Position numbers and translations under genes: made by a program. From Capsulimonadaceae bacterium (lineage in GTDB: Bacteria; Armatimonadota; Armatimonadia; Armatimonadales; Capsulimonadaceae), in assembly GCA_031292625.1 (NCBI GenBank), contig JARLGU010000001.1, positions 1 through 64,000 of the forward strand: a stretch of 64,000 bases of DNA, written 5' to 3'. Shown here piece by piece: positions 1 to 64,000 of this stretch; position 1 is the stretch's first letter, and the number at the start of each line of letters is the position of its first letter. Below the pieces are notes generated by a model that was given only the letters and a program-made list of their open reading frames with translations, ran no database searches and had not been told where the DNA came from.

Positions 1-294
1 CGACAGCGGCGCAAGGACAAGGCGCGCGCCAGCGGGCGTGAAGCGACTCGTCCGGCGCCAATAAAGCGCGGCAACCCAGGCGACGGTACAGACTGCGGCA
101 AAGAGTTCGTATCGATGGAACTCGATCGCGGCGCTGATTACTCGGGAACTTGGGAAAACGAATACGCCGATGAAAACCGAAAGAATGGCGACGGCGTACA
201 CAAACCACACCGTCGTGAGCGCGTCAATGTCGGATCGCGCGCGGTCTATTCTGGCGGCGATGATATTGTGAGACTTTGTAAGAGTGGAATTCAT
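1..294 (-). CDS. Membrane protein, N-terminal part (runs off window start)
   Basis: The frame is open from an ATG at 294 to the window edge, giving 98 codons with no stop. The protein begins MNSTLTKSHNIIAARI. It then has two hydrophobic segments, at about residues 29-47 and 63-80, separated by a short loop, followed by a basic stretch. The ATG overlaps the stop of the upstream methyltransferase as ATGA, so the two are probably translationally coupled and belong to one cell-surface polysaccharide operon. Family is not recognisable from this fragment. A multi-pass glycosyltransferase, polymerase or flippase would fit the neighbourhood, but that is inference. Confidence 0.6.
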   Translation of the reverse strand, partial: MNSTLTKSHNIIAARIDRARSDIDALTTVWFVYAVAILSVFIGVFVFPSSRVISAAIEFHRYELFAAVCTVAWVAALYWRRTSRFTPAGARLVLAPLS

Positions 295-1109
295 AATTCA
301 TCCCCGACGTCAATATCCCGCATTCTTCTGGAGAGGACGGTGTATCCCAAGCAGTCGTCGCCTTCTTTGCTAGCGAGGCTCACATTGGCGGCGACCGCAC
401 AGAGAATCAAGAGAGGCGAGAGTAGCAGACCAGCCAGCCTCAAGGCTATGCCACGCATGAAACGAGCGTTCTGGGAAAAAAGAAGTGACAAGATGACGGT
501 CATCGTCTTGTAGAATGCGACTGTCCATTCGTTCCCTCGTGCATAGACCTCAATGTCTGAGAATCCCGCGCTCCTTAGCAACATTGTTAGGGCCGATGGG
601 GTGTATCGCCAGTAATCGTGCGGTATGAAATGCCATCGCGCGGAAAAGGGAACTGTGAGCAGGAGAGTGCCTCCCGGGCGAAGAACGCGCTTTGCCTCAC
701 TCAAAAACTCGGGCGGATTCGGCACGTGTTCGAGCGTTTCCGTGCAGATAACGGTGTCGACGGACGAACTATCGATGGGCCATACAGTGCCTTCATAGTA
801 GAGGGTGTCCGGCATCTGGTAGCCAAAATGAGCCTTTGCGTTCACCTGGTCTATCCCGATATAGGCGGCTTCCTTCGGCAGCAAGATCCTGTACGGCTGC
901 GAGCCGCACCCCACATCGAGCACCGATCCTTTCTCGTAGGGGAGTATCGCCGCGAGATCGGCCCAGATTGAACCCGATTGAAGATCGAAGAAGCCACGAA
1001 CCTTGTGGGCGAGGCGGTCACCCGGAGTTGTCACCGGTCTTAGTAGCGGCGGTCTCCATTTTTCTTGGCTGTGGTCGGCGAGATTCCTTTTGCCACGAAG
1101 CTTGTCCAT
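291..1109 (-). CDS. Class I SAM-dependent methyltransferase
   Basis: A Rossmann-fold methyltransferase of the Methyltransf_11 type. Motif I reads SVLDVGCGSQPYR, an acidic residue of motif II follows in YIGIDQ, and motif IV is the DTVICTETLEHVPNP stretch. VLRPGGTLLLTVPF is the usual post-motif strand, and the WHFIPHDYWRYTP segment is typical of methyltransferases in O-antigen clusters. A hydrophobic C-terminal stretch may associate with the membrane. I chose the ATG at 1109 because AAGGA lies about 8 bases upstream; the open frame reaches 1226 but the extra residues are Arg-rich and do not look like protein. It overlaps the next gene by ATGA. The substrate (a sugar, lipid or glycan end) cannot be read from sequence. 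Confidence 0.85.
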   Translation of the reverse strand: MDKLRGKRNLADHSQEKWRPPLLRPVTTPGDRLAHKVRGFFDLQSGSIWADLAAILPYEKGSVLDVGCGSQPYRILLPKEAAYIGIDQVNAKAHFGYQMPDTLYYEGTVWPIDSSSVDTVICTETLEHVPNPPEFLSEAKRVLRPGGTLLLTVPFSARWHFIPHDYWRYTPSALTMLLRSAGFSDIEVYARGNEWTVAFYKTMTVILSLLFSQNARFMRGIALRLAGLLLSPLLILCAVAANVSLASKEGDDCLGYTVLSRRMRDIDVGDEL

Positions 1110-1295
1110 CGCCAGCATCCTTCTTAGAACGGCGACGAGCCGGACTCGAAATAGACTTCTCACTCCGCGCCGCTCTCCGCAGTGCTCACGATTACGCTTG
1201 GACCTCAGGGCGATGGCAAGCGGCACAAACTTCCAGCGTCAAAGCATACTACCCGGAATCAGGCCGCATTTGAGAGACAAATGAAGAGAATTAAT

Positions 1296-1326
1296 CCATA
1301 TTCATACGAATAATAGATGAATATGG
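1296..1326. repeat. 10-bp perfect inverted repeat in intergenic gap
   Basis: CCATATTCAT at 1296-1305 and ATGAATATGG at 1317-1326 are perfect complements separated by 11 bases. They sit in the 300-base gap between the glycosyltransferase (ends 1527) and the methyltransferase, in locally AT-rich sequence. The element could be a protein-binding operator or an RNA hairpin in the operon leader. No U-tract follows it, so a terminator is less likely. Nothing else recognisable is in 1227-1526. Confidence 0.45.
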
Positions 1327-1526
1327 CGGCCTTGACCGGCTGAACGAGAGGCGGAATCGGCGTCGTAAATGGCAAAGGGGACGAAGGCATGCAAGCGTGG
1401 CGGCAGGGCGCAGGGACAGGCTATCGGACAGCAGAGCTCTGTTGATGGCGGCGGATGCGCGGCCAGGCTGATCAGGCGATCAGTGGTTGGGGAAGATTGT
1501 GTCGGGAGATAAGATCTCCCTCGTGG

Positions 1527-2447
1527 CTACCGGCGCCCTGGCTTCTTGGGCGATTGGGCTTCGAGGACGGGGTCGGGGCGGACGCCCCGGCGGCGGCGGT
1601 TCCAGATGCGGACGGTCGCACGAAGCCAGAGCCCCCAGCGGACCAGCCAGTGCTTCCAACGAGGCTGATGCGGGAAGTGCTTCTCATAATAGTGCATCCA
1701 CGATTCGTGAAACGCCCATATCATTTTCTCAGCGCTCTTATCACTGCTCGCGCCGATCTTATGCACGATCGTAGCGCCAGGAAAATACCAGACGCTCAGT
1801 CCGTTGTCCCACGCTCGCTTGCAGATGTCCACGTCCTCGCAGTACATATAGAAATCAGGGTCGAGCGCGCCAAACTTCTGGATGAAGTCCTGCCGGATGA
1901 GCATTGCGCAACCGGAGACCCAATGGACGCCGCACGCCTTCGTATGGTCGAAGTCGGCCATGAGATAGTTGCGCGCCCAGGGGTTGCGCGGAAACAGCCG
2001 GCCAAGCAAAGTGTTGCGAAATAATCCCGCCCAGAGGTTGGGAAAGCTGCGGCAAGAGAATTGTAGCGTGCCGTCGGGGTTCAGGACATGCGGTCCAATC
2101 ACCGCCGCCTCGGGATGTTGATCGGCAAAGGCGACGAGCTGGTCGAGCGCTTGCGGGGTTTCCACGGCGGCGTCGGAGTTGAGCAGGAAAACGTAGCGGT
2201 AGTCGGATGCCAGCGCGATCGCCCGGTTGTTTGCGCGCGAGAAGCCGACGTTCTCGGTATTGACCACGAGGTGCGCGTCGGGGAACTGCGACGCCGTCAT
2301 GTCCGCGCTGCCGTCGCTCGACGCGTTATCGACAACCCAAACGGCCCACTGTACGGCGGGTGGGGGAGTGGCGAATAGTGACGCCAGGCAGGCGCTAAGG
2401 TCTTCGCGGGCGTTCCAGTTGACGACGATGACGGCAATGTCTAACAT
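1527..2447 (-). CDS. Family 2 glycosyltransferase (WbbL/rhamnosyltransferase-like)
   Basis: A GT-A fold, family GT2 enzyme that would transfer an activated sugar to a lipid- or polymer-linked glycan at the cytoplasmic membrane face. The N-terminal strand IAVIVVNWNA, the VVDNASSDGS loop and the LLNSDAAVE metal-binding DxD-equivalent are all present, and the acceptor-side YCEDVDICKRA contains the ED(V)D motif of rhamnosyltransferase-type members. Its 306 residues are normal for the family, and the C-terminus is basic (WNRRRRG). It is the downstream member of two GT2 genes on the same strand, which points to successive additions in one repeat unit. Donor and linkage cannot be assigned. Confidence 0.9.
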   Translation of the reverse strand: MLDIAVIVVNWNAREDLSACLASLFATPPPAVQWAVWVVDNASSDGSADMTASQFPDAHLVVNTENVGFSRANNRAIALASDYRYVFLLNSDAAVETPQALDQLVAFADQHPEAAVIGPHVLNPDGTLQFSCRSFPNLWAGLFRNTLLGRLFPRNPWARNYLMADFDHTKACGVHWVSGCAMLIRQDFIQKFGALDPDFYMYCEDVDICKRAWDNGLSVWYFPGATIVHKIGASSDKSAEKMIWAFHESWMHYYEKHFPHQPRWKHWLVRWGLWLRATVRIWNRRRRGVRPDPVLEAQSPKKPGRR

Positions 2448-2620
2448 GATGTATTGTCTTTTCGGAGCCTGGTGCTCGAATAACGCCGATGAACTGCGAC
2501 AGGCAGCGGCAAGCGATGTTCTTCATGCCCGCGCTGACGCTGATTGTGAGCATTTTCTGATATCGAGGCTGTCGCGTATTGAACTGCGCGGACACGGCAG
2601 GCATCTTCGTCCCGAACGTG

Positions 2621-3496
2621 TCAGGGCTCGCGTTTCCTTCCAAGCAATTGGGCTCGCGCAATACGGATCGCCTCGCCGGCCAATATTGCCTCGACCGCTA
2701 GACGATAAGCAAGCGGGCTCATGGTCTTACGGTAATGCTTGTCGAAAAACCGGATCATCGAACGGTGCGATTCCCGGATCATCGCCGGTTTGGGCGCTTG
2801 TCGCGTAGATCCGCCTCCATAATGAACCAGACGGGCATCCGGAGTGTAATAGATCTTCCAGCCTGCCTGCTTAGCGCGATAGCACCAGTCTACCTCATTG
2901 AAGAAGATCGGGAATGATTCGTCCATTCCTCCAATTGCGTCGTAAACCTCGCGACGAGCCAGAAGGAAGGTGCCCATTGGCTGGTCGACTTCGGTAGCCC
3001 GATCGTAATCGAATCCGCGCATCATGTACGAGGCAAAGCGTCGCGAGCGCGGAAAGAGGCGACCCAATCCGAGCACTTCCCATGTAATCGCCGCCGGCGC
3101 TGGGAAACCGCGAACGCTGTGCTGCGTCGCTCCGTCCGGCTGAATCTGCCGTGCGCCGACCAGTCCGGCATCCGGGTGAGTATCCAAAAACTCAAGCGCT
3201 CGCGTAAGCGTAGCGGCTTCCAGGACGACATCCGGGTTCAGCAGGAGTAACCGGTCGCCCGTGGCGGCTGCAAGCGCCTGGTTATTTCCGCCGGCATAGC
3301 CCGCGTTGTGCGCGTTCGCGATCAGGACGACGGACGGAAACCGTGCACGCAGCATCTCCACGCTGCCGTCGATGGATGCGTTGTCCACGACGATCGTCTC
3401 GCATGCCTCGTCCGCGGGCGGGTAGGCTTCGATCGACTCAAGACAAGCGCTTAGATAATCCCGCGTGTTCCAGTTGACGATGCAAATCGATAGCAT
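2621..3496 (-). CDS. Family 2 glycosyltransferase (WbbL/rhamnosyltransferase-like)
   Basis: Paralogue of the adjacent downstream GT2. It begins LSICIVNWNTRDYLSACLES, has VVDNASIDGS and the metal-site LLLNPDVVLE, and carries FFNEVDWCYRA where rhamnosyltransferases have ED(V)D. The usual LVGARQIQPDGATQHSVRGFP segment follows the catalytic core. The full length is 291 residues. The gap to the second GT2 is 173 bases and holds no obvious gene or terminator, so both are probably on one transcript with the HAD phosphatase upstream. Role inferred: capsular, O-antigen-like or exopolysaccharide assembly. Confidence 0.9.
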   Translation of the reverse strand: MLSICIVNWNTRDYLSACLESIEAYPPADEACETIVVDNASIDGSVEMLRARFPSVVLIANAHNAGYAGGNNQALAAATGDRLLLLNPDVVLEAATLTRALEFLDTHPDAGLVGARQIQPDGATQHSVRGFPAPAAITWEVLGLGRLFPRSRRFASYMMRGFDYDRATEVDQPMGTFLLARREVYDAIGGMDESFPIFFNEVDWCYRAKQAGWKIYYTPDARLVHYGGGSTRQAPKPAMIRESHRSMIRFFDKHYRKTMSPLAYRLAVEAILAGEAIRIARAQLLGRKREP

Positions 3497-3534
3497 AGTG
3501 TCCGCTTGATTGCCGGCCCTCGTTTACCTTCGCG

Positions 3535-4230
3535 CTACACCAAAGGCCCTAGTTGACGATGCGCGTCGGCGAGATCGCGGACGAACAGATCTGGCGGCGC
3601 CGGATCGAACCAGGATGGATTGTGAGTTCCAAGAACTCCGATCGTGGCGAGGCAGCCAGCGGCCTTGCCAGCCATAACATCGAGCCAGTGATCGCCGACC
3701 ATGATCGTCTGTTCCGGCGGCGTGTTCAATGCGTCGAGCGCAACCCACAGATGGCGCGGGTCGGGCTTCGTGACCGCGACATCGTTGCGTGAGTAAAGGA
3801 CATCGTGGGCAATGCTCGCGGTTGCCAGAAGGCTTTCGGCAAGGCGCCGGCAGTTGCGCGTGACGACGCCTATCTTAACATGGGCGGCGCTCAGCGCATT
3901 CGTCCATTCGGGCGCTCCCGATATTGGAACGGCATCCTCGCAGCCTTGCGCCTCAATCTGTTCGAGGCGATCGAAGGCAAGGTCGCGAAACGCCGCTGCT
4001 CGAGCGCCATCGCCGTTGTCTGAGCGTTCGATTTCGGCGCAAGCGTATCGAACGATGGAAAGGGCGTCCTGGGTTGCGGCGCCCTGGCAGTCGACTTTTG
4101 CCTGAGCGGCGAGCGCCAGCATGGCATTCTTCAACGCAGCGTAATCGATCCGAGTTTTCACCAGGGTGTCGTCAAGATCGAAGAGGACTGCCTTCACCGG
4201 CGTATCGATTCCTCCAGAATGAAGGATCAT
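3535..4230 (-). CDS. HAD-superfamily hydrolase (phosphatase)
   Basis: Haloacid-dehalogenase-type phosphatase of 231 residues. Motif I is FDLDDTLV, with the nucleophilic Asp and the acid/base Asp two residues later. Motif II Thr lies in IGVVTRN, the motif III Lys in VTKPDPRHL, and the motif IV acidic pair in MVGDHWLDVMAG. The alpha-helical insertion after motif I is the C1 cap typical of phosphoglycolate phosphatase or beta-phosphoglucomutase relatives. It heads the minus-strand run of polysaccharide genes, so a sugar-phosphate substrate is plausible, though general metabolite repair is equally possible. The first in-frame ATG at 4230 is used; a start about 11 codons later (VKAVLFD) would also keep the fold intact. 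Confidence 0.85.
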   Translation of the reverse strand: MILHSGGIDTPVKAVLFDLDDTLVKTRIDYAALKNAMLALAAQAKVDCQGAATQDALSIVRYACAEIERSDNGDGARAAAFRDLAFDRLEQIEAQGCEDAVPISGAPEWTNALSAAHVKIGVVTRNCRRLAESLLATASIAHDVLYSRNDVAVTKPDPRHLWVALDALNTPPEQTIMVGDHWLDVMAGKAAGCLATIGVLGTHNPSWFDPAPPDLFVRDLADAHRQLGPLV

Positions 4231-4264
4231 AGGGTCGCGCTTCCTGCCGCGGTTGGTTGCATAG

Positions 4265-4672
4265 GCGAGGGAAAAGCCCGCCTGTAAGCCGGGTTCTGTG
4301 TTTGTATGGCCATCTCTCTAGGAGCGCCGTTGCCGGCGCCCTCCAGCGGCTTGTCCAGGCACGGAGGAACGCCGTGGCCGTTGCCGGCAGCGTCGTTCGC
4401 TAAGCGGGCCGCTTAAACCCGCGCCCTGTTCGCCTTGCTCCCGATGGGGTTTACCCGGCGCGTCTGTCTCCAGACGCCCGGTGCGCTCTTACCGCACCAT
4501 TTCGCCCTTACCCGGCGCATGCGCCGGGCGGTATGTTTCTGTGGCACTTTCCGTCGGGTTGCCCCGCCCGGCCGTTAGCCGGCATCGTTGCCCTGTGGAG
4601 CCCGGACTTTCCTCTCCCGCGCGCCGCCGAAGCGGGCGTGGCAGCGGCCACCCGTCGAACTTTTCCCTCGTA
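4265..4672 (-). ncRNA. rnpB: RNase P RNA, bacterial class A
   Basis: Read on the minus strand this has the hallmarks of bacterial RNase P RNA: GAGGAAAGTCCGGGCTCC near the 5' end, GGTGCGGTAAGAGCGCAC in the middle, and ACAGAACCCGGCTTA near the 3' end. The termini pair to make an 11-bp perfect P1 helix (CGAGGGAAAAG at 4670-4660 with CTTTTCCCTCG at 4276-4266), which fixes both ends to within a few bases and gives about 405 nt. It is the catalytic RNA that removes 5' leaders from pre-tRNA together with RnpA. It lies between the HAD gene and the divergently oriented GntR gene. Confidence 0.96.
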
Positions 4673-4674
4673 CC

Positions 4675-4680
4675 ATTATA
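4675..4680 (-). promoter_or_regulatory. -10 element for rnpB
   Basis: On the minus strand TATAAT occupies 4680-4675, about 5 to 7 bases before the P1 helix of RNase P RNA, exactly where the -10 box of a stable-RNA promoter should be. No good -35 match is visible 16-18 bases upstream. Confidence 0.7.
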
Positions 4681-4834
4681 CCCTTCGCCGGGCGAGCGGG
4701 GCTTTGACGATTCCGTGGAAGGGCCGTGGCGTTACGCTTGTGATGCTTCCTGATCCTTGGCGATGCTCCTTTTCCGGCTGCACGGCACGCATCTTGGCCG
4801 CAGACCGAAAATGACACTTTTTGTGAAAGTGACG

Positions 4835-4863
4835 TTGACAAATCTGCGATCCCTCTGTATAAT
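4835..4863 (+). promoter_or_regulatory. Consensus sigma-70 promoter of the GntR gene (module 1)
   Basis: TTGACA (4835-4840), a 17-base spacer, then TATAAT (4858-4863): a perfect consensus housekeeping promoter. The start codon of the regulator is 32 bases beyond the -10 box. A promoter this strong in front of a repressor-type gene suggests it is normally held down, most likely by its own product. The direct repeat ACTATA lies twice between the -10 box and the start codon and could be part of an operator. Confidence 0.85.
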
Positions 4864-4894
4864 TGAACTATAGCGCCTGTACTATATAAGACAA

Positions 4895-5977
4895 ATGCCC
4901 GAACTTAAATATCAATCAGTGCGAGAAGCATTAGAGGCGGCAATCGTATCCGGTCAATACGTCGCCGGCGATCAGTTGCCTGCGGAGCAGGACATTGCCA
5001 GATCCTACAACGTATCGTTTATGACGGCCCGTCGGGCGGTGTCCGAACTGGTTGCCGCGGATATTTTGGAGCGGCGTTCGCGCCGCGGGACGTTTGTTCG
5101 GCATAGGACAGTCAGCAGGATCTCCAAGCCAACCGTCAACTGGATAGCGACCTTATACGACGGCCCGTTCCATGTCAAGATGCTTAACCACTGCCTTAGC
5201 GCCTGTGAGCGGCGCGGGTGGCACGCTAACGTTGTCCGTCTGGCGGCCGATCAGCAGGACGCGGCAGTCAGGATCATAGAAAGCGGCGGTTATGCGATCA
5301 TTTCCCTCGACGACGTGCGAGAAGGCAGCGCGTTGGGCCGGGCTCTTCGCTCGGGATCGGATCGGGTCGTCTCGCTTTCTCCGGACCTGTCCAAGATCGG
5401 TGTGACGACCATCATGGCCGACGAAGCCGGAAGCATTCTCATGGCGTTGGAAAGGCTGAAACAGGCAGGGCACGAGCGGATTGCAATCGCAGCGCAATTT
5501 TCTGGTGATGAAAACGATCCAGAACATTTGGTGGCGTGGCAGCGATTGTTCCTGGAGACGTATCGCTCCATCGGCCTAGATATACCGTTGATCCGGGCTT
5601 GTGCCCCGCTTGGGCATTCTCCGGCAGAGGGCGCCTATGTCGCCGTTCAAGAGTTCCTTGCCGCCAACAACGATGTGACTGCTATTGTGGCTATGGGGGA
5701 TGAATTGACGGTCGGCGTGCTGGCTGGCTGTCGCGATTGTGGAAAGCCATGTCCAGACAAAACGTCCGTACTTTGTCTCTACGACTCGTCGCTCATGAGA
5801 TTTGCCGTACCCGCCGTCACTAGCGTGGATTCCGATCTTGGCGGACAAATGGGCGTCGCTGTTGATATTCTGAGCGCGAAGATGGCGGGGCGAGATTCGG
5901 GACCGCTCATTCGGCACACGCATACGAAGATAATTGAGCGCGCCAGTGTTGGGCCGCCTAACGGCAGAAGTAGTTAG
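4895..5977 (+). CDS. GntR-family regulator with LacI-type sugar-sensing domain (AraR-like)
   Basis: Transcriptional regulator of 360 residues with two domains. Residues 1-72 form a GntR winged helix (REALEAAIVSGQYVAGDQLP, then ARSYNVSFMTARRAVSEL and ILERRSRRGTFVRH). Residues about 80-355 are a periplasmic-binding-protein-like effector domain of the LacI/GalR class, with LKQAGHERIAIAA and the characteristic NDVTAIVAMGDELTVGVL stretch. This is the layout of AraR, which releases DNA on binding a sugar. It is followed by a pseudopilin gene and a large glycoside hydrolase, so it probably controls both in response to a breakdown product. The effector is unknown. Confidence 0.9.
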   Translation: MPELKYQSVREALEAAIVSGQYVAGDQLPAEQDIARSYNVSFMTARRAVSELVAADILERRSRRGTFVRHRTVSRISKPTVNWIATLYDGPFHVKMLNHCLSACERRGWHANVVRLAADQQDAAVRIIESGGYAIISLDDVREGSALGRALRSGSDRVVSLSPDLSKIGVTTIMADEAGSILMALERLKQAGHERIAIAAQFSGDENDPEHLVAWQRLFLETYRSIGLDIPLIRACAPLGHSPAEGAYVAVQEFLAANNDVTAIVAMGDELTVGVLAGCRDCGKPCPDKTSVLCLYDSSLMRFAVPAVTSVDSDLGGQMGVAVDILSAKMAGRDSGPLIRHTHTKIIERASVGPPNGRSS

Positions 5978-6115
5978 GATCGAATTTAGCCACTTATCCA
6001 CATCGGAACGGTGGTGTTTGCAATAGCCGCGATCGGCCATCTTGAGCGTGGTGCGAGGGCATGGGATGCGGAATCGGGTTTGCAAAATTGTCGTGCATAC
6101 AAGGAGGAAGATACT

Positions 6116-6913
6116 ATGTTCGTTTCTATCACGCAACGCCGGTTTGGATTTACGTTGATTGAACTATTAGTAGTTATCGCAATTATTGCGATACTGGCCG
6201 CAATACTATTTCCAGTATTTGCCACGGCCAGGGAGAAGGCGCGTCGGAGTACGTGCCTATCAAATGAGAAGGAACTCGGATTGGCGTTTATGCAATACAC
6301 CCAAGACTTCGACGAAACGCTTCCAAGCTCCGGTTTCTATGGATACGGTTGGGCCGGGCGGATTTACCCATACGTCAAATCTGTGCAGGTCTTTCAGTGT
6401 CCTGACGACCTGCACACACTTCCGGCAAATGCCCCAGCCGGAGCGGCGCCTATTTCTTACGCGCTTAACACGCAGGTCGGTGAATATCATCAATCGGGTG
6501 GAATAACCCCTGGGTTTCCCATATCACAGTTTCAGGCGCCGGCTTCAACCGTTCTTCTGTTCGAGGCGCAGCAAAACGGTCGAGGTTACAAGAACAGCGC
6601 AGTCTTAACCGATCCAAATGAGGGCTCGGACTACACACAACAGGCGAGCTTAATGGGCCTAGGTGAAGGCGCAGGATATGTTGGCGCCGGAAATGGGAAC
6701 GGTTCTGCTTCACCGCTGCCAGGTTGTAGCTCTAGCAACGTTGATGCGGTGCTAGACGCCACTCGCCACGACACGATCACCTACATGACGAATTACGTGC
6801 TGGCTGATGGACACGCGAAGTCTCTTGTGATGAGCGTGGTGTCCGATCCGTGCAACAACAACATTGTATTGCCAAACAATCTCGGCAAGTTCGCCGTGAC
6901 ATTCAATTTTTAG
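6116..6913 (+). CDS. Type IV pseudopilin-like secreted protein (DUF1559-type), module 1
   Basis: Starts with a short basic leader and the prepilin signal [20 protein letters not shown], with cleavage expected after Gly before FTLIE, then a DUF1559-like body: [45 protein letters not shown] and, near the end, [11 protein letters not shown]. Start at 6116 chosen because AAGGAGGA lies 8 bases upstream; the open frame extends to 6011 but that part lacks a ribosome site. 265 residues and only four cysteines in the body, unlike the Cys-rich homologues of modules 2 and 3. The single hydrophobic helix would be processed by a PilD-type peptidase and could assemble into, or sit on, a pseudopilus. Function of this family is not established. 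Confidence 0.88.
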
Positions 6914-6985
6914 GAATGTTTTGCAAGTCATCCGAAGAGATAGCTTCCGACGTTCGTGCTAAGAGTGTGTAATAAACTGGCGTAT

Positions 6986-7310
6986 TGCGAGAAAGATTCA
7001 GGACGGCTCGTGCCGCCGGGGCACTTTTTTGCCCGCGCCTCGTTCACTGCGGTGATTTACGGTGCTTCGTCAACACGCGGACGGCCTCTTGCCGCCATCG
7101 TCCGCCGGTCACGGACCGGTCTTGCCCGCGCCTCGTTCACTGCGGTGATTTGCGATGCCTCGTCAACACGCGTACGGCCTTTTGCCGCCATTGGCCAATT
7201 CCAGCGCACGTCGTTAAGCAGTGAAAGCGCTGTGCCGGCCCTTTTTCAAAAACGGCCACGGCGGCCGCAGAGTCGTCCAACAAGACTTTTCGATTTTTCG
7301 TACACGCTCT
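6986..7310 (+). repeat. Dispersed intergenic repeat, copy A (with internal duplication)
   Basis: One of five copies of an otherwise unexplained repeat. It begins TGCGAGAAAGATTCAGGACG and contains GCCGCCGGGGCAC, CCGCGCCTCGTTCACTGCGG, TCGTCAACACGCG and the hairpin-forming GGCCCTTTTTCAAAAACGGC near its end. In this copy the block holding CCCGCGCCTCGTTCACTGCG occurs twice (about 7035 and 7127), making it about 100 bases longer than the others, and the right end has diverged. It fills most of the gap between the pseudopilin and the glycoside hydrolase of module 1. Confidence 0.85.
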
Positions 7311-7356
7311 AAGAGGTTCAAAATAGCTCTCTATGGCAGATGGAAAAGGTTACTCA

Positions 7357-10300
7357 ATGAATCGTTCGTGGCGAAACTCATGCTTCTCATATTCTTTGAT
7401 AGCTCTGGCATTGTTCATGCCAATGGCCGCCTTTAGGGTCGCACATGCAGACGACCAAGCCTCTTCGACAAACGCGGTCATCAACGGCGACTTCGAGCAG
7501 GGGCTGAATGGTTGGAAGTGGGTTATAGCATCGCGAGCAGACGCTTGCGCGGCAGTCGATTCCACTCAACCCCACTCTGGCCGCAACGCGGTGCGTATCA
7601 CCAACAAATCCCAGTTAGGAGCAAACGTATACGGATCGCTTCAACAGGGTCTGACGGGGCTCAAGCCAGGCACGGAATATGAGCTGAGTCTCTGGGTGAA
7701 GTCGGTCAATGCCAACAACTGCTGGTTTGGCGGCGGACCAGACTGGAAAGTGCGGCAAGGTCTGCCGGTGAACGCGCACGCATGGAGCCGCGAAGCCATT
7801 CGGTTCAAAACAGGGAAAGACGATACGACGTGGATCGTGATTATCAACGCTGACGGTCCGACAGACGAACTGCTGCTCGACGATGTTGCCATCGTCGAGG
7901 CGAATGGCCGTCATGCATGGGTCTTTTCACCGGCCGTGAATGCAGCCTCGCTCGCTGGCGAAAAGGCATCTGTCGAACTCGCGAAAGGCGCGTACGATGC
8001 GGCATTCTATGACAAGTCGGAAGACATCTCCGGGACGGCATCGTTCACGGCGCCCGCTAATTATCCGGGCGGACGCGTTTCTCTTGGCTTTAGGAACAAC
8101 GATGGCAGCGAAACAACAATTGCCTCCGCGGTAGTTCCAGCCGTATCCGCTTCATCGATATTGACGGTTCCATTCCTAATCTCGGCTACGTGGTTTCCAC
8201 AGGGCAAAACGCTTATGCAGGTTTGTCTTGACCGGTTGCCTGTTGCGTCGGCCACGGTTAGTCGCGATGATATTTCCGGCCAACTGCCACAGTTCGCATT
8301 GGATACCGCGCATCGCCTTGACAAGGTGCGGGGCGATGCAGCGGCGCGCCGCCTCACCTCGAACAGTTACGTTGGGTTAGGGCTAAATGTGGCATCTCGT
8401 TTCGTAAACCGGGTAGAGGCGCCGGATATTGCGGCGAAACAAAATGACGGATGGACCTGGCTGCAACTGCGCGAGGTTCAGTCCGTTTTGGATGAAACCG
8501 AACAGCTTTTGCGCAACCCAATTCCGAGCGCGCCGAGTTGTCCGTTCGGACCGGTACGGATCGACCGCGGCGTATTCGTGTCCGATAAACTAGGAGCTTC
8601 CGGTCCTGTATTTTTCGGAGGATACGGGCACTTCGACCAAGTGCTGAAAGACGCTCCCAATTTTCCCGGCTTGGGCGCATCCATCATTCAAAACGAGATG
8701 GGACCCAATTCGCTCAGATCTGATGGTACGGATACTGGCAACTTGTCGGAGTTGCTGAGCAGATTCAAAAGATGTACGGCGAACTCCATTTCGCTTGATC
8801 TGCTCCTATCTCCACACTATTTTCCCAAATGGGCTCAGCTGGAAGCTCCAGATGTCATGGTCAACAATCCAGGCTTCATCACCTATAACATCGACCATCC
8901 GGTCGCGAGAAAAGCCGTGGGGCAGTGGATCAAGGCCGCCGTATCGGCAGTGAAAGACGAGCCATCGCTTTTCTCGGTTTGCCTTTCCAACGAACCGGTC
9001 TATGAGGAAAGTGGACGCGACCCATATTCGAGGCCGTTGTGGATCGAATACCTGAGATCCAAGCACGGTGCAATCGACAACCTGAATATGCTGTACGGTA
9101 CGAGCTACAAGAGCTTCGATGACGTGCTCGTCCCACCCGCGGCAGTTCCGAGCCTCACAGAACCCACAAACTCCCTCTGCGCATACTACGACTGGATGCA
9201 GTTCAACGCGGAGCATTTTGCCGATTGGCATCGCTGGATGAACGGCATTGTCAAATCGGTTGCTCCCAATGTCCGAACTCATTCCAAGGTAATGGTCTTT
9301 GATGTATTGTCCCGCGATGCTTTGGATCGGGGAACCGATCTGGAACAATTCTGCAATATTACCGGCATTGCGGGCAACGACGAGGGGACAGGCGTGTTGA
9401 AAGACGACGATACGGACGCCCAGTCGTCGATCCCATATGCGTATAAGTGGCAGGGGGAAGAGCTGGCTTACGATCTTCTGCGGTCTTTCCGTAATCAGCC
9501 AGTATTCAATTCCGAGAACCACATTATCCCCGATCACTATACGCTTCCCGTTCCAGGCGACTATGTGCGCTCCGTAATGTGGCAGGGGGCGCTGCACGGA
9601 CAGGGCGCAACGACTACATGGGTGTGGGGCGAGGAGCCCAAGCCGAGCGGCGATCTTTACGGCTCGATCTATTTCCGGCCGGCAGATATATTCGGCGCCG
9701 GTCGCGCGTGGATTGACGCTCTCCGCTGCGCCGCTCAGGTCGCCGCAATCGTGCGCGCCAAACCGCATATTGCGATCCTCTATACGCGTACTTCGCTCTA
9801 TTGGCAGAAAGACTACGCACAATCGGTATTAGCTGCGTACACGGCGTTGACGTTCCTCGGCGAGCCGGTTACGTTCGTAAGCGAAACGCAGCTTGCCGAA
9901 GGGCGCGTGCCGCCGGTCCGCGCGATTCTTCTACCGCATGCGACCAATGTTGGCGACGGCGCCGTAAATGGATTGGCTACGTTCGTGGCGAATGGCGGCC
10001 GTCTTATTGCGTTGGGAGACGGCAACTTGAGCCGCGACGAGTACAGCCGTGCGCGAGATCTCTCGGCGGCCCTCAAGCCAACACCGCTTCCGTTCAGCGA
10101 CGACGAGCGCGTCGTCTATCGCCAGCTTTCGCCGATTGCCAAGGTTTTGGGTGCGCCGGGCGAGCTGCACGACGCGGCAAGTGGCAAAGGCGTATTGGGG
10201 GTAGAATTCCGCGTCGTCAGCGACCGGGGGCGGACGTATCTTTCAGCCCTCAATCAGACGAAGACGCCGGTCACTGTTCGGCTGTCGCGTCCCACGAGCG

Positions 10301-10392
10301 GAGTGGGCAAGGATCTGCTCTCCGGACAAACGATCGCCCTTGGTGCGATTAAACTCAATTCGATGCAGCCGCGACTTATAGAGCTGCCGTAG
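7357..10392 (+). CDS. Secreted clan GH-A glycoside hydrolase with N-terminal CBM (GH42-like), module 1
   Basis: Large exported enzyme of 1011 residues. A signal peptide (SLIALALFMPMAAFRVAHA) is followed by a CBM4/9-like jelly-roll at about residues 40-185 (GDFEQGLNGWKW, then DELLLDDVAIVEA). The central TIM barrel carries LSNEP with the probable acid/base Glu546, and FNSEN with the probable nucleophile Glu720, as expected for GH-A families such as GH42. A GATase-like beta-galactosidase trimerisation domain follows (AILLPHATNVGDGAV, ANGGRLIALGDGN). ATG 7357 is preferred to 7333 because a purine-rich site precedes it and the signal peptide then starts properly. Substrate is probably a plant or algal galactoside or related glycan, which cannot be fixed from sequence. 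Confidence 0.88.
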   Translation: MNRSWRNSCFSYSLIALALFMPMAAFRVAHADDQASSTNAVINGDFEQGLNGWKWVIASRADACAAVDSTQPHSGRNAVRITNKSQLGANVYGSLQQGLTGLKPGTEYELSLWVKSVNANNCWFGGGPDWKVRQGLPVNAHAWSREAIRFKTGKDDTTWIVIINADGPTDELLLDDVAIVEANGRHAWVFSPAVNAASLAGEKASVELAKGAYDAAFYDKSEDISGTASFTAPANYPGGRVSLGFRNNDGSETTIASAVVPAVSASSILTVPFLISATWFPQGKTLMQVCLDRLPVASATVSRDDISGQLPQFALDTAHRLDKVRGDAAARRLTSNSYVGLGLNVASRFVNRVEAPDIAAKQNDGWTWLQLREVQSVLDETEQLLRNPIPSAPSCPFGPVRIDRGVFVSDKLGASGPVFFGGYGHFDQVLKDAPNFPGLGASIIQNEMGPNSLRSDGTDTGNLSELLSRFKRCTANSISLDLLLSPHYFPKWAQLEAPDVMVNNPGFITYNIDHPVARKAVGQWIKAAVSAVKDEPSLFSVCLSNEPVYEESGRDPYSRPLWIEYLRSKHGAIDNLNMLYGTSYKSFDDVLVPPAAVPSLTEPTNSLCAYYDWMQFNAEHFADWHRWMNGIVKSVAPNVRTHSKVMVFDVLSRDALDRGTDLEQFCNITGIAGNDEGTGVLKDDDTDAQSSIPYAYKWQGEELAYDLLRSFRNQPVFNSENHIIPDHYTLPVPGDYVRSVMWQGALHGQGATTTWVWGEEPKPSGDLYGSIYFRPADIFGAGRAWIDALRCAAQVAAIVRAKPHIAILYTRTSLYWQKDYAQSVLAAYTALTFLGEPVTFVSETQLAEGRVPPVRAILLPHATNVGDGAVNGLATFVANGGRLIALGDGNLSRDEYSRARDLSAALKPTPLPFSDDERVVYRQLSPIAKVLGAPGELHDAASGKGVLGVEFRVVSDRGRTYLSALNQTKTPVTVRLSRPTSGVGKDLLSGQTIALGAIKLNSMQPRLIELP

Positions 10393-10481
10393 CCTATCTG
10401 AGAGTAAAGGCCGGCGGACACGTACGAGCGATCGTGTCTTTCGGTGCACCGCTTTTGCCGCCTCTCCTTTGGCGCGGGTTT

Positions 10482-10489
10482 GCTATAAT
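10482..10489 (+). promoter_or_regulatory. Extended -10 promoter element
   Basis: TGCTATAAT: TATAAT at 10484-10489 preceded by TG in the extended -10 position. No convincing -35 box. It lies 47 bases before the small membrane protein gene and probably drives that gene and the Nudix gene. Confidence 0.55.
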
Positions 10490-10535
10490 AGACCTGCAGG
10501 CCAGTCATCCATTCGGCCGCGCAGGGTAGGGGATC

Positions 10536-10733
10536 ATGGCTATGAACTCCCGGTACGCATTCGCGGCAATTATCGTCCTGCTCCTCGTTCTTGGGGCGGT
10601 GACGCATGTTCTCGGCGCGGCGTTTGGAGCGATCCGGATTCTTGCACGTCTGGCGGTGGTCGTGGGAGTCGTCCTGTACGTGATCGGGCTGGTCCGGGGA
10701 CGATTGTCGGGCAATGGAACGCACTCGAAATGA
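10536..10733 (+). CDS. Small membrane protein, two transmembrane segments
   Basis: A 65-residue protein of unknown function. Two hydrophobic segments, about residues 7-30 (YAFAAIIVLLLVLGAVTHVL) and 35-54 (ILARLAVVVGVVLYVIGLV), are separated by a tight turn with Gly and Ala, and the basic C-terminus ends in THSK. GGGG precedes the ATG. The stop lies 21 bases before the Nudix start, so the two are probably co-transcribed from the TATAAT at 10484. It resembles the many short helical-hairpin inner-membrane proteins; no family can be named. Confidence 0.65.
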   Translation: MAMNSRYAFAAIIVLLLVLGAVTHVLGAAFGAIRILARLAVVVGVVLYVIGLVRGRLSGNGTHSK

Positions 10734-10754
10734 CCGGCAGGGGGAGCGGATCGG

Positions 10755-11306
10755 ATGACGCAACGCAACGACAATCATTGGACGCTCATCGGGAGCCGCG
10801 AGATTTACCGAAACCCATGGATCCGGGTCCGGGAGGATCAGGTACTGCGCCCCGACGCGAAGCCGGGCATCTACGGGGTGGTGGAGTTCCAGACGGTCGC
10901 GCTGGGCATTGTGCCCGTTGACGAAAACGGCGATACGGTTTTGGTGGGCCAGTACCGGTACACGCTGGGGCAGTATTCGTGGGAGCTTCCAGAAGGCGGC
11001 GGCGCAAAGGGGATCGACCCGCTCGAAGAAGCGCGGCGGGAATTGGTCGAGGAAACCGGGATCTCGGCGTCGGCGTGGACCGACCTTGGCCAGTTTCACC
11101 TCTCCAATTCGGTGACCGACGAATCCGGCCGGATCTATCTGGCGCAAGGTCTGAGTTTCGGTGAGCAGCGTCCCGACGGCGACGAGGTATTGCGGACCTG
11201 GCGACTTCCCCTCATTGAAGCCCACGCAATGTGCATGGACGGCCGGATCACCGATGCCGTTTCCATTATCGGCATCACGCGCGCGGTCAGTTTTCTGCCC
11301 AAATGA
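10755..11306 (+). CDS. Nudix hydrolase (ADP-ribose pyrophosphatase-like)
   Basis: 183-residue Nudix protein that would hydrolyse a nucleoside diphosphate linked to another moiety, most likely ADP-ribose or a nucleotide sugar. Before the Nudix box it has VLVGQYRYTLGQYSWELPEG, typical of ADP-ribose pyrophosphatases. The box itself (GAKGIDPLEEARRELVEETG) keeps the REL-EE-TG core that binds the metals, but has Ile where the first Glu of the Gx5Ex7REUxEExGU consensus is expected. GGGGAG lies about 8 bases before the ATG. Second gene of a probable two-gene operon with the small membrane protein. Confidence 0.88.
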   Translation: MTQRNDNHWTLIGSREIYRNPWIRVREDQVLRPDAKPGIYGVVEFQTVALGIVPVDENGDTVLVGQYRYTLGQYSWELPEGGGAKGIDPLEEARRELVEETGISASAWTDLGQFHLSNSVTDESGRIYLAQGLSFGEQRPDGDEVLRTWRLPLIEAHAMCMDGRITDAVSIIGITRAVSFLPK

Positions 11307-11613
11307 CCGGCGGATTTCCGCGATTGATGAACGGGCGCGCTGTTCCTTGGCTGTACAAACGTCTCCCTATGTGCATTCTTGCAACTCTGGCGAAAAAACC
11401 TGGAGATGATCGCCAATACTGCGAAATTTTGGGTATGTATAGGAGAACAAATTAGCACTCTGTTTCGTCTAAGCATTGGAGACGGCTACGGCCCTGCCAG
11501 TCTCTATGGCGTATGCGCCTCCTATCTGGATCATGTGGAACGGCTTACCGCGGGAACTGCCACACCTTGCCGGAAGATCATTCCGGCATGAGATCATCTC
11601 GTGGAGGTCTAAT
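11307..11613. other. Intergenic gap, 307 bases
   Basis: Between the Nudix gene and the first tandem pseudopilin. No gene, repeat or clear promoter pair was found. The open frame that runs through its second half in phase with the pseudopilin has no ribosome site and does not look coding. Confidence 0.4.
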
Positions 11614-12318
11614 GTGAACCGTCGAATAAGAAGGGCTTTTACTCTTATCGAGCTGCTCGTAGTTATCGCGATCATAGCGATTCTCGCTGCGATCCTCTTT
11701 CCTGTCTTTGCGAAGGCGCGCGAAAAGGCTCGTCAGGCGAGTTGCCAGTCCAATATGAAGCAACTTGGCATTGGCTTCGTGCAGTATGTACAGGACTACG
11801 ACGAGCGGTTTCCCGCCGCGACGTACTGGGGCTCGCAGATCTATCCCTACGAGAAGAGTACAGGGGTATTCAAGTGTCCCGACGACGTGAATACGGCGTC
11901 GACGACAAGTTATCCGAATTCGTACGCGTTTAACGTCAATCTGGACGGGCAATCGAATGCGGCCGCTTCTTCCGTGGCCGTTACGGTTCTCGCCGCCGAG
12001 TTCAATTCGGCGGCGAACGGCAATATGACCACGACGAACGACACGCTCTCAGCCAACAATACGAACGGCGTGTTCGGAACGGCCGTCACTCCGTGGGGCA
12101 GTCTCACCGCCCTTGGCACCGGCACGACGAGCAACCCCGCGATCCACGACCCGGCTCTGATGTTCCTGGCGGCGGATGGTCACGTCAAGCTGCTGCGTCC
12201 CGAGAAGGTCTCCGGCGGCGCGGTCGCCACCGCCAGTACCGGGGCGATGGCGGGCAGCACCGCTTCGGGTACGGGCAACCTTGGGACCACCTGGACACTG
12301 ACGTTCAGCTACATCTAG
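11614..12318 (+). CDS. Pseudopilin-like secreted protein (H-X9-DG type), tandem copy 1
   Basis: 234 residues. GTG start at 11614 with GTGGAGG just upstream; the frame is open to 11476 but lacks a ribosome site there. Prepilin signal [19 protein letters not shown], with Ala rather than Gly at the cleavage position, then [46 protein letters not shown]. The end has the H-X9-DG signature of this family ([13 protein letters not shown]). Only two cysteines remain after processing. The next gene is a close paralogue. Unlike the three other pseudopilins here, this pair is not beside a regulator or a glycoside hydrolase. Role unknown; the helix should allow assembly by a type IV/type II secretion platform. 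Confidence 0.88.
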
Positions 12319-12348
12319 CAACGTTTAGGCGCGGACACAATTGAAATC

Positions 12349-12386
12349 GAGCCCCCTTTGCCGCTGGCGCGCCGCAGAGGGGGCTC
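12349..12386 (+). terminator. Strong hairpin between tandem pseudopilin genes
   Basis: GAGCCCCCT at 12349-12357 pairs with AGGGGGCTC at 12378-12386, with a further partly paired GC-rich interior. It follows the stop of the first pseudopilin by 30 bases. No run of T follows, so it may be an mRNA-stabilising or rho-assisted hairpin rather than a classic intrinsic terminator. Confidence 0.55.
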
Positions 12387-12519
12387 GCGTTGTCAACGGC
12401 AGCCTTCTCGCTTGCCGATAAGTTTTTATAGCTGTCAATTTCAGGAATTAATTGTCAGGATATGCCGTATAATGAGTAAGGACATGCCGTGTATGGATTG
12501 TTTGGCATGGAGGAACAAT

Positions 12520-13227
12520 ATGGAAAACAGCTATCGAAGGGCATTTACTCTTATCGAGTTACTCGTTGTCATCGCTATTATTGCGATTCTTGCGGCTATT
12601 CTGTTCCCTGTGTTTGCGAAGGCCCGTGAAAAAGCGCGACAAGCCAGTTGTCAATCCAATATGAAGCAGATCGGTCTCGGTTTCGTGCAATACGTACAGG
12701 ACTACGATGAGCGCTTCCCGAGCACGGCCTATTGGGGTTCGCAACTCTATCCGTACGAGAAGAGCACAGGAGTCTTCAAGTGCATGGACGATGTCAACAC
12801 GGCATCGTCGACCAGCTACCCGAATTCGTACGCGTTCAACAGCAACCTTGGCGGCCAGTCCGACGCGGCGGCAAGCTCTGTTTCGGTGACCGTTCTCGCT
12901 GCTGAGTTCAACTCGGCGGCAAATGGCAACATGACCACGGTCAACGACACGCTCTCGGCGAACAACACGAACGGGGTCTTTGCCACCGCCGTTACCCCGT
13001 GGGGCAGCTTGACGGCCCTCGGCACCGGCACGACGAGCAATCCGGCGATCCACGATCCGGGCTTGATGTTCCTGGCGGCGGATGGTCATGTTAAGCTGCT
13101 GCGCCCGGAGAAAGTCTCTGGCGGCGCGGTCGCCACATCAAGCAACGGCGTCGAGGCTCCGGCCAGCACTGCCGCAGGCACGAATGCGCTGGGCACGGTC
13201 TGGACGATGACGTTTAGCTACATTTAG
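12520..13227 (+). CDS. Pseudopilin-like secreted protein (H-X9-DG type), tandem copy 2
   Basis: 235 residues. ATG at 12520 with GGAGGAACA just upstream; the upstream in-frame extension to 12358 is rejected for want of a ribosome site. Nearly the same protein as tandem copy 1: [19 protein letters not shown], then [67 protein letters not shown] and a C-terminus ending in TFSYI. The last 30 residues (after KVSGGAVAT) are the most divergent. This is a recent tandem duplication. It has its own TATAAT at 12468-12473 and is separated from copy 1 by a hairpin, so it can be expressed independently. Confidence 0.88.
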
Positions 13228-13292
13228 GGAAATCTCTCTCCCCCGAAGCGGGGCTTCTTCCGCCCCAATAAGGGAGACCAAGAGGAGGCGGC

Positions 13293-13341
13293 AGCCGCCC
13301 TTCTCGCGAACGCAATTCGCCGGAAGGGGCGGCTGGCTTTT
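13293..13341 (+). terminator. Probable intrinsic terminator after pseudopilin tandem copy 2
   Basis: AGCCGCCC at 13293-13300 pairs with GGGCGGCT at 13327-13334 and is extended by TT/AA pairs. It is followed by GGCTTTTAGG. A smaller GGGGC/GCCCC hairpin lies about 50 bases earlier, nearer the stop codon. Confidence 0.5.
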
Positions 13342-13360
13342 AGGAGGCGTGTCATTGATC

Positions 13361-13563
13361 GGGGCGGCGAGAGTATGTTTCCAGACGGCTCATGCCGCCG
13401 GGGCATTTTTTCACTCGCGCCTCGTTCACGGCGGTGATGGGCAAGGCCTCGTCAACACCCGTACGGCGTTTTGCAGCCAACGTCCGATCCCAGCGCACAT
13501 CGTTAAGCGGGGAAAGGGCTGTGACGGCCCTTTCTCAAAAACGGCCACGGCGGCCGGGGCGCC
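13361..13563 (+). repeat. Dispersed intergenic repeat, copy B1
   Basis: First of two head-to-tail copies (B1, B2) beside uvrB. It shows the family signatures: CAGACGGCTCATGCCGCCGG, CGCGCCTCGTTCACGGCGG, TCGTCAACACCCGTACGGCG, TTTGCAGCCAACGTCCGAT and GGCCCTTTCTCAAAAACGGC, then CACGGCGGCCGGGGCGCC. It differs from copies A, C and D in having ATGGGCAAGG where they have a TACGATGCC-like stretch. Confidence 0.85.
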
Positions 13564-13770
13564 GAGAGTATGTTTCCAGACGGCTCGTGCCGCCGGGGCA
13601 TTTTTTCACTCGCGCCTCGTTCACGGCGGTGATGGGCAAGGTCTCGTCAACACGCGTACGGCGTTTTGCAGCCAACGTCCGATTTCAGAGCGTATCGGAA
13701 ACTCATGCAATCGCCGCTCCGGCCCTTTCTCAAAAACGGCCACGGCGGCCGGGGCGCCGTCCTACAAAGT
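13557..13770 (+). repeat. Dispersed intergenic repeat, copy B2
   Basis: Head-to-tail second copy, beginning GGGGCGCCGAGAGTATGTTT like B1 and about 90% identical to it by eye until CCAACGTCCGATT, after which it follows a different variant (AGAGCGTATCGGAAACTCAT). It ends 5 bases from the uvrB stop codon (uvrB is on the opposite strand), so a uvrB transcript that reads past its stop would carry the repeat in antisense orientation. Confidence 0.85.
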
Positions 13771-13774
13771 CTCC

Positions 13775-15772
<1,998 letters not shown>

Positions 15773-16050
15773 TGTCTTTCCCGTCCAACGCACGCCGATT
15801 ACGTGATACGATAGTATACCTCCCGCCGGAAGATGAAAAGCGTATGGATGTTCGATTGCCGGATTGGCGGCGAAATTGATTTTTCCGGCGATTACCTCTA
15901 TAATGGGAACATACGAGCGAATAACGCCGCCGGCAACGGGTGTCACGGAGTTTACGTTTTGATTTGTTCCGCACCGCTCGATACTGACGGGACAACCTGG
16001 CAATGTGAGCGGATGGCACAATCGCTAAGGGCGGTCATGAAGAGAATATC

Positions 16051-17115
16051 ATGAACAAGACTCTGAGGCTAACTATCGCGTTTGGCGCGCCGTTGGCGTT
16101 TGTCGCGGCGCTTGCTGCGATCGCTGGATGCAGCGGCACCGGCTCGTCGTCGACGACGAGCAATGGGGCCGGGAGCGCGAGTTTTGGCGGCGTTGTCGCG
16201 CAGGCTACCAACGATTTCGGCGGGAACGGCATCTCGGATCCGGCCAACTACGGCGTTAGGGTCCAGTGGACCAACGGAAACATCAATCCAAACTCCATCG
16301 TCGAGTGGAACATCTACCGCGATGGCTATACGCCCGTTACCGGGGCGGGAACGTCGGGAACGACGACCTTCACGGATGGTCCGGTGCTTGTCGCGCCGTC
16401 GGGCACCCATTCGCTGATCGACGACGGGCAGACGCGCAGCGTCACGTTTAAGTACGCGGCGACGGGCGGGACGGGGTCCGGAACATCGAGCACGAGTTCC
16501 ACGACCGTCAGCGTTGGGCTTGGTACGCTCGGGACGGGGACTTTCGCAAGCTGCCCAGGCGTCGCCGTCAATCAGGTGCACAATTATGAAGTGACCGCGG
16601 TGTACCAGCAGCAGGACACGGTCTCGGGCACGATTGGTTATGAGGAGACGTCGCTTGGCGTGGGCGCGGCGGCCGGCTATGCAACTCCGCTCCTCGCCGT
16701 CGATCCGGCGGCGGCGACGACGACCGTCAACTCCGGCGGATCATCGGTGACAGCCTATAACGCAACGGGCGTCGCGCTCTCCAACGTTATCCTAACCTGG
16801 GCGAGCGCCGGGTCGAATGCGGACGACTATGTGGTTGATTTTTCGACGTCGCCGAGCTTTTCCAGCAAGGTCACCGTCACTCCCGCCGGCAACCTGCTGG
16901 CCACGCGGATCGCGATCGGCAGCGCCAACCTGCGCAGTCTATTGGGCCTTTCGGGGACAACCGCTCAAGTGATCTACTACCGTATCGGATGCCGCCACGG
17001 CGCCGACTACCCTGGTCCTTACGCGAACACGGAGTATATCGCGAATCCCGACAAGAACCCCTGGGGCGGCAGCTATCTATACGCGGCGACGACGGGCTAT
17101 TTTTCGGGGACGTAG
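16051..17115 (+). CDS. Secreted lipoprotein of unknown function, Ser/Thr/Gly-rich
   Basis: 354 residues. The N-terminus is a lipoprotein signal with lipobox AIAGC (Cys27), followed by a Ser/Thr/Gly/Asn linker (about residues 28-45). The body has features of beta-sandwich (fibronectin III-like) modules: VQWTNGNINPNSIVEWNIYR, then HNYEVTAVYQQQDTV, then VILTWASAGSNADDYVVDFS, which read like two repeats of the same fold. No catalytic motif. Low-complexity TTSS and GTGSGTSST stretches look like flexible linkers. It would be anchored to a membrane and exposed. It is divergent from uvrB and ends before a hairpin; no functional partner is apparent. Confidence 0.7.
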   Translation: MNKTLRLTIAFGAPLAFVAALAAIAGCSGTGSSSTTSNGAGSASFGGVVAQATNDFGGNGISDPANYGVRVQWTNGNINPNSIVEWNIYRDGYTPVTGAGTSGTTTFTDGPVLVAPSGTHSLIDDGQTRSVTFKYAATGGTGSGTSSTSSTTVSVGLGTLGTGTFASCPGVAVNQVHNYEVTAVYQQQDTVSGTIGYEETSLGVGAAAGYATPLLAVDPAAATTTVNSGGSSVTAYNATGVALSNVILTWASAGSNADDYVVDFSTSPSFSSKVTVTPAGNLLATRIAIGSANLRSLLGLSGTTAQVIYYRIGCRHGADYPGPYANTEYIANPDKNPWGGSYLYAATTGYFSGT

Positions 17116-17243
17116 GGTGGAGATTGGCACTGCAACGTGTTTGTAAAGTTGCTGCCAGCCTCGAAACGTTGGCCAAGGCGTTCCGCGGTTCCGTCGGTGG
17201 CGATAGATAGGCTGTGTGGGGCTCCTCCCGTTGCACACCGCCG

Positions 17244-17278
17244 GCCTCGCTCGATGCCATGGCTTCAAGCGAGGCTTT
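17244..17278 (+). terminator. Hairpin after lipoprotein gene
   Basis: GCCTCGCT (17244-17251) pairs with AGCGAGGC (17268-17275); the loop holds GCCATGGC, itself self-complementary. Followed by TTTCC. It lies between convergent genes (lipoprotein and glgB) and could act on either transcript. Confidence 0.5.
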
Positions 17279-17298
17279 CCAACGAGAAGACGAGTACC

Positions 17299-19338
17299 CT
17301 AGAGCAGCCGCGCTGGGACGAGCACCTGAACGCTGCGGCTGGGGAGGTAGATTTCCACGGATTGCTCGCGGCCGTACATGGGCACGACCTGGATTGGGTA
17401 CACCACGCCGTTTAGGACTCTCGAATGGCCGCTGTAGGCCGGATCGTCGCTGCTCAGGACGCAGGTGTAGTCTTCGCGGTCGGGCACCGGGATTCGCAGG
17501 TCGGTGTACGATGATGCCGGGTGGAAATTGAATGCGAACACGAGGGCTCCGCGCCGGAAGACGATCTGGCGGGTATCTTCGTGAACGGCGAGCAATTCGA
17601 TGAGCTTGTCCTCAAGGATGTTGAATCGCCGGTCGAGGTCGTTCATCGCCTTGTCGAACTCGTTCAGCCCTCCGTATCGCAGATCCGGGTTATCGACAAG
17701 AGACCACTGTCTTCGGGCATAATGGTACGAGAAACCGTTGCCTTGACGCGGGAAATCGACCCACTCCGGATGACCGAACTCGTTGCCGATGAAGTTGAGG
17801 TAACCTTCTCCGGCGAGCGCGAACGTAATCAGGCGGATCATCTTATGCAGGGCTACTCCGCGGTCGATTAGGATATTCCCGCTAAATTTGCCCATGTGCC
17901 AGTACATGTCGGCGTCCATCAACCAGAACGCCAGCGTCTTATCTCCGACCAGCGCTTGGTCGTGGCTTTCCGCGTAGCCGATGTGCTTTTCGAGGTGGCG
18001 CCGGTTCATCAGGGTCGTGTAGAGCTCTTGCAGCGACCAGGCTTCATCGGATTTCTCTTTGAGCAGCTTGATCCAGTAATCCGGAACTCCCATCGCGAGG
18101 CGGTAGTCGAAACCGATCCCGCCATCTTCGACTGGCGCGGCTATTCCGGGCATGCCGGAGACCTCTTCCGCGATGGTGATTGCTTTGGGATTCACCTGAT
18201 GAGCAAGCTCGTTGGCAAGCTGCAAATACACGACGGCGTCCCAGTCCACGTCGCCGCCGAAATAGTCGTCGTAACTCGTGAACCCATGCCCCAGGCCATG
18301 GTGGTAATAGATCATGCTGGTGACGCCATCGAAGCGGAACCCATCGAACTTGAACTCGTCGAGCCAGTAGCGTACGTTGCTTAGGAGAAACCGCTGTACT
18401 TCATACTTGGAGTAGTCGAACAGCATCGAATCCCAGGCGTCGTGTCGTCCGCGCGCTCCGGCGTGGAAGTACTGATAATCGGTGCCGTCGAACAGGTTAA
18501 GCCCTTCGTTAATGTTCTTGACGGCATGGCTGTGGACGATGTCCAGGAGGACGATCAATCCGTATCCGTGCGCGGCATCGATGAGCTTCTTAAGCGCTTC
18601 CGGGGTCCCAAATCGCGACGAGACGGCGTAGAGACTGCTGACGTGGTAGCCGAACGAGCCGTAGTAGGGATGCTCCTGGATGGCCATGAGCTGAATGGCG
18701 TTGTATCCGAGACGCGCGATGCGCGGCAGGATCTTTTCGGTGAACTCGCTGAACGTCCCGACCCGCTCCTCTTCCTGCGCCATGCCGATGTGCGCCTCAT
18801 AGATTCGCAAACCCTGGCGTTCTATCTCCGGGGCTTTGTTTTGGAAGACATGGCTATTGGGCGGCATCCAGAACTGGGCCGTAAAGTTGTGCGTGCTGTA
18901 ATCCTGAACGACGCGGCGGGCGTATGCGGGGATGCGGTCGAGCGTGCCGATTTCAGTCTCGACCACCGTCTTGACCAGGCTGCCGTGGACGAGCCTGTCT
19001 ACGTAGTCCGCATCCGGCAGAAAGATGCTCCAGATGCCGAATTCGTCGCGCTCGAGCGGTTCTGATTGGCGATCCCATCCATTGTAGTCGCCGGTGAGAT
19101 GAAGCGACTTTGCGGCTGGCGCCCATTCACGATACCAAACGCCTGGTTCGCCGTGTCGTTCGCCGCGATTGAAACCGAAGTATTTGTGGCCCTGACTGAT
19201 TGGTCCGAGTAAGCCACCGTTGTCGTCGATCCTTGAGTGGCGATACCAGTAATGTCCCATACGATCGCGGAGCCTGTCGGCGTAGGGCGCGAGCCACGGA
19301 TCGGATTGCGTGAGGCGGAGCGGTTCGTTGTTGTTCAT
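17299..19338 (-). CDS. glgB: 1,4-alpha-glucan branching enzyme, eukaryotic-type (GH13_8)
   Basis: Makes alpha-1,6 branches in glycogen by cutting and transferring a 1,4-glucan chain. 679 residues: a CBM48-type N-terminal domain (about 60-150), then the GH13 barrel. Catalytic residues: nucleophile Asp337 in FDGFRFDGVTSM, acid/base Glu391 in IAEEVSGMPG, and the transition-state Asp in YAESHDQALVGDK. The runs LMDADMYWHM, IRLITFALAGEGYLNFIGNE and FGHPEWVDFPRQGN are characteristic of the fungal/animal/plant branching enzymes rather than E. coli-type GlgB, placing it in subfamily GH13_8. No other glycogen genes are beside it. The start ATG at 19338 has GGAACA upstream. Confidence 0.95.
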   Translation of the reverse strand: MNNNEPLRLTQSDPWLAPYADRLRDRMGHYWYRHSRIDDNGGLLGPISQGHKYFGFNRGERHGEPGVWYREWAPAAKSLHLTGDYNGWDRQSEPLERDEFGIWSIFLPDADYVDRLVHGSLVKTVVETEIGTLDRIPAYARRVVQDYSTHNFTAQFWMPPNSHVFQNKAPEIERQGLRIYEAHIGMAQEEERVGTFSEFTEKILPRIARLGYNAIQLMAIQEHPYYGSFGYHVSSLYAVSSRFGTPEALKKLIDAAHGYGLIVLLDIVHSHAVKNINEGLNLFDGTDYQYFHAGARGRHDAWDSMLFDYSKYEVQRFLLSNVRYWLDEFKFDGFRFDGVTSMIYYHHGLGHGFTSYDDYFGGDVDWDAVVYLQLANELAHQVNPKAITIAEEVSGMPGIAAPVEDGGIGFDYRLAMGVPDYWIKLLKEKSDEAWSLQELYTTLMNRRHLEKHIGYAESHDQALVGDKTLAFWLMDADMYWHMGKFSGNILIDRGVALHKMIRLITFALAGEGYLNFIGNEFGHPEWVDFPRQGNGFSYHYARRQWSLVDNPDLRYGGLNEFDKAMNDLDRRFNILEDKLIELLAVHEDTRQIVFRRGALVFAFNFHPASSYTDLRIPVPDREDYTCVLSSDDPAYSGHSRVLNGVVYPIQVVPMYGREQSVEIYLPSRSVQVLVPARLL

Positions 19339-19531
19339 ATTTGTTCCGGACAGTCGTGGCGGGCATCGTCGCGGCCGCGGTCATACCATCATTATGTCCG
19401 GCGGGAGGCATTTTCGCGCTGCATTACTGGCGTAATCGAATTTGGTTCTCTCCATGCTCGTGGAAACCCTCTCGCTCGTTCCCTAGGAAACCCTTCCCAG
19501 GACACTTGCGCGTGATCCAAATCCATACAAA

Positions 19532-19560
19532 CGCCCCGCCGGCATTAAACTGGCGGGGCG
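19532..19560 (-). terminator. Intrinsic terminator of the small His-rich gene
   Basis: A perfect 9-bp stem, CGCCCCGCC (19532-19540) with GGCGGGGCG (19552-19560), loop of 11. On the minus strand it is followed by TTTGTATGGATTT. It lies 14 bases beyond the stop of the small secreted protein gene. Confidence 0.8.
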
Positions 19561-19574
19561 AAGAAATCGAGGGT

Positions 19575-19838
19575 TTACCGAATCACGTAGGTGTAGCCGG
19601 TGTCGAGGTCTTTCCGGTAAACGTGTCCACCAGACTTGAAGATCGTTGCGTTCGGATAGGCGCCGTACATCTTCTCGGGAGTAATGGACATGTGACGGTA
19701 CATGTGACGAGCGTGAAAGTGGCGCCAATGAGAATGGTGATGGCGCAAGGCAGCCGCGTTGGTTGTCGTTGCGCCGGCCAAGAGCGTCGCGACAATCAGC
19801 GCGGCGGCGGCAATCCGATTCAATCGGGTACGTGTCAT
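19575..19838 (-). CDS. Small secreted His-rich protein
   Basis: 87 residues. Signal peptide RIAAAALIVATLLAGATTTN followed by a His-rich patch (RHHHSHWRHFHARHMYRHM, eight His) and a short C-terminal part, TIFKSGGHVYRKDLDTGYTY. The patch suggests divalent metal binding (Cu, Zn or Ni), but no family is recognised. The start at 19838 has AAAGGG upstream; the in-frame extension to 19988 lies within the AraC coding region and is rejected. It is followed by a strong terminator and preceded by the same-strand AraC gene (gap 62 bases). Confidence 0.7.
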   Translation of the reverse strand: MTRTRLNRIAAAALIVATLLAGATTTNAAALRHHHSHWRHFHARHMYRHMSITPEKMYGAYPNATIFKSGGHVYRKDLDTGYTYVIR

Positions 19839-19900
19839 AATCTGAGCCCTTTCCGCCAAGATTTCAGAGTCGCGAAAATATACCCCTCTCAGCCGTCCTA

Positions 19901-20926
19901 CTAACCGTCGATTGGGGTATAAGCCGTGTTCAAGGCGACAGCGGCCTTGGGAGAGAAGGACTTGCGGCGGAACTCGCGCGGCGAGCATCCGGTGACGCGG
20001 CGATAGACGCGGCTGAAATGATACGGGTCCTCATATCCGGATGCGGCGGCAATTTCTCGAATCGCCAGATCCGTTGCAACCAGCAGGTGCATGGCGTGTG
20101 CGATGCGGCGCTCTTCGAGGTAAGCGTGCGGCGGATGGCCGGTCAGCCTTTGGAAGCTTTGCCGGAACGCCGTTTCGCCCATGCCTGCGCGCCGGGCCAT
20201 TTCGACTACGGTTAGGGCGCCGGCGGAATTCCCGCCGGGCTTGCGGTCCACCTCCGCGAGCAGGGACGCGACGCGCGAGTCGCGGTCGGTTCGCGAGGAG
20301 ATATCCATCTGTCCGGCGTCGCTTGCCAGTGTCCGCAACATCCACCCAAGGGTTTCGCAGACAAATGCCTGATCGGGTACGCTGAGCGGTCTTTCGCGGG
20401 CGTTAATGGCGGTCAGTTGCGCCAAATGCTCGCGCCAGATGAGCGGGGCGTGGACCTTCGTGACGAGCGGAATAATGAGCGGCGCGGCTGCCTGGTCGTG
20501 CTCAATGGCGAACGCCGGCAGCGATGATGACGGTCGACGCCGGACCGTCTGGCCGATTGGATGGAGGTTCTCGAAGGCTCCCAAATCCGGTCGTGCATGC
20601 AGGTCAAAATGCACGACGCTATGCGTTCCCGCCGTGTACGCCTGCCCGTGCAAAAATCCAGGCGGAATGAACAAGACGTCGCCTGGCGTAATATCGATGC
20701 TTCCTGCGTCCTCAATCCAAAACCACGTGTTCCCTTCAACTTGCAAAATGATCTCAAAATCAGAGATCGTTCGCAGGCGGGAGTAGTCGACGGCATGTCC
20801 CGGCGACGTGGTGAACGAGCCGGCCAGGCGCAGCCACAGCGCAAGGGGCTCCGGCGAGATGCGGATCGTACGTCGCTCGATATCTATCTGTGAGGAAATA
20901 TCCATCTTTGGTGAAGGGTTATCCAT
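19901..20926 (-). CDS. AraC-family transcriptional regulator with cupin-like sensor domain
   Basis: 341 residues. The N-terminal half is a cupin-like sugar-sensing domain (FEIILQVEGNTWFWIEDAGS, then GDVLFIPPGFLHGQ with the metal/sugar-pocket His, then HSVVHFDLHAR). The C-terminal 100 residues are two helix-turn-helix motifs of the AraC/XylS type: LTVVEMARRAGMGETAFRQS and the signature IREIAAASGYEDPYHFSRVY followed by TGCSPREFRR. It is divergent, with 82 bases between starts, from a two-gene dehydrogenase operon, and most likely activates it in response to a sugar or sugar acid. AAGGAAAA lies upstream of the ATG. Confidence 0.92.
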   Translation of the reverse strand: MDNPSPKMDISSQIDIERRTIRISPEPLALWLRLAGSFTTSPGHAVDYSRLRTISDFEIILQVEGNTWFWIEDAGSIDITPGDVLFIPPGFLHGQAYTAGTHSVVHFDLHARPDLGAFENLHPIGQTVRRRPSSSLPAFAIEHDQAAAPLIIPLVTKVHAPLIWREHLAQLTAINARERPLSVPDQAFVCETLGWMLRTLASDAGQMDISSRTDRDSRVASLLAEVDRKPGGNSAGALTVVEMARRAGMGETAFRQSFQRLTGHPPHAYLEERRIAHAMHLLVATDLAIREIAAASGYEDPYHFSRVYRRVTGCSPREFRRKSFSPKAAVALNTAYTPIDG

Positions 20927-21008
20927 GGACGCCGGGTTTTCCTTCGTTTACAATAGGATTGCGTTGCGAATGGCCGAACTATGTGCCGCGCACCGAAAGG
21001 GTTTCGTC

Positions 21009-21977
21009 ATGAAAGCAAAGGCAATTGTAATCGTCGAACCGGGAAAAGTCGACATTTGGGAGTACGATGTTCCCGCGCTGCGGGCAGGCGAGGTGCTCGT
21101 GGAGACATCGCATAGCGGCGTGAGCCAGGGGACCGAGATCTGGGACTACGTCGGCAAGCGAGTCGAGCTGAAATACCCGAACGTTCCGGGCTACCAGAGC
21201 ATTGGACGCGTGATCGACGCCGCTCCCGATGTCGATCGCACGGTGCTCGGCAAGCGCGTGAGGTTCTTGAGCAGCCGTCTTGAGCAGCCGTTTACCCCAA
21301 GCTGGATGAACTGCCATGTCAGTCATGCAGTCCTAAAGGACTATAAGGTTGTTCCCGAAGACGTCGATCCGGTCGAGGCCGCCATTTCCGCAATGCCGTC
21401 GGTGAGCCTTCGCGGAGTTCGTATGCTGAACTTCAAGATCGGCGATCTTGTCGTCGTGAACGGTCAGGGTCTGATCGGGCAGGGATCCGCGCAGCTCGCC
21501 AAATTGCACGGAGCGGTTGTGGTGGCGTCCGACCCGTCGCCGCTTCGGCGAGAACTGAGCGCCAAGTTCAGCGCTGACTACGTGGTCGACCCGCGTGAGA
21601 CCGATCTGGTGAGCTTCGTCAAGGAGCTCAAGCCCGCCGGCGCCGACATTGTGATTGAAGCAACCGGCCGCAGCGATATGTTCAAGCTTTGCGTCGACTT
21701 GCTCCGCTGGGAAGGCCAGATCTTGCTGCAGGGCTTCTATCCCGATCCGATTACGTTCAACTTCAATCATACGCATGGGAAGAAGCCGACGATCGCGGTG
21801 ACCTGCGGGACAGATGACGATCCGATCATGTTTGAATTCATGCGCCGCCGCCAGGTCCAGTACCGCGAACTCGTCACGCATGTCGCCAGCGTCGCGGACG
21901 CCCCCGCTCTTTACGAGCGCATGGCGAAGGCCGATCCTTCGATCGTTGGCGTCGTTTTCGATTGGGGAAAATCATGA
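21009..21977 (+). CDS. Medium-chain dehydrogenase (zinc-type alcohol dehydrogenase-like)
   Basis: MDR-superfamily oxidoreductase of 322 residues. N-terminal GroES-like domain (VLVETSHSGVSQGTEIWDYV, VPGYQSIGRVI) and a Rossmann NAD(P)-binding domain (VVVNGQGLIGQGSAQLAKLH, with ASDPSPLRRELSAKFSADYV). The usual catalytic zinc Cys is replaced (SGVSQGTE in place of CGICGTD), so it may work without catalytic zinc, like bacteriochlorophyllide/threonine-type or myo-inositol-like members. First gene of an AraC-controlled pair, sharing an ATGA overlap with the next gene. ATG 21009 chosen; an ATG at 20970 is also in frame. Substrate unknown, probably a sugar or polyol. Confidence 0.85.
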   Translation: MKAKAIVIVEPGKVDIWEYDVPALRAGEVLVETSHSGVSQGTEIWDYVGKRVELKYPNVPGYQSIGRVIDAAPDVDRTVLGKRVRFLSSRLEQPFTPSWMNCHVSHAVLKDYKVVPEDVDPVEAAISAMPSVSLRGVRMLNFKIGDLVVVNGQGLIGQGSAQLAKLHGAVVVASDPSPLRRELSAKFSADYVVDPRETDLVSFVKELKPAGADIVIEATGRSDMFKLCVDLLRWEGQILLQGFYPDPITFNFNHTHGKKPTIAVTCGTDDDPIMFEFMRRRQVQYRELVTHVASVADAPALYERMAKADPSIVGVVFDWGKS

Positions 21978-22966
21978 AAGCACTTGTCGTACCCTCTACG
22001 GGAGCCATCGAGATCGCCGATCTCCCTGAACCAAAGATCGGACCGTATGAAGCCCTCGTGCGGATTGATGTCTGCGGAATCTGCAACAGCACCGATGCCA
22101 AGCTGATCGACGGCACGATGTTTTGGGGACCTCCGCCGCCCTTCGTCCTCGGCCACGAGTCCATTGGCGTCGTCGTGGAAACCGGCGAGAAGGTGACGTC
22201 CTTCCGCCCAGGGGATCGCGTGACCCGGCCGGTCTACGCCGATCCTTCCGGCCGGTATCGCAGCGCCAATGGCGGCTTCGCTGAGTTTGGCGTCGTGCGC
22301 GACGCCCGCGCGATGGCGGCTGACGGCGACAACTCGCTGCTCGGGGACTACAATGCCCAGCGCCAGCTTGTCGTGCCGAAAGGGTTGGACCCGGTTGCGG
22401 CGGCGCTGGCGATCAGCCTGAGCGAGGTCGCGAGCCTGCTCGATGACCTGCCTAACCTCGCCGGCAAGACCGTGCTCGTCGCGGGGACCGGAACCGCCGG
22501 ACTCGCGTTCGGCATGTGGGCGAAATTGGCGGGCGCGAAGACGATCGTGCTCGGACGGCGCGCGGAACGGCTCGAAATCGCGCGACGGCTTGGCGCGGAT
22601 GCGGCAGTGGATACCTCGCAGACCGGTTGGCAAGCCCGTGTGCTGGCGGTGTCCGGCAAGGTTGACGGCGTGCTCGAAGCGAGCGGCGTCGCGTCGCTCG
22701 CCCTTGAATTGCCCGGTCTCGTCAAAGACGGCGGCTTCGCGGTCGCGTATGGCGTTCCGCCAAAAGGCGATAAGTACGATGCCTCCCTCTGGCGCAATGC
22801 CGATGTCAACGAGCACCATCGTTACGCCTGGGTGGCCGATTTGCTTCTGCGCGGCTGGGTGCGCCCTGATTGGTTCGTGACGCGCGAATGGCCAATGGCC
22901 GATGCGGCGAAGGCGTTCTCGGAGGTTCGCGCCGGCGGCGTGCTGAAGGGCTTTCTACGGCTGTGA
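21974..22966 (+). CDS. Zinc-dependent alcohol/polyol dehydrogenase (MDR family)
   Basis: 330 residues. Zinc-type medium-chain dehydrogenase: DVCGICNSTDAKL carries the first zinc Cys, PFVLGHESIGVVVETG the His-Glu pair, and VLVAGTGTAGLAFGMWAKLA the NAD(P) dinucleotide fold. The structural-zinc four-Cys lobe of classical alcohol dehydrogenases is absent. It starts inside the stop codon of the preceding dehydrogenase (ATGA), which implies tight co-expression; the in-frame ATG 12 bases earlier is less likely. The two probably carry out successive or alternative oxidations of a sugar or polyol, regulated by the divergent AraC protein. A strong terminator follows directly. Confidence 0.88.
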   Translation: MKALVVPSTGAIEIADLPEPKIGPYEALVRIDVCGICNSTDAKLIDGTMFWGPPPPFVLGHESIGVVVETGEKVTSFRPGDRVTRPVYADPSGRYRSANGGFAEFGVVRDARAMAADGDNSLLGDYNAQRQLVVPKGLDPVAAALAISLSEVASLLDDLPNLAGKTVLVAGTGTAGLAFGMWAKLAGAKTIVLGRRAERLEIARRLGADAAVDTSQTGWQARVLAVSGKVDGVLEASGVASLALELPGLVKDGGFAVAYGVPPKGDKYDASLWRNADVNEHHRYAWVADLLLRGWVRPDWFVTREWPMADAAKAFSEVRAGGVLKGFLRL

Positions 22967-22968
22967 TC

Positions 22969-23003
22969 GGTCGGGCGCCGCTCCTGGGCGGCGCCCCCCG
23001 ACC
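22969..23003. terminator. Terminator between convergent genes
   Basis: GGTCGGGCGCCGC (22969-22981) pairs with GCGGCGCCCCCCGACC (22988-23003) with one bulge. It abuts the stop codon of the giant hydrolase on the minus strand and lies 3 bases after the dehydrogenase stop, so it can serve both. Downstream bases on the plus strand are TTAATTC. Confidence 0.65.
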
Positions 23004-26000
23004 TTAATTCAGACGGATCATTTCGCGACTCTGAGCGGGCGAGACCTGGATCGTCAGGTCGCCTCCCAACGTATGTATCGCAACAGGTCCCAGTGCTCGC
23101 CAGGTATCGGCATGCCTCTCCACCACGTCGGCCGATGCGACCGGCACAGAACGGTGCAGGCGGACGGAGCCCGGTTCGATCGGCAAGGCGAGCAGGTCCT
23201 TGGAACGCGTGATGTCGGCGTCGTCCTGTGACACGAGGAAGCCATGCCCTTCGAACACGGCGATGGTCCGCCCATCCTTCCGAACAGCCCCATCAGCCTC
23301 TATGACGCGGATTGAGCCGTCGTGGCCTGCGATGACGAGACCTGTCCGATTGTGGGCCAGATTGAGCGTGAAACCGTCGGCGCTCACATCCCCCGTCGAA
23401 CCGCCATTGTAGAACAACCATGCGTCGGAGTCTACCCCGGCCACATGGAAGACCTTTACCTGCGGATTGTCTGGCGTCGCCGACAGGATTGGAACCTTGG
23501 CGTCGGTCAGCACCGCCCGGTACAGGGCGACATGCGCGGGCAACAACTCCGTCTCGATCTCGACCGGGTCGGCGGAAAACCAGACAGCGCCCTGGCCCAC
23601 TGGGTAGCGCGTGATCACCGGAAAGCCCACCGCGGTCGCCATCGCCGACGCGCCCGTCAGCGCAATCTCGATCGATGGGCGTCCGGCCATCGCCGCCAAC
23701 CCGCTGCCGACCGCCGGTTCAATCGCCGCCTGAGGCGCCTGAGCGATCGTCAGAGGCCAGCCGTCCGCGCCCGTATGAGTCCGCGACGACTTGAACTCGA
23801 TACCCGCGAAAGACTTCAGCCGGTCGCGCAGAGTCGGCAGGCGATTCGCATCGTAGCTAATGTCGCCGGAGATGTAGACCACTCCGCCCTTCCGTGCGAA
23901 TGCGCTCAGCGCCGTCAGCACGGGATCGGCAGGGTCGAGCGGAATAGGGTAGATGACCGCGCGCGTCGATGGCGGCAGGTTGCTTGCAAGGCTGTCCGGC
24001 AACTCGGTGAAGTCGACGCGCGACGCAACCAGGATTTTTGCGGCTCGGTGAACAGCGGCGATCACGCGGTCGCGTTGACCGCCGAGACGTCCGGAGTCGG
24101 GGGTAAGCAGCACCGTTTGCGGCAGGACAGTGATCGGCTGGAAGCGGCCAAACGCTAGAGCGCAGGCGCGGTAGACAGAGGCAGCCGGCTTCGGGACGTT
24201 GTCCTGGTGTACCTGTCCGCAAGGGAAAATACCCTCCATCGGGTCGCGGAAGTGCCACGACGACATCAGTGCGCCGCCAAGGCCCGTGACAATGTGGGTG
24301 AGGAAGAGCATCCGGTGGTCGAACCCTTCGTCGTCCGTGCCGTTGCCCGACGGGTCCATCTCCTTGAAGGACGGGTGATCAACCGCGCCGCACTCGCCGA
24401 CCGTCAGTGGCTTTCCAAGGCCGCGCAGGTCGACATCCTTGAACTCGGCCGAGAATGCATCGAGGCCGCCGTAATAGTGCCGGTCGGTGAAGTCGAGGTC
24501 GAGCGATGCGAGGATCGGGTCCTTCATCGTGCCGCCGCCGGCCCAGCCCTGGCTCCAGCCGACCGCCGCCATCCGGCCGGGATCGGCGGCGTGTACCGCT
24601 TCGGCGTTGCCGCTGGCCCAGCGGCGTTGAGCCGCCGCCATAGCAGCCCAGTACAAGCGAGGTGCTAAGTCCGTCCACGCGCCTGTGGCCACTGGTTTGT
24701 CGACCAGCTTCTTGAGCGCCGGATCTTCGGCCCGCATGTCAGGCTCGTTGTCGATATCGAACGCGAAGCCGGGGACGTCTTTGTAGCGTATCGCCGCCTC
24801 CGCGATCTCCGCGCGCTGCCGTTCGAGGACTGCGGGATCGGCGGTATTGTTCAGGTTGATCGCGTCGTAGAGGACGAGCCCATTCCTCTGTGCGAGTTGT
24901 ACCACCATATCGTTTACCCGCTTCTCGATTTCGTTTCCGGGAGGCATTTTCTTGCCCAAAAAGTTCATGCTTTCGTTTCCGAACGGCAAGAATGCCCGCG
25001 TCCATCGCAGACCCATGGCGCGCATCTGCGTGAAGTCGCGCTCGAATGCGGCCGGAGAGCGCGCTGTAACGCTTCCCTCCTGGTCCCAGAAAGACTGGCA
25101 GCCAAACACCAATCTCGGGCGGCCATTGATCGTGAAATACGTGCCCAACCGTCCGAACTTTGGCCCTTTGGCGACCACTGAGGGGTTCCAGACGACGAAG
25201 GCGTTGGCTTCTTCGTCGATCGTCTTACTATTCGTCCGAAGGTTTGCCGAGATCGTGTAGTAGTCCGACGCGAACGTGCCCGGGCTCCATGCCAGATCGA
25301 CGGGGACGGTCGTGCCGGGGGCGACGGTCACATCTTGGCTCAGCGTCGCCACCGGCTCCGCGACGCCATCGGCGCGAACCACGAAGCGGACAGTGGCCGT
25401 ACGCGTCGTCTTGTCGAAGTTGCTGACCTTCGTTCGCAAATGCACGGTCTCGCCCTGTCGATAACAGGCGTATTCCGCTTCGGTATCGTGGAGGTAGAAC
25501 CGGTCAAGCAAGTCCGCCACGACCGGAATTAGCACTTGCTTGATCGCGGCCGATCCGGCGGCGAAGAGATCCCGGTTCGTGATGCCGAAGAATGCCCAAG
25601 ACGATCCGGCGAATGCTCCGGTGAAATTTCGGACCATGGCCCCCGCCTCGCCGCGCGGGTGGCCGTATGTATCGACGCAGGAAAGAAGGGGGATCCAGCG
25701 GCTGCGATTCGCCGAGACGCCGTGCCCTTCCGTGCTGAGGACGGCCACGGCGGAATATCCTTTGAGCGTGGCCTTAAGGTCGAAGCCGGCAATCAGGCTC
25801 TGACCGCTCGATGGCCGCGTTTCGACCACGCGATCCAGCGTATATCCGGCGTCGAAAATCCCGATTTGGGTGGGGTCCGGCCACATGGCGTCTTCGATCT
25901 TCGCGTACCGCGTGTTGATATGCGGGGTAGGTCCGCGCTGATCCGCGCCGGAATCGGCCTGGACGCGTACGCCTGCAAGCCAGAACGCGTGCGGTTCGCC

Positions 26001-27449
26001 CGGACTTGCCATTCCGACCGAAATTCCGCACTGCATTTTCACGGCGTTCTCCGGATGAAACGAATCACCTTCGCCCCCTCGTCCCTTGCTTGAGTTGTCT
26101 TTCCAGTAGCTAAAGTCGTGGGGGTACAAGATGTACTCGCGCCACTCGGTTCCGAGCGTCACCAGCGCCTTCCAACGCGCGCCGTCCTTCTCGTGCCATT
26201 CGACGGACAGACGGTCCGTCTTCGCGTCGCCCTTCGCCCAGAACCGCGTGACGCTCCACCCTGCAGGAAGCTTCGCGCTTATATTCGGTGACACACCCGT
26301 GTCCCATAGGTCCAAGCTGTCAGTTGAAATCTTGACGCCTGGCTCGCCGTGGGGACCCGGAGCGCTTTCGATCAGCGGTGAGCCAGCGCGGTTGCCGGCC
26401 TGTGTCCAACCCTGCGCACCGTCGGGAAAGAGTGCAGTCTCGGGCAGGTTGCCCGTCGGAAGCTCCTCGATCGGCATCCACTTGCCGTCATAGCGTACGA
26501 CGGGGCGGTCGAAGGCATAGCCGCCCGTGGTCAGCAATGCGCCGCCGCCGCTTAGATATGCCACGAGGGCATGATGCGCACGGACAGGGTATACGTCGCC
26601 TGTGGGAACGACGTATAGGGCGAAATTCGATGGCGTTAGGAATGCCGTATCGGCCGCTTGCATGTCATTGATAACAACGCAGCTGTAGCCTGCCGCGTCC
26701 AGGGCTTTAGCGAGAACCTGGGCATTTGATGGCGCTGATGAGCCGCCTGGAAAGGATCCGCCCAGGATCGCGATGCGAGCCTTCGCGCCTGAGAGCGAGG
26801 GCAGCGAAATGGGAGCGGCCTGCGCCTGGATCGTATCCTCGGCCGCGGGGGCGTATCCTGAGGCGGCAGCGCCAGCTTCGAGCTGCACATCGTCGAACCA
26901 TGCCGTGCCGTGGCCATGCAAGGTGAGGATCGCGCGGATCTCGCTCGCGCCGGACGGAACCGTTGCCGCAGTGACTATCCGATGCCAGTCGGTTGGGCTG
27001 GCGAGCATCTCGTGGGAGTCCGCGTAGGAGATCCGTTTGCCGTCGGCGCCGTAGAAGTTCATGGAGATATAGGCGCCCGCGCCGTCTTTGATGCCGTCGG
27101 TTTTGACATAGGCGCTCAGCGTGTAAGATGCCCCGGCATCGAACTTCGTCAACGTCTGGGTGACTGAGTACCAGCTCACGGGAGACGCGGCAGGCACGAT
27201 CGCGCGGAACGAATATGAACCGCTGTGCGCCACGGTCGCGTCCGGGCCGGAACCGCTCCCTGGAGGAAAGGACGATGTCCAAGCGGACAAGTCCGGTTTC
27301 CCGGCCGCAACGGGTTCGAAGCCGCTTTGGCGCAGAAGATTTGGGGACGGGGATGCGTCGCACCGGCACGTCCCCCCGACAAATGCGACAAGCGCCAACA
27401 ATAAGATGATGCAATGCGGCCAGTCGCGGCCGTTCGCAGAGGTGTCCAT
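23004..27449 (-). CDS. Giant secreted clan GH-A glycoside hydrolase with CBM, module 2
   Basis: 1481 residues. N-terminal hydrophobic export signal (ILLLALVAFVGGTC), then a CBM4/9-like module (about 40-190, ending FDDVQLEAGAAASGYAPA), a GATase-like segment (IAILGGSFPG, ALLTTGGYAFDRP), beta-sandwich modules, and a TIM barrel starting near GRLGTYFTINGRPRLVFGC. Probable acid/base Glu902 is in FDIDNEPDM and probable nucleophile Glu1019 in LTVGECGAVDH. A second GATase-like domain and a beta-domain close the protein. Start at 27449 rather than 27512 because the signal peptide then begins properly. It is last in the GntR-pseudopilin-GH order of module 2. Substrate not assignable; GH5/GH42-like families are nearest by motif. 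Confidence 0.82.
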   Translation of the reverse strand: MDTSANGRDWPHCIILLLALVAFVGGTCRCDASPSPNLLRQSGFEPVAAGKPDLSAWTSSFPPGSGSGPDATVAHSGSYSFRAIVPAASPVSWYSVTQTLTKFDAGASYTLSAYVKTDGIKDGAGAYISMNFYGADGKRISYADSHEMLASPTDWHRIVTAATVPSGASEIRAILTLHGHGTAWFDDVQLEAGAAASGYAPAAEDTIQAQAAPISLPSLSGAKARIAILGGSFPGGSSAPSNAQVLAKALDAAGYSCVVINDMQAADTAFLTPSNFALYVVPTGDVYPVRAHHALVAYLSGGGALLTTGGYAFDRPVVRYDGKWMPIEELPTGNLPETALFPDGAQGWTQAGNRAGSPLIESAPGPHGEPGVKISTDSLDLWDTGVSPNISAKLPAGWSVTRFWAKGDAKTDRLSVEWHEKDGARWKALVTLGTEWREYILYPHDFSYWKDNSSKGRGGEGDSFHPENAVKMQCGISVGMASPGEPHAFWLAGVRVQADSGADQRGPTPHINTRYAKIEDAMWPDPTQIGIFDAGYTLDRVVETRPSSGQSLIAGFDLKATLKGYSAVAVLSTEGHGVSANRSRWIPLLSCVDTYGHPRGEAGAMVRNFTGAFAGSSWAFFGITNRDLFAAGSAAIKQVLIPVVADLLDRFYLHDTEAEYACYRQGETVHLRTKVSNFDKTTRTATVRFVVRADGVAEPVATLSQDVTVAPGTTVPVDLAWSPGTFASDYYTISANLRTNSKTIDEEANAFVVWNPSVVAKGPKFGRLGTYFTINGRPRLVFGCQSFWDQEGSVTARSPAAFERDFTQMRAMGLRWTRAFLPFGNESMNFLGKKMPPGNEIEKRVNDMVVQLAQRNGLVLYDAINLNNTADPAVLERQRAEIAEAAIRYKDVPGFAFDIDNEPDMRAEDPALKKLVDKPVATGAWTDLAPRLYWAAMAAAQRRWASGNAEAVHAADPGRMAAVGWSQGWAGGGTMKDPILASLDLDFTDRHYYGGLDAFSAEFKDVDLRGLGKPLTVGECGAVDHPSFKEMDPSGNGTDDEGFDHRMLFLTHIVTGLGGALMSSWHFRDPMEGIFPCGQVHQDNVPKPAASVYRACALAFGRFQPITVLPQTVLLTPDSGRLGGQRDRVIAAVHRAAKILVASRVDFTELPDSLASNLPPSTRAVIYPIPLDPADPVLTALSAFARKGGVVYISGDISYDANRLPTLRDRLKSFAGIEFKSSRTHTGADGWPLTIAQAPQAAIEPAVGSGLAAMAGRPSIEIALTGASAMATAVGFPVITRYPVGQGAVWFSADPVEIETELLPAHVALYRAVLTDAKVPILSATPDNPQVKVFHVAGVDSDAWLFYNGGSTGDVSADGFTLNLAHNRTGLVIAGHDGSIRVIEADGAVRKDGRTIAVFEGHGFLVSQDDADITRSKDLLALPIEPGSVRLHRSVPVASADVVERHADTWRALGPVAIHTLGGDLTIQVSPAQSREMIRLN

Positions 27450-27588
27450 TATGTATCGCATTCTAACAGGCTTCCTTGATGAGAATTTGGGAGCATCTCC
27501 GTGACGAAGCAAACCTTCCCCTCGTCACAAAGAGAGTCATAAGCGCATTGGCGCGTCAATCGATGACCGCGTTGCGTGGCGCCGGCGG

Positions 27589-28467
27589 CTAGTGGTACGC
27601 GAATGTCGCAGCGTATTGTGGCGCGCTCCCGCATTCGACTTTCGGCGCGGTCCAGTTCGCCTGTGCGGGGCACGATGCCGGATAGTTCGTGCCGTTGAGC
27701 GTCGTGTCCGTGCCCGCGCCAACCTGGGTCGGCATGAACCACTTCGCGTGACAGTCCGCCATGAGATAGTTCGCCCCGCTAGAGTGTATCCCCGTTAGGC
27801 TCGTGTAATAGGATTGCGTCGCCGTCATGTTCGTGCTCGTTCGATCGCAGTTGCTGTTTGCGACGCATGCATTTCCAAGGAGACCAGTCGCATATTTCAG
27901 GCAAGTCGCGCAAGTGGCGTTTGCGGTTGACGCCGTGCTGTAGAGCGTGTTGCCTCCAATATTGTCCAATCCATTGCCGGAAGGGGACTGGCTGCTGTCA
28001 GTCGCGACGGTCCAGCTTCCAAGCGCCACGTTGCAATTGACGACCTCGAAAAGGCAGACCGTCTTTGATGGTCCCGTCATTTGCGAGATTGGGATCGGGA
28101 TCGCGCCGGTTCCGCTGAGCTGGTAGCCAACGAGGTTCGAGTTGACCGCATAGGAAACGACGTCGCCTTGTCCGGTGTCGTCGGGACAGAGGAAGACCGC
28201 GAAGCTCTTGACATACGGATATATCTGTTTAGCCCAGCCCCGTCCCGACCCAAAGGTGCTCTGACCGCACGGAACAGTCTCATCGTAGTCCTCTTCGTAT
28301 TGGGTGTAAGCAAGCCCGATCTGCTTGACGTTCGACAGACAGGCGGATTGTCGGGCCTTTTCTCGTGCCGTGGCGAATACAGGGAAAAGAATTGCTGCTA
28401 ATATCGCTATAATAGCGATAACAACTAATAATTCGATCAATGTAAATGCGTCACCTTTGGTTTTCAT
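27589..28467 (-). CDS. Cys-rich pseudopilin-like secreted protein, module 2
   Basis: 292 residues, start at 28467 with AAAAGGAGC 7-8 bases upstream. Leader MKTKGDA, then the prepilin helix [20 protein letters not shown] (Ala at the cleavage position), [45 protein letters not shown]. The body has twelve Cys, including a CATC (CxxC) motif and an NCDRT site, and the family signature appears as H-X9-DC ([16 protein letters not shown]) instead of H-X9-DG. Its closest relative in the window is the pseudopilin of module 3, with 11 of the 12 Cys at matching positions. It lies 57 bases after the GntR gene and 139 before the hydrolase. Disulfides or metal binding are plausible; function unknown. Confidence 0.88.
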
Positions 28468-28524
28468 TTTTTGCTCCTTTTCACCTCTGATAATGCGTGC
28501 TCGCCGGTAGTCACTAATATTTAT

Positions 28525-29655
28525 CTATTTCCGAGTTGCTGGCGCCACCGATTTGCGTTCGATGAGCCTTGGCTGAACGAAGCGAAGCCTGGTATCACCT
28601 GGAGGATCTCCCGAAACGGGCCGACTCAGCAATTGCATGGCGATTTCGACGTGCCGATGTAGATTCACGTCGATCGCGGTTACGGGCGGGCTGCCGAACT
28701 CCATCATGTCGCTGTCGCCGCAATTGATAAGGGACAGCTGGTCAGGCACATCATAACCGGCGTCGCGACAGGCGGCCATCGTTCCCATCGCAATATGATC
28801 GTCGACGCTGATCAGCGCCGTAATGTCATTTTGCTCGGACTCCAGAAAGGTCCGAACCGCCTGATAGGCTGATCGGGCCATGCAATGGGCGTGCGGAGAT
28901 TGAGCGGAAATTAGCCGTTTTTCGACTGCGGCCGGGTCGTCCAACGCCTCTACGCAAGATCTCCAACTGGCAATCTGAACTTGCCGCATCCGTTCCTGAG
29001 GGTTGTTTGCGACGAGAGCGATCTTGCGATGCCCTGCCGCGGCAAGATATGACGTCGCTTGAACTACGGCCTGAACGTCGTCCGCCACAACTGACGGCAC
29101 TCCGAACTTTTCCAGGCGGTTGCCTATGACGACCACACGATCCGATGCCTCGATTATGTGCTTGAGCAGATGTTCGAGTTCAGCGTCCCAGAGCCACACG
29201 AGAGATCGGCCATTGCCGCCAAGCGCCCGAACAGCAATGCTATTATCGTTCTCGTCGACGCGAATGACCCTGCACTGCCAGCCCGCCTTCGCAGCTTCGG
29301 TTTCCGCATGGTGCGCGAGTTCGCGGCCGATCGAACCTTCGAACGATGGCAGGATAACGTTGAGCACCTCCAATGTTTCGTCAACCGTCTTAATTGCAGG
29401 TGTCGAAACGAAGGTGCCTCGACCGTTTTCCGCCCGCAAATATCCTTCGGCGACGAGTTTCCCGACTGCGTGCTGGATCGTATCTATGGCGACGTTGTAG
29501 TCTTGCGCCAGAATGCGCCGCGCTGGCAATGGCGCGCCCGGCGCGTAGTGACGCTCGCTGATTCGTTTCCGTAGATCCGCCGCGACGTTGTCCGCAATCG
29601 TCGTGCGTCTTCGCAGGTTCGTGACCGTTCCAATAGGCATAAGCAGAATGCGCAT
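28525..29655 (-). CDS. GntR-family regulator with LacI-type sugar-sensing domain, module 2
   Basis: 376 residues. GntR winged helix at the N-terminus (ADLRKRISERHYAPGAPLPA, then AQDYNVAIDTIQHAVGKLVA, then YLRAENGRGTFVS) joined to a LacI-like effector domain (about 95-370: YLAAAGHRKIALVANNPQER, then NDITALISVDDHIAMGTMAA). The start is either 29655 or the ATG at 29640 (MPIGTVTN). A 14-bp perfect palindrome covers the first start codon and a near-consensus promoter lies upstream, a layout that fits autorepression. It heads module 2 and probably governs the pseudopilin and the giant hydrolase. Confidence 0.9.
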   Translation of the reverse strand: MRILLMPIGTVTNLRRRTTIADNVAADLRKRISERHYAPGAPLPARRILAQDYNVAIDTIQHAVGKLVAEGYLRAENGRGTFVSTPAIKTVDETLEVLNVILPSFEGSIGRELAHHAETEAAKAGWQCRVIRVDENDNSIAVRALGGNGRSLVWLWDAELEHLLKHIIEASDRVVVIGNRLEKFGVPSVVADDVQAVVQATSYLAAAGHRKIALVANNPQERMRQVQIASWRSCVEALDDPAAVEKRLISAQSPHAHCMARSAYQAVRTFLESEQNDITALISVDDHIAMGTMAACRDAGYDVPDQLSLINCGDSDMMEFGSPPVTAIDVNLHRHVEIAMQLLSRPVSGDPPGDTRLRFVQPRLIERKSVAPATRK

Positions 29656-29658
29656 TCT
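29645..29658. promoter_or_regulatory. Perfect 14-bp palindrome, candidate GntR operator
   Basis: AGAATGCGCATTCT reads the same on both strands and covers the start codon of the GntR gene. A third AGAATG lies at 29667-29672, giving CATTCT-N8-AGAATG as a second, overlapping inverted pair. The half-site AGAATGCG recurs on the minus strand at 27464-27457, just before the start of the module 2 hydrolase. Binding by the adjacent regulator is inference. Confidence 0.55.
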
Positions 29659-29677
29659 ATATAAGCAGAATGGTCAT

Positions 29678-29706
29678 ATTGTAAACCGTTCCCCTCGGTT
29701 TGTCAA
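29678..29706 (-). promoter_or_regulatory. Sigma-70 promoter of the module 2 GntR gene
   Basis: On the minus strand TTGACA (29706-29701), a 17-base spacer, then TACAAT (29683-29678). The spacer contains AACCG-N7-CGGTT, an inverted repeat well placed for a repressor between the two boxes. Same geometry as the promoters of the other two module regulators. Confidence 0.8.
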
Positions 29707-30015
29707 TAGGGTGTTTTTCAAGGTGTCAGGGCAATCGCATTTGTAACTGTTAGCAGCGGCGCGTGTCCGGCCCTGAAAGGGCCGGACTGGGTTGGGCAAG
29801 CCCTGTGAACAGAGCTAATCGTTAGACGGCCAGCATTATCGCGATCCGGCAGCCCCATTGATGGGGATTGACATCTCAGACCGGTCGTTCACGGCTGGAG
29901 ACCGCGCCAATACTAATGACAATCGTTGATATTAATAGATGCGATTGCCTTGTTTCAAGGGTATTGTCCAAGAGTTGATCTTTTCATACAGTTTGTGAAA
30001 TAAATCACAATCTCG
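29707..30015. other. Intergenic gap between divergent GntR and serC genes, with a hairpin
   Basis: No gene is visible. The only clear structure is a perfect 9-bp stem, GTCCGGCCC (29765-29773) with GGGCCGGAC (29779-29787), loop TGAAA. It has no T-run on either side and is not next to a stop codon, so its role is unclear. The second half of the gap is AT-rich. Confidence 0.4.
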
Positions 30016-30045
30016 TTGACTTTGCTGTCTAGCTTCCGGTACACT
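30016..30045 (+). promoter_or_regulatory. Probable serC promoter
   Basis: TTGACT (30016-30021), an 18-base spacer, TACACT (30040-30045). Located 60 bases before the serC start codon; the ribosome site CTTGGAGGA is at about 30089-30097. Confidence 0.65.
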
Positions 30046-30104
30046 TTCCTCAAGCGGCTCGGGCGAAAACGAGCGGCTTAAACTGTCTTGGAGGACCGAT
30101 CGTT

Positions 30105-31202
30105 ATGCACCGTATTTACAATTTTTCACCCGGACCGGCGATCCTGCCGGAAAGCGTCCTGGAAGAAGCCGCGCAAGGCGTGCGCGAGATCCACGGCTCC
30201 GGAATGTCGGTGCTCGAGGTCTCTCACCGGGGAAAGCAGTACGACGGCATTCATGCCGGAGCGCGCGAGACCTTGCTGCGCGTCCTGGGCCTGAGCGCCG
30301 ACGAGTACACGGTTCTATTCGTTCAGGGCGGTGCGAGCCTTCAGTTCGCGCTGTTGCCGATGAATTTCCTCGCGGACGGCCGCACGGCCAACTATGTCAA
30401 CGCCGGGGAGTGGGGATCGAAGGCGATCAAGGAAGCGAAGAAGGTCGGCAAGGGCGAGGCGATCGAAATCGCAACGTCCGCCGACAAGAATTTCTCGTAC
30501 ATCCCGAAGGGCTACGCGCCTACGCCGGGGGCTGCATATCTGCACGTGACCACCAACAACACCATCGAAGGGACGGAGCTCTACGACCTTCCCGAGACCG
30601 GCGGCGTTCCTCTCGTTACGGACGCGTCCTCGGATTTCATGGCTCTGAACCGCGATCACAGCAAGTTTTCTCTGCTCTACGCCGGCGCGCAAAAGAACGC
30701 TGGCCCCGCTGGCGTCACGATCGTCGTCGCGCGGAAGGCGTTCCTGGAGACGGCCCTTGGCGGCCTGCCGTCGATGCTCGCTTACAAGACGTACGTCGAC
30801 TCCGACTCGCTGTATAACACGCCGCCGGTCTTCGCGATCTACGTCGTCGGTCTTGTCGCGAAGTGGGTCGAGGCGCAGGGTGGGTTGGTCGCGATCGAGA
30901 AGGCGAACCGCGAGAAAGCGGCCGTTCTTTACAGCGCGATCGATGAGCTGAGCGATGTGTTCTACGGCACGGTGACCGCGAAAGAGGACCGTTCGTTAAT
31001 GAACGTGACGTTCCGCTTGCAGCCCAAGTACGCGGAACTCGAAAAGGAGTTCGTCGCCGAAGCGGCTAAGCGCGGTCTTGATGGCCTCAAGGGCCACCGT
31101 TCGGTTGGCGGTTTCCGTGCGAGCATCTACAACGCATTCCCGCTCGCGGGAACGCAGGCGCTCGCCGCGTTTATGCGCGAGTTCGCGGCTGCCAAGGGGT
31201 AG
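30105..31202 (+). CDS. serC: Phosphoserine aminotransferase
   Basis: PLP-dependent class V aminotransferase, 365 residues. It converts 3-phosphohydroxypyruvate and glutamate to phosphoserine and 2-oxoglutarate in serine biosynthesis, and can also act in pyridoxine synthesis. Family signatures: YNFSPGPAILPESVLEEA at the N-terminus, SVLEVSHRGKQY, VLFVQGGASLQFALLPMNF in the phosphate-binding region, and the PLP-binding Lys197 in YAGAQKNAGPAG. The C-terminal LKGHRSVGGFRASIYNAFPL is standard. Monocistronic: its own promoter upstream and a good terminator downstream. Confidence 0.97.
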   Translation: MHRIYNFSPGPAILPESVLEEAAQGVREIHGSGMSVLEVSHRGKQYDGIHAGARETLLRVLGLSADEYTVLFVQGGASLQFALLPMNFLADGRTANYVNAGEWGSKAIKEAKKVGKGEAIEIATSADKNFSYIPKGYAPTPGAAYLHVTTNNTIEGTELYDLPETGGVPLVTDASSDFMALNRDHSKFSLLYAGAQKNAGPAGVTIVVARKAFLETALGGLPSMLAYKTYVDSDSLYNTPPVFAIYVVGLVAKWVEAQGGLVAIEKANREKAAVLYSAIDELSDVFYGTVTAKEDRSLMNVTFRLQPKYAELEKEFVAEAAKRGLDGLKGHRSVGGFRASIYNAFPLAGTQALAAFMREFAAAKG

Positions 31203-31333
31203 CGCCGGAGTTTCTGATTCCCTCGCCATTTCCGAAGGGAGAGGGCGAGGGCCGCTTCGCTCTTCATCTCGAATATTTGCGGTCGCGAAAGAATGATGGG
31301 CCACGCACGGGCGAGAGGGATAAGACCCCTCTC

Positions 31334-31353
31334 GGGCCGGGGTGGCCCTTTTT
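31334..31353 (+). terminator. Intrinsic terminator after serC
   Basis: GGGCC-GGGGT-GGCCC followed by TTTTT (31349-31353). Immediately before it, CGAGAGGG (31314-31321) can pair with CCCTCTCG (31327-31334) as an alternative hairpin. About 130 bases after the serC stop and about 40 before the convergent pyrE stop. Confidence 0.75.
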
Positions 31354-31395
31354 CTTGCGCCGCTTCGCGGCGATGCGATGCGGTCCGCTCGGTGT

Positions 31396-31983
31396 TTATC
31401 GCATCTTGGGCGCCGCCGTCGTGCCGCGCTTGGTAAGCGGGATGCCGGCCTTGCACTGCGGGCAGTCGGCCGCTTCGTATTGCTCGACATCGAGGGTGAG
31501 CAGCGCTTCCAGCCGGACGCCGAAATCGACCTTGCCGCCGCTTCGGTCGGCGAGAACAGCGATCCCCGCGAGCGTGGCCCCTGCTTCGTCGATCACGGCA
31601 ATGGTGTCGCGGACGCTTCCGCCGGTAGTCAAGATGTCATCCACCAGCAGGACACGCTCGCCGGGCTTCAAGGCGAAGCCGCGCCGCAGAACCCGCTTAC
31701 CGTTTTCCGCTTCGGCGAAAATACCGCGCGTTCCCAGGTTTTTGGCGACTTCGTACGCCAGCAGCACTCCGCCGGTGGTCGGTCCGAGCACGACTTCGAT
31801 GTTATCGCCGGCAAAGCGTCGGGCAATCTCCGCGCAAAAGGCTTCGACAGTGCGCGGGTACTGCAGGACGAGAAACTTTTCCAGATAGGTGGGACTGTGA
31901 CGACCCGACGAGAGCAGAAAATGCCCTTCCAGCAGCGCGCTGGCGTCTACGAACTTGCGGTAAACTTCATCACTACTTAACAT
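31396..31983 (-). CDS. pyrE: Orotate phosphoribosyltransferase
   Basis: 195 residues. Adds phosphoribose from PRPP to orotate in UMP synthesis. SSGRHSPTYLEKFLVLQYP near the N-terminus and the PRPP-binding VLLVDDILTTGGSVRDTIAV loop are diagnostic, and VLGPTTGGVLLAYEVAK is the conserved nucleotide-binding strand. A C-terminal extension has a Cys pair (ADCPQCKAGIPL), often seen in the subgroup represented by Thermus and Armatimonadota PyrE. The ATG at 31983 has AAAGG upstream; the long in-frame extension to 32271 is rejected because it runs through repeat C and is Arg-rich. Not clustered with other pyr genes. Confidence 0.93.
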   Translation of the reverse strand: MLSSDEVYRKFVDASALLEGHFLLSSGRHSPTYLEKFLVLQYPRTVEAFCAEIARRFAGDNIEVVLGPTTGGVLLAYEVAKNLGTRGIFAEAENGKRVLRRGFALKPGERVLLVDDILTTGGSVRDTIAVIDEAGATLAGIAVLADRSGGKVDFGVRLEALLTLDVEQYEAADCPQCKAGIPLTKRGTTAAPKMR

Positions 31984-32253
31984 GCGCCTTTGTTCGACAA
32001 CCGGCCGCGCGTCTCCTTCCGGCGAGCGCGGCGTGGAAGAATAACGCGGCGCAAAAGCAAGACGCCCTCTTTGCGCGGACGCAGCGGGGGCTCGTTCAAT
32101 GAGCAAGCCGTCCGTGTCTTTCATCAGAACTGGAATGAACTGCCGATGCGCGACTGCGCGCGCTTCATCGTCTTGCAACGGCGCCTTTGGTCTCCGCCCG
32201 TTTCGCTTCCTCGACCTCTTTCGCCTATGGTAAACTCTTGAAAGAGTGCAAAA

Positions 32254-32472
32254 GATCGAAATGCCTTGCAAGACGGCTCCCCGGCCGCCGTGGCCGTATT
32301 TGGAAAAGGGCCGTTACGGCGCTTTCACCGGTTATCAACGCGCTTTGCAATCGAACGTTAGCGGCAAAGCGATGTGCGCGTGTTGACGCGGCATCGCAAA
32401 TTACCGCAGTGAACGAGGCGCGCGCAAAAAATTGCCCCGGCGGCAACGAAGCCGTCCTGAATCTTTCTCGCG
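32254..32472 (-). repeat. Dispersed intergenic repeat, copy C (minus orientation)
   Basis: Reverse-complement copy. Read on the minus strand it starts GCGAGAAAGATTCAGGACGG, continues TGCCGCCGGGGCAATTTTTT, CGCGCCTCGTTCACTGCGGT, GTCAACACGCG, and ends GGCCGGGGAGCCGTCTTGCA with GGCATTTCGATC. It lies in the gap between the divergent pyrE and PhyH genes. Confidence 0.85.
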
Positions 32473-32638
32473 ACGGGTTCTTGAAATAACTCCTTCGGGA
32501 TCCGTATATCTAAAATTGATGATCCTCCGCTCGGTAGCCGCCAATTTTAGCGATGGATTGAACTTCCGCGGCCGTCTATAATTGATCCGTTGCAGCCGGC
32601 CCCGGGTGGTTGGCGGCCGGCGGAAGGAGAACTCGGAT

Positions 32639-33553
32639 ATGGCGTCTACCATTCAGATCGAACGTAGCGCGACGGATTGGATCGATGTGCCCAGAACCTT
32701 GTCCAAAGAGCAAGTAAGCGCGTTTGTCGACAACGGATTTCACGTTCAGCCGGATTTGGTCGCTCGCGAGGAGATCGATGAGCTTAAGGCCGACACGATG
32801 AAGCTGGCAAGGGGCGAGTACCCATGCGCCTCGCTCCAGCCTGTCGCGCCTGACCTCAGCGATGCGGATGTGCTGGCGAGAATCCTGTGCATCCACCAGC
32901 CTCACTTCGTGAGCCCGGTGATGCAGCAATACGTCCGGCACGCGAAGATTTGCGGCCTGCTCAGCCAGCTTGCGGCCGCGCATTTGCCGCACTGGGACGG
33001 TTCGGTGAAGTGCATGCAGTCGATGTTGTTCGTCAAGCCGCCCGGATTCCAGGGGCAGGCGTGGCACCAGGACGAAATCTATATTCCGACGCGAGACCGT
33101 TCGCTGATCGGCGCATGGATTGCACTGGACGATGCGACCGTGAAAAACGGCTGCTTGTGGGTGATCCCGGGTTCGCACCGAAACGGCTATTTGTACCCGC
33201 AACGCCCCCACGGGAACCCTGACGAATTCGACGCGTCCAATGAAAGCTTTGGTTTTGATGAGACGGATGCAATTCCAGTCGAGGTGAAATCCGGCGCCGT
33301 GGTCTTCTTTAACGGCTACTTGCTGCACCGATCGCTCAAGAACCGCAGCAATATCTACAGGCGGGTCCTCGTCAATCACTACTGCAATGCCTGGTCGCTG
33401 CTTCCCTGGGGCGTCCGTCCCGGCGAGCATGTCGCCAGCGCCGACCGGCGGACGATTGTGCCGGTCGCGGGGACGGATCCGTACGCGTGGAAGGGCATCG
33501 AAGCGCCGCCGAGCGAGGTGTATCTTCGGCAATGCAAGGCGGCGCAGGGGTAG
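32639..33553 (+). CDS. Phytanoyl-CoA dioxygenase (PhyH) family Fe(II)/2-oxoglutarate oxygenase
   Basis: 304 residues. Double-stranded beta-helix oxygenase with the metal triad His143-x-Asp145 (in WHQDEIY) and His230 (in YLLHRSLKN); the Arg that binds 2-oxoglutarate is probably in NIYRRVLVNHY. CLWVIPGSHRNG is the usual strand before the second His. Members hydroxylate diverse small molecules and natural products; substrate unknown here. Its start has GGAAGGAG 8 bases upstream, which decides against the upstream in-frame codon at 32582. Stand-alone gene, followed by a hairpin. Confidence 0.9.
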   Translation: MASTIQIERSATDWIDVPRTLSKEQVSAFVDNGFHVQPDLVAREEIDELKADTMKLARGEYPCASLQPVAPDLSDADVLARILCIHQPHFVSPVMQQYVRHAKICGLLSQLAAAHLPHWDGSVKCMQSMLFVKPPGFQGQAWHQDEIYIPTRDRSLIGAWIALDDATVKNGCLWVIPGSHRNGYLYPQRPHGNPDEFDASNESFGFDETDAIPVEVKSGAVVFFNGYLLHRSLKNRSNIYRRVLVNHYCNAWSLLPWGVRPGEHVASADRRTIVPVAGTDPYAWKGIEAPPSEVYLRQCKAAQG

Positions 33554-33562
33554 TTGGGAACG

Positions 33563-33598
33563 GCAGGGGCGCTGGAGATGAGTAACCGGCGCCCCTGC
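33563..33598. terminator. Hairpin between convergent PhyH and PNPOx genes
   Basis: A 10-bp perfect stem: GCAGGGGCGC (33563-33572) with GCGCCCCTGC (33589-33598), loop of 16. It begins 9 bases after the PhyH stop. No T-run follows. Confidence 0.55.
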
Positions 33599-33752
33599 AG
33601 TCCAGCACGGCGTTTCGTAACGAAGCACAAACAAGCGCAGCACGAAACAAGCGAAGCTGATTGTCTAACTCCTTCGCTAAGCGCAAGAAAAATGGCCTGC
33701 CCGGCCATAGAGGGCGTCTTAATCTTTATCTTATCGCCGCCAACACACGCTC

Positions 33753-34130
33753 TTAAAGCAGCTTATCCGCCCCTTCGTATACTTCGTCAGCGATGAGTTC
33801 GACTGCGGCGACGCGGGCGTGAATTTCCTCGACGACGCTGCGCATGTGGTCGAATAGCGGGCCGCTGGTGTGATACTTGAGGTTGCCCTTGATCTGATAG
33901 GCCTTGTGGTCGGCGGTTAGGAATACGACGGAGCCGCGGCTGCCGGTCAGAATGTTCGCGCGGGTCTTCGTGAACACGCTGTCATTGAGGAGGACGATTT
34001 CCGGGTTGTCCACCTTGACGAGCATAACATACGCGGCATTGGGATTGCCGTTCGGATCGACCGTCGTAAACACTGCGGGCGTGTCGAGATCCTGCAGCGC
34101 CTTGTAAACGTTCTCTGGGATTCGTGCCAT
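33753..34130 (-). CDS. Pyridoxamine 5'-phosphate oxidase-fold protein (FMN-binding split barrel)
   Basis: 125-residue split-barrel flavoprotein of the PNPOx-like group. It begins RIPENVYKALQDLDTPAVFT, then VDPNGNPNAAYVMLVKVDN, with TRANILTGSRGSVVFL as the FMN-phosphate-contacting strand. The C-terminal helix (VVEEIHARVAAVELIADEVY) is normal. Too short for the biosynthetic PdxH. Likely an FMN-, F420- or haem-binding oxidoreductase of unknown substrate. Downstream of rnhA on the same strand, with about 130 bases between. Confidence 0.88.
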   Translation of the reverse strand: MARIPENVYKALQDLDTPAVFTTVDPNGNPNAAYVMLVKVDNPEIVLLNDSVFTKTRANILTGSRGSVVFLTADHKAYQIKGNLKYHTSGPLFDHMRSVVEEIHARVAAVELIADEVYEGADKLL

Positions 34131-34262
34131 TTCGATCTAACCTTCCGTGGATAATATTGCGCCTCGCCGCGTCGCCGCGCGAGCGCCGCACTTGTAGAAT
34201 TATGGCGCGAGCCTGGGGTCGAAAGCTACCGGCGATTGGCGGATTGAACGACGCCCGTCTTC

Positions 34263-34778
34263 CTACCGCGACCGTTCGTATTCCTCGTCGGCGGGCAGAT
34301 CCTTGCCGGCGGCAGCCTTGACCGCGAGTGCGTCACATCGCTCGTTTTCGTCGTGGCCATCGTGTCCTTTTACCCAGACGAACGTTACCTTGTGCGTCTC
34401 GCAGAGCGCGAGCAACTCGGTCCAGAGATCGACATTGACGGCGGGTTGCTTGCTGGCCGTCCGCCAGCCGTTGGCGCGCCATTTTTTCGCCCAGCCTTTG
34501 GATATGCCGTTGATTAAGTATTGCGAATCGGAATAGAGCGTCACATCGCACGGGTAACGCAGCGATTGCAGACCGGTTATGGCGGCCATGAGTTCCATGC
34601 GGTTATTCGTGGTCTTGCGGAAACCGCCGGACAGTTCGCGGCGCTTTTCGCCATACTCGAGTATGACCGCGTAGCCGCCAGGACCGGGATTGCCGGTACA
34701 CGCGCCGTCGGTGTAGATGCTGACCTTCTTGCGCTCGCCGGGCGCGGAGGGGGCGAGAGGGCTTGCCAATTCGTTCAT
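34263..34778 (-). CDS. rnhA: Ribonuclease HI
   Basis: 171 residues. Cuts RNA in RNA-DNA hybrids, removing primers and R-loops. The four carboxylates are present: Asp24 ([10 protein letters not shown]), Glu62 ([10 protein letters not shown]), Asp84 ([10 protein letters not shown]) and Asp149 (NERCDALAV). The basic-protrusion region [18 protein letters not shown] matches the E. coli type. The 16-residue N-terminal extension ([17 protein letters not shown]) is unusual but short. Upstream lies copy D of the dispersed repeat, about 150 bases beyond the start. Confidence 0.96.
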
Positions 34779-34930
34779 ACCGCATTATGGCCGCTGCAAG
34801 GCCTGCCGGTCTACGTTCAATGTAATTGCGAATTTGGACGCGTCAAAATGGACGCGCTCCTTCATCTTGTTCCATGGTCCTGTTTTCGGAAATTATTTTA
34901 TCGCGTAGAAGGTGTGTCATGAATTGGCGT

Positions 34931-35157
34931 TGCGAGAAAGATTCAGGACGGCTCGTGCCGCCGGGGCACTTTTTTGCCCGCGCCTCGTTCACTGCGGCAA
35001 TATACGATGCCTCGTCAACACGCGTAAGGCCTTTTGCAGCCAACATCCGATTGCAGCGCGCATCGGGAACCCATGAAAGCTCCGCGCCGGCCCTTTTTCA
35101 AAAACGGCCACGGCGGCCGGGGAGCCGTCTTGAAAGGCATTTCGATCTTTTTTACGC
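34931..35157 (+). repeat. Dispersed intergenic repeat, copy D (most complete)
   Basis: The clearest copy. Left end TTCAGGACGGCTC (about 34942) and right end GAGCCGTCTTGAA (about 35122-35134) are inverted repeats with a single G:T mismatch, so an RNA copy would close with a 13-bp stem. Inside are GCCGCCGGGGCACTTTTTTG, CGCGCCTCGTTCACTGCGG, TCGTCAACACGCGTAAGGCC, TTTGCAGCCAACATCCGATT and the inner hairpin GGCCCTTTTTCAAAAACGGC. Followed by a T-rich tail (ATCTTTTTTACGC). It lies between divergent rnhA and convergent cutA. Confidence 0.85.
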
Positions 35158-35321
35158 TTTTTTACTGAATATATCCGTTATGCGTTCAATAATGGCCATT
35201 GGCATTCCATGAAGAATATTGCCGGGGTGACCTGTTCTCTCTTTGCCGTCGATGTATGCCAGCGACGCGGCCTATAACCCGCGGGCGTCGGGACACCAAG
35301 ACAAAGCGATGAAGCGCACTC

Positions 35322-35645
35322 CTAATCGCCGCCAACGGATTCTTCGAGCCACGAGAAATACGATGGATTGCCGGGGGAGATCGGCACGACCGCGACACAG
35401 GGGCATTCGTAGCTGTGCAAGTCGACGACGGCTCTCGTCAATTCGCCAGTCAGCTCGCCCGTGGTTTTGACGATCAGCACGACCTCGTTTTCCTCATGCA
35501 CCTCGCCTTGCCAGCGGTAGATAGATTTCATGCCGGGAAGGATATTGGCGCACGCCGCGAGGCGTCGCTCGACGAGCGTGCGTCCAATGCGGCGAGCTTC
35601 GTCTTCCGTGGGCGTCGTGATATAGACGAGAACGTATTTGCTCAT
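35322..35645 (-). CDS. cutA: Divalent-cation tolerance protein CutA
   Basis: 107 residues. CutA1 forms a ferredoxin-like-fold trimer related to PII signalling proteins; it is linked to copper and other metal tolerance though its mechanism is unsettled. Sequence is typical: VYITTPTEDEARRIGRTLVE, RRLAACANILPGMKSIYRW, GEVHEENEVVLIVKTTGEL and the C-terminal LHSYECPCVAVVPISPGNPS. GGAGG lies about 8 bases upstream of the ATG at 35645, which decides against the longer open frame to 35795. It is downstream of the large helicase gene on the same strand, with a gap of 264 bases in which I see nothing. Confidence 0.95.
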   Translation of the reverse strand: MSKYVLVYITTPTEDEARRIGRTLVERRLAACANILPGMKSIYRWQGEVHEENEVVLIVKTTGELTGELTRAVVDLHSYECPCVAVVPISPGNPSYFSWLEESVGGD

Positions 35646-35909
35646 GATCGAACCTCCGAGGTGCTTGAGCCGTACGACTTGCTGGCTAATATCATAGATC
35701 CAAGATAAGGACTGCTCGTCGCAGGGGCAGCCGACGCGGCAAGCGGCAGCGTCACGCTGCATCTTTTGGCGGCTTCGCCGATTGGACTGTTGCAACAGTT
35801 GAATATCGTTGTCCGCAATGCTGATCTGTGTGACAGGCGAAGTTCAACCGAGCGCTGGCGCCTAGCGGGCTTGACGCAGCCGGCGCGGCAAGCGCTCTTC
35901 CCGTTTGCC

Positions 35910-38900
35910 TCACGCTGGACATGTAAACAGATATGGACATCGTGCGCACAAGCGCGCTTCGTTCGGGCGCGCTGGAAACTCGCTCCGGGCGATCCCGGCT
36001 GCGGCATCATCGTATTTCTTGACGCGTCCCGGCTCCCATTTCGGGCTTCGCGCGACGACGCGCTTAGCTCCGGTTTGCAGGTAACGTAGTTCGATCCGCG
36101 CGTTGCGGGACGGGGCCGTGTCGTCGGCGGCGCGTCTCAAGAGAGCCAGGTGCGGGCTCGTATGGTCGTCGTCCTGCGGGCGGCCGAGAATGTGGCGGGC
36201 GATCACGAGTTGTCCTGCGTCGTCGTACGCTACTAAATCCGCCGCGGCGCGCACATCGGCTCCGTCGAGACGCGCGATGAGCTTGTCGGAGCGATCGACG
36301 GGCCGCAACTTGTCCGTCGCCCATGCCTGTTGCGCCGCCTCCAGCATTTCGCGCGCGCGTCCAGCGAAGAGCTCGTCGTATGGCGCGGGCATTTCGCCAT
36401 GCCCGCGCGCCTGCTCGTCGTAGTGCGCTGAGAGATCCTCGATTCCGGGCGAGCGTCCCGCTTTCCATTCGCGGCGCAACCAGGTGAGCGAGTCATTAAT
36501 TGCGCGCGAAAAGACTTCGCCAGGCGTCAGTTGTCGAGTTGAGCCTAGCTGGGCGTGTACGGCGTAGTAGTATTGGCGCGGACAGCGGAGATAGACGTTG
36601 AGCTGATGCGAAGTGTACGATGCGCGGGCGGGAAGGTTGGGAATATTCTCCTCCGCCTCAGAAGCCAGCGGCGTCGATGACGTCGTTTTGGCCGCCCATC
36701 GCGTTTCGCGCACCCCGAGGCGATGCAGGTCTTCTTCGATAAACGAAAGCAGGGGGGACGCCGATAGCCTGGCGTTGTGCTCGCCGCCGGCTTCGCAACG
36801 CGAAAGGATCAAGTGTTCGCGCGCTCTCGAAATCGCGACGAAAAACAGACACTCCTCTTCGCCTTGATCGGAAAACGCACCGTTGCCGCCGGTATCGGCC
36901 ATGCCCGGAGGCTCGGGGATCACCGGGTCGCGCGGGCGCGGCGGAAATCGGCCCTGCGTGAGGTTAGGGACGAAGACGACTGGGAATTCGAGACCCTTTG
37001 CGGCGTGAGCGGTGATCATCGCGACCGCATCGTAGGACCGCGCCTCGTTGCTCAGGTCCAGCGTGGGCGTGTCGCCGGATGCAATCATGCGGCGGACGGC
37101 GTCCAGGAAGCGAATGCGTTGATCGGCCTGGGCGTTCGGAGTTACAAGCTCGTCTGTCGCATCGTCAGCGTCTCCGGTCTCCTCGGCCTGCTCGGTTCTT
37201 GCCTCGTAGACGCGGGCTAGCTCGATGAATTGGCGGACCGTGCAGATGCTGCGCAAGGTAGGCAAGTCGCGGACCGGTTGATCGCCGTCCGCGCCAAGCC
37301 GGTCACGAAGATACTGCGACTCCTGGAAAAGGAATCGTTCCAGGCAGAGAGCCGGGTCTGTTTCGTCGCCAAGCGCGAGAATCATCCGGCGAAGCGTTGC
37401 AAATCCCTGCGTCGACTCAAACGTGCTCGCGAACTCAGGGTCGCTTAGGGCGCTGACCACGCTCCTGTCGCTTCGTCCAATCGCCCTCGCAAGCGTGATG
37501 GCGTCGTCCGGCGTCATACCGATCTCCGGGATGAGCGCTAGCCTGATGAGGCCAATCGCGGATGATGGGTGTGCGGTCAGGGCCTGTAGGAGCGCGAGCA
37601 GATCCTTCGACTCAGGCCGGTCGAGTAAATTTTGCGCGCAAATCGCCGGTATATCGCGTTCCGCGAGGCTATGGGCAAGGATCTCCGCTTGATAGTGCGT
37701 CCGGCAGAGGATAGCCTGATTCGCATACGCCGTTCCGGCTTTGTGCAAAGCACGGATGCTGTCCGCGATTCCATCTGCCTGGGCTTCATCGGTTTCCGCG
37801 ACGGCGTACGTCACCGCCGGAAAGTCGCGCTCCGCAGTGCCGCGTGCGCTTTGCCATCCGGCCTCTCGCGCGGGCGCATTTTGCGCGGAAGCAGCCATGC
37901 GGGTCGACGCCGCGGAAAACAATTCGACAACTTCAGCTCGTGACCGGTAGTTGATCGCAAGCTCATCCTTGACGCCGTCCGCATAGTCCTTGTGAAATGC
38001 CGCGATATTGGCAGGGGACGCGCCGCGGAACCGGTAGATGCTTTGCCGATGGTCGCCAACCAGCCAGAGGTTCTCGCCGGACGGTCCGGCGAGCAGCCGT
38101 ATGAGCCTTGCGCAGGCTCGGTTCACGTCCTGGTATTCGTCGGCGAGGATGTGCGGATACTGCGCGTGAACTTCGTCTGCGACGCCGGGATTCAGTCGTA
38201 GAAGGCGCACAGGGAGCGCGATTAAGTCGCCGAAATCGATGGCATTGGCTTCCTTGAGCAGGTCCTGGTAGGTGGCGTATACCGATGCTGTTTCGATCGT
38301 GCGATTGGCGGCGCGGGCCTTTTTCAATTCCGTGTCCGCGTCTGGCGTCATTCGTTCGGCCAGTCTGGCATAACGCACCGGACCGCACAGTTCGTCCTTT
38401 GCGCGCGAAATAGCAGTGAGGATGTCGCGAAGATGCAGGGCCGGATTGTTGATGTCCTCCAGCTCAGAGAGCGCCAGGCGGCCCAGGTTGCGTTCGAGCA
38501 TATGAAATGCTTCCTGACCATCAAGCAAACGCCACCCGGGACGCAAGCCGACATGGTGTCCGTATCGGCGCAGCAACTCGAGACCGAATGAGTGAAACGT
38601 ACCGATCCAAGGACCGGCGCGCCTGCCGCCGATGCCGGAAGCAATCAGACGTTCGCGCATCTCCTCGGCAGCTTTGCGTGAGAACGTCAAGGCCAAGATC
38701 GACTCCGCCGAAACCTTACGTTCGAGCACGAGATGGACGCAGCGGGCAACGAGTGTTCGCGTTTTGCCCGTGCCAGGGCCGGCGCCGAGAAGAAACGGCG
38801 CTCCCGCCCATTCGGCGGCGCGCCTCTGCGACTCGTCCAGCGCGGCAGGAAGCGGCGGAGCCTCGGGGACCTGCGGGGGAGCGTGCTCCTGTGCGGGTGA

Positions 38901-39467
38901 GGTGGGCGCGCAGGGTGCGAGAATCGCCTGGGCGAACTGGGAGCGGACAAACGCCATAGACAGCCCGGTATTGCGCGCGACCGCGTTCGCATTCCAGCCC
39001 TCGCGGAAGAACCGGCTTCGCAGGTCGTCGATCGGCAGCAACAGCTCGGCGGCGAATAGGTTGGCTTCGTATTCGCGACGCTGCTGAGCCGAATAACCGT
39101 CCACGCGCGTCATCGCTGCGACAGGCGCACCGTCCGGATCAATCTGGTCGGTCAGTTCGTTTCCCGCCGCGCAATGGGGGGATTCGTCGTGCAGGACCAG
39201 ATGTGCGAACTCATGCGCGGCATCGAAAAGCCGTGCGGATGCCGCCTGCCGATCGCTTTGCCAGATCATCCCTGCATCACGGTCAAGCACCGCTTGCGCT
39301 CCGGCGAGCAGGAGATCATCCGCGGGAAGGACGACGCGCGCGATGCCCATTGCGCTTTCCGCCGCCGCAAGGATCTCCTCCGCCGGGCAGAGACAGCTGG
39401 CGTTTTCGATTATCGAGGATCGCCACTCGCGTGCGATGCGGCGAATCTGCTGGGCGTGTGCGTCCAT
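35910..39467 (-). CDS. ImmA/IrrE metallopeptidase - UvrD helicase - PD-(D/E)XK/Fe-S fusion protein
   Basis: 1185 residues in three parts. Residues 1-190: ImmA/IrrE (M78) metallopeptidase with zinc motif HEFAH (85-89) and the downstream Glu in REYEANLFAAELLLP. Residues 205-900: superfamily 1A helicase with Walker A GAGPGTGKT (228-236), Walker B LADEYQD (Asp443-Glu444), GDHRQSIYRFRGA, NYRS (506-509), HAAKGLEFPVVFVP and FVAISRAREHL. Residues 950-1185: RecB/AddB-like nuclease domain with Fe-S Cys 962, 1174, 1177, 1183; but the active-site D-x(n)-(D/E)xK reads Asp1077 then Ala1090-Arg-His, so nuclease activity is doubtful. Third gene of an operon with a sigma factor and an HTH-like protein. Likely role: DNA-end-stimulated helicase tied to proteolytic de-repression, in repair or defence (inference). 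Confidence 0.88.
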   Translation of the reverse strand: MDAHAQQIRRIAREWRSSIIENASCLCPAEEILAAAESAMGIARVVLPADDLLLAGAQAVLDRDAGMIWQSDRQAASARLFDAAHEFAHLVLHDESPHCAAGNELTDQIDPDGAPVAAMTRVDGYSAQQRREYEANLFAAELLLPIDDLRSRFFREGWNANAVARNTGLSMAFVRSQFAQAILAPCAPTSPAQEHAPPQVPEAPPLPAALDESQRRAAEWAGAPFLLGAGPGTGKTRTLVARCVHLVLERKVSAESILALTFSRKAAEEMRERLIASGIGGRRAGPWIGTFHSFGLELLRRYGHHVGLRPGWRLLDGQEAFHMLERNLGRLALSELEDINNPALHLRDILTAISRAKDELCGPVRYARLAERMTPDADTELKKARAANRTIETASVYATYQDLLKEANAIDFGDLIALPVRLLRLNPGVADEVHAQYPHILADEYQDVNRACARLIRLLAGPSGENLWLVGDHRQSIYRFRGASPANIAAFHKDYADGVKDELAINYRSRAEVVELFSAASTRMAASAQNAPAREAGWQSARGTAERDFPAVTYAVAETDEAQADGIADSIRALHKAGTAYANQAILCRTHYQAEILAHSLAERDIPAICAQNLLDRPESKDLLALLQALTAHPSSAIGLIRLALIPEIGMTPDDAITLARAIGRSDRSVVSALSDPEFASTFESTQGFATLRRMILALGDETDPALCLERFLFQESQYLRDRLGADGDQPVRDLPTLRSICTVRQFIELARVYEARTEQAEETGDADDATDELVTPNAQADQRIRFLDAVRRMIASGDTPTLDLSNEARSYDAVAMITAHAAKGLEFPVVFVPNLTQGRFPPRPRDPVIPEPPGMADTGGNGAFSDQGEEECLFFVAISRAREHLILSRCEAGGEHNARLSASPLLSFIEEDLHRLGVRETRWAAKTTSSTPLASEAEENIPNLPARASYTSHQLNVYLRCPRQYYYAVHAQLGSTRQLTPGEVFSRAINDSLTWLRREWKAGRSPGIEDLSAHYDEQARGHGEMPAPYDELFAGRAREMLEAAQQAWATDKLRPVDRSDKLIARLDGADVRAAADLVAYDDAGQLVIARHILGRPQDDDHTSPHLALLRRAADDTAPSRNARIELRYLQTGAKRVVARSPKWEPGRVKKYDDAAAGIARSEFPARPNEARLCARCPYLFTCPA

Positions 39468-39595
39468 GGAGAGATTAGAAGCCTTTCGGCCAACGTGACG
39501 GTTTCAGACGACAGGGCGATGCGGTCGCGTCGTGATTGCCGGCGCCGATTAAATCTAGCTGTTTGATGCCTGACCGGCGAGGGCCGCCGCCGGGG

Positions 39596-40255
39596 CTACT
39601 CATCAAGCCATTCATCGACTTGAGCTTGCTGCATCTCGCGCGATGCGACGGCGGTTCCAAGCGCGCGTGCGAACGGCTCGCGACGGATTGCGCCGTCGCT
39701 GTCTGCCAGGTCCGGTGCGGTTTTCGAGCGGTAGCTGGCTCCGGCGGCGAGCGTCGGCGGACCGCTCAGATAGGCGCGCAGGTCATCAGCGGCGCACCCA
39801 ATCGCGACGGCGATGCGCTGAATGGCCGGGGCCGGGACGGTCGCGGCATCAATCAAACGCCGGTCAAGCTTAACGAGGACCGAGCGCGCAAGACCGAGGG
39901 AGGCGCTGAGCTTAACCAGATCGAGGCCGTGGGCGCGCGCACGGTCAATGAGGCCGGTCAGCGGTACGGACGGCGCTTTAGAGGCGCTGAGCCGGCTGGC
40001 GATCAGCGCATCCGCGCGCGCCATGATCCGCGCATCGGCGGCGGCGTCTGCGGCGGTCTGCCGTGTGTTTGCGGCCTCCTGCGTGAAGGCGTAGTCGGCG
40101 ATTAACGCGGCGTGATCGGGGAAGGCGCGTAAGGTCATCGCAATAGCTTCAGCAGCGCTTGCGCCGCGTGCGATCGTTTGCTCATACAGATCGATCGCTA
40201 GATCCTCGGTGTCGACATCTTCTTGACGCACGCGCAATCTCTCTTCGTTAACCAT
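39596..40255 (-). CDS. HTH-like regulatory protein, partner of the sigma factor
   Basis: 219 residues, family not recognised. Residues 1-60 (DTEDLAIDLYEQTIARGASA, then AIAMTLRAFPDHAALIADYA) look like a helical interaction domain. Residues about 108-165 resemble a divergent XRE/Cro helix-turn-helix (ARAHGLDLVKLSASLGLARS, VLVKLDRRLIDAATVPAPAI, then IAVAIGCAADDLRAYL), the usual partner and cleavage substrate of ImmA/IrrE peptidases. The start ATG overlaps the sigma gene stop by 8 bases with GAGG in place, and the stop lies 128 bases before the helicase gene. Acting as repressor or anti-sigma factor, and being cut by the fused peptidase, are inferences from context. Confidence 0.72.
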   Translation of the reverse strand: MVNEERLRVRQEDVDTEDLAIDLYEQTIARGASAAEAIAMTLRAFPDHAALIADYAFTQEAANTRQTAADAAADARIMARADALIASRLSASKAPSVPLTGLIDRARAHGLDLVKLSASLGLARSVLVKLDRRLIDAATVPAPAIQRIAVAIGCAADDLRAYLSGPPTLAAGASYRSKTAPDLADSDGAIRREPFARALGTAVASREMQQAQVDEWLDE

Positions 40256-41033
40256 TGGCTTCGTCCTCCGAGCGCCACTCCGCGAGGTGTTTCGCGGCTC
40301 GTGCGAGATAGTTGCGGACGGTTCGTCCGCTGACGCCCATCATGGATGCGATCGACGGAGCGCCGTCGACGCCTGGTTCCTCGGGGTAGCCCGACCAGTG
40401 TTTGAGAAGAAAGGCCGTTCGGAGAGGCTGCGGCAGCCGCACGAGAGCATCGTCGATCACCGCATGCGTCTCCGGCTGGTCGAGATGTACGGCGTGTCTG
40501 TCGATGTCGACTGGACGCGGTTCCCTTTCGTCGTCCCAGTCGTCCCCTTCGTCGGCCACGATCTGGTCGAGTTCGCGACGTCTTCGCTTGAGCACATTCA
40601 GGGCGCGCCGGTTGAAGCAAACCCAGAATCGAATCTCCCAAAATCCCGCAGCCGGATCGTCGCTTAAGAGCTGGTCGTACAGGTCGGTGAGCACCTCGTC
40701 GACGACGTCTTCCGCGAGGTCGGGAGGATGAGCAAGCCGCCAAATCCGCATTTGGCGCGCCAGACGTCCGCTGACGCGCTTGGTGAGCAGACGAAGAAGT
40801 TCCGATGCGCCCGTATCGTCGCCGTCGCGCCGGCAACGCCGGACGAAATGCACGAGCGTCTCTTCGCCAATAGGCGCATCCCCGGCTGACGCCTCTACGA
40901 CCGCGGGGACAAGCCGTGTCCGAGGCAGGCGCGCTAGCCGCGCAACCTGTTCGGCAACCTCCGGCTCCATGACATAGCCGCCTGCGCGCGGAGCGGGTGA
41001 AGGGACGGTTGTGCTGATCGAACGAACGTCCAT
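40248..41033 (-). CDS. ECF-like sigma-70 family RNA polymerase sigma factor
   Basis: 261 residues. Region 2 (LLRLLTKRVSGRLARQMRIW, then DLAEDVVDEVLTDLYDQLL with the DxxQ/ExFx-type core helix, then FWVCFNRRALNVLKRRRREL) and region 4 (VIDDALVRLPQPLRTAFLLK, then IASMMGVSGRTVRNYLARAA) are recognisable. The linker between them is acidic (VADEGDDWDDEREPRP). I start it at 41033, where ATG comes 6 bases after a TATAAT, so the message is probably leaderless; the frame is open to 41231 but that extension is not sigma-like. First gene of the helicase operon. It may transcribe its own operon and further targets. Confidence 0.82.
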   Translation of the reverse strand: MDVRSISTTVPSPAPRAGGYVMEPEVAEQVARLARLPRTRLVPAVVEASAGDAPIGEETLVHFVRRCRRDGDDTGASELLRLLTKRVSGRLARQMRIWRLAHPPDLAEDVVDEVLTDLYDQLLSDDPAAGFWEIRFWVCFNRRALNVLKRRRRELDQIVADEGDDWDDEREPRPVDIDRHAVHLDQPETHAVIDDALVRLPQPLRTAFLLKHWSGYPEEPGVDGAPSIASMMGVSGRTVRNYLARAAKHLAEWRSEDEANG

Positions 41034-41062
41034 GCGCCTATTATACTGCAAATGGACGTTCG
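41023..41062 (-). promoter_or_regulatory. Sigma-operon promoter bracketed by an 11-bp perfect inverted repeat
   Basis: CGAACGTCCAT (41023-41033) and ATGGACGTTCG (41052-41062) are perfect complements, spaced by 18 bases that contain TATAAT on the minus strand (41045-41040). One arm covers the start codon of the sigma gene, the other the -35/-20 region. This is the layout of an operator for a dimer, or pair of dimers, that blocks polymerase, or of an alternative-sigma promoter. I could not find a good -35 hexamer. Confidence 0.7.
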
Positions 41063-41233
41063 CAACACGCGGCGAACCTAATCTGACGTGCGGCAAACGC
41101 ATCATGAACGCGGTAGCCTTGACTTCGTTGATAATGACGTTCTGCCCGCGCGATTCCTCGCAGGTATAATAATAGGCATTATGGGCGTGCGGCCACGATG
41201 CTTCGCGCCTGAAGCAAAGGATTTTTAGCACAA

Positions 41234-42613
41234 ATGGCGGCGCAAACCCTCGATCAGGTCGTTAACCTCTGTAAACGACGCGGTTTCATCTTCCCCGGCA
41301 GCGAGATCTACGGAGGTCTGCAGGGCACGTTTGACTACGGCCCTCTTGGCGTTGAGCTCAAGAACAACCTTAAGCGGCTCTGGTGGCAGCACAATGTCTA
41401 CGAGCGCGACGATATGGAAGGGGTCGATACCTCGATCCTGATGAACAAGTATGTCTGGAAGTACTCCGGTCATGAGGACACTTTCGTCGATCCGCTTGTC
41501 GACTGCAAAACCTGCAAAGGGCGCTTCCGCGCCGATAAGCTCAACGAGTGCCAGTGTTTGCTTCACCCCAAGCTAAAGCCCGGCGAATGCGAAGGCCAAC
41601 TGACAGAGCCGCGCGCGTTTAACATGATGTTCAAAACGCAGGTCGGACCGGTGGCGGACGATGAATCGTTTGCCTACCTGCGGCCCGAAACCGCGCAGGG
41701 CATGTTCGTCAATTTCAGCAACGTGCTTGTCTCGACCAATCGCAAGCTGCCGTTCGGCATTGCACAGATCGGCAAGTCGTTTCGCAACGAGATCACGCCG
41801 CGTAACTTTATTTTCCGTGTTCGCGAGTTCGAGCAGATGGAGATCGAGTATTTCGTGACTCCTGGCGTAGACGAGCAGGTGCACGAGGACTTCATTAAGG
41901 ACCATGTCGATTGGTGGGTCAACGTCGTCGGCCTCAGCCGCGAGAATCTGGATATGTACGAGGTGCCCGCGAAAGACCTGGCGCACTATTCCAAGCGTAC
42001 GGTTGACTTGATGTACAAGTACCCGATCGGCTGGGAGGAACTCGAAGGCATCGCAAACCGCACCGATTTCGACCTCGGTTCGCACTCCAAGGACCAGTCC
42101 AAACTGGGCCTGACCGCCAAGGTGATCGAGAACGAGCATTCCACCGAGAAACTGACGTATTTTGACCACGTCACCAATAAGCACCTCGTGCCGTTCGTGA
42201 TTGAGCCCTCGGCCGGCGTAGACCGCGGCGTGCTTGCGGCGCTGTGCGAGGCGTATACTGAGGAGAAGCTTGAGAACGGCGAGACGCGTGTGGTGCTCAA
42301 ACTCAAGCCCGCGCTCGCTCCGATTAAGGTGGCCGTGTTGCCGCTTAAGAAGAACGAGCCGCGTATTGTCGAACTGGCCAAGTCGATTAAGAATACGCTG
42401 CTCGCCAAGGGCGATATGCGCGCGGTGTACGACGAAACCGCGGCCATCGGCAAGCTGTACCGGCGCCAGGATGAAGTCGGGACGCCGTTTTGCATTACGG
42501 TGGATTTCCAATCCCTCGATGACGCGACGGTTACCGTCCGCGACCGCGACACGATGGGCCAGATCCGGCTGCCCATCGCGGACCTGTATGGTTACGTGCG
42601 CGAACGGATTTAG
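41234..42613 (+). CDS. glyS: Glycyl-tRNA synthetase (alpha2 type)
   Basis: 459 residues, the single-chain homodimeric class II enzyme that charges tRNA-Gly. N-terminus [20 protein letters not shown]; zinc-ligand region [20 protein letters not shown]; motif 2 [29 protein letters not shown]; motif 3 region with [16 protein letters not shown]; and an anticodon-binding domain starting [21 protein letters not shown] at 41165-41170 is a possible -10 box. Divergent from the sigma-factor operon. A strong hairpin follows the stop. Confidence 0.97.
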
Positions 42614-42649
42614 GCGCGGGAAGCGTGCCTGATTTTCTCGGCTGAAGAC

Positions 42650-42676
42650 CAAGGGGCAGCGTTCTGCTGCCCCTTG
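42650..42676 (+). terminator. Hairpin terminator after glyS
   Basis: An 11-bp perfect stem, CAAGGGGCAGC (42650-42660) and GCTGCCCCTTG (42666-42676), loop GTTCT. Starts 37 bases after the stop. Followed by AATGCGTTGG, with no T-run. Confidence 0.65.
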
Positions 42677-42772
42677 AATGCGTTGGATGCTCTCATCGCT
42701 GCCGTTCTTCTTCTACGAATACGGCTCATCGTTCCTCGTTTACGTTCTCCCAAGCGTGGTACAATCCGTTTC

Positions 42773-43873
42773 GTGAGTACCGAATGGCCTGCCGAGTTGC
42801 ATCGATTTCGTTTGCTGACGGAAGAGCATGAAGAACAACTGCTCGCGCCGCTTGCCGCGCATTCCGCCCGGTCGCGCGGACGGCGCGTGCCGGAGCCGCA
42901 GGATCCTGTGCGCACGGTTTTTCAGCGCGATCGCGACCGCATCCTCCACTCCAAGTCGTTCCGCCGCCTTAAACATAAAACACAGGTCTTTATCGACCCC
43001 GAAGAAGACCACTATCGCACGCGTCTGACCCACACGCTGGAAGTTGCACAGATCGGGCGGACGATATCGAGAGCGCTCAGGTTGAACGAAGATTTGACCG
43101 AGGCGATCACTCTTGCGCATGACCTGGGGCATACCCCGTTTGGCCACGGCGGCGAGACCGCGGTCGACGAGGTGCTGCGTGAATACATTCCGGACGGCGA
43201 GTTTCGCCATTACGAGCAGAGCTTGCGCATCGTCGACGAGTTGGAGCGCGATGGGCGGGGGCTCAACCTTACGTGGGAGGTGCGGGACGGAATCCTTGGC
43301 CACTCGAAGGGCTCAAAGGATCTTGGTCTTGTCGCCGGGCCTAACTTTCCCGCGACGTTGGAGGGGATGGTCGTTCGTATTGCCGATCGTATTGCGTATA
43401 TCAATCACGACATCGATGATGCGGTTCGGGCAAAGATCCTGAAGGTCAGCGATCTGCCGGTCGAGGCGCTGAAAGTGCTTGGATATAGCCATAGCATGCG
43501 CATCTCGAACATGGTATTGAATGTTGTGCTCAGCAGCGAGGAGCAGCCCGAGGTGCGCATGACAGGGGATGTCCTGGTTGCGTCAAACGTCCTCAAGGAT
43601 TACATGTACGCCAATGTCTACAACCGCGACATGCGCGGCAACCTCGAAATGTCGAAGGCAATGAATCTTTTGAAGGAGCTTTTTCGCGTGTATATGGACC
43701 GGCCGGACAAAGCGCCGCCTTCGTTGCTTGCCGGGCTGTCATGCAAGGAGTATGGCGCTCTCGATGTTTGCGAGCGTGCGCGCCGGGTGACGGACTTTAT
43801 CGCGGGAATGACCGACCGTTATGCGGCGGTTATGTTCCGCCAGCACTTCTTCCCGGAAGCATGGAGCCATTGA
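42773..43873 (+). CDS. dgt: Deoxyguanosinetriphosphate triphosphohydrolase-like HD protein
   Basis: 366 residues, HD-domain dNTP triphosphohydrolase; removes tripolyphosphate from dGTP and related dNTPs. Signature regions: DRDRILHSKSFRRLKHKTQV, RTRLTHTLEVAQIGRTISRA (first metal His), LAHDLGHTPFGHGGE (HD pair), HYEQSLRIVDELE, and MVVRIADRIAYINHDIDDA. GTG start at 42773 fits the family N-terminus; TACAAT lies at 42760-42765, only 7 bases before it, so this mRNA too may be leaderless. The last 13 bases overlap the ankyrin gene. Confidence 0.93.
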   Translation: MSTEWPAELHRFRLLTEEHEEQLLAPLAAHSARSRGRRVPEPQDPVRTVFQRDRDRILHSKSFRRLKHKTQVFIDPEEDHYRTRLTHTLEVAQIGRTISRALRLNEDLTEAITLAHDLGHTPFGHGGETAVDEVLREYIPDGEFRHYEQSLRIVDELERDGRGLNLTWEVRDGILGHSKGSKDLGLVAGPNFPATLEGMVVRIADRIAYINHDIDDAVRAKILKVSDLPVEALKVLGYSHSMRISNMVLNVVLSSEEQPEVRMTGDVLVASNVLKDYMYANVYNRDMRGNLEMSKAMNLLKELFRVYMDRPDKAPPSLLAGLSCKEYGALDVCERARRVTDFIAGMTDRYAAVMFRQHFFPEAWSH

Positions 43874-44394
43874 CGACCCCGGCGTCGCCGCAACCGGCCT
43901 TGCGTTCGCGCGCGACTCTGCTTGCGACTCTTCTCTGCCTTTTGCTGGGTCTCGGCTGGGCTTACGTGTCGTGGCGCGTCCATTCCCGCCAGTTCGATTC
44001 TCCTCTCCACCGCGCTTGCTTTAGCGGGGATTTGAGTACGGTTCGTCATCTGGTGGATGCCGGGGCGGACGTGAACCTGCAGGGTGAGCGCAATGGGCGC
44101 GACACTCCCTTGATGCTTGCAATCGCCGCCGAAGAGAATCGCGGCGCGATCGTGAAGCTCCTCATCGATCACGGCGCGAATGTCCGCCTTGCGGACAACA
44201 AGGGCCGCACCGCCTTGCATCTGGCGGCGCTTTATGGAGATCTGCCGCTGGCAACCTTGCTGCTCGCGCATGGGGCGGATGTCAACGCGCGCGACGCGGA
44301 AGGGCATACGTCGCTCAGCTACGCGGGAGTGTGGACGAAGGACAAGCCGATGCGCGATCTGCTTCTCGGGCATGGCGGGCGCATTGGGCGATGA
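43861..44394 (+). CDS. Membrane-anchored ankyrin-repeat protein
   Basis: 177 residues. One N-terminal transmembrane segment (about 20-38, LLATLLCLLLGLGWAYVSW) then four ankyrin repeats: SPLHRACFSGDLSTVRHLVD-AGAD, DTPLMLAIAAEENRGAIVKL-LIDHGAN, TALHLAALYGDLPLATLLLA-HGAD and TSLSYAGVWTKDKPMRDLLL. The repeats probably face outside the cytoplasm and bind another protein. The ATG lies inside the end of dgt (13-base overlap), so the two are co-translated; the in-frame extension to 43741 lies within dgt and is rejected. Partner unknown. Confidence 0.85.
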   Translation: MEPLTTPASPQPALRSRATLLATLLCLLLGLGWAYVSWRVHSRQFDSPLHRACFSGDLSTVRHLVDAGADVNLQGERNGRDTPLMLAIAAEENRGAIVKLLIDHGANVRLADNKGRTALHLAALYGDLPLATLLLAHGADVNARDAEGHTSLSYAGVWTKDKPMRDLLLGHGGRIGR

Positions 44395-44453
44395 TCGGCT
44401 CCATCCACCGAGCGTCGACGACGCCAACTAGTGGCGCCGTCAACAGGCGGGCT

Positions 44454-45890
44454 CTACGCAGGATCGCCGGTCAGGTAGGCGATTGCCTCGGCCGTGGTGT
44501 AGCTCGTCTTTGGCGGCGTAAGCACGCGCGGCACGAAGCTCAGGTCATCGCCAAGAGTTACCAGGGCTGGCTCAACGTATCCGTCGGCATGGTGCTCGAA
44601 GAGGCCGACATCGGCCAGGAGCGCATTGCACAAGCACTTCCGGCCAACGAGATCTTCTTCCTTGCCGCCCTTTTGCAGGTAGGCCTTCGCGGGTTCGGAC
44701 GGACAGCGGTAGCCGACGGTTCCATCGGGGCGCATGTATGGTTTGCGCAGGCGGGTAACGTCACAGATTCTCTTGCGCTTTTCATAAACTGCATCGTCCG
44801 CCAGTGTTCCCGGCAGGACGGCGACTTTAAATGGGAAGCCGGACGGCGACGCAAAGGGGTCCGTTTTTACGGTTAGCGTCCCATTGATTGCGGCATCCAG
44901 CGCCTGACGTTTCAGCGGCGCATGCAGCGCCGACTCCTCGGCCAGGGCGAAAAGACTTCCAATCTGGACGCCAACAGCGCCCGCATTCAGCGCATCGGCG
45001 ATGCCTTCTGGGCTCGCGTAGCCGCCAGCAAGCCAAAAGGGCGCTCCAAGCGCGCGGATTTTTTCGACATCGATGATGTCGCGGTCCCCGTAGATTGGTT
45101 GACTGGTCTCGTCGAGCTTGAGTTTGCCGCGGGGCGGGGCGTTGTGCCCCCCGGCGATATACCGCTCGACGATCAGGCCGTTGACCTTGGCCGTAGCCCG
45201 GGTGAGGAACATCTCGGCCAGCGTCGCCGACGAAACGATCGGCAGAAAATTGGGTCGCTTGAGCGCCTGATCCGGGTTGGGGATGACTGTCTTGGGATCG
45301 AAGTGCGTCCAGTGTTCCGAGTCGGAGGGAGCGCATTCGACGGTAATGCGGTAGGCGGCAGGTTCGTGAACCGCGAGTTTGTCGAGTACGTCGGGAATGC
45401 GCAGCGGAATGCCCGCTCCGATCAGCACGAAATCCACGCCAGCGAGCATAGCGCCGTAAAGCGCCGGCAAATGAGACATCTGGATCTTTTCGAGATAGTT
45501 GATCCCTACCAGGCCGCTGTGACCGTCCTTTGCGAGCCAGACCTCCGCGAAGTTTGAGCAAACCGAAAGCTCGGAAACTTCTTGCGAGGTTTCAAGGCGA
45601 AGCTCGGGCGCATGCAGGAATGGCAGACTTGCTTTGGATTCGGGGCGAAGGTAGCGCGCTACGATCTTCTCGGCAATTTCGGGTATCGGAAAGTGCGCAA
45701 GAGCGCGCCGGATATGGCCGCCGATGTCGCCAAGCTGCAAACGTCTCGGGATCACGAGGTCAATACCAGTTCCGGAGACGACGCCGAGTTGTCCGAGCCG
45801 CGACACCTCGCGTGCAAGCCGCCAGTCTGAAACCCCAATGCCCATTCCGCCCTGAATGATCCGAGGGAGGGCCACACTGCTCACGCTCAT
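44454..45890 (-). CDS. Nitronate monooxygenase-family flavoprotein (2-nitropropane dioxygenase-like)
   Basis: 478 residues, FMN-dependent TIM barrel. ALPRIIQGGMGIGVSDWRLA is the family start; VVSGTGIDL, IGAGIPLRIPDVL and VERYIAGGHNAPPRGKLKLD line the flavin pocket, the last with the conserved GGHN. LAGGYASPEGIADALNAGAV and VGVQIGSLFALAEES bind phosphate. The C-terminus has a Cys-containing extension (VGYRCPSEPAKAYLQKGGKE, GRKCLCNALLAD), normal for the long-form nitronate monooxygenase class. Start at 45890 chosen for AAAGG upstream. Oxidises alkyl nitronates or acts as a related detoxifying or enoyl-reducing flavoenzyme. Confidence 0.88.
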   Translation of the reverse strand: MSVSSVALPRIIQGGMGIGVSDWRLAREVSRLGQLGVVSGTGIDLVIPRRLQLGDIGGHIRRALAHFPIPEIAEKIVARYLRPESKASLPFLHAPELRLETSQEVSELSVCSNFAEVWLAKDGHSGLVGINYLEKIQMSHLPALYGAMLAGVDFVLIGAGIPLRIPDVLDKLAVHEPAAYRITVECAPSDSEHWTHFDPKTVIPNPDQALKRPNFLPIVSSATLAEMFLTRATAKVNGLIVERYIAGGHNAPPRGKLKLDETSQPIYGDRDIIDVEKIRALGAPFWLAGGYASPEGIADALNAGAVGVQIGSLFALAEESALHAPLKRQALDAAINGTLTVKTDPFASPSGFPFKVAVLPGTLADDAVYEKRKRICDVTRLRKPYMRPDGTVGYRCPSEPAKAYLQKGGKEEDLVGRKCLCNALLADVGLFEHHADGYVEPALVTLGDDLSFVPRVLTPPKTSYTTAEAIAYLTGDPA

Positions 45891-46290
45891 CTTGTGAGAA
45901 CCTTTCGCCGCGCGGCCGGAAGCCATCGTGCTTCGCCGGAGCCGTGCCTATGCGCATAGCGCCCGCGCTGCCGAGCAAACGCGCATCCGTTCATTATAGC
46001 TCGCTACAGGCCTGTTTGCGTCCGCTGTTTAGGGGATGTTAGCGGTGCGCTCATGCTCCTCTCCTTGGGCGACGTTCTTCGTCCGGCCACTGTCCCGTCT
46101 GCTGCGGACGAGAATGGGGTTTGCGGCGCCTGCTTTGGAGCAGCCGTCGTGGACAGTCTTGCCGCCGATGCGCTTGGGACTAGCGCCGCCGGGCATACGC
46201 GCTTCCGGATCTCGGCGAACGCCACTTGCCCGACAGCAAATGCGCTCCATACTCGACGTGCCGCTGCGGCGGATAGGTCGAAATGCAAAA
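45891..46290. other. Intergenic region, 400 bases, nothing clear
   Basis: Between the nitronate monooxygenase start and the terminator of the secreted-protein gene. Open frames on both strands cross it but none has a ribosome site, a family motif or a natural end. It could hold remnants of an old gene. Confidence 0.35.
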
Positions 46291-46326
46291 CCGGCGGACC
46301 TTCGCAATACTACGAAGGTCCGCCGG
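46291..46326 (-). terminator. Intrinsic terminator of the secreted-protein gene
   Basis: A 14-bp perfect stem: CCGGCGGACCTTCG (46291-46304) with CGAAGGTCCGCCGG (46313-46326), loop of 8. On the minus strand it is followed by TTTTGCATTTC. It starts 14 bases after the stop codon of the secreted protein. Confidence 0.85.
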
Positions 46327-46340
46327 TCGGATACGCCAAA

Positions 46341-46859
46341 CTAGTTGGATGCGACTGTCTGTCCAGGCGCATCGGCAGGTCCGGTGACGAACGTGAAAGT
46401 CTGCCCAGCATGGGCCTTTCCATTGCCGCCATTGATGCAGAAGCAGGGCCATGCAATGCAAGTCAGAACCACGGCGCCGACTCGATTGTCGCCGCCGCGC
46501 AGGATAAACTCGTCGTGGCGAAACGAGATGTCGGTGCCATTCGCAAGCTTGGCGCTTTCCGGCGCAAAGGATAGCTTGCCGGGCTGACCAACCATTCCGG
46601 CCTTGTGGCTGCAAAGAACCTTTGCCGTAACGTCGCTGCCCTGAGGAATTACGACGCCTCTGTCCGGAACTGTTACGTCGGCCGTCGTCTTGAAGTGAAT
46701 GACCTGTCCCTCGGTCTGCACTCCGGAGAACAGGTTGTCCTGGAGCTGCACGGGAACGGAGGTGCCGTCCGGTACGACGGACGCCTGCGCCGCTAGCGCG
46801 GTGCAGGCTGAAATACTAAGTGCAAAGACAACTGTTGCAATTTTGGCTGCGATTTTCAT
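46341..46859 (-). CDS. Secreted protein of unknown function, TrbI/conjugal-pilus-like beta fold
   Basis: 172 residues. Signal peptide (KIATVVFALSISACTALAAQ), then a short body: VPVQLQDNLFSGVQTEGQVI, FKTTADVTVPDRGVVIPQGS, VTAKVLCSHKAGMVGQPGKL, then SAKLANGTDISFRHDEFILR. The pattern 'dGT-i-v-l-ldn-SG-q-eG-vf-ft-ad-V-v-g--iIpkGs-v-G-V' is that of small envelope proteins of the DUF4198/TrbI-like beta class seen in many secreted proteins; I cannot name the family securely. A Cys/Trp patch (VLTCIAWPCFCINGGNGK) near the end may form disulfides. The ATG at 46859 has GGAG upstream. Confidence 0.65.
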   Translation of the reverse strand: MKIAAKIATVVFALSISACTALAAQASVVPDGTSVPVQLQDNLFSGVQTEGQVIHFKTTADVTVPDRGVVIPQGSDVTAKVLCSHKAGMVGQPGKLSFAPESAKLANGTDISFRHDEFILRGGDNRVGAVVLTCIAWPCFCINGGNGKAHAGQTFTFVTGPADAPGQTVASN

Positions 46860-47240
46860 GTTATTCTCCATTTGGTAGTGTATTCTTGGCATGCATTCCG
46901 TGCTTGACGGCTGCGATTTGCCGCTTCGTGATTCCCCGGCAAAACCCGCGAGGGCGAGTCGTAAGCGATCAGGCTGAACGGTCTTAACGCGCTTTACCTT
47001 AACCCTTACATCTGCATGCTACCGCGTTCTTTTGAGCGAAGTCAACGATAAGCTTCAATATGTGAAGTAATTCACACATTTAGGCGCATATAGAGATGAA
47101 AGCGGAAAGACACGCAAGGATGCACACATAGGATGGAGCTGAGCTCGCAAAACAGTTCCGGCTCGGGCCAGATGCGCCGATGCGACAACCGCCTTGCATG
47201 ACCAGGCAGTTACGGCGCGTGCACTGTATTTGCGAGGGCG
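46860..47240 (-). promoter_or_regulatory. Upstream region of the secreted-protein gene with a long leader
   Basis: On the minus strand TTGACT (47045-47040), an 18-base spacer and TAGCAT (47021-47016) form a plausible promoter. That leaves a 5' leader of about 150 bases before the ATG at 46859. The leader contains GCCGGGGAATCACGAAGCGG and could fold, but I could not match it to a known riboswitch. The part from 47046 to 47240, toward the alpha-galactosidase stop, shows nothing. Confidence 0.4.
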
Positions 47241-48830
47241 TCATGAATGGAAATAAGGACTTGCACCGCCGGGCTCGGACCAGTCGAAGTGAACGGTCGC
47301 GTTGCCAAGACGCCACGAAGCGGGACATGTCGTGTCCAGCCAATCGAGCGGTTCCGCGGGCGGTTGCGGAGAGGCAGCCGAATGAAAGGCGTCTTTAAGT
47401 GCGGCTGCCTGCTCGGCGCCGAGCGCATCGGGCGATAGAGAGACGAACAGCGGCGTGCCGCTGCGGGCTAGCAAGTCCAGCCATTGGCGGTTCAGCGACC
47501 ACGGAATAGCCGTCGTTAAGCCGACACAGTCGGCGTCCGCAAGGTAAAACGCCTCGTGTTGGGGCATACGGAACGCGAGCGAATTAATCCCCATCTTGCG
47601 GGTTCGCTCCCAAACGCGGCCGCTCGTATCGTCGCCGGTTCGCTGCAGGTCGAAGAGGCCCGCGCCAAGATGTCCGATCGTGTTGCAGCCGATGAGCACC
47701 GCGTCGCCCGCGGCGTCCGCAATCGCGCGGTATAGCCCGCGGATGGCTTCGGCCGTCGTGATCGAGCGATTCGCGAACGTCCAATCGCCTTGCGTCAAGC
47801 CGGCTCCCATGGTCGATCCCCAGTAGCCGAATATGTCGAAGGTCGAAAAGTCGTACTTAATCAACTCGTAGCCCCATTGCCGGAAGCGGCGGACATCCGT
47901 CTCGATGAGCTGAAGGACTTCCGGAACGGTTGGGTCGAGAACGATTGGCGGGCCAATTGGCCTTGGCTTAAGAAGAAGGCTCGCCGGCGCGTCCGATGTG
48001 GTTGTTAGCGGACGGAACCAAATTCCGGGGCGGACTCCTTTGGCCGCAATTTGCGACGCGAGCCCTGGCATATCCGGAAACCGTGCGTTGCCAATGTCCC
48101 AGGGGCCTGCGTTGCTCTCGTTCGGCGACCATCCGCCGTCGATAATCATGTAGGGCCGGTTCGACGTGCATGGCGACAGTTCCGAGATGCGGTCGGCGTC
48201 GCCAAGAATTCCCTGGTGAGAGTTTTGACCGTAGGCGTAGTACCAGTCGTTGCCGCCGTAGATAGGATGCGATGGCAGGCGGGGCGATGAGCAGAGCATT
48301 TTGCACAATGCGCTCGCGCTTGCGAAGGCGCTTTCGCCCGATGCGCCGCGCCGCGTTCTTATGTGCGCCGCCGTAAGGGTGCGTGCACCGAGCTGAACGC
48401 CTTTCGAACCGTTGCGGACGTCCAGAGTGAGCGCAACGCCCGCGGTGTCCGCCTGCCAGAACGCGATCGAGGCGCCTCCGGTCTCGACGCCGTATCCGTG
48501 CGTTGCGTCGCCGTCGCTTGTTAGGAAGTACCACGGGAGAGGTCGCTCAGGCACGATCCCCCGCCATTCCAGGTCGCCGTATCCTCGCTCCCAGTGATCG
48601 CCCAGGACTCGGATGTGACCGGGTATATCGCCATGCCACCGCATGCGCACGTGGCGAATTGCCTCATTAGGCGACGTTAAGCTGACTGTCACGCGATCCG
48701 AAAGGACTGAAAACGAGACAGCGATGCCGCCGGATGAAAAGGCATCGCCGTGTTGCTGCAAGACTTGAACGCCCGCGTCGGTCATAACGGCGACGTACTC
48801 GGGGCGGCGGAGGATATCGAAGAAGGACAT
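47241..48830 (-). CDS. Alpha-galactosidase-like glycoside hydrolase (clan GH-D, GH36-type)
   Basis: 529 residues. Beta-sandwich N-terminal domain (1-170) and a TIM barrel starting GGNDWYYAYGQNS. DGGWSPN is the family WxxGGW-type strand, ELIKYDFSTFD carries the nucleophile Asp327, and RTGDDTSGRVW the acid/base Asp (400/401). GVRPGIWFRPL matches the conserved strand before the substrate loop. No signal peptide, so it probably acts on imported alpha-galactosides (melibiose or raffinose type) in the cytoplasm. It is divergent from the alpha/beta-hydrolase gene with 255 bases between the two starts. Substrate specificity within GH36/GH27/GH31-related enzymes is not settled by motifs alone. Confidence 0.85.
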   Translation of the reverse strand: MSFFDILRRPEYVAVMTDAGVQVLQQHGDAFSSGGIAVSFSVLSDRVTVSLTSPNEAIRHVRMRWHGDIPGHIRVLGDHWERGYGDLEWRGIVPERPLPWYFLTSDGDATHGYGVETGGASIAFWQADTAGVALTLDVRNGSKGVQLGARTLTAAHIRTRRGASGESAFASASALCKMLCSSPRLPSHPIYGGNDWYYAYGQNSHQGILGDADRISELSPCTSNRPYMIIDGGWSPNESNAGPWDIGNARFPDMPGLASQIAAKGVRPGIWFRPLTTTSDAPASLLLKPRPIGPPIVLDPTVPEVLQLIETDVRRFRQWGYELIKYDFSTFDIFGYWGSTMGAGLTQGDWTFANRSITTAEAIRGLYRAIADAAGDAVLIGCNTIGHLGAGLFDLQRTGDDTSGRVWERTRKMGINSLAFRMPQHEAFYLADADCVGLTTAIPWSLNRQWLDLLARSGTPLFVSLSPDALGAEQAAALKDAFHSAASPQPPAEPLDWLDTTCPASWRLGNATVHFDWSEPGGASPYFHS

Positions 48831-49085
48831 GGATTATAAACCTTGCTAAAGTGGATCAGAAACTCGCACCCGCGTTCGACGCGGCTGCTACTATTATGCC
48901 GCACCCGCGCATGACCGTCAAGGCCGCTTGCTGGAAGGCCAAGTCCGGCCTTCCGTTCGATCATTTCGCGGTTTTGCCTCTGGCGGCTATCCGGCTCGTG
49001 TTTGGCTCCCTTTGACGGCTTCCCGCAGGACATTGGCGCTTGTGTGTCCAATTGGTACTCATTCTCAGCTTCCCCGAGGCCAACC

Positions 49086-49964
49086 ATGTCGCTTTTTGAT
49101 CGTCGCACGCCTGCCGCGCCAGGCAATGAATGGAACGGAACGCCGTCCGATTTTTACGGCTATGTCTGCTACGAATTCCCCCTCGACCGATGTGTCGCGC
49201 GCGTTGTCGAGCCAAGGAATCCGCTTCCGGGACGCCCGTGGGTTTGGCGTACGATGTTTTGGGATTCCTTCCCGATAGCCGACGTTGCGTTTTTGAAGGC
49301 CGGTCTCTATGTTGCGTACATCGAGGTTGGCAATACGTTCGGCTGCCCGGATGCGATGAAGTATTTTGACGTGTTCTATGCGTTTATGACAGCGGAGCAC
49401 GGCATGGCAAAGCGCCCGGCGCTCGAGGGGCTTAGCCGCGGCGGCCTCTATGCGTACCGGTGGGCACATGTCAACACGGACAAGGTCGGGTGCCTCTACG
49501 GCGATGCGCCTGTTTGCGACATGAAGAGCTGGCCGGGAGGCAAGGGCATCGGCGCCGGCAGCGTTGACGACTGGCGAACCGCGATTGAGTGCTACCATTT
49601 TTCCGGCGAGCAGGAGATGCTGGATTTCACGGGCAATCCGATCGACACGCTCGCGCCGCTCGCCGCCGCGGACATCCCGATTATCCATGTCACCGGCGAC
49701 TCCGATGGCGCCGTGCCGCAAACCGAGAACACGGACGTGGCGCGTGAGCGGTATCTGATGCTTGGCGGCCGGTTCGTATTAATCGTCAAGCAAGGCTGCG
49801 ACCATCACCCGCACGGTCTGAACGACCCAACGCCCGTCGTGAACTATATCCTCGCGCATACGGCAGGCGGTCAGGCTGCAGAGGATGCCGCGCCGCTTGC
49901 GCCGCCGCCGGGGACGGTGATTACGCTGACGCCAGAGGAATGGCAGCGCGAGGGCGTGGCGTGA
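49086..49964 (+). CDS. Alpha/beta-hydrolase
   Basis: 292 residues. Nucleophile elbow GLSRGG with Ser117, an acidic residue candidate in HVTGDSDGAVPQTEN, and a catalytic His in GCDHHPHGLND, i.e. a complete triad in canonical order. YEFPLDRCVARVVEPRNPLP at the N-terminus fits the peptidase S9/esterase-like group that acts on acylated sugars. No signal peptide. GAGG lies about 7 bases before the ATG at 49086; the in-frame ATG at 49002 lacks one. Being divergent from an alpha-galactosidase it might de-acylate the same glycan, which is inference. Confidence 0.85.
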   Translation: MSLFDRRTPAAPGNEWNGTPSDFYGYVCYEFPLDRCVARVVEPRNPLPGRPWVWRTMFWDSFPIADVAFLKAGLYVAYIEVGNTFGCPDAMKYFDVFYAFMTAEHGMAKRPALEGLSRGGLYAYRWAHVNTDKVGCLYGDAPVCDMKSWPGGKGIGAGSVDDWRTAIECYHFSGEQEMLDFTGNPIDTLAPLAAADIPIIHVTGDSDGAVPQTENTDVARERYLMLGGRFVLIVKQGCDHHPHGLNDPTPVVNYILAHTAGGQAAEDAAPLAPPPGTVITLTPEEWQREGVA

Positions 49965-50136
49965 GGCAACAATTTGTGTAGGCGCAGTTTGCTTCGCGCC
50001 GTGCGTGCGAGTCAATATCGAACAGAGATATGCATTCATAACCATTATCCGGTAATATAGCGTCGTGTCCATTGCCCTAGATGTGCGCTGCTCATATTGA
50101 CTTGGCGGCGCGCACTGGCTTTTGATGGGGGACGAC

Positions 50137-52386
50137 GTGAACAAGAAGCTCCTGGTCACGCTAGCTCTGCTGATATTGCCCGGCGTCGCCGTATCTATCG
50201 GCGCTCTCGTGTACTTGGCGCACGCCTTCACCAAGGGCGTCCTTTTGCGACATCGCGCGGTTCCCTCGCTCGCCAGGTATCAGCCGTATCCGGGGTCGGC
50301 GGGCGTTGTTGTGTGCGAGCCGGTCACCGGTCACGCGACGTCCGATGCGGCGGCGTTTGGAGATGCCTGCGCCGAGTGGCTGCACTATACGATCGGGGGC
50401 GATCCGGACGCAGGGCAGACTCCGTGGTGGTTGGGCGTCAATACCGCGCTCATCGAATCAGGCAAGCCCAATCTCCGGTGGACGCTCGATCAGACGAGGT
50501 TTCTCGCTCAATGTCCTGGCGTCCCGTACGCCGCGGTCGGCAAAATCGATGGGGCCGCTGCGAACCTGACGCTTACGTATCAGGTGTACAAAATCCCCGA
50601 GCGCCTTGCCATGGGAGCCCCGATCGTGCTGCACGGCACTCGGGAGCAAGTCGTCAGGTTGCTTCCCGGGGCTGCGAACTCGATTGCCCGCGATATTGGC
50701 CTTCGCGCAGTCTCGCCGATCCCTCCGGTGCTTCCCCCCGACGACCTCGCCTTTGTCAACTCCATGCGATGGCGCTGGAATTGGCCCTCTGGCGCCGAGG
50801 CGCGCAGGCTCCAAGGGCTCGCGAAGACCGATCCGATGGCCGCTCTCGTCTGGTTGAACGCCGGCGCCTACGCCGACGAGGCGACTTTTCGGGAGGCTAT
50901 CAGCACGCTTGCGAAGCTCGCTCCGAAGAGTGCGTTCACGTGGTCGCAGATTTGCTATGTCGATGTGAATCAAGCGGAGCGGTTTTACGCGGAGGTTTTG
51001 CGGCAGGCCGCGAAGCATCCCCACAACTATCTGTTAGCCGACGCGTCCGTCCGAGTTGCGCGAGCGCAGCGAGATGAGGCGGCTGAAACGGCAGCGGCCG
51101 CCAGCGTCGTACGCTGCGCCCCCAAGAACCCTCGGGCCTGGCTAACGCTCAGTTGGACGGCGAGCCATGCGGCGGACCGGATCCGCTACGGCCGGACATA
51201 CGACAAGATCAGCTCGTCGGAGGAGACCGAACTCGATCCGCTCTACGGAACGAGCTTCGCGGCAACTGCTCGCGCCACGCGGCTTGATCCCTTGTGTCAA
51301 AGAGCCTGGGCCGAGCTCGCCGAATCGGCGACCTTTGCGGGATCGAGCGCTGACGCGGACCACGCCTTCTGGAAGTCGGTCAAGCTTCCAGGCCATGGCA
51401 TCGAGGATTACAGATGGGCATTTCAGATGTATCAGCCCAAGTGGGGCGGCAACTCATTCGCGATGCGCAAGGTCGTGGACGCGGTGGTAGCGGATAAGGC
51501 GATCGGGGTTGCGGATATGAGCGAGTTGCTCGAGTCGTTGGATGCCGCCGCGACATCGGATACTCACGATTACCTCGCCCGTACGATGATCGACAAGGCG
51601 AATGTCGTACTGGATCACGATCCTGGCAACGTAAAGAGCTCCCTAATCAAAGCGACTGCGCAATTTGCGCTGAAGATCCCAGATGAGGCCGTGAAGACCA
51701 TCGACGCGATGAATGCCGTGCATCCCTCGGACACAAGCGGCAGGAACCTGCTCGCGGATCGCTACGAAGCGGATCGCCGGTGGCTCGATGCCCGTAGGAT
51801 TCGTGTGACAATCGCCGCGAAAAGCCCTGACGATGCCTACAATCTGGGTTGTCTCGGCATGGATTACAAAGAGCTGGGAATGATCCGGGACGCCGTCGTG
51901 AGCCTCAATCGGTCGGTAAAGTTGAACCCGAACAACTCGACGCCGCACCTTTACCTCGGCAGGCTCGCCTATGCACGGCACGATTTGCGAGGCGCCGAGA
52001 CGGAGTTCAAGGCGGCCCTCGCGTGCAAAACTCATCTGGAAGACAGTCTCGATGGATTGGCGCAGGTCACCGATGAACTTGGCCAGTACCGCGATTGCAT
52101 CAAGTATGTCCTGATGGATCTCCAGATCGATCCATGCGATCTGGACGCGCTATGGCCGGCGAGCGATGCGTATCTTCAGCTTCACGACTACAAGAACTGC
52201 GATCGCACTTGCAATATCATTCTGCAGATCCGGTCGAACGATGCCCTCGCACACGAAAATCTGGCCGAGAGCTATCTCGGCCAGAAGAGGCTCGCCGACG
52301 CGAAGCGAGAATGGAAGACCGTGCTTACCTTAGGCGATGCGCGAATAGCCGCCGCCGCTCGAGGGTATTTGGCCAAGTATCCGTAA
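50137..52386 (+). CDS. Membrane-anchored TPR protein
   Basis: 749 residues. An N-terminal signal anchor (LLVTLALLILPGVAVSIGAL) is followed by a 200-residue domain with a periplasmic-ligand-like fold (GVVVCEPVTGHATSDAAAFG, AVGKIDGAAANLTLTYQVYK), similar to the TolB/adenylate-cyclase-associated 'integral-sensor' domain that precedes TPRs. From about residue 235 there are many tetratricopeptide repeats, clearest in AYNLGCLGMDYKELGMIRDA, LYLGRLAYARHDLRGAETEF and AHENLAESYLGQKRLADAKR. Start is uncertain: GTG 50137 has GGGGGA upstream, ATG 50125 has none. Probably an outward-facing scaffold; partner unknown. Confidence 0.8.
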   Translation: MNKKLLVTLALLILPGVAVSIGALVYLAHAFTKGVLLRHRAVPSLARYQPYPGSAGVVVCEPVTGHATSDAAAFGDACAEWLHYTIGGDPDAGQTPWWLGVNTALIESGKPNLRWTLDQTRFLAQCPGVPYAAVGKIDGAAANLTLTYQVYKIPERLAMGAPIVLHGTREQVVRLLPGAANSIARDIGLRAVSPIPPVLPPDDLAFVNSMRWRWNWPSGAEARRLQGLAKTDPMAALVWLNAGAYADEATFREAISTLAKLAPKSAFTWSQICYVDVNQAERFYAEVLRQAAKHPHNYLLADASVRVARAQRDEAAETAAAASVVRCAPKNPRAWLTLSWTASHAADRIRYGRTYDKISSSEETELDPLYGTSFAATARATRLDPLCQRAWAELAESATFAGSSADADHAFWKSVKLPGHGIEDYRWAFQMYQPKWGGNSFAMRKVVDAVVADKAIGVADMSELLESLDAAATSDTHDYLARTMIDKANVVLDHDPGNVKSSLIKATAQFALKIPDEAVKTIDAMNAVHPSDTSGRNLLADRYEADRRWLDARRIRVTIAAKSPDDAYNLGCLGMDYKELGMIRDAVVSLNRSVKLNPNNSTPHLYLGRLAYARHDLRGAETEFKAALACKTHLEDSLDGLAQVTDELGQYRDCIKYVLMDLQIDPCDLDALWPASDAYLQLHDYKNCDRTCNIILQIRSNDALAHENLAESYLGQKRLADAKREWKTVLTLGDARIAAAARGYLAKYP

Positions 52387-52434
52387 CACGGCAGGCGATG
52401 AACGCTCCGCTGCCGCTTAGCCGTTCTCGATGCA

Positions 52435-52478
52435 CTTCGCGGGATTGAGGCGGCACACTACGTGCTTATCCCGCGAAG
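52435..52478. terminator. Hairpin between convergent TPR and DUF6785 genes
   Basis: An 11-bp perfect stem, CTTCGCGGGAT (52435-52445) with ATCCCGCGAAG (52468-52478), loop of 22. No T-run on either side. Lies 48 bases after the TPR stop and 22 before the opposing stop. Confidence 0.55.
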
Positions 52479-52500
52479 CAATTGGTCAGCGAACGGCCGC

Positions 52501-54522
52501 CTATGGCCAGGGGAAGTCTGGAGCGGACAGGCCGATCGACGGGGTGGAGAGCACGGCCCAGATCATCGCGCTCGTGAACTCGCCGAGGATCATGCCCAGC
52601 ATGAACGGACGGAAGCGGCGGTAGGCCTGGATGCCGCCGTAACGCATTACGGGAACCTTGATGATCCACGCCATCAAGCACGGGAACCACAGCACGATCA
52701 TCGACCAGGTCGGCGCAACCGCATAGGCAAGCGGGTGCAGCGGGAACCACGGCACCAGAGTCCGCAGGCGGACCATGGCGGTGGTTACCACGATGCCGAG
52801 CGCTAGACCGCCTCCCGCCGACGCATCGAACGGCACGGTCATCCGCTTGATTGCATTCGCGGCCTGACTGTAAAGGTTGCCCGAGTTGGCGTCCGGATAG
52901 CTATAGAGCGTGACTTGTCCGTGCGTGTAGCTGACCGTCAGGAAGACGGTCGACGCGACGATGAACGCGACGATCCCGGCGATCACGAACGGAGCGAGCA
53001 GGGAGCGTTGGCGGAGACGGATATCGCCGGCCATCTTCTGCGCATCCATCAGCGGCGAAAGCAGAACGCCTCGCAGGTCGCGGCAAAAGACGTTGTTGAC
53101 GACGGCGCTCATTGTGATATTTGTCGCGCCCCACGATGAAACGGGAGCGACGAACTGGATCAGGTGGGTCGGCAGGAAGCTGGTTTCGGTCATCAGCAGA
53201 CCGGCTTCGTTGACCGCGCGGCTCATGATGATCGCCGTGAAGAACAGGTAGATCGCCATGATGGCGGCTGCGAGATACGGACTCATGCCCGCAATCGTCA
53301 GCCAGCCGACCACTCCGAGGAAGCCGGCAACCACGCCGATAATCGCCGCCCGGTAAGAGAGCATCTCCCCTGAATCGTCGAGCACCTTATTCTTCGTGAA
53401 GGCCGTTCGGAAGACGTCGCGGAAGTGCTGATGTCCCAAAACGACGTACGAGATTACGAGGACGATGTATGCGCCCGCCGCCTGGTGGCCCGTGAATACG
53501 CGGGCATTATGCGTGACGATCCCGGTCGGGACGCCGCCGAGCTGGACGGTGATAACATCTTCGAGGCGCGTCAATATGAAGAAGAACCAGAGCGAGAACA
53601 GCAGGTCATTTGGCAGCAGGTAGGCGAAACCGATCGCGGCGAACGAGCAATAGACCGTCGTGTAGTCGATCGCATTCCATGGCCTGGTTGTAAAGATTGG
53701 GTTAATGGGGTACGACAACGGGATGCTCGGCCACGAGGGGAAGTTGGCGTGCACGCCGTTAATCAGGAATATGAACACCGTAAGCGCGAATCCGCCCCAC
53801 AGCATCCGGCTGCGCATGAATGGCTTGCCATCAATTTCGTCGCGAATCATCGCGATTGGCAACGCGGTCAGTGGAAACGAGAGGCGCTCGCTGTCCATCC
53901 ACTGGCGACGGATGAGGACCGATAGGCAGATAAACACCCAAACGGCGCATCCGACGAGCACGAACATCGCGGCAAGAGGACCGATCCAGGCTGCATATGG
54001 CACGTGCTGGCCATGCGTCAATCCTTCGTAGTACTGCCGGAGACCGTCGGGACACGCCGCCGCGGCTGTCGGCGCGAATGGCAGCATCCAGGATGGCAAA
54101 TGCCGCGTTAGCAACTCGTTATAGCGCGTGACCGTGTTCGAGTGATAGGGCAGGAATGCTAGCGGCGGAATGACCTTTTCGATTGCGCCGCGCGTCGAGA
54201 CCATCACTCCGACGAGCAACATTGTATAGATAATCAGAATGTCGGCCGCATTGAGCAGCTCTTTATGCGCGAGCTTTGAGAAGCCTTTGTTAAGCAGAAC
54301 GAGCAGGAATAGGCCGACTACTGCGGGCGGCGCGAGTTGAAGGACGCCAAACTGGACGTTCTTCGTCACCATATCCGCGTATACGGAAATCGCGGATATG
54401 CCGACAACGAGGGGGACGCCGATGACGAGCGCGCGCGCACGTAAACCAAACGCGTGCCCAACGACGGGCGCGGAAGCCGGATCGGACGATGCCGGCGTGG
54501 ACGACGTAGTCAATGTGGCCAT
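52501..54522 (-). CDS. Multi-pass membrane protein, DUF6784/DUF6785 (OPT transporter-like)
   Basis: 673 residues with about 14 hydrophobic segments, for instance LVIGVPLVVGISAISVYADM, PPAVVGLFLLVLLNKGF, AMFVLVGCAVWVFICLSVLI and AAIIGVVAGFLGVVGWLTIA. WMDSERLSFPLTALPIAMI and MSRAVNEAGLLMTETSFLPT are the hallmark segments of DUF6785 proteins, common in Planctomycetota and Armatimonadota and distantly like oligopeptide transporters (OPT). A carrier for an oligosaccharide or peptide is plausible; none is proven. The gene is convergent with the TPR gene, has no operon partner, and its upstream side is a long gap with a decayed fucosidase. Confidence 0.8.
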   Translation of the reverse strand: MATLTTSSTPASSDPASAPVVGHAFGLRARALVIGVPLVVGISAISVYADMVTKNVQFGVLQLAPPAVVGLFLLVLLNKGFSKLAHKELLNAADILIIYTMLLVGVMVSTRGAIEKVIPPLAFLPYHSNTVTRYNELLTRHLPSWMLPFAPTAAAACPDGLRQYYEGLTHGQHVPYAAWIGPLAAMFVLVGCAVWVFICLSVLIRRQWMDSERLSFPLTALPIAMIRDEIDGKPFMRSRMLWGGFALTVFIFLINGVHANFPSWPSIPLSYPINPIFTTRPWNAIDYTTVYCSFAAIGFAYLLPNDLLFSLWFFFILTRLEDVITVQLGGVPTGIVTHNARVFTGHQAAGAYIVLVISYVVLGHQHFRDVFRTAFTKNKVLDDSGEMLSYRAAIIGVVAGFLGVVGWLTIAGMSPYLAAAIMAIYLFFTAIIMSRAVNEAGLLMTETSFLPTHLIQFVAPVSSWGATNITMSAVVNNVFCRDLRGVLLSPLMDAQKMAGDIRLRQRSLLAPFVIAGIVAFIVASTVFLTVSYTHGQVTLYSYPDANSGNLYSQAANAIKRMTVPFDASAGGGLALGIVVTTAMVRLRTLVPWFPLHPLAYAVAPTWSMIVLWFPCLMAWIIKVPVMRYGGIQAYRRFRPFMLGMILGEFTSAMIWAVLSTPSIGLSAPDFPWP

Positions 54523-54861
54523 AGTTAGTTCCTAAGAGTCTCCGTGAAAGCGAACCTGTGTCAGGCGCTTTCTGGCCGCAGGGCCAATTTCCTTGCGCGT
54601 TTGCGCACTTTGCCGAGCGGGACGTGCCTTACCAAAGTGCCGCATCTTTTGGTTTCGCTGACTTCCGCGTACTGAACTCGCAAAAGTTCGGTTCTTTCGC
54701 GGCGCCGGCGATCGTCAGTCGCGGTTCGCGCGCGGATACCGGGGCAAGGCGCTCGGCGCGCTTTGCCGCAACGAACCTTCTGACGCGTTAGCCGTCCGTA
54801 AGTTCCTTTTGCAGTACGAGAAGATCAGGCGATTCTCGGATCCGCGGCTCGAGCGCGTAAC
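54523..54861. other. Intergenic gap, no gene seen
   Basis: About 340 bases between the DUF6785 start and the fucosidase remnant. Presumably holds the DUF6785 promoter; no clear boxes, repeats or genes recognised. Confidence 0.4.
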
Positions 54862-55190
54862 CTATGCCATCCGTGTTTGTCGCTCGGTATGAGAACAGCT
54901 GCGCCGCTGTCCGGCATACTTGCGGACATGATCTGGACTTCTCGGCGGTCGCTGGATGACGATCGCATCAGGCTGAAGACGCTGCGATAGGCCGAGGAGA
55001 TCGGGACCGCCCTGCTCGGGAGGGAGGACGCCGCCATCAAACCGTATCTCGAACAGTTTACCGTAGTTGGACCAAAGTTCGGTTGTCTGGATCAATGCGA
55101 TTTCGTTGCTGCGCCGCCGAGCCTCCGATCCGGCGCTCCGGACGAACCCGGGATCGCCACTCAAGGAGGATGTCTTTGCAATCGTAGGCG
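54862..55190 (-). pseudogene. Fragment of alpha-L-fucosidase (GH29)
   Basis: On the minus strand a frame translates to NEIALIQTTELWSNYGKLFE, then IRFDGGVLPPEQGGPDLLGL and LQPDAIVIQ. This is the core of GH29 alpha-L-fucosidases, whose normal consensus around the nucleophile is LTELW(S/T)NYG-LFEIWFDGG-LPPEQGGPD. Here Trp of IWFDGG has become Arg. Upstream the frame meets a stop (TAA near 55190) with no N-terminal half, and downstream homology is lost after SPDHVR, with unrelated sequence to the stop at 54862. It is a decayed gene of about 80 homologous codons. Upstream bases 55191-55471 hold nothing recognisable apart from the site of the next gene's promoter. Confidence 0.75.
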
Positions 55191-55471
55191 CTTACGGCTT
55201 TTTTTCGAATTTGTTCACCGTTCCTCATCGCCCGAGCGGATTACTGTCGCATGGTCTATAGAGAGCATTGTACCCGCAATCAAATTGATAATCGGCATGG
55301 TTGTGTCCCGAAGGCGATGGTTTCAGCCGCAAGCGAAAAACAGAATTCTCTTTTAGACAAGAAGTTTTCTGATAATTACTACTTGAAAGCGAACCGAATG
55401 CCGGTATTATTGGTGTATTCATTGGATGGCGCTTTTGAGCCGCCAATGCTAGTGCCACAAGGAGCATATTC

Positions 55472-55756
55472 ATGAAAACCCGTCAGATAGCAGCCGCCTG
55501 TGCGGCCCTCTCGTTCTTCTGCGTTTCCCTATCAGCAGTGTCCTACGCGGACATGGCCGGTAGAGACAAAATGGACCATGGCAAGATGCCCATGGGCAAG
55601 ATGATGACCGGGCACCATATGATGGCGTCTCACGGCATGATGGGGCGTAAGCATCGCATGCACCACCATATGGGAATGAAGAAGGCCGGTATGATGCACG
55701 GAATGCACAAGATGGATAAGATGGGCGGCAAGATGGATTCCAAAATGAAGATGTAG
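55472..55756 (+). CDS. Small secreted Met/His/Lys-rich protein (probable metal binder)
   Basis: 94 residues. Signal peptide (IAAACAALSFFCVSLSAVSY) then a body made almost only of Met, His, Lys and Gly: KMDHGKMPMGKMMTGHHMMA, then HRMHHHMGMKKAGMMHGMHK. MxxxM and HHxM patterns resemble the copper-binding segments of CopA/CopC, PcoE and other periplasmic Cu(I) sponges. The start has AAGGAG 8 bases upstream. Stand-alone gene between the fucosidase remnant and a terminator. Low complexity makes distant homology unreliable; the metal role is inference. Confidence 0.75.
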   Translation: MKTRQIAAACAALSFFCVSLSAVSYADMAGRDKMDHGKMPMGKMMTGHHMMASHGMMGRKHRMHHHMGMKKAGMMHGMHKMDKMGGKMDSKMKM

Positions 55757-55827
55757 TGCCAGGCCTAACAAGCCGTCCGGCAGTGCGCGAATCGGAATTC
55801 GCGTAAGTCGTGACCCGTAATAGTCGT

Positions 55828-55858
55828 TCGCCCCGGAGACCATGCAGGTTTCCGGGGC
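55828..55858 (+). terminator. Terminator after the Met/His-rich gene
   Basis: CGCCCCGGAGACC (55828-55840) pairs with GGTTTCCGGGGCG (55846-55858), 12 of 13 bases, loop ATGCA. Followed by ATTTCGATTTGG. It sits between convergent genes and may serve both. Confidence 0.65.
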
Positions 55859-55894
55859 GATTTCGATTTGGCCTTTCCAGCAGCAAGAACGTGA

Positions 55895-57703
55895 CTAGAC
55901 GACGCGTATGCTGAGGTTGAGCGGTTCGCCGGGAAGCATGGCGTAGGTGAGCGGAATGGCTTCGAAGCCCGGCACATGCTGGAATATCCGATCGATGCCG
56001 GGGAGGGCGACCGATGTTTTGACGCTAGCCACGATCACCACGCTGCAATCGGGTCTCCTTACCGTAAATTCAAGGCCGCCCTCGCTTTCGAGCGATCGTT
56101 CGGAACGCGGCGAGATAATTGGGAGCACAAACGAGGCCTCCTGGACGATCGAGCCTTTGTAGGACACGGTGATGCCGACGCAGCTGCCGTCGAATCGAAC
56201 GGTCTGAGTATAGATAATCTCCCCGGAGATCGGTGCGCTGCCGTTGCGAGTTACGAGTCGTCCCTCCGAGCGCACGGCGATTTCACCGTCATGCGTATCG
56301 ACGATAATCACCGCTGCCGGGTCGTTGCAACTTCGATACGCCTGACCTTCTTCGAAAAATTCGAGGCGTGGGATCAGCGGAATATCCGGTATGTTGCGTA
56401 AAAGCTGCATGTTGTCTGGTTCGGTGCGCTGGTAGTGCTCCATGCTCGCTGCGAGGATCGGACCGGCGTTTGAGTGCCAGAGCATTGAAAGCGCGCCGCC
56501 CGTTGCGTGGCCGCCAGGCGGGGCGATCCAGTCGTAGCCGGTAATCGTCGCTCGCCAGGGCCCGCTTGCGACGAGGTACGTATCGATATCGGAAAACTGG
56601 CGAATTCCCTGAGCTGTTTCTCGAGGAAGCGGCGGCGCGGCATCCTCGTAAGCGGCCAAGCCCAGGTCGATCGCGGCGGCGATCGCCTTGGCGTGGCAGA
56701 ATGTATGGTGAACGCAAGGCGGTTCGCCGTGCTCCGCGTAGTGCGGTCCGCCATAGAGCAGTCCGTCGTGGGTGCAGCGTTCCAGCAGCTCGGTGTTGCG
56801 CCGCGACGCGGTAATAAAGCGGGCGTCGAGCGGGGCGAGCGCGGCGCATAGCGTCTGGCATCCATCCGATGTGCGGCTGCCCCAATACGTCCATTTCGTA
56901 TTGCGAACGCCGAAGCTGTTGTCCCATGCGCCGTCCGGCAACATGAGCTCGAGGTGCGCCTGCGCCGATTTGAGTACATTGTCCATTACGGCGGAGTTGC
57001 CGCGCAGCATTGCATAGAGCGCGAGGTTCGGCAGGGTCTCCTCGACGTTGTAGCCGATATCGACCGCCCGCGCGCCCTTTGGCGTGGTGTCCCCGCGTCC
57101 TCGCCGGTAATGCTCTCCGTAAAGAAGCCTATCGTTTTCCGACAGGTAGACCATGCATTCGCTGGCCCGTTTGTCCGCGTGGATGGCATATTTTTCATCG
57201 CCGAGCAGATCATAGGCCAGCGCCATCGCGGCAGGGATGGAGGCTGGGTAGTTGATGTTGCCCATATCCATCGTCAGGAAATGGAGCAGAAAATCGGATG
57301 CCGCGCGAAAACGTTGCATCCATCGGTCGCGGGTGGCATCGTCCAGCAAATCGCCGTGGTGGTGCAGCGCTTCGCCGAGCGCGATTTGGCTGAAGACCGT
57401 GATCCCGCGCCAGTCGTTCGTGGTGGGTTCATTCGTAAAGCTTCCATCGAGCTGGGTCACGTGCTTCGACCAGTCGAGCAGCTTGACCGCAGCGTCGACG
57501 TAGCCGTGGTCGCCAGTCAGCTTGGCGGCAGCCAGCAGCGGATAAACGGCGTCGGCGCAGCGCCCGTGTATGCGAGCGCAGGCGGGGCAGAATATGCCGC
57601 CGTCGGCTTCGGGAAGGTCCATGCCATGGACCTGCAGCTTCAGCATCCGGTCGCACCATGATATGAGGAGGCGTTCGTAAAGATTATCTAATTGAGTCGT
57701 CAT
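55895..57703 (-). CDS. Alpha/alpha-toroid protein, probable polysaccharide lyase or hydrolase
   Basis: 602 residues. The N-terminal 380 residues read as an (alpha/alpha) toroid: regular helices with aromatic and Gly turns (YPLLAAAKLTGDHGYVDAAV, VFSQIALGEALHHHGDLLDD, INYPASIPAAMALAYDLLGD). A beta-sandwich follows (VIIVDTHDGEIAVRSEGRLV, then VGITVSYKGSIVQEASFVLP). This toroid-plus-sandwich plan is shared by heparinase II/III-like and alginate lyase families and by some GH families. Conserved-looking HHTFCHAKA and GYNVEETLPN could be the active-site region. No signal peptide. Start at 57703 preferred (GGA 7 bases upstream); 57715 also possible. No family assigned with certainty. Confidence 0.65.
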   Translation of the reverse strand: MTTQLDNLYERLLISWCDRMLKLQVHGMDLPEADGGIFCPACARIHGRCADAVYPLLAAAKLTGDHGYVDAAVKLLDWSKHVTQLDGSFTNEPTTNDWRGITVFSQIALGEALHHHGDLLDDATRDRWMQRFRAASDFLLHFLTMDMGNINYPASIPAAMALAYDLLGDEKYAIHADKRASECMVYLSENDRLLYGEHYRRGRGDTTPKGARAVDIGYNVEETLPNLALYAMLRGNSAVMDNVLKSAQAHLELMLPDGAWDNSFGVRNTKWTYWGSRTSDGCQTLCAALAPLDARFITASRRNTELLERCTHDGLLYGGPHYAEHGEPPCVHHTFCHAKAIAAAIDLGLAAYEDAAPPLPRETAQGIRQFSDIDTYLVASGPWRATITGYDWIAPPGGHATGGALSMLWHSNAGPILAASMEHYQRTEPDNMQLLRNIPDIPLIPRLEFFEEGQAYRSCNDPAAVIIVDTHDGEIAVRSEGRLVTRNGSAPISGEIIYTQTVRFDGSCVGITVSYKGSIVQEASFVLPIISPRSERSLESEGGLEFTVRRPDCSVVIVASVKTSVALPGIDRIFQHVPGFEAIPLTYAMLPGEPLNLSIRVV

Positions 57704-57780
57704 AGGGGCATCCATGTCTAACGAAACGTATTTTGGTGATACGAAACAAGCGCCATGCAAGCTCGATTGGGAGCGAGGAA

Positions 57781-58254
57781 CTAATCGTGGGTCTCGGTTG
57801 TAGGGCGCGGAGCATCGCCGCGTGTCGGTTTTGCGCCCGAACGGAGCAGACGGCGTCTCCGGTTGGCGAGACGGCGGGCATTGCCTCTGGCAATCTCCTC
57901 GGCTTCGTTAACCAGGGCGTGTAGCTCGCTAATCTCTTCTTGAGTGAGCGTCTTCGCGCCGGAGAGGCGCGCGAGCAGACCGTCCATGCGTTCTTGCTTG
58001 GCGGCGGCAAATTGCTCAATAATTTCAGGCTCATCGAACGTCAGGATATCGCCGATGCTCATGCTGAGGGCCTGGCAAATTGCGCTGATGACGCGCATGT
58101 CCACCTTTTCGAGGGGCTCCTCGGGGTCCGTAAGGCGATAAACGCTTTTAGGATTGACGCGGTCGCCTTGCTCGGCAATCCTGCGCACGAGATCCGCAGT
58201 CGTCAAATGCTCCCGCTCGAGAACCGATTTGAGGCGGGAATAGGCTTCCTGCAT
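57781..58254 (-). CDS. XRE-family transcriptional regulator
   Basis: 157 residues. Cro/CI-type helix-turn-helix at 1-75: AYSRLKSVLEREHLTTADLV, RVNPKSVYRLTDPEEPLEKV, and VISAICQALSMSIGDILTF, the last being the usual closing helix. The C-terminal half is helical and charged (FAAAKQERMDGLLARLSGAK, EEISELHALVNEAEEIARGN), then strongly basic (RRLANRRRRLLRSG). An effector domain is not evident. It lies 77 bases upstream of the toroid-protein gene on the same strand and is divergent from module 3. The ATG at 58254 is used; the open frame begins at a TTG at 58278. Confidence 0.82.
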   Translation of the reverse strand: MQEAYSRLKSVLEREHLTTADLVRRIAEQGDRVNPKSVYRLTDPEEPLEKVDMRVISAICQALSMSIGDILTFDEPEIIEQFAAAKQERMDGLLARLSGAKTLTQEEISELHALVNEAEEIARGNARRLANRRRRLLRSGAKPTRGDAPRPTTETHD

Positions 58255-58500
58255 GAGAGAGGTTCCTTTAGTTGCCAATTCAGTACGATGAAGATTTTAC
58301 CATATTGGCGGCACCATGCATGCAGCGGCATTCTTCCGTTTGCGCGGGCAGGTACGGCCGTGGGTCGTTCTTTGGATGCGGACGCGAGAGAGGAGAAAGA
58401 TTGCTCGCCGATAGTCCGGCTGAGATAAGCGACGGCGGCGCTTGGAAAGGCCCCGGCGCTGACTTTTGAAAGGAGGCTGAGTATTCACATTTTTCCTATA

Positions 58501-58529
58501 TTGACAAAGCACCGCGGGGGTGATATACT
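58501..58529 (+). promoter_or_regulatory. Sigma-70 promoter of the LacI gene (module 3)
   Basis: TTGACA (58501-58506), 17-base spacer, TATACT (58524-58529). The spacer contains CACC-N5-GGTG. Same geometry as the promoters of the regulators of modules 1 and 2. Confidence 0.85.
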
Positions 58530-58541
58530 CTCAATGTTGCA

Positions 58542-58557
58542 GGATAAACGTTACCCC
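58542..58557. promoter_or_regulatory. Possible LacI-type operator
   Basis: GGATAAACGTTACCCC, imperfectly symmetric about AACGTT (10 of 16 bases match the reverse complement), centred about 14 bases after the expected transcription start. LacI-family operators are usually symmetric about a central CG, as here. Confidence 0.3.
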
Positions 58558-58608
58558 TAGCTGATTTCTTATGGCGAAAACGATACTCTCGACAATTGAG
58601 GCTGACCG

Positions 58609-59613
58609 TTGACCACTATTACGGACATTGCGAACGAATGCGGAACCTCGATTACGACGGTCTCAAAGGTTCTCAACGGCAACGATCGCAAGATTGGCAG
58701 CGCGACGAAGGCGCGCGTAAACGAGGCAATCGCGCGACTGGGGTACAAGCCGAATGCGGCCGCGCGGGGCTTGCGTAAACAACGTGCGAATTGTATTGGC
58801 ATCTGCATGCGTGCGCATCAGGTGAGCACCGAATACTTCGCGATGATTATTGATGCGCTGCTCGACGAAGCCGCAAGACTCGGACAGGGCCTCATGCTGT
58901 TTTCGTCATCTCCTGGACGGCAGGACGATCCTCAGCGGCTCATGTTCGCCGATGGCCGGTGCGACGGGTTGCTTTTCTTGAGCGAACCGGATACGCGCGT
59001 GGTGGAGGCTCTCAACAGGGTCGGCGTTCCCGCAGTCGCTTTGCATGATGGAGCTTTGCCAAGCGGCGCCAGCTCGATCGATGTCGATAATGTGCAGATC
59101 GGATACGATACGACAAAATACCTGCTCGGGCTTGGGCATCGGAAAATCGTATTTCTTAATACTTCGACGGATCGCCCGTATGGAGAGCAGCGTTGCCAAG
59201 GGTATCGGCGGGCGATGACCGAGGCTGCCCTGAAAGCCGTTTCGTTTGGGGACAGAGCGCATGCGGTGGATGCATACGAGTTCGCACTGCAAATCGCAGA
59301 CAATCCGCAGCAAGTGACTGCGATCATCACCGTGACGGATAATGCCGCCCTTCGAGTACTGCTGGCATTTGCCGCCCGAGGAATGCGAGTTCCGGAAGAT
59401 ATGTCGGTCGTGGGGATCGATGGTCTATTCGCCGGGGAGATTTCCGTGCCGCCGCTGACAACGATGAGTCAGAGGCCGCGAGAGCTTGCGATAGCGGCAA
59501 TGAGGGCTTTGCTCGATCGGATCGAACACCCGGGATTGCCTGCCGCCCATGTTAAGTGGGAGGCGCAACTTGTCGTACGAGCCTCGGCCGGTCCGCCTCG
59601 GAAAGTATCGTAG
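58609..59613 (+). CDS. LacI-family transcriptional regulator, module 3
   Basis: 334 residues. N-terminal LacI helix-turn-helix and hinge (TITDIANECGTSITTVSKVL, NGNDRKIGSATKARVNEAIA, RLGYKPNAAARGLRKQ), then a PBP-like effector domain with CIGICMRAHQVSTEYFAMII, YDTTKYLLGLGHRKIVFLNT and PEDMSVVGIDGLFAGEISVP. It begins with TTG (58609) in place of ATG: the next residues TTITDIA fit the family start exactly and GAGG lies upstream, which decides it. First gene of module 3; the pseudopilin follows after 27 bases, so they are almost surely co-transcribed. Effector unknown, presumably a sugar from the substrate of the following hydrolases. Confidence 0.93.
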   Translation: MTTITDIANECGTSITTVSKVLNGNDRKIGSATKARVNEAIARLGYKPNAAARGLRKQRANCIGICMRAHQVSTEYFAMIIDALLDEAARLGQGLMLFSSSPGRQDDPQRLMFADGRCDGLLFLSEPDTRVVEALNRVGVPAVALHDGALPSGASSIDVDNVQIGYDTTKYLLGLGHRKIVFLNTSTDRPYGEQRCQGYRRAMTEAALKAVSFGDRAHAVDAYEFALQIADNPQQVTAIITVTDNAALRVLLAFAARGMRVPEDMSVVGIDGLFAGEISVPPLTTMSQRPRELAIAAMRALLDRIEHPGLPAAHVKWEAQLVVRASAGPPRKVS

Positions 59614-59640
59614 TGGGAATGCGTTTGAAGGGACATAATA

Positions 59641-60513
59641 ATGAACCATAAGGCGTTTACGCTTATAGAATTACTTATTGTTATCGCTATTATTGCGATA
59701 CTCGCTGCTATATTGTTTCCGGTGTTCGCAACCGCGCGGGAAAAGGCCAGGCAGTCCGCCTGCTTGTCGAATCTGAAGCAGATCGGGCTTGCCTACACGC
59801 AGTACGAGCAGGACTACGACGAAACCGTGCCGTGCGGAGACAATAAGGACGGTTACGGGTCCGGTTGGGCTGGGCAGATCTACCCGTATGTGAAGAGCAC
59901 GCAGGTCTTCTTATGTCCTGACGACTCGCTGCCGGGTGATGTGATCTCTTATGCTGCCAACGCCAACATGGTCGGCTATTCCAGCACTCCGGCGCCGCTT
60001 CCTGCTCTGGTATCGAAGATGACATCGCCGTCAAAAACGGTGATGCTCTTCGAGGTCAATGGCTGCAACACGACGGGGTCAGCGTGGACGATCGTGACCG
60101 ACAATCGCGATTCGCCCGTGGGGATCGGCCGCGACGGCCTTACGGACCTTCAAGGTCAAAACTCCAACGTAAGCGGTTCGCAGTGTGCAACCTGCATGAA
60201 ATACCAAACCGGCCTTCTTGCCAATATCTGTATTGCCGACGTCACCTCTCCGTGCGATCGGACTGGTTCAACCATTACGGGCAGTAACTCTTTTTACGCA
60301 AGCATCGCCGGCGTCCACGGGGGCGGAGCGTGCTATCTCATGGCCGATTGCCATGCGAAGTGGCTCATGCCTAATCAAGTAGCCGCGGGAGCCGATGCGA
60401 TGCTCGCCGGAACGGACTATCCGTCAACCTGTCCAGGCTATGTGGACAGCCGTGCGCCGTCAGTCGATTGCTCGACTCCGGTCGCCTATTCAGCGACTTT
60501 CGCCCTCCGGTGA
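59641..60513 (+). CDS. Cys-rich pseudopilin-like secreted protein, module 3
   Basis: 290 residues. Very short leader (MNHKA) then [65 protein letters not shown] and the signature H-X9-DC in [16 protein letters not shown]. Twelve Cys, 11 in positions matching the module 2 protein, including CATC (CxxC) and SPCDRT. GGGACATAATAATG is the start context; the ribosome site is weak (AGGGAC). It is 27 bases after the LacI gene and 53 before the hydrolase, the tightest of the three modules. Processing by a prepilin peptidase is expected; function unknown. Confidence 0.9.
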
Positions 60514-60566
60514 TTGGGACGGCTGGCTGATCTTGTCTTGGTGTTTTTTCGGGGAGGGAGCGGTTT

Positions 60567-63374
60567 ATGGGAAAGGTTTGGGGGACACTGCTTTGCGTTG
60601 CAGCGGCGATCTTCGTGGAAGGGTTTTCGTATGCGACGGATTATGATGCAAATCTGTCACAAATCTCACAGAGTGCTGAATGGTCGTTTGATGGCTGGGG
60701 TTTCAAATTGGCGTCAGGTTCGCTCGCGTGCACGCCGACTGGCGACAACTCCCTGGCAGTCTGGAAGGCCGTTCCGATGGGACGTTCGGTCGTGGTGACT
60801 GCCACGGTCACTCCCGGATCGGCCACAGGAAGCCGTTGGGGAAAGGCGGGGATCGGGATCTATGATAATTCAGACAATTATTGGGCCTTGGTTCTCCTCC
60901 AATCGCCGGCGGATGCAGGCGGGAAGCGAACGGTCGAACTGAGCGAGATGCTCGGCGGGCAGTGGCAAGCTCAGGCGGGCGGCAAGAGTAAACTGACCGT
61001 TGTTGCCGCTACTGGCGGCTTCGAGTGGAAGACAGGGGAGGCGTACACGCTGAGGATCGAACTGGGCGGCGGGCAAATCAGCGGCGAGGTCGATCAAGCG
61101 GGCGAAGTGCGCTGCCGGCGCGTCATGAAAACCGATGCGCCTGCGGTGCTTTTCGGTCGTCCCATCGTCGAGGCGGGCGGCTTATCGATGGAAGCGCGCG
61201 ACTTGAACGCCCGTGTCGATTCCGTCGTGCTCGACCCGAACGTTGCAATTGTGCCGTATCGTTCGGCTTCTGGGAGTCTGCCCGGCGGGCATGCGACCGG
61301 CTTTTTTCATGTCGGGACAATCAGTGCCCGCTCGTGGCTGGTCGATCCGTTTGGGAAGCTGACCTTCGCCCGCGGTGTAGACTGGGTGACGTATGGTGGG
61401 GTTGGCGGCCGCTATGGCCGAGCCGCATCGGAGAAATTCGGATCGTCTGTTGACTGGAGCGTCGCAGAAACCGGCAGGCTGCGCACATGGGGCTTCAATA
61501 CGCTTGGCGACGGCTGCTCTTCGGTGACGTACCACAGAGGACTGGCCCACACCAAAGATCTGGCGTTGGGGGCGGGCTTCGCAGCGATCGCCGCAATTGT
61601 GCCCAAATTGGCTGGCGCGGGTTTCCCTGACGTGTTCGATGCGAGGTTCGCGCAGTATTGCGATCTGCGTGCTCGGACGGTTTGCGGAGAATGCCGGAAT
61701 GATCCATGGCTTATGGGGTATTTCATTGATAACGAACTGGACTGGTATGGCTGGCGGCAAGCGCCGGCGGATCTAGGACTAGCGTACGCCGCTTGGCGTT
61801 GCGGCGCCGACCATGCTTGTAAACGGGCGCTGGTCGAACACTTGCGAAAATCGTACGGTTCTGATATCGGCAAGTTGAACGCTGATTTTGGGACCGCCTA
61901 TTCCAGCTTCGACGACCTGCTTGCGTCCACGACGCCAGGGTTCGCCGCCGGCGGCCGTCCGGCCGGAGCTCTCCGCGATTTCGTTGGCTTGGCTGCCGAA
62001 CGATACTTCGTGACGGCGTCGGCCGCTATTCGCAAGTACGATCCGAATCATATGGTCTTAGGCTGCCGGTTTCAGCGACGCGCACCGGATATCGTGTGGA
62101 AGGCAGCAGGCGAGACGTGTAATATCGTGAGCGTAAATATGTATCCGCATATCGATCTCGCAGGCGGACGCGCTCCGGAGGTTGTCGACACGCTAACGGC
62201 CGACTTCGCGCTTTGCGGCCGCCCAATCATCGTCAGCGAGTGGAGTTTCCCGGCGCGCGATGCAGTCGATAGCAAGGGGACGCCGATTCCATCGACGCGC
62301 GGCGCGGGAATGCGGGTCGACACGCAGTCCCAGCGGGCGGAATGCTATCGGATTATGCAGGGGACGCTTTCCTCTTTGCCGTTTGTCGTTGGATCGGACT
62401 ATTTCATGTTTGCGGATGAGCCCGCAGCCGGTTGCAGCTCGTCGTTTCCGGAGAATTGCAACTACGGTCTTGTCAATGAGGCGGACACGCCATACGCGGA
62501 GGTCGTCGCTGCCGCAACTCAAGTCAACACGGCCAGTACTCTCGTTCACGCCGGGCGAATCTCCGCGCCTATTCCCGCGACACGATCTATTCCAATGCCA
62601 GGTTCCGTCGGTTCGGCCAAGGGGAAGCAGGTGAGGTTATCGTCGTCGCCGGACGGCGTCGTGATCGACAACGGCGTTTTGCGTCTTACGATGAACCGGC
62701 CACATGGGACGATCTTTGACACGGTTGCATTGTGCACGCCGACCGGCGCAATCCAGGCGGGCTCGTATTCACCGATGCTAAACTTGATACTCCCGACTGG
62801 TGATGTCTGGCTGAGCCCGGATCGGATTAGCGCCGTTTCGCTGGTCAAAAGCAGCGTGAACGCGGTAATCATGGACGTCACCGCCGAGCGTGATCCTTCA
62901 AACACCGTCGGCTATGCGTGTTGTTGCCGGATTGAAGCGCGCGCTGGCGAGCCGTTTTTCAGATCACGGCTCTTATGGATCCGCAATACGAACGAAAACG
63001 AACTTGCGATCAGGCGCTATTTTCACAGTGCGCGATCGTCGTTCGAAGCATGCGAAAAGCCAAGTTCCGAGGTCGACGATTGGCTTGGGAGCGACGCGTG
63101 GCGCAGCAAGGACTCCTCGATCGAGTTTCGGGTTGCGGCGGCGGAAAACGATGGTCGAATGAGCATCGGCTTTTCGACCGATCGAAGCGGCGTCGAGCAT
63201 CCGGATTGCGCAAGAACAATTGATGTTGTGCTCAATCCCGGCGACATTTGGCGCAGTTCGGAAAATCAGCCTGATATTCTAATCGGCGCATCGGCGCGTC
63301 CCGGCAAAGAACCTGCGTCCGCAGCGCAAACGGTCGCAATGTGGCGCTCTCTCTACGAGGCGCGGAATAAATAG
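60567..63374 (+). CDS. Secreted clan GH-A glycoside hydrolase, agarase-like, module 3
   Basis: 935 residues. Export signal (VWGTLLCVAAAIFVEGFSYA), a concanavalin-like N-terminal beta domain (about 30-215), then a barrel that starts SWLVDPFGKLTFARGVDWVT, the pattern of GH50/GH86-type beta-agarases and relatives. Probable acid/base Glu390 is in YFIDNELDWYG; probable nucleophile Glu558 in IIVSEWSFPA. The 280-residue C-terminal beta domain (LRLTMNRPHGTIFDTVALCT, RSRLLWIRNTNENELAIRRY) is all-beta. Substrate plausibly a galactan or related marine/plant polymer; not certain. Start has GGAGGGAG about 8 bases upstream. Followed after 13 bases by the GH43-like gene. Confidence 0.83.
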   Translation: MGKVWGTLLCVAAAIFVEGFSYATDYDANLSQISQSAEWSFDGWGFKLASGSLACTPTGDNSLAVWKAVPMGRSVVVTATVTPGSATGSRWGKAGIGIYDNSDNYWALVLLQSPADAGGKRTVELSEMLGGQWQAQAGGKSKLTVVAATGGFEWKTGEAYTLRIELGGGQISGEVDQAGEVRCRRVMKTDAPAVLFGRPIVEAGGLSMEARDLNARVDSVVLDPNVAIVPYRSASGSLPGGHATGFFHVGTISARSWLVDPFGKLTFARGVDWVTYGGVGGRYGRAASEKFGSSVDWSVAETGRLRTWGFNTLGDGCSSVTYHRGLAHTKDLALGAGFAAIAAIVPKLAGAGFPDVFDARFAQYCDLRARTVCGECRNDPWLMGYFIDNELDWYGWRQAPADLGLAYAAWRCGADHACKRALVEHLRKSYGSDIGKLNADFGTAYSSFDDLLASTTPGFAAGGRPAGALRDFVGLAAERYFVTASAAIRKYDPNHMVLGCRFQRRAPDIVWKAAGETCNIVSVNMYPHIDLAGGRAPEVVDTLTADFALCGRPIIVSEWSFPARDAVDSKGTPIPSTRGAGMRVDTQSQRAECYRIMQGTLSSLPFVVGSDYFMFADEPAAGCSSSFPENCNYGLVNEADTPYAEVVAAATQVNTASTLVHAGRISAPIPATRSIPMPGSVGSAKGKQVRLSSSPDGVVIDNGVLRLTMNRPHGTIFDTVALCTPTGAIQAGSYSPMLNLILPTGDVWLSPDRISAVSLVKSSVNAVIMDVTAERDPSNTVGYACCCRIEARAGEPFFRSRLLWIRNTNENELAIRRYFHSARSSFEACEKPSSEVDDWLGSDAWRSKDSSIEFRVAAAENDGRMSIGFSTDRSGVEHPDCARTIDVVLNPGDIWRSSENQPDILIGASARPGKEPASAAQTVAMWRSLYEARNK

Positions 63375-63387
63375 CGATATCAACATC

Positions 63388-64000
63388 ATGCAAACACGTC
63401 TTTCCAATTCTCCGCTTATCGATCGTTTATTGCCAGCGCCGCGAACGGCTCTGTTCGGCATGGACGGTTACTATGTCTGGTGTCCGTCCATGATCCGGGC
63501 CGAGGGATGCTATCACCTGTTCGCCTCGCGCTGGCCCTCCCACGGCGAAAGCGGACAGGAGGATTTGAGCGGCTATCGCCTCGCAAGCGAAGTGGTGCAC
63601 GCGGTTTCGGATTCGCCCGTGGGGCCGTTTCAGTTCGAGTCCGTGGCGCTTTCCGGTCGCGGCGCCGGCAATTGGGACGCACAAATGTGCCACAATCCGA
63701 AGATCTTGCGGTGCGGGGATTTATTCGTTCTTTTCTATCTCGGCAGCGATTCTCCGACCGGGCTTCGCAAGATCGGCATTGCGACCGCCCGCTCTCCCTA
63801 TGGCCCCTGGGAGCGGCGCTCTTCCGCGCTCGAACTGACGCCCGATGCCAACAATCCGGCTCCGCTCGCTTTCGACGACGGCTCGATAATGCTCGCATTT
63901 CGCGATGAAAAGCTACGCATGCATATCGCCCGCGCGCCTCGTCTCGATGGTCCGTATACGATCACATCGTTCGATATTTACCCGCAGGCGAAGCTTGAAG
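63388..64000 (+). CDS. Five-bladed beta-propeller glycosidase (GH43/GH130-like), N-terminal part
   Basis: Open from ATG at 63388 to the window end, 204 codons. WCPSMIRAEGCYHLFASRWP is the first blade with the candidate catalytic Asp/Glu region upstream (FGMDGYYVWCPS), HNPKILRCGDLFVLFYLGSD is the second, and IGIATARSPYGPWERRSSAL, then NNPAPLAFDDGSIMLAFRDE, the next two. This is the propeller pattern of GH43/GH130/GH117-type enzymes. No signal peptide. It starts 13 bases after the agarase-like hydrolase and so is a fourth gene of module 3, perhaps trimming the oligosaccharides made by that enzyme. Truncated by the window end. Confidence 0.75.
   Translation, partial: MQTRLSNSPLIDRLLPAPRTALFGMDGYYVWCPSMIRAEGCYHLFASRWPSHGESGQEDLSGYRLASEVVHAVSDSPVGPFQFESVALSGRGAGNWDAQMCHNPKILRCGDLFVLFYLGSDSPTGLRKIGIATARSPYGPWERRSSALELTPDANNPAPLAFDDGSIMLAFRDEKLRMHIARAPRLDGPYTITSFDIYPQAKLE

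Follow-up and report, generated by a model that had tools for sequence, protein, structure and literature searches.

A sigma factor, an XRE-like protein and an IrrE-UvrD fusion form a candidate DNA-damage and defence control module in Armatimonadota and on proteobacterial plasmids

The window analyzed here, 64,000 nt of contig JARLGU010000001.1 from a Capsulimonadaceae bacterium, carries on its minus strand three genes that a preliminary description had already recognized and that Pfam, NCBIfam and open reading frame analyses confirmed with small corrections. The first encodes an ECF-type sigma factor (40248..41033). In line with its earlier designation as ECF-like, the product contains sigma region 4 (PF08281, 3.1e-8) and matches TIGR02937 (1e-9) just below the cut-off (38.2 vs. 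42.9 bits). Its reading frame is open between 40248 and a GTG at 41231; judging by its homologues, the start is more likely the ATG at 41033 (261 aa), and the previously proposed gene edge at 41062 is not in frame. The second gene (39596..40255) codes for a 219-aa XRE-like HTH protein and overlaps the sigma gene by 8 bases (40248-40255), as had been noted before. The third (35910..39467) encodes a 1185-aa IrrE-UvrD-RecB-like fusion protein. The module is neighboured by cutA-like, RNase HI and glycyl-tRNA-synthetase-like genes, identified by eye; among these neighbours no immune operon was seen, such operons being found only with the plasmid relatives.

Pfam domains, PDB matches and a 27-sequence alignment of the fusion agree with the metallopeptidase, SF1A helicase and RecB-like Fe-S domain proposed initially. 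The M78/IrrE peptidase domain occupies residues 65-175 (38943..39275, minus strand; PF06114, 6.7e-13), with its HEFAH at residues 85-89 (39201-39215). H85 and H89 are invariant and E86 is conserved in at least 90% of the fusion alignment, while in an IrrE-only alignment H85, E86, H89 and E132 are all invariant; the HExxH and the downstream Glu of an M78 fold peptidase are thus present. The UvrD/PcrA-like helicase follows at residues 206-895 (36783..38852, minus strand), with N- and C-terminal UvrD domains at residues 210-495 (PF00580, 1.2e-66) and 503-892 (PF13361, 5.1e-32) and intact GAGPGTGKT and DEYQD motifs. Its PDB matches are UvrD, PcrA and Rep, the closest sequence being that of DNA helicase II (4c2t, 1.6e-71). 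All members of the family with an intact HExxH are helicase fusions, in frames of 586-1256 aa, and none is a stand-alone peptidase.

The C-terminal RecB/AddB-like Fe-S domain (residues 955-1184; 35916..36605, minus strand) matches PDDEXK_1 (PF12705, 6.1e-11), and its AlphaFold2 model (pLDDT 86.5) resembles the nuclease folds of ACE1/Cas4, AdnA and Dna2. Four cysteines, C962, C1174, C1177 and C1183 (C63, C275, C278 and C284 in the domain alignment), are invariant among 22 related sequences. In spite of the predicted nuclease fold, the catalytic (D/E)xK pair is absent from the window protein and from all aligned relatives. As the cysteines are kept and the catalytic pair is missing, the term RecB-like Fe-S domain appears right and the term nuclease probably is not: of the earlier PD-(D/E)XK label, the fold and the four-Cys Fe-S site stand, and judging from these residues the domain is very probably catalytically dead.

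The HTH protein had no match in Pfam, NCBIfam or PADLOC. Its AlphaFold2 model has a mean pLDDT of 86, rising to about 96-98 over residues 101-150, and Foldseek related it to XRE domains, including those of SinR and DdrO, none of them at E<0.001. The divergent XRE-type HTH announced in the preliminary description is thus predicted for the 39596-40255 product; lack of such a fold had been named there as evidence against the proposal. The protein, which belongs to a family of 41 sequences, also has an N-terminal helical domain and a conserved C-terminal tail. Both the fold and the gene linkage expected of an XRE-like partner of an IrrE peptidase were found, the repressor role being putative. We propose that the HTH protein acts as anti-sigma factor or repressor and is the substrate of the peptidase.

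In Armatimonadota, a group of soil bacteria, the HTH profile matched in 41 of the 291 genomes of the phylum. A sigma homologue directly precedes the HTH gene in almost every locus examined, and most loci keep the order sigma-HTH-fusion. A look at gene-neighbourhood conservation had been suggested at the outset, and the set indeed recurs in relatives and on plasmids; since it does so in dozens of genomes, the arrangement is not due to chance, and these comparisons support the view that the three genes form one conserved module. The HTH gene is present in 40 of the 43 Armatimonadota genomes with an HExxH-intact fusion and in none of the four that have only a degenerate one (HHFAH, HADAH or HAIGH; Fisher p=2e-4). 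A fusion occurring alone in relatives had been considered adverse to the proposal. It does occur in these four genomes, in each case with a destroyed peptidase active site, and this coincidence supports the link between peptidase and HTH protein. The reverse degeneration was also observed: at four loci (L105, L107, L110 and L112) the HExxH is intact, helicase motif II is degraded, and the sigma and HTH genes are kept. The sigma-HTH pair also stays together where the fusion gene is unlinked. Viral contigs mostly carry a plain UvrD, and HTH and fusion genes were found together only in L140 and L200. Replacement of LexA by the module was considered and rejected: LexA_DNA_bind was detected in 260 of the 291 genomes, including that of the window; at most, the module would act alongside the SOS response.

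In many relatives, a predicted promoter, TTTCCG-19nt-AGT, or in extended form TTTCCG(G/C/A)NTT-13-NNAGT(A/G), lies upstream of the sigma gene. In the window itself, no such site was found up to 300 nt from where the sigma gene starts (best score 3.0), and putative autoregulation is therefore apparent only in the relatives. Across 29 module genomes we counted 239 matches vs. 34 for the reversed control, and in 42 module-less genomes, a set that leaves out the incomplete G022, 66 vs. 64 (Fisher p=7e-15). A wrong-spacing pattern gave 45 vs. 26, and another, serving as control for the regulon, gave 7 matches in 18 genomes. Among the scanned targets, partly picked by eye, sites precede recA, ruvA, ruvB, mutL, recN, recQ, recD2, dprA, radA, thpR-recA, xseA, ligA and comM, as well as genes for an AddB-like protein, Cas3, Cas9, YhcG, an Eco57I methylase, DUF559, HsdR, C5- and N4/N6-methylases and PARP-WGR. 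The window's own genome, searched by pattern, has sites before dprA, radA, comM, cas3, thpR-recA, yraN and xseA. Some promoter-bearing genes fall outside repair (PBP, DUF899, ARPP-1 and HtrA-like). The initial suggestion of a DNA-damage or defence system gains from the position of the predicted promoter before DNA repair, CRISPR and restriction genes. Comparison of these sites supports the sigma factor as the probable output of the module, and DNA repair and defence as what that output would serve.

All 11 proteobacterial plasmids examined carried the same three genes, as a rule ahead of ubiquitin-like operons with Multi_ubiq, DUF6791-ThiF, RWD-like and JAB effector genes; the HTH proteins encoded there reached HMM E-values down to 1e-37. 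The plasmid sites are related to the chromosomal ones, with the same -35 and plasmid-specific -10 variants, and occur before both the sigma and the ubiquitin-like genes. On 8 of the 11 plasmids a promoter lies in the gap between the fusion and effector genes, and its -10 variant matches the one found before the sigma gene. Multi_ubiq matched in only two of 47 Armatimonadota module genomes, one of which has a degenerate fusion; chromosomal modules therefore do not usually target the plasmid effector. Neither the regulon nor the plasmid ubiquitin-like operons had been foreseen in the preliminary description.

We favour, with a probability of roughly 0.6, a reading in which the module converts DNA damage or foreign or single-stranded DNA into sigma-driven transcription, the IrrE-helicase sensor gating the regulon. 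Both DNA sensing by the fusion and cleavage of the HTH protein are inferred here. The UvrD helicase and the dead-nuclease Fe-S domain would engage DNA ends or ssDNA and move along the DNA, and by analogy with the family this engagement would activate the IrrE peptidase, which would cut the adjacent XRE-like protein at a site that probably lies in the conserved C-terminal region. As an anti-sigma factor, the HTH protein would keep the sigma factor inactive until cutting frees it; this role is suggested by its N-terminal helical domain, the gene overlap and the sigma-HTH pairing where the fusion is unlinked. From comparative evidence, the sigma factor would then recognize the extended promoter before its own operon (in relatives) and before the predicted regulon, whose genes belong to DNA repair, recombination, competence, CRISPR-Cas and restriction systems; on plasmids the module would drive the adjacent ubiquitin-like operon.

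The same module and regulon would also be obtained if, like DdrO, CapH or ImmR, the HTH protein bound DNA and repressed the sigma operon, so that cutting it raises sigma synthesis. Its XRE fold, with DdrO and SinR as closest folds, agrees with such a role, as do the characterized substrates of IrrE, ImmA and CapP, all of them DNA-binding repressors (PMC10904395, PMC13373217). We nevertheless regard it as rather unlikely: by eye no operator-like palindrome is evident at the sigma promoters, only the sigma -35/-10 is common to the regulon promoters, and the extra N-terminal helical domain and the persistent sigma-HTH pairing fit a repressor less well.

The content of the regulon bears on another alternative, in which it is mainly a natural-transformation and recombination programme and the module senses incoming ssDNA. 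Although dprA, comM, radA, recA and yraN are competence genes, and sites in the window's genome precede dprA, comM, radA, thpR-recA and yraN, the targets also include mutL, recN, recQ, recD2, ligA, ruvAB, xseA, Cas3, Cas9, HsdR and methylases, and the comEA/comEC uptake genes were not noticed among them (no dedicated search); we find this account doubtful. Least of all do we expect that an unrelated regulator or sigma factor reads the motif and that the module is merely one of its targets. The motif-free operon of the window would suit this view, the pairing of sigma factor and promoter is deduced by sequence comparison, and such a regulator could be co-inherited with the module. On the other hand, the motif excess follows module presence across genomes, and plasmids from another phylum share the -35 and have -10 variants matched between sigma and effector genes.

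We consider the chances evenly balanced that the module constitutes an undescribed DNA-damage or immune response, in which a helicase-coupled IrrE protease frees a dedicated alternative sigma factor, this factor itself drives transcription of recA and numerous recombination, CRISPR and restriction genes, and plasmid copies control ubiquitin-like immune operons. If true, IrrE-type proteolysis would be tied to sigma-factor control, the individual genes of a regulon could be predicted from sequence in a phylum that has received little study, and plasmid sigma, HTH and 'UvrD' genes would be a damage-triggered controller of ubiquitin-like operons. The function of the IrrE-UvrD fusion is now framed as testable predictions.

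Known bacterial DNA-damage responses rely on cleavage of LexA or DdrO, or on WYL proteins that sense ssDNA. In the open-access literature we found no account of an IrrE-UvrD-sigma fusion or of a damage response in which a helicase-protease gates a dedicated sigma factor. IrrE/PprI is ssDNA-activated and cleaves XRE repressors (PMC10904395), and the same holds for CapP (PMC10904395, PMC13373217). The module shares with PprI/IrrE-DdrO of Deinococcus an HExxH M78 peptidase, an XRE-type protein and DNA-damage genes as output; it differs in a peptidase that forms one protein with a UvrD helicase and a RecB-like Fe-S domain, the latter very probably dead, in an HTH protein with an additional N-terminal domain and a gene overlapping that of the sigma factor, and in an output apparently exerted via a dedicated sigma promoter rather than a repressor palindrome. 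CapP-CapH of CBASS and Bub operons is likewise a peptidase-HTH pair beside immune operons, ubiquitin-like ones included, as the module is on plasmids; yet it consists of two genes, lacks a sigma factor and helicase fusion and exerts local control only, whereas the module has a genome-wide predicted regulon in Armatimonadota and its window copy is not beside an immune operon. PafBC of mycobacteria also controls a LexA-independent repair regulon, including recA, via promoter selection (PMC11804915); there, WYL proteins adapt the housekeeping sigma factor, and neither a dedicated sigma factor nor a protease is involved.

The effector genes beside the plasmid copies resemble the PolyUbl/multiubiquitin operons of class 6e (Iyer et al. 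2006, PMC1779556), whose row 6e lists PolyUbl, E2/RWD-like, JAB-E1 and a metal-binding protein; a term search of the paper gave no sigma factor, HTH or helicase, unlike the plasmid modules. The helicase domain also recalls the UvrD-family GajB of Gabija (PADLOC GajB, 1e-74). No ORF for the OLD-family nuclease GajA was seen among the window neighbours and, unlike in Gabija, the module helicase has UvrD/PcrA as its closest PDB sequences and is fused to IrrE.

As the preliminary description had claimed, the window carries the three genes on its minus strand, and the HTH gene (39596-40255) overlaps the sigma factor gene (ORF 40248-41231, translation probably starting at 41033) by 8 bases. A gap of 128 bases separates the HTH gene from the fusion gene (35910-39467; 1185 residues). 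Pfam searches identified sigma region 4 in the first product and the IrrE/M78, UvrD N, UvrD C and PDDEXK_1 domains in the fusion, while the HTH product had no match in Pfam or NCBIfam. A TATAAT within 41034-41050 precedes the ATG of the sigma gene (41033) by about 8 bases. Should this be a -10 element, the transcript would have no leader, or else the true start is at another position.

The peptidase and helicase proposed for the fusion were both recovered, with the HEFAH motif and the motifs of the UvrD/PcrA-like helicase part intact. The C-terminal domain, described earlier as a RecB-like Fe-S PD-(D/E)XK domain, retains four Fe-S cysteines, invariant in the alignment of the window protein and its relatives, and a predicted nuclease-like fold (AlphaFold2, pLDDT 86.5) matching those of ACE1/Cas4, AdnA and Dna2, but the (D/E)xK catalytic pair is gone in the window and all relatives. 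As the pair was lost while the cysteines and fold were kept, we read it as a putative DNA-binding domain. For the HTH protein, the AlphaFold2 model (41 homologues, mean pLDDT 86) is helical at its N-terminus, continues with an XRE-like domain of five helices (residues ~102-163) and ends in a conserved tail that contains two more helices. The five-helix domain agrees with the divergent XRE-type HTH proposed before, although the fold assignment is based on this local domain alone and the closest solved structures in Foldseek, XRE proteins including SinR and the IrrE substrate DdrO, had weak E-values (0.2-0.7).

Comparison of genomes indicates that the three genes form one module and that its peptidase is tied to the HTH protein. 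The HTH profile matched 41 of the 291 Armatimonadota genomes, the IrrE profile set the long fusions clearly apart from stand-alone IrrE, and the majority of loci have the sigma-HTH-fusion order of the window. Fusions with an intact peptidase motif (HExxH) occur in 43 genomes, 34 of them with the HTH gene directly upstream. Six have an unlinked sigma-HTH pair, at a distance of 16 kb in G008 and 4.6 kb in G009, and on contigs other than the fusion's in G039, G040, G046 and G053; no HTH gene was found in G016, G038 and G041 (85, 93 and 64% complete). HExxH is destroyed in G022 (HADAH), G024 and G025 (both HHFAH), G003 (HAIGH) and a second fusion copy of G021 (HAEAH), a genome that also carries a separate intact module. 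The HTH search found no HTH gene in the first four, and the association between HTH gene and intact HExxH was significant (Fisher p=2e-4). Shortened fusions at four loci (the 645-aa type L107, L110 and L112, and L105 at 3178-5577) have an intact HExxH/IrrE part and a decayed helicase motif II (DNYEQ, DDFDK), with sigma and HTH genes kept ahead of them. As the HTH gene is missing where HExxH is destroyed and persists where the helicase has decayed, the HTH partner is required by the peptidase, not by the helicase. A fusion standing alone in relatives had been named as evidence against the proposed system; this was seen in four genomes, yet HExxH is destroyed in all four, and 40 of the 43 intact cases have an HTH gene. 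Additional sigma-like/HTH gene copies were noted at L113, L115 and L118 (genomes G050, G048 and G049), where a short HTH protein without the N-terminal domain immediately precedes the fusion and long HTH proteins lie behind the sigma copies.

The three genes were also found on plasmids of Rhizobium, Sinorhizobium, Bradyrhizobium, Roseovarius, Xanthomonas, Variovorax, Aquincola, Pseudomonas and Acinetobacter (n=11; HMM values of 1e-14 to 1e-37 for HTH and at most 3e-29 for IrrE), with HExxH intact on all 11. The genes after the module are ubiquitin-like on most plasmids (Multi_ubiq, DUF6791-ThiF, DUF7665, JAB) and are similar to those of class 6e in Iyer et al. (PMC1779556), whose text on that class does not mention the module. 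The only chromosomal case seen with an adjoining ubiquitin-like gene is a JAB-ThiF-like fusion gene (by eye), divergent to the operon in G084 (L130, 7677-9001). On an Acinetobacter plasmid, another UvrD-family gene points away from the module in divergent orientation (L226, 2331-5069), and two IMG/VR contigs called viral carry an HTH and IrrE-UvrD module (L140, 266-4316, followed by tail/baseplate-looking genes; L200, 3660-5144).

Alignment of the sequences upstream of the sigma genes revealed a recurrent TTTCCG element, bipartite and of fixed spacing: TTTCCG(G/C)NTT-13-NNAGT(A/G/C). Best scores in random 380-nt stretches have their 99th percentile at 14.5. Of 39 sigma genes in Armatimonadota, about 18 scored higher, a post hoc count because 14 sites made the matrix. 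The plasmids were left out of it; 7 of their 11 sigma genes exceeded the 95th percentile, and on 8 of 11 a second copy is found between the fusion gene and what follows it, the ubiquitin-like genes or, in the Pseudomonas case, an IS element. Where the sigma gene has a site, both copies share the same -10 variant: TGTA in Rhizobium/Sinorhizobium, GCGACTT in Xanthomonas/Aquincola/Variovorax and CGATTA in Bradyrhizobium/Roseovarius. The variant-specific pattern occurs exactly twice in loci L220, L221 and L229, at the sigma gene and in the gap after the fusion. Only a weaker form was detected in the Acinetobacter pair and L228, and no recognisable site at the window's own sigma gene (best score 3.0; at least 5 mismatches to consensus).

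Genome-wide searches linked this sigma-type promoter to the presence of the module. TTTCCGSNTY-15-AGTV gave 239 matches vs. 34 for the reversed control in 29 module genomes and 66 vs. 64 in 42 genomes that lack an intact module, G022 left out (Fisher p=7e-15); a spacer longer by 2 bases gave 45 vs. 26. G022 (69% complete; same genus as a module genome) had 12 vs. 2 matches, and an unassembled module is therefore predicted there. By comparison, the predicted targets are repair and defence genes. Downstream genes were named by NCBIfam/Pfam, with proteins picked partly by eye, and include recA, ruvB, ruvA, mutL, recN, recQ, recD2, dprA and radA, as well as comM, ligA, an AddB-like PDDEXK protein, ThpR, Cas3, Cas9, Cse1, YhcG, Eco57I methylase, DUF559 (twice), HsdR, C5- and N4/N6-methylases, PARP-WGR, ADP-ribosylglycohydrolase, a PolX-like HhH protein and SNase. 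The window's genome has exact matches before dprA and radA, and a third inside a phage-like ORF; its one-mismatch matches (27 vs. 14 in the control) include sites before comM, cas3, yraN, xseA and a thpR gene with recA immediately behind it. Targets outside repair and defence were PBP, DUF899, ARPP-1, HtrA-like proteases and IS605 transposases. In three related genomes (L321, L350, L264), the motif lies 142-143 nt ahead of a class A penicillin-binding protein gene, and two HtrA-like serine protease genes follow one-mismatch copies in the window's genome (L365, L366). In G008 and, as judged by eye, in G009, IS605-type OrfB genes immediately follow the motif (L246/L295, L312) and possibly have a damage-inducible transposase promoter. 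Six near-identical copies in G026 (L332, L333, L334, L352, L353, L354), with similar flanks (TTTCCGGATT..CCAAACGAGTA or CTCAAACGAGTA) and no clear downstream gene, may be a repeat element.

Both PprI and CapP cleave XRE repressors, and ssDNA activates them (PMC10904395, PMC13373217). Here, the helicase and Fe-S domain would act as a DNA sensor, the HTH protein would be cleaved and the sigma factor released. The HTH protein could possibly be a DNA-binding repressor, but inspection of the promoters by eye revealed no evident operator. This, together with its extra N-terminal helical domain, the overlap of its gene with the sigma gene and the persistence of the sigma-HTH pair where the fusion moves, leads us to favour an anti-sigma factor. 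LexA was detected by profile search in 260 of the 291 genomes of the phylum, the window's genome among them, so the module would work beside SOS.
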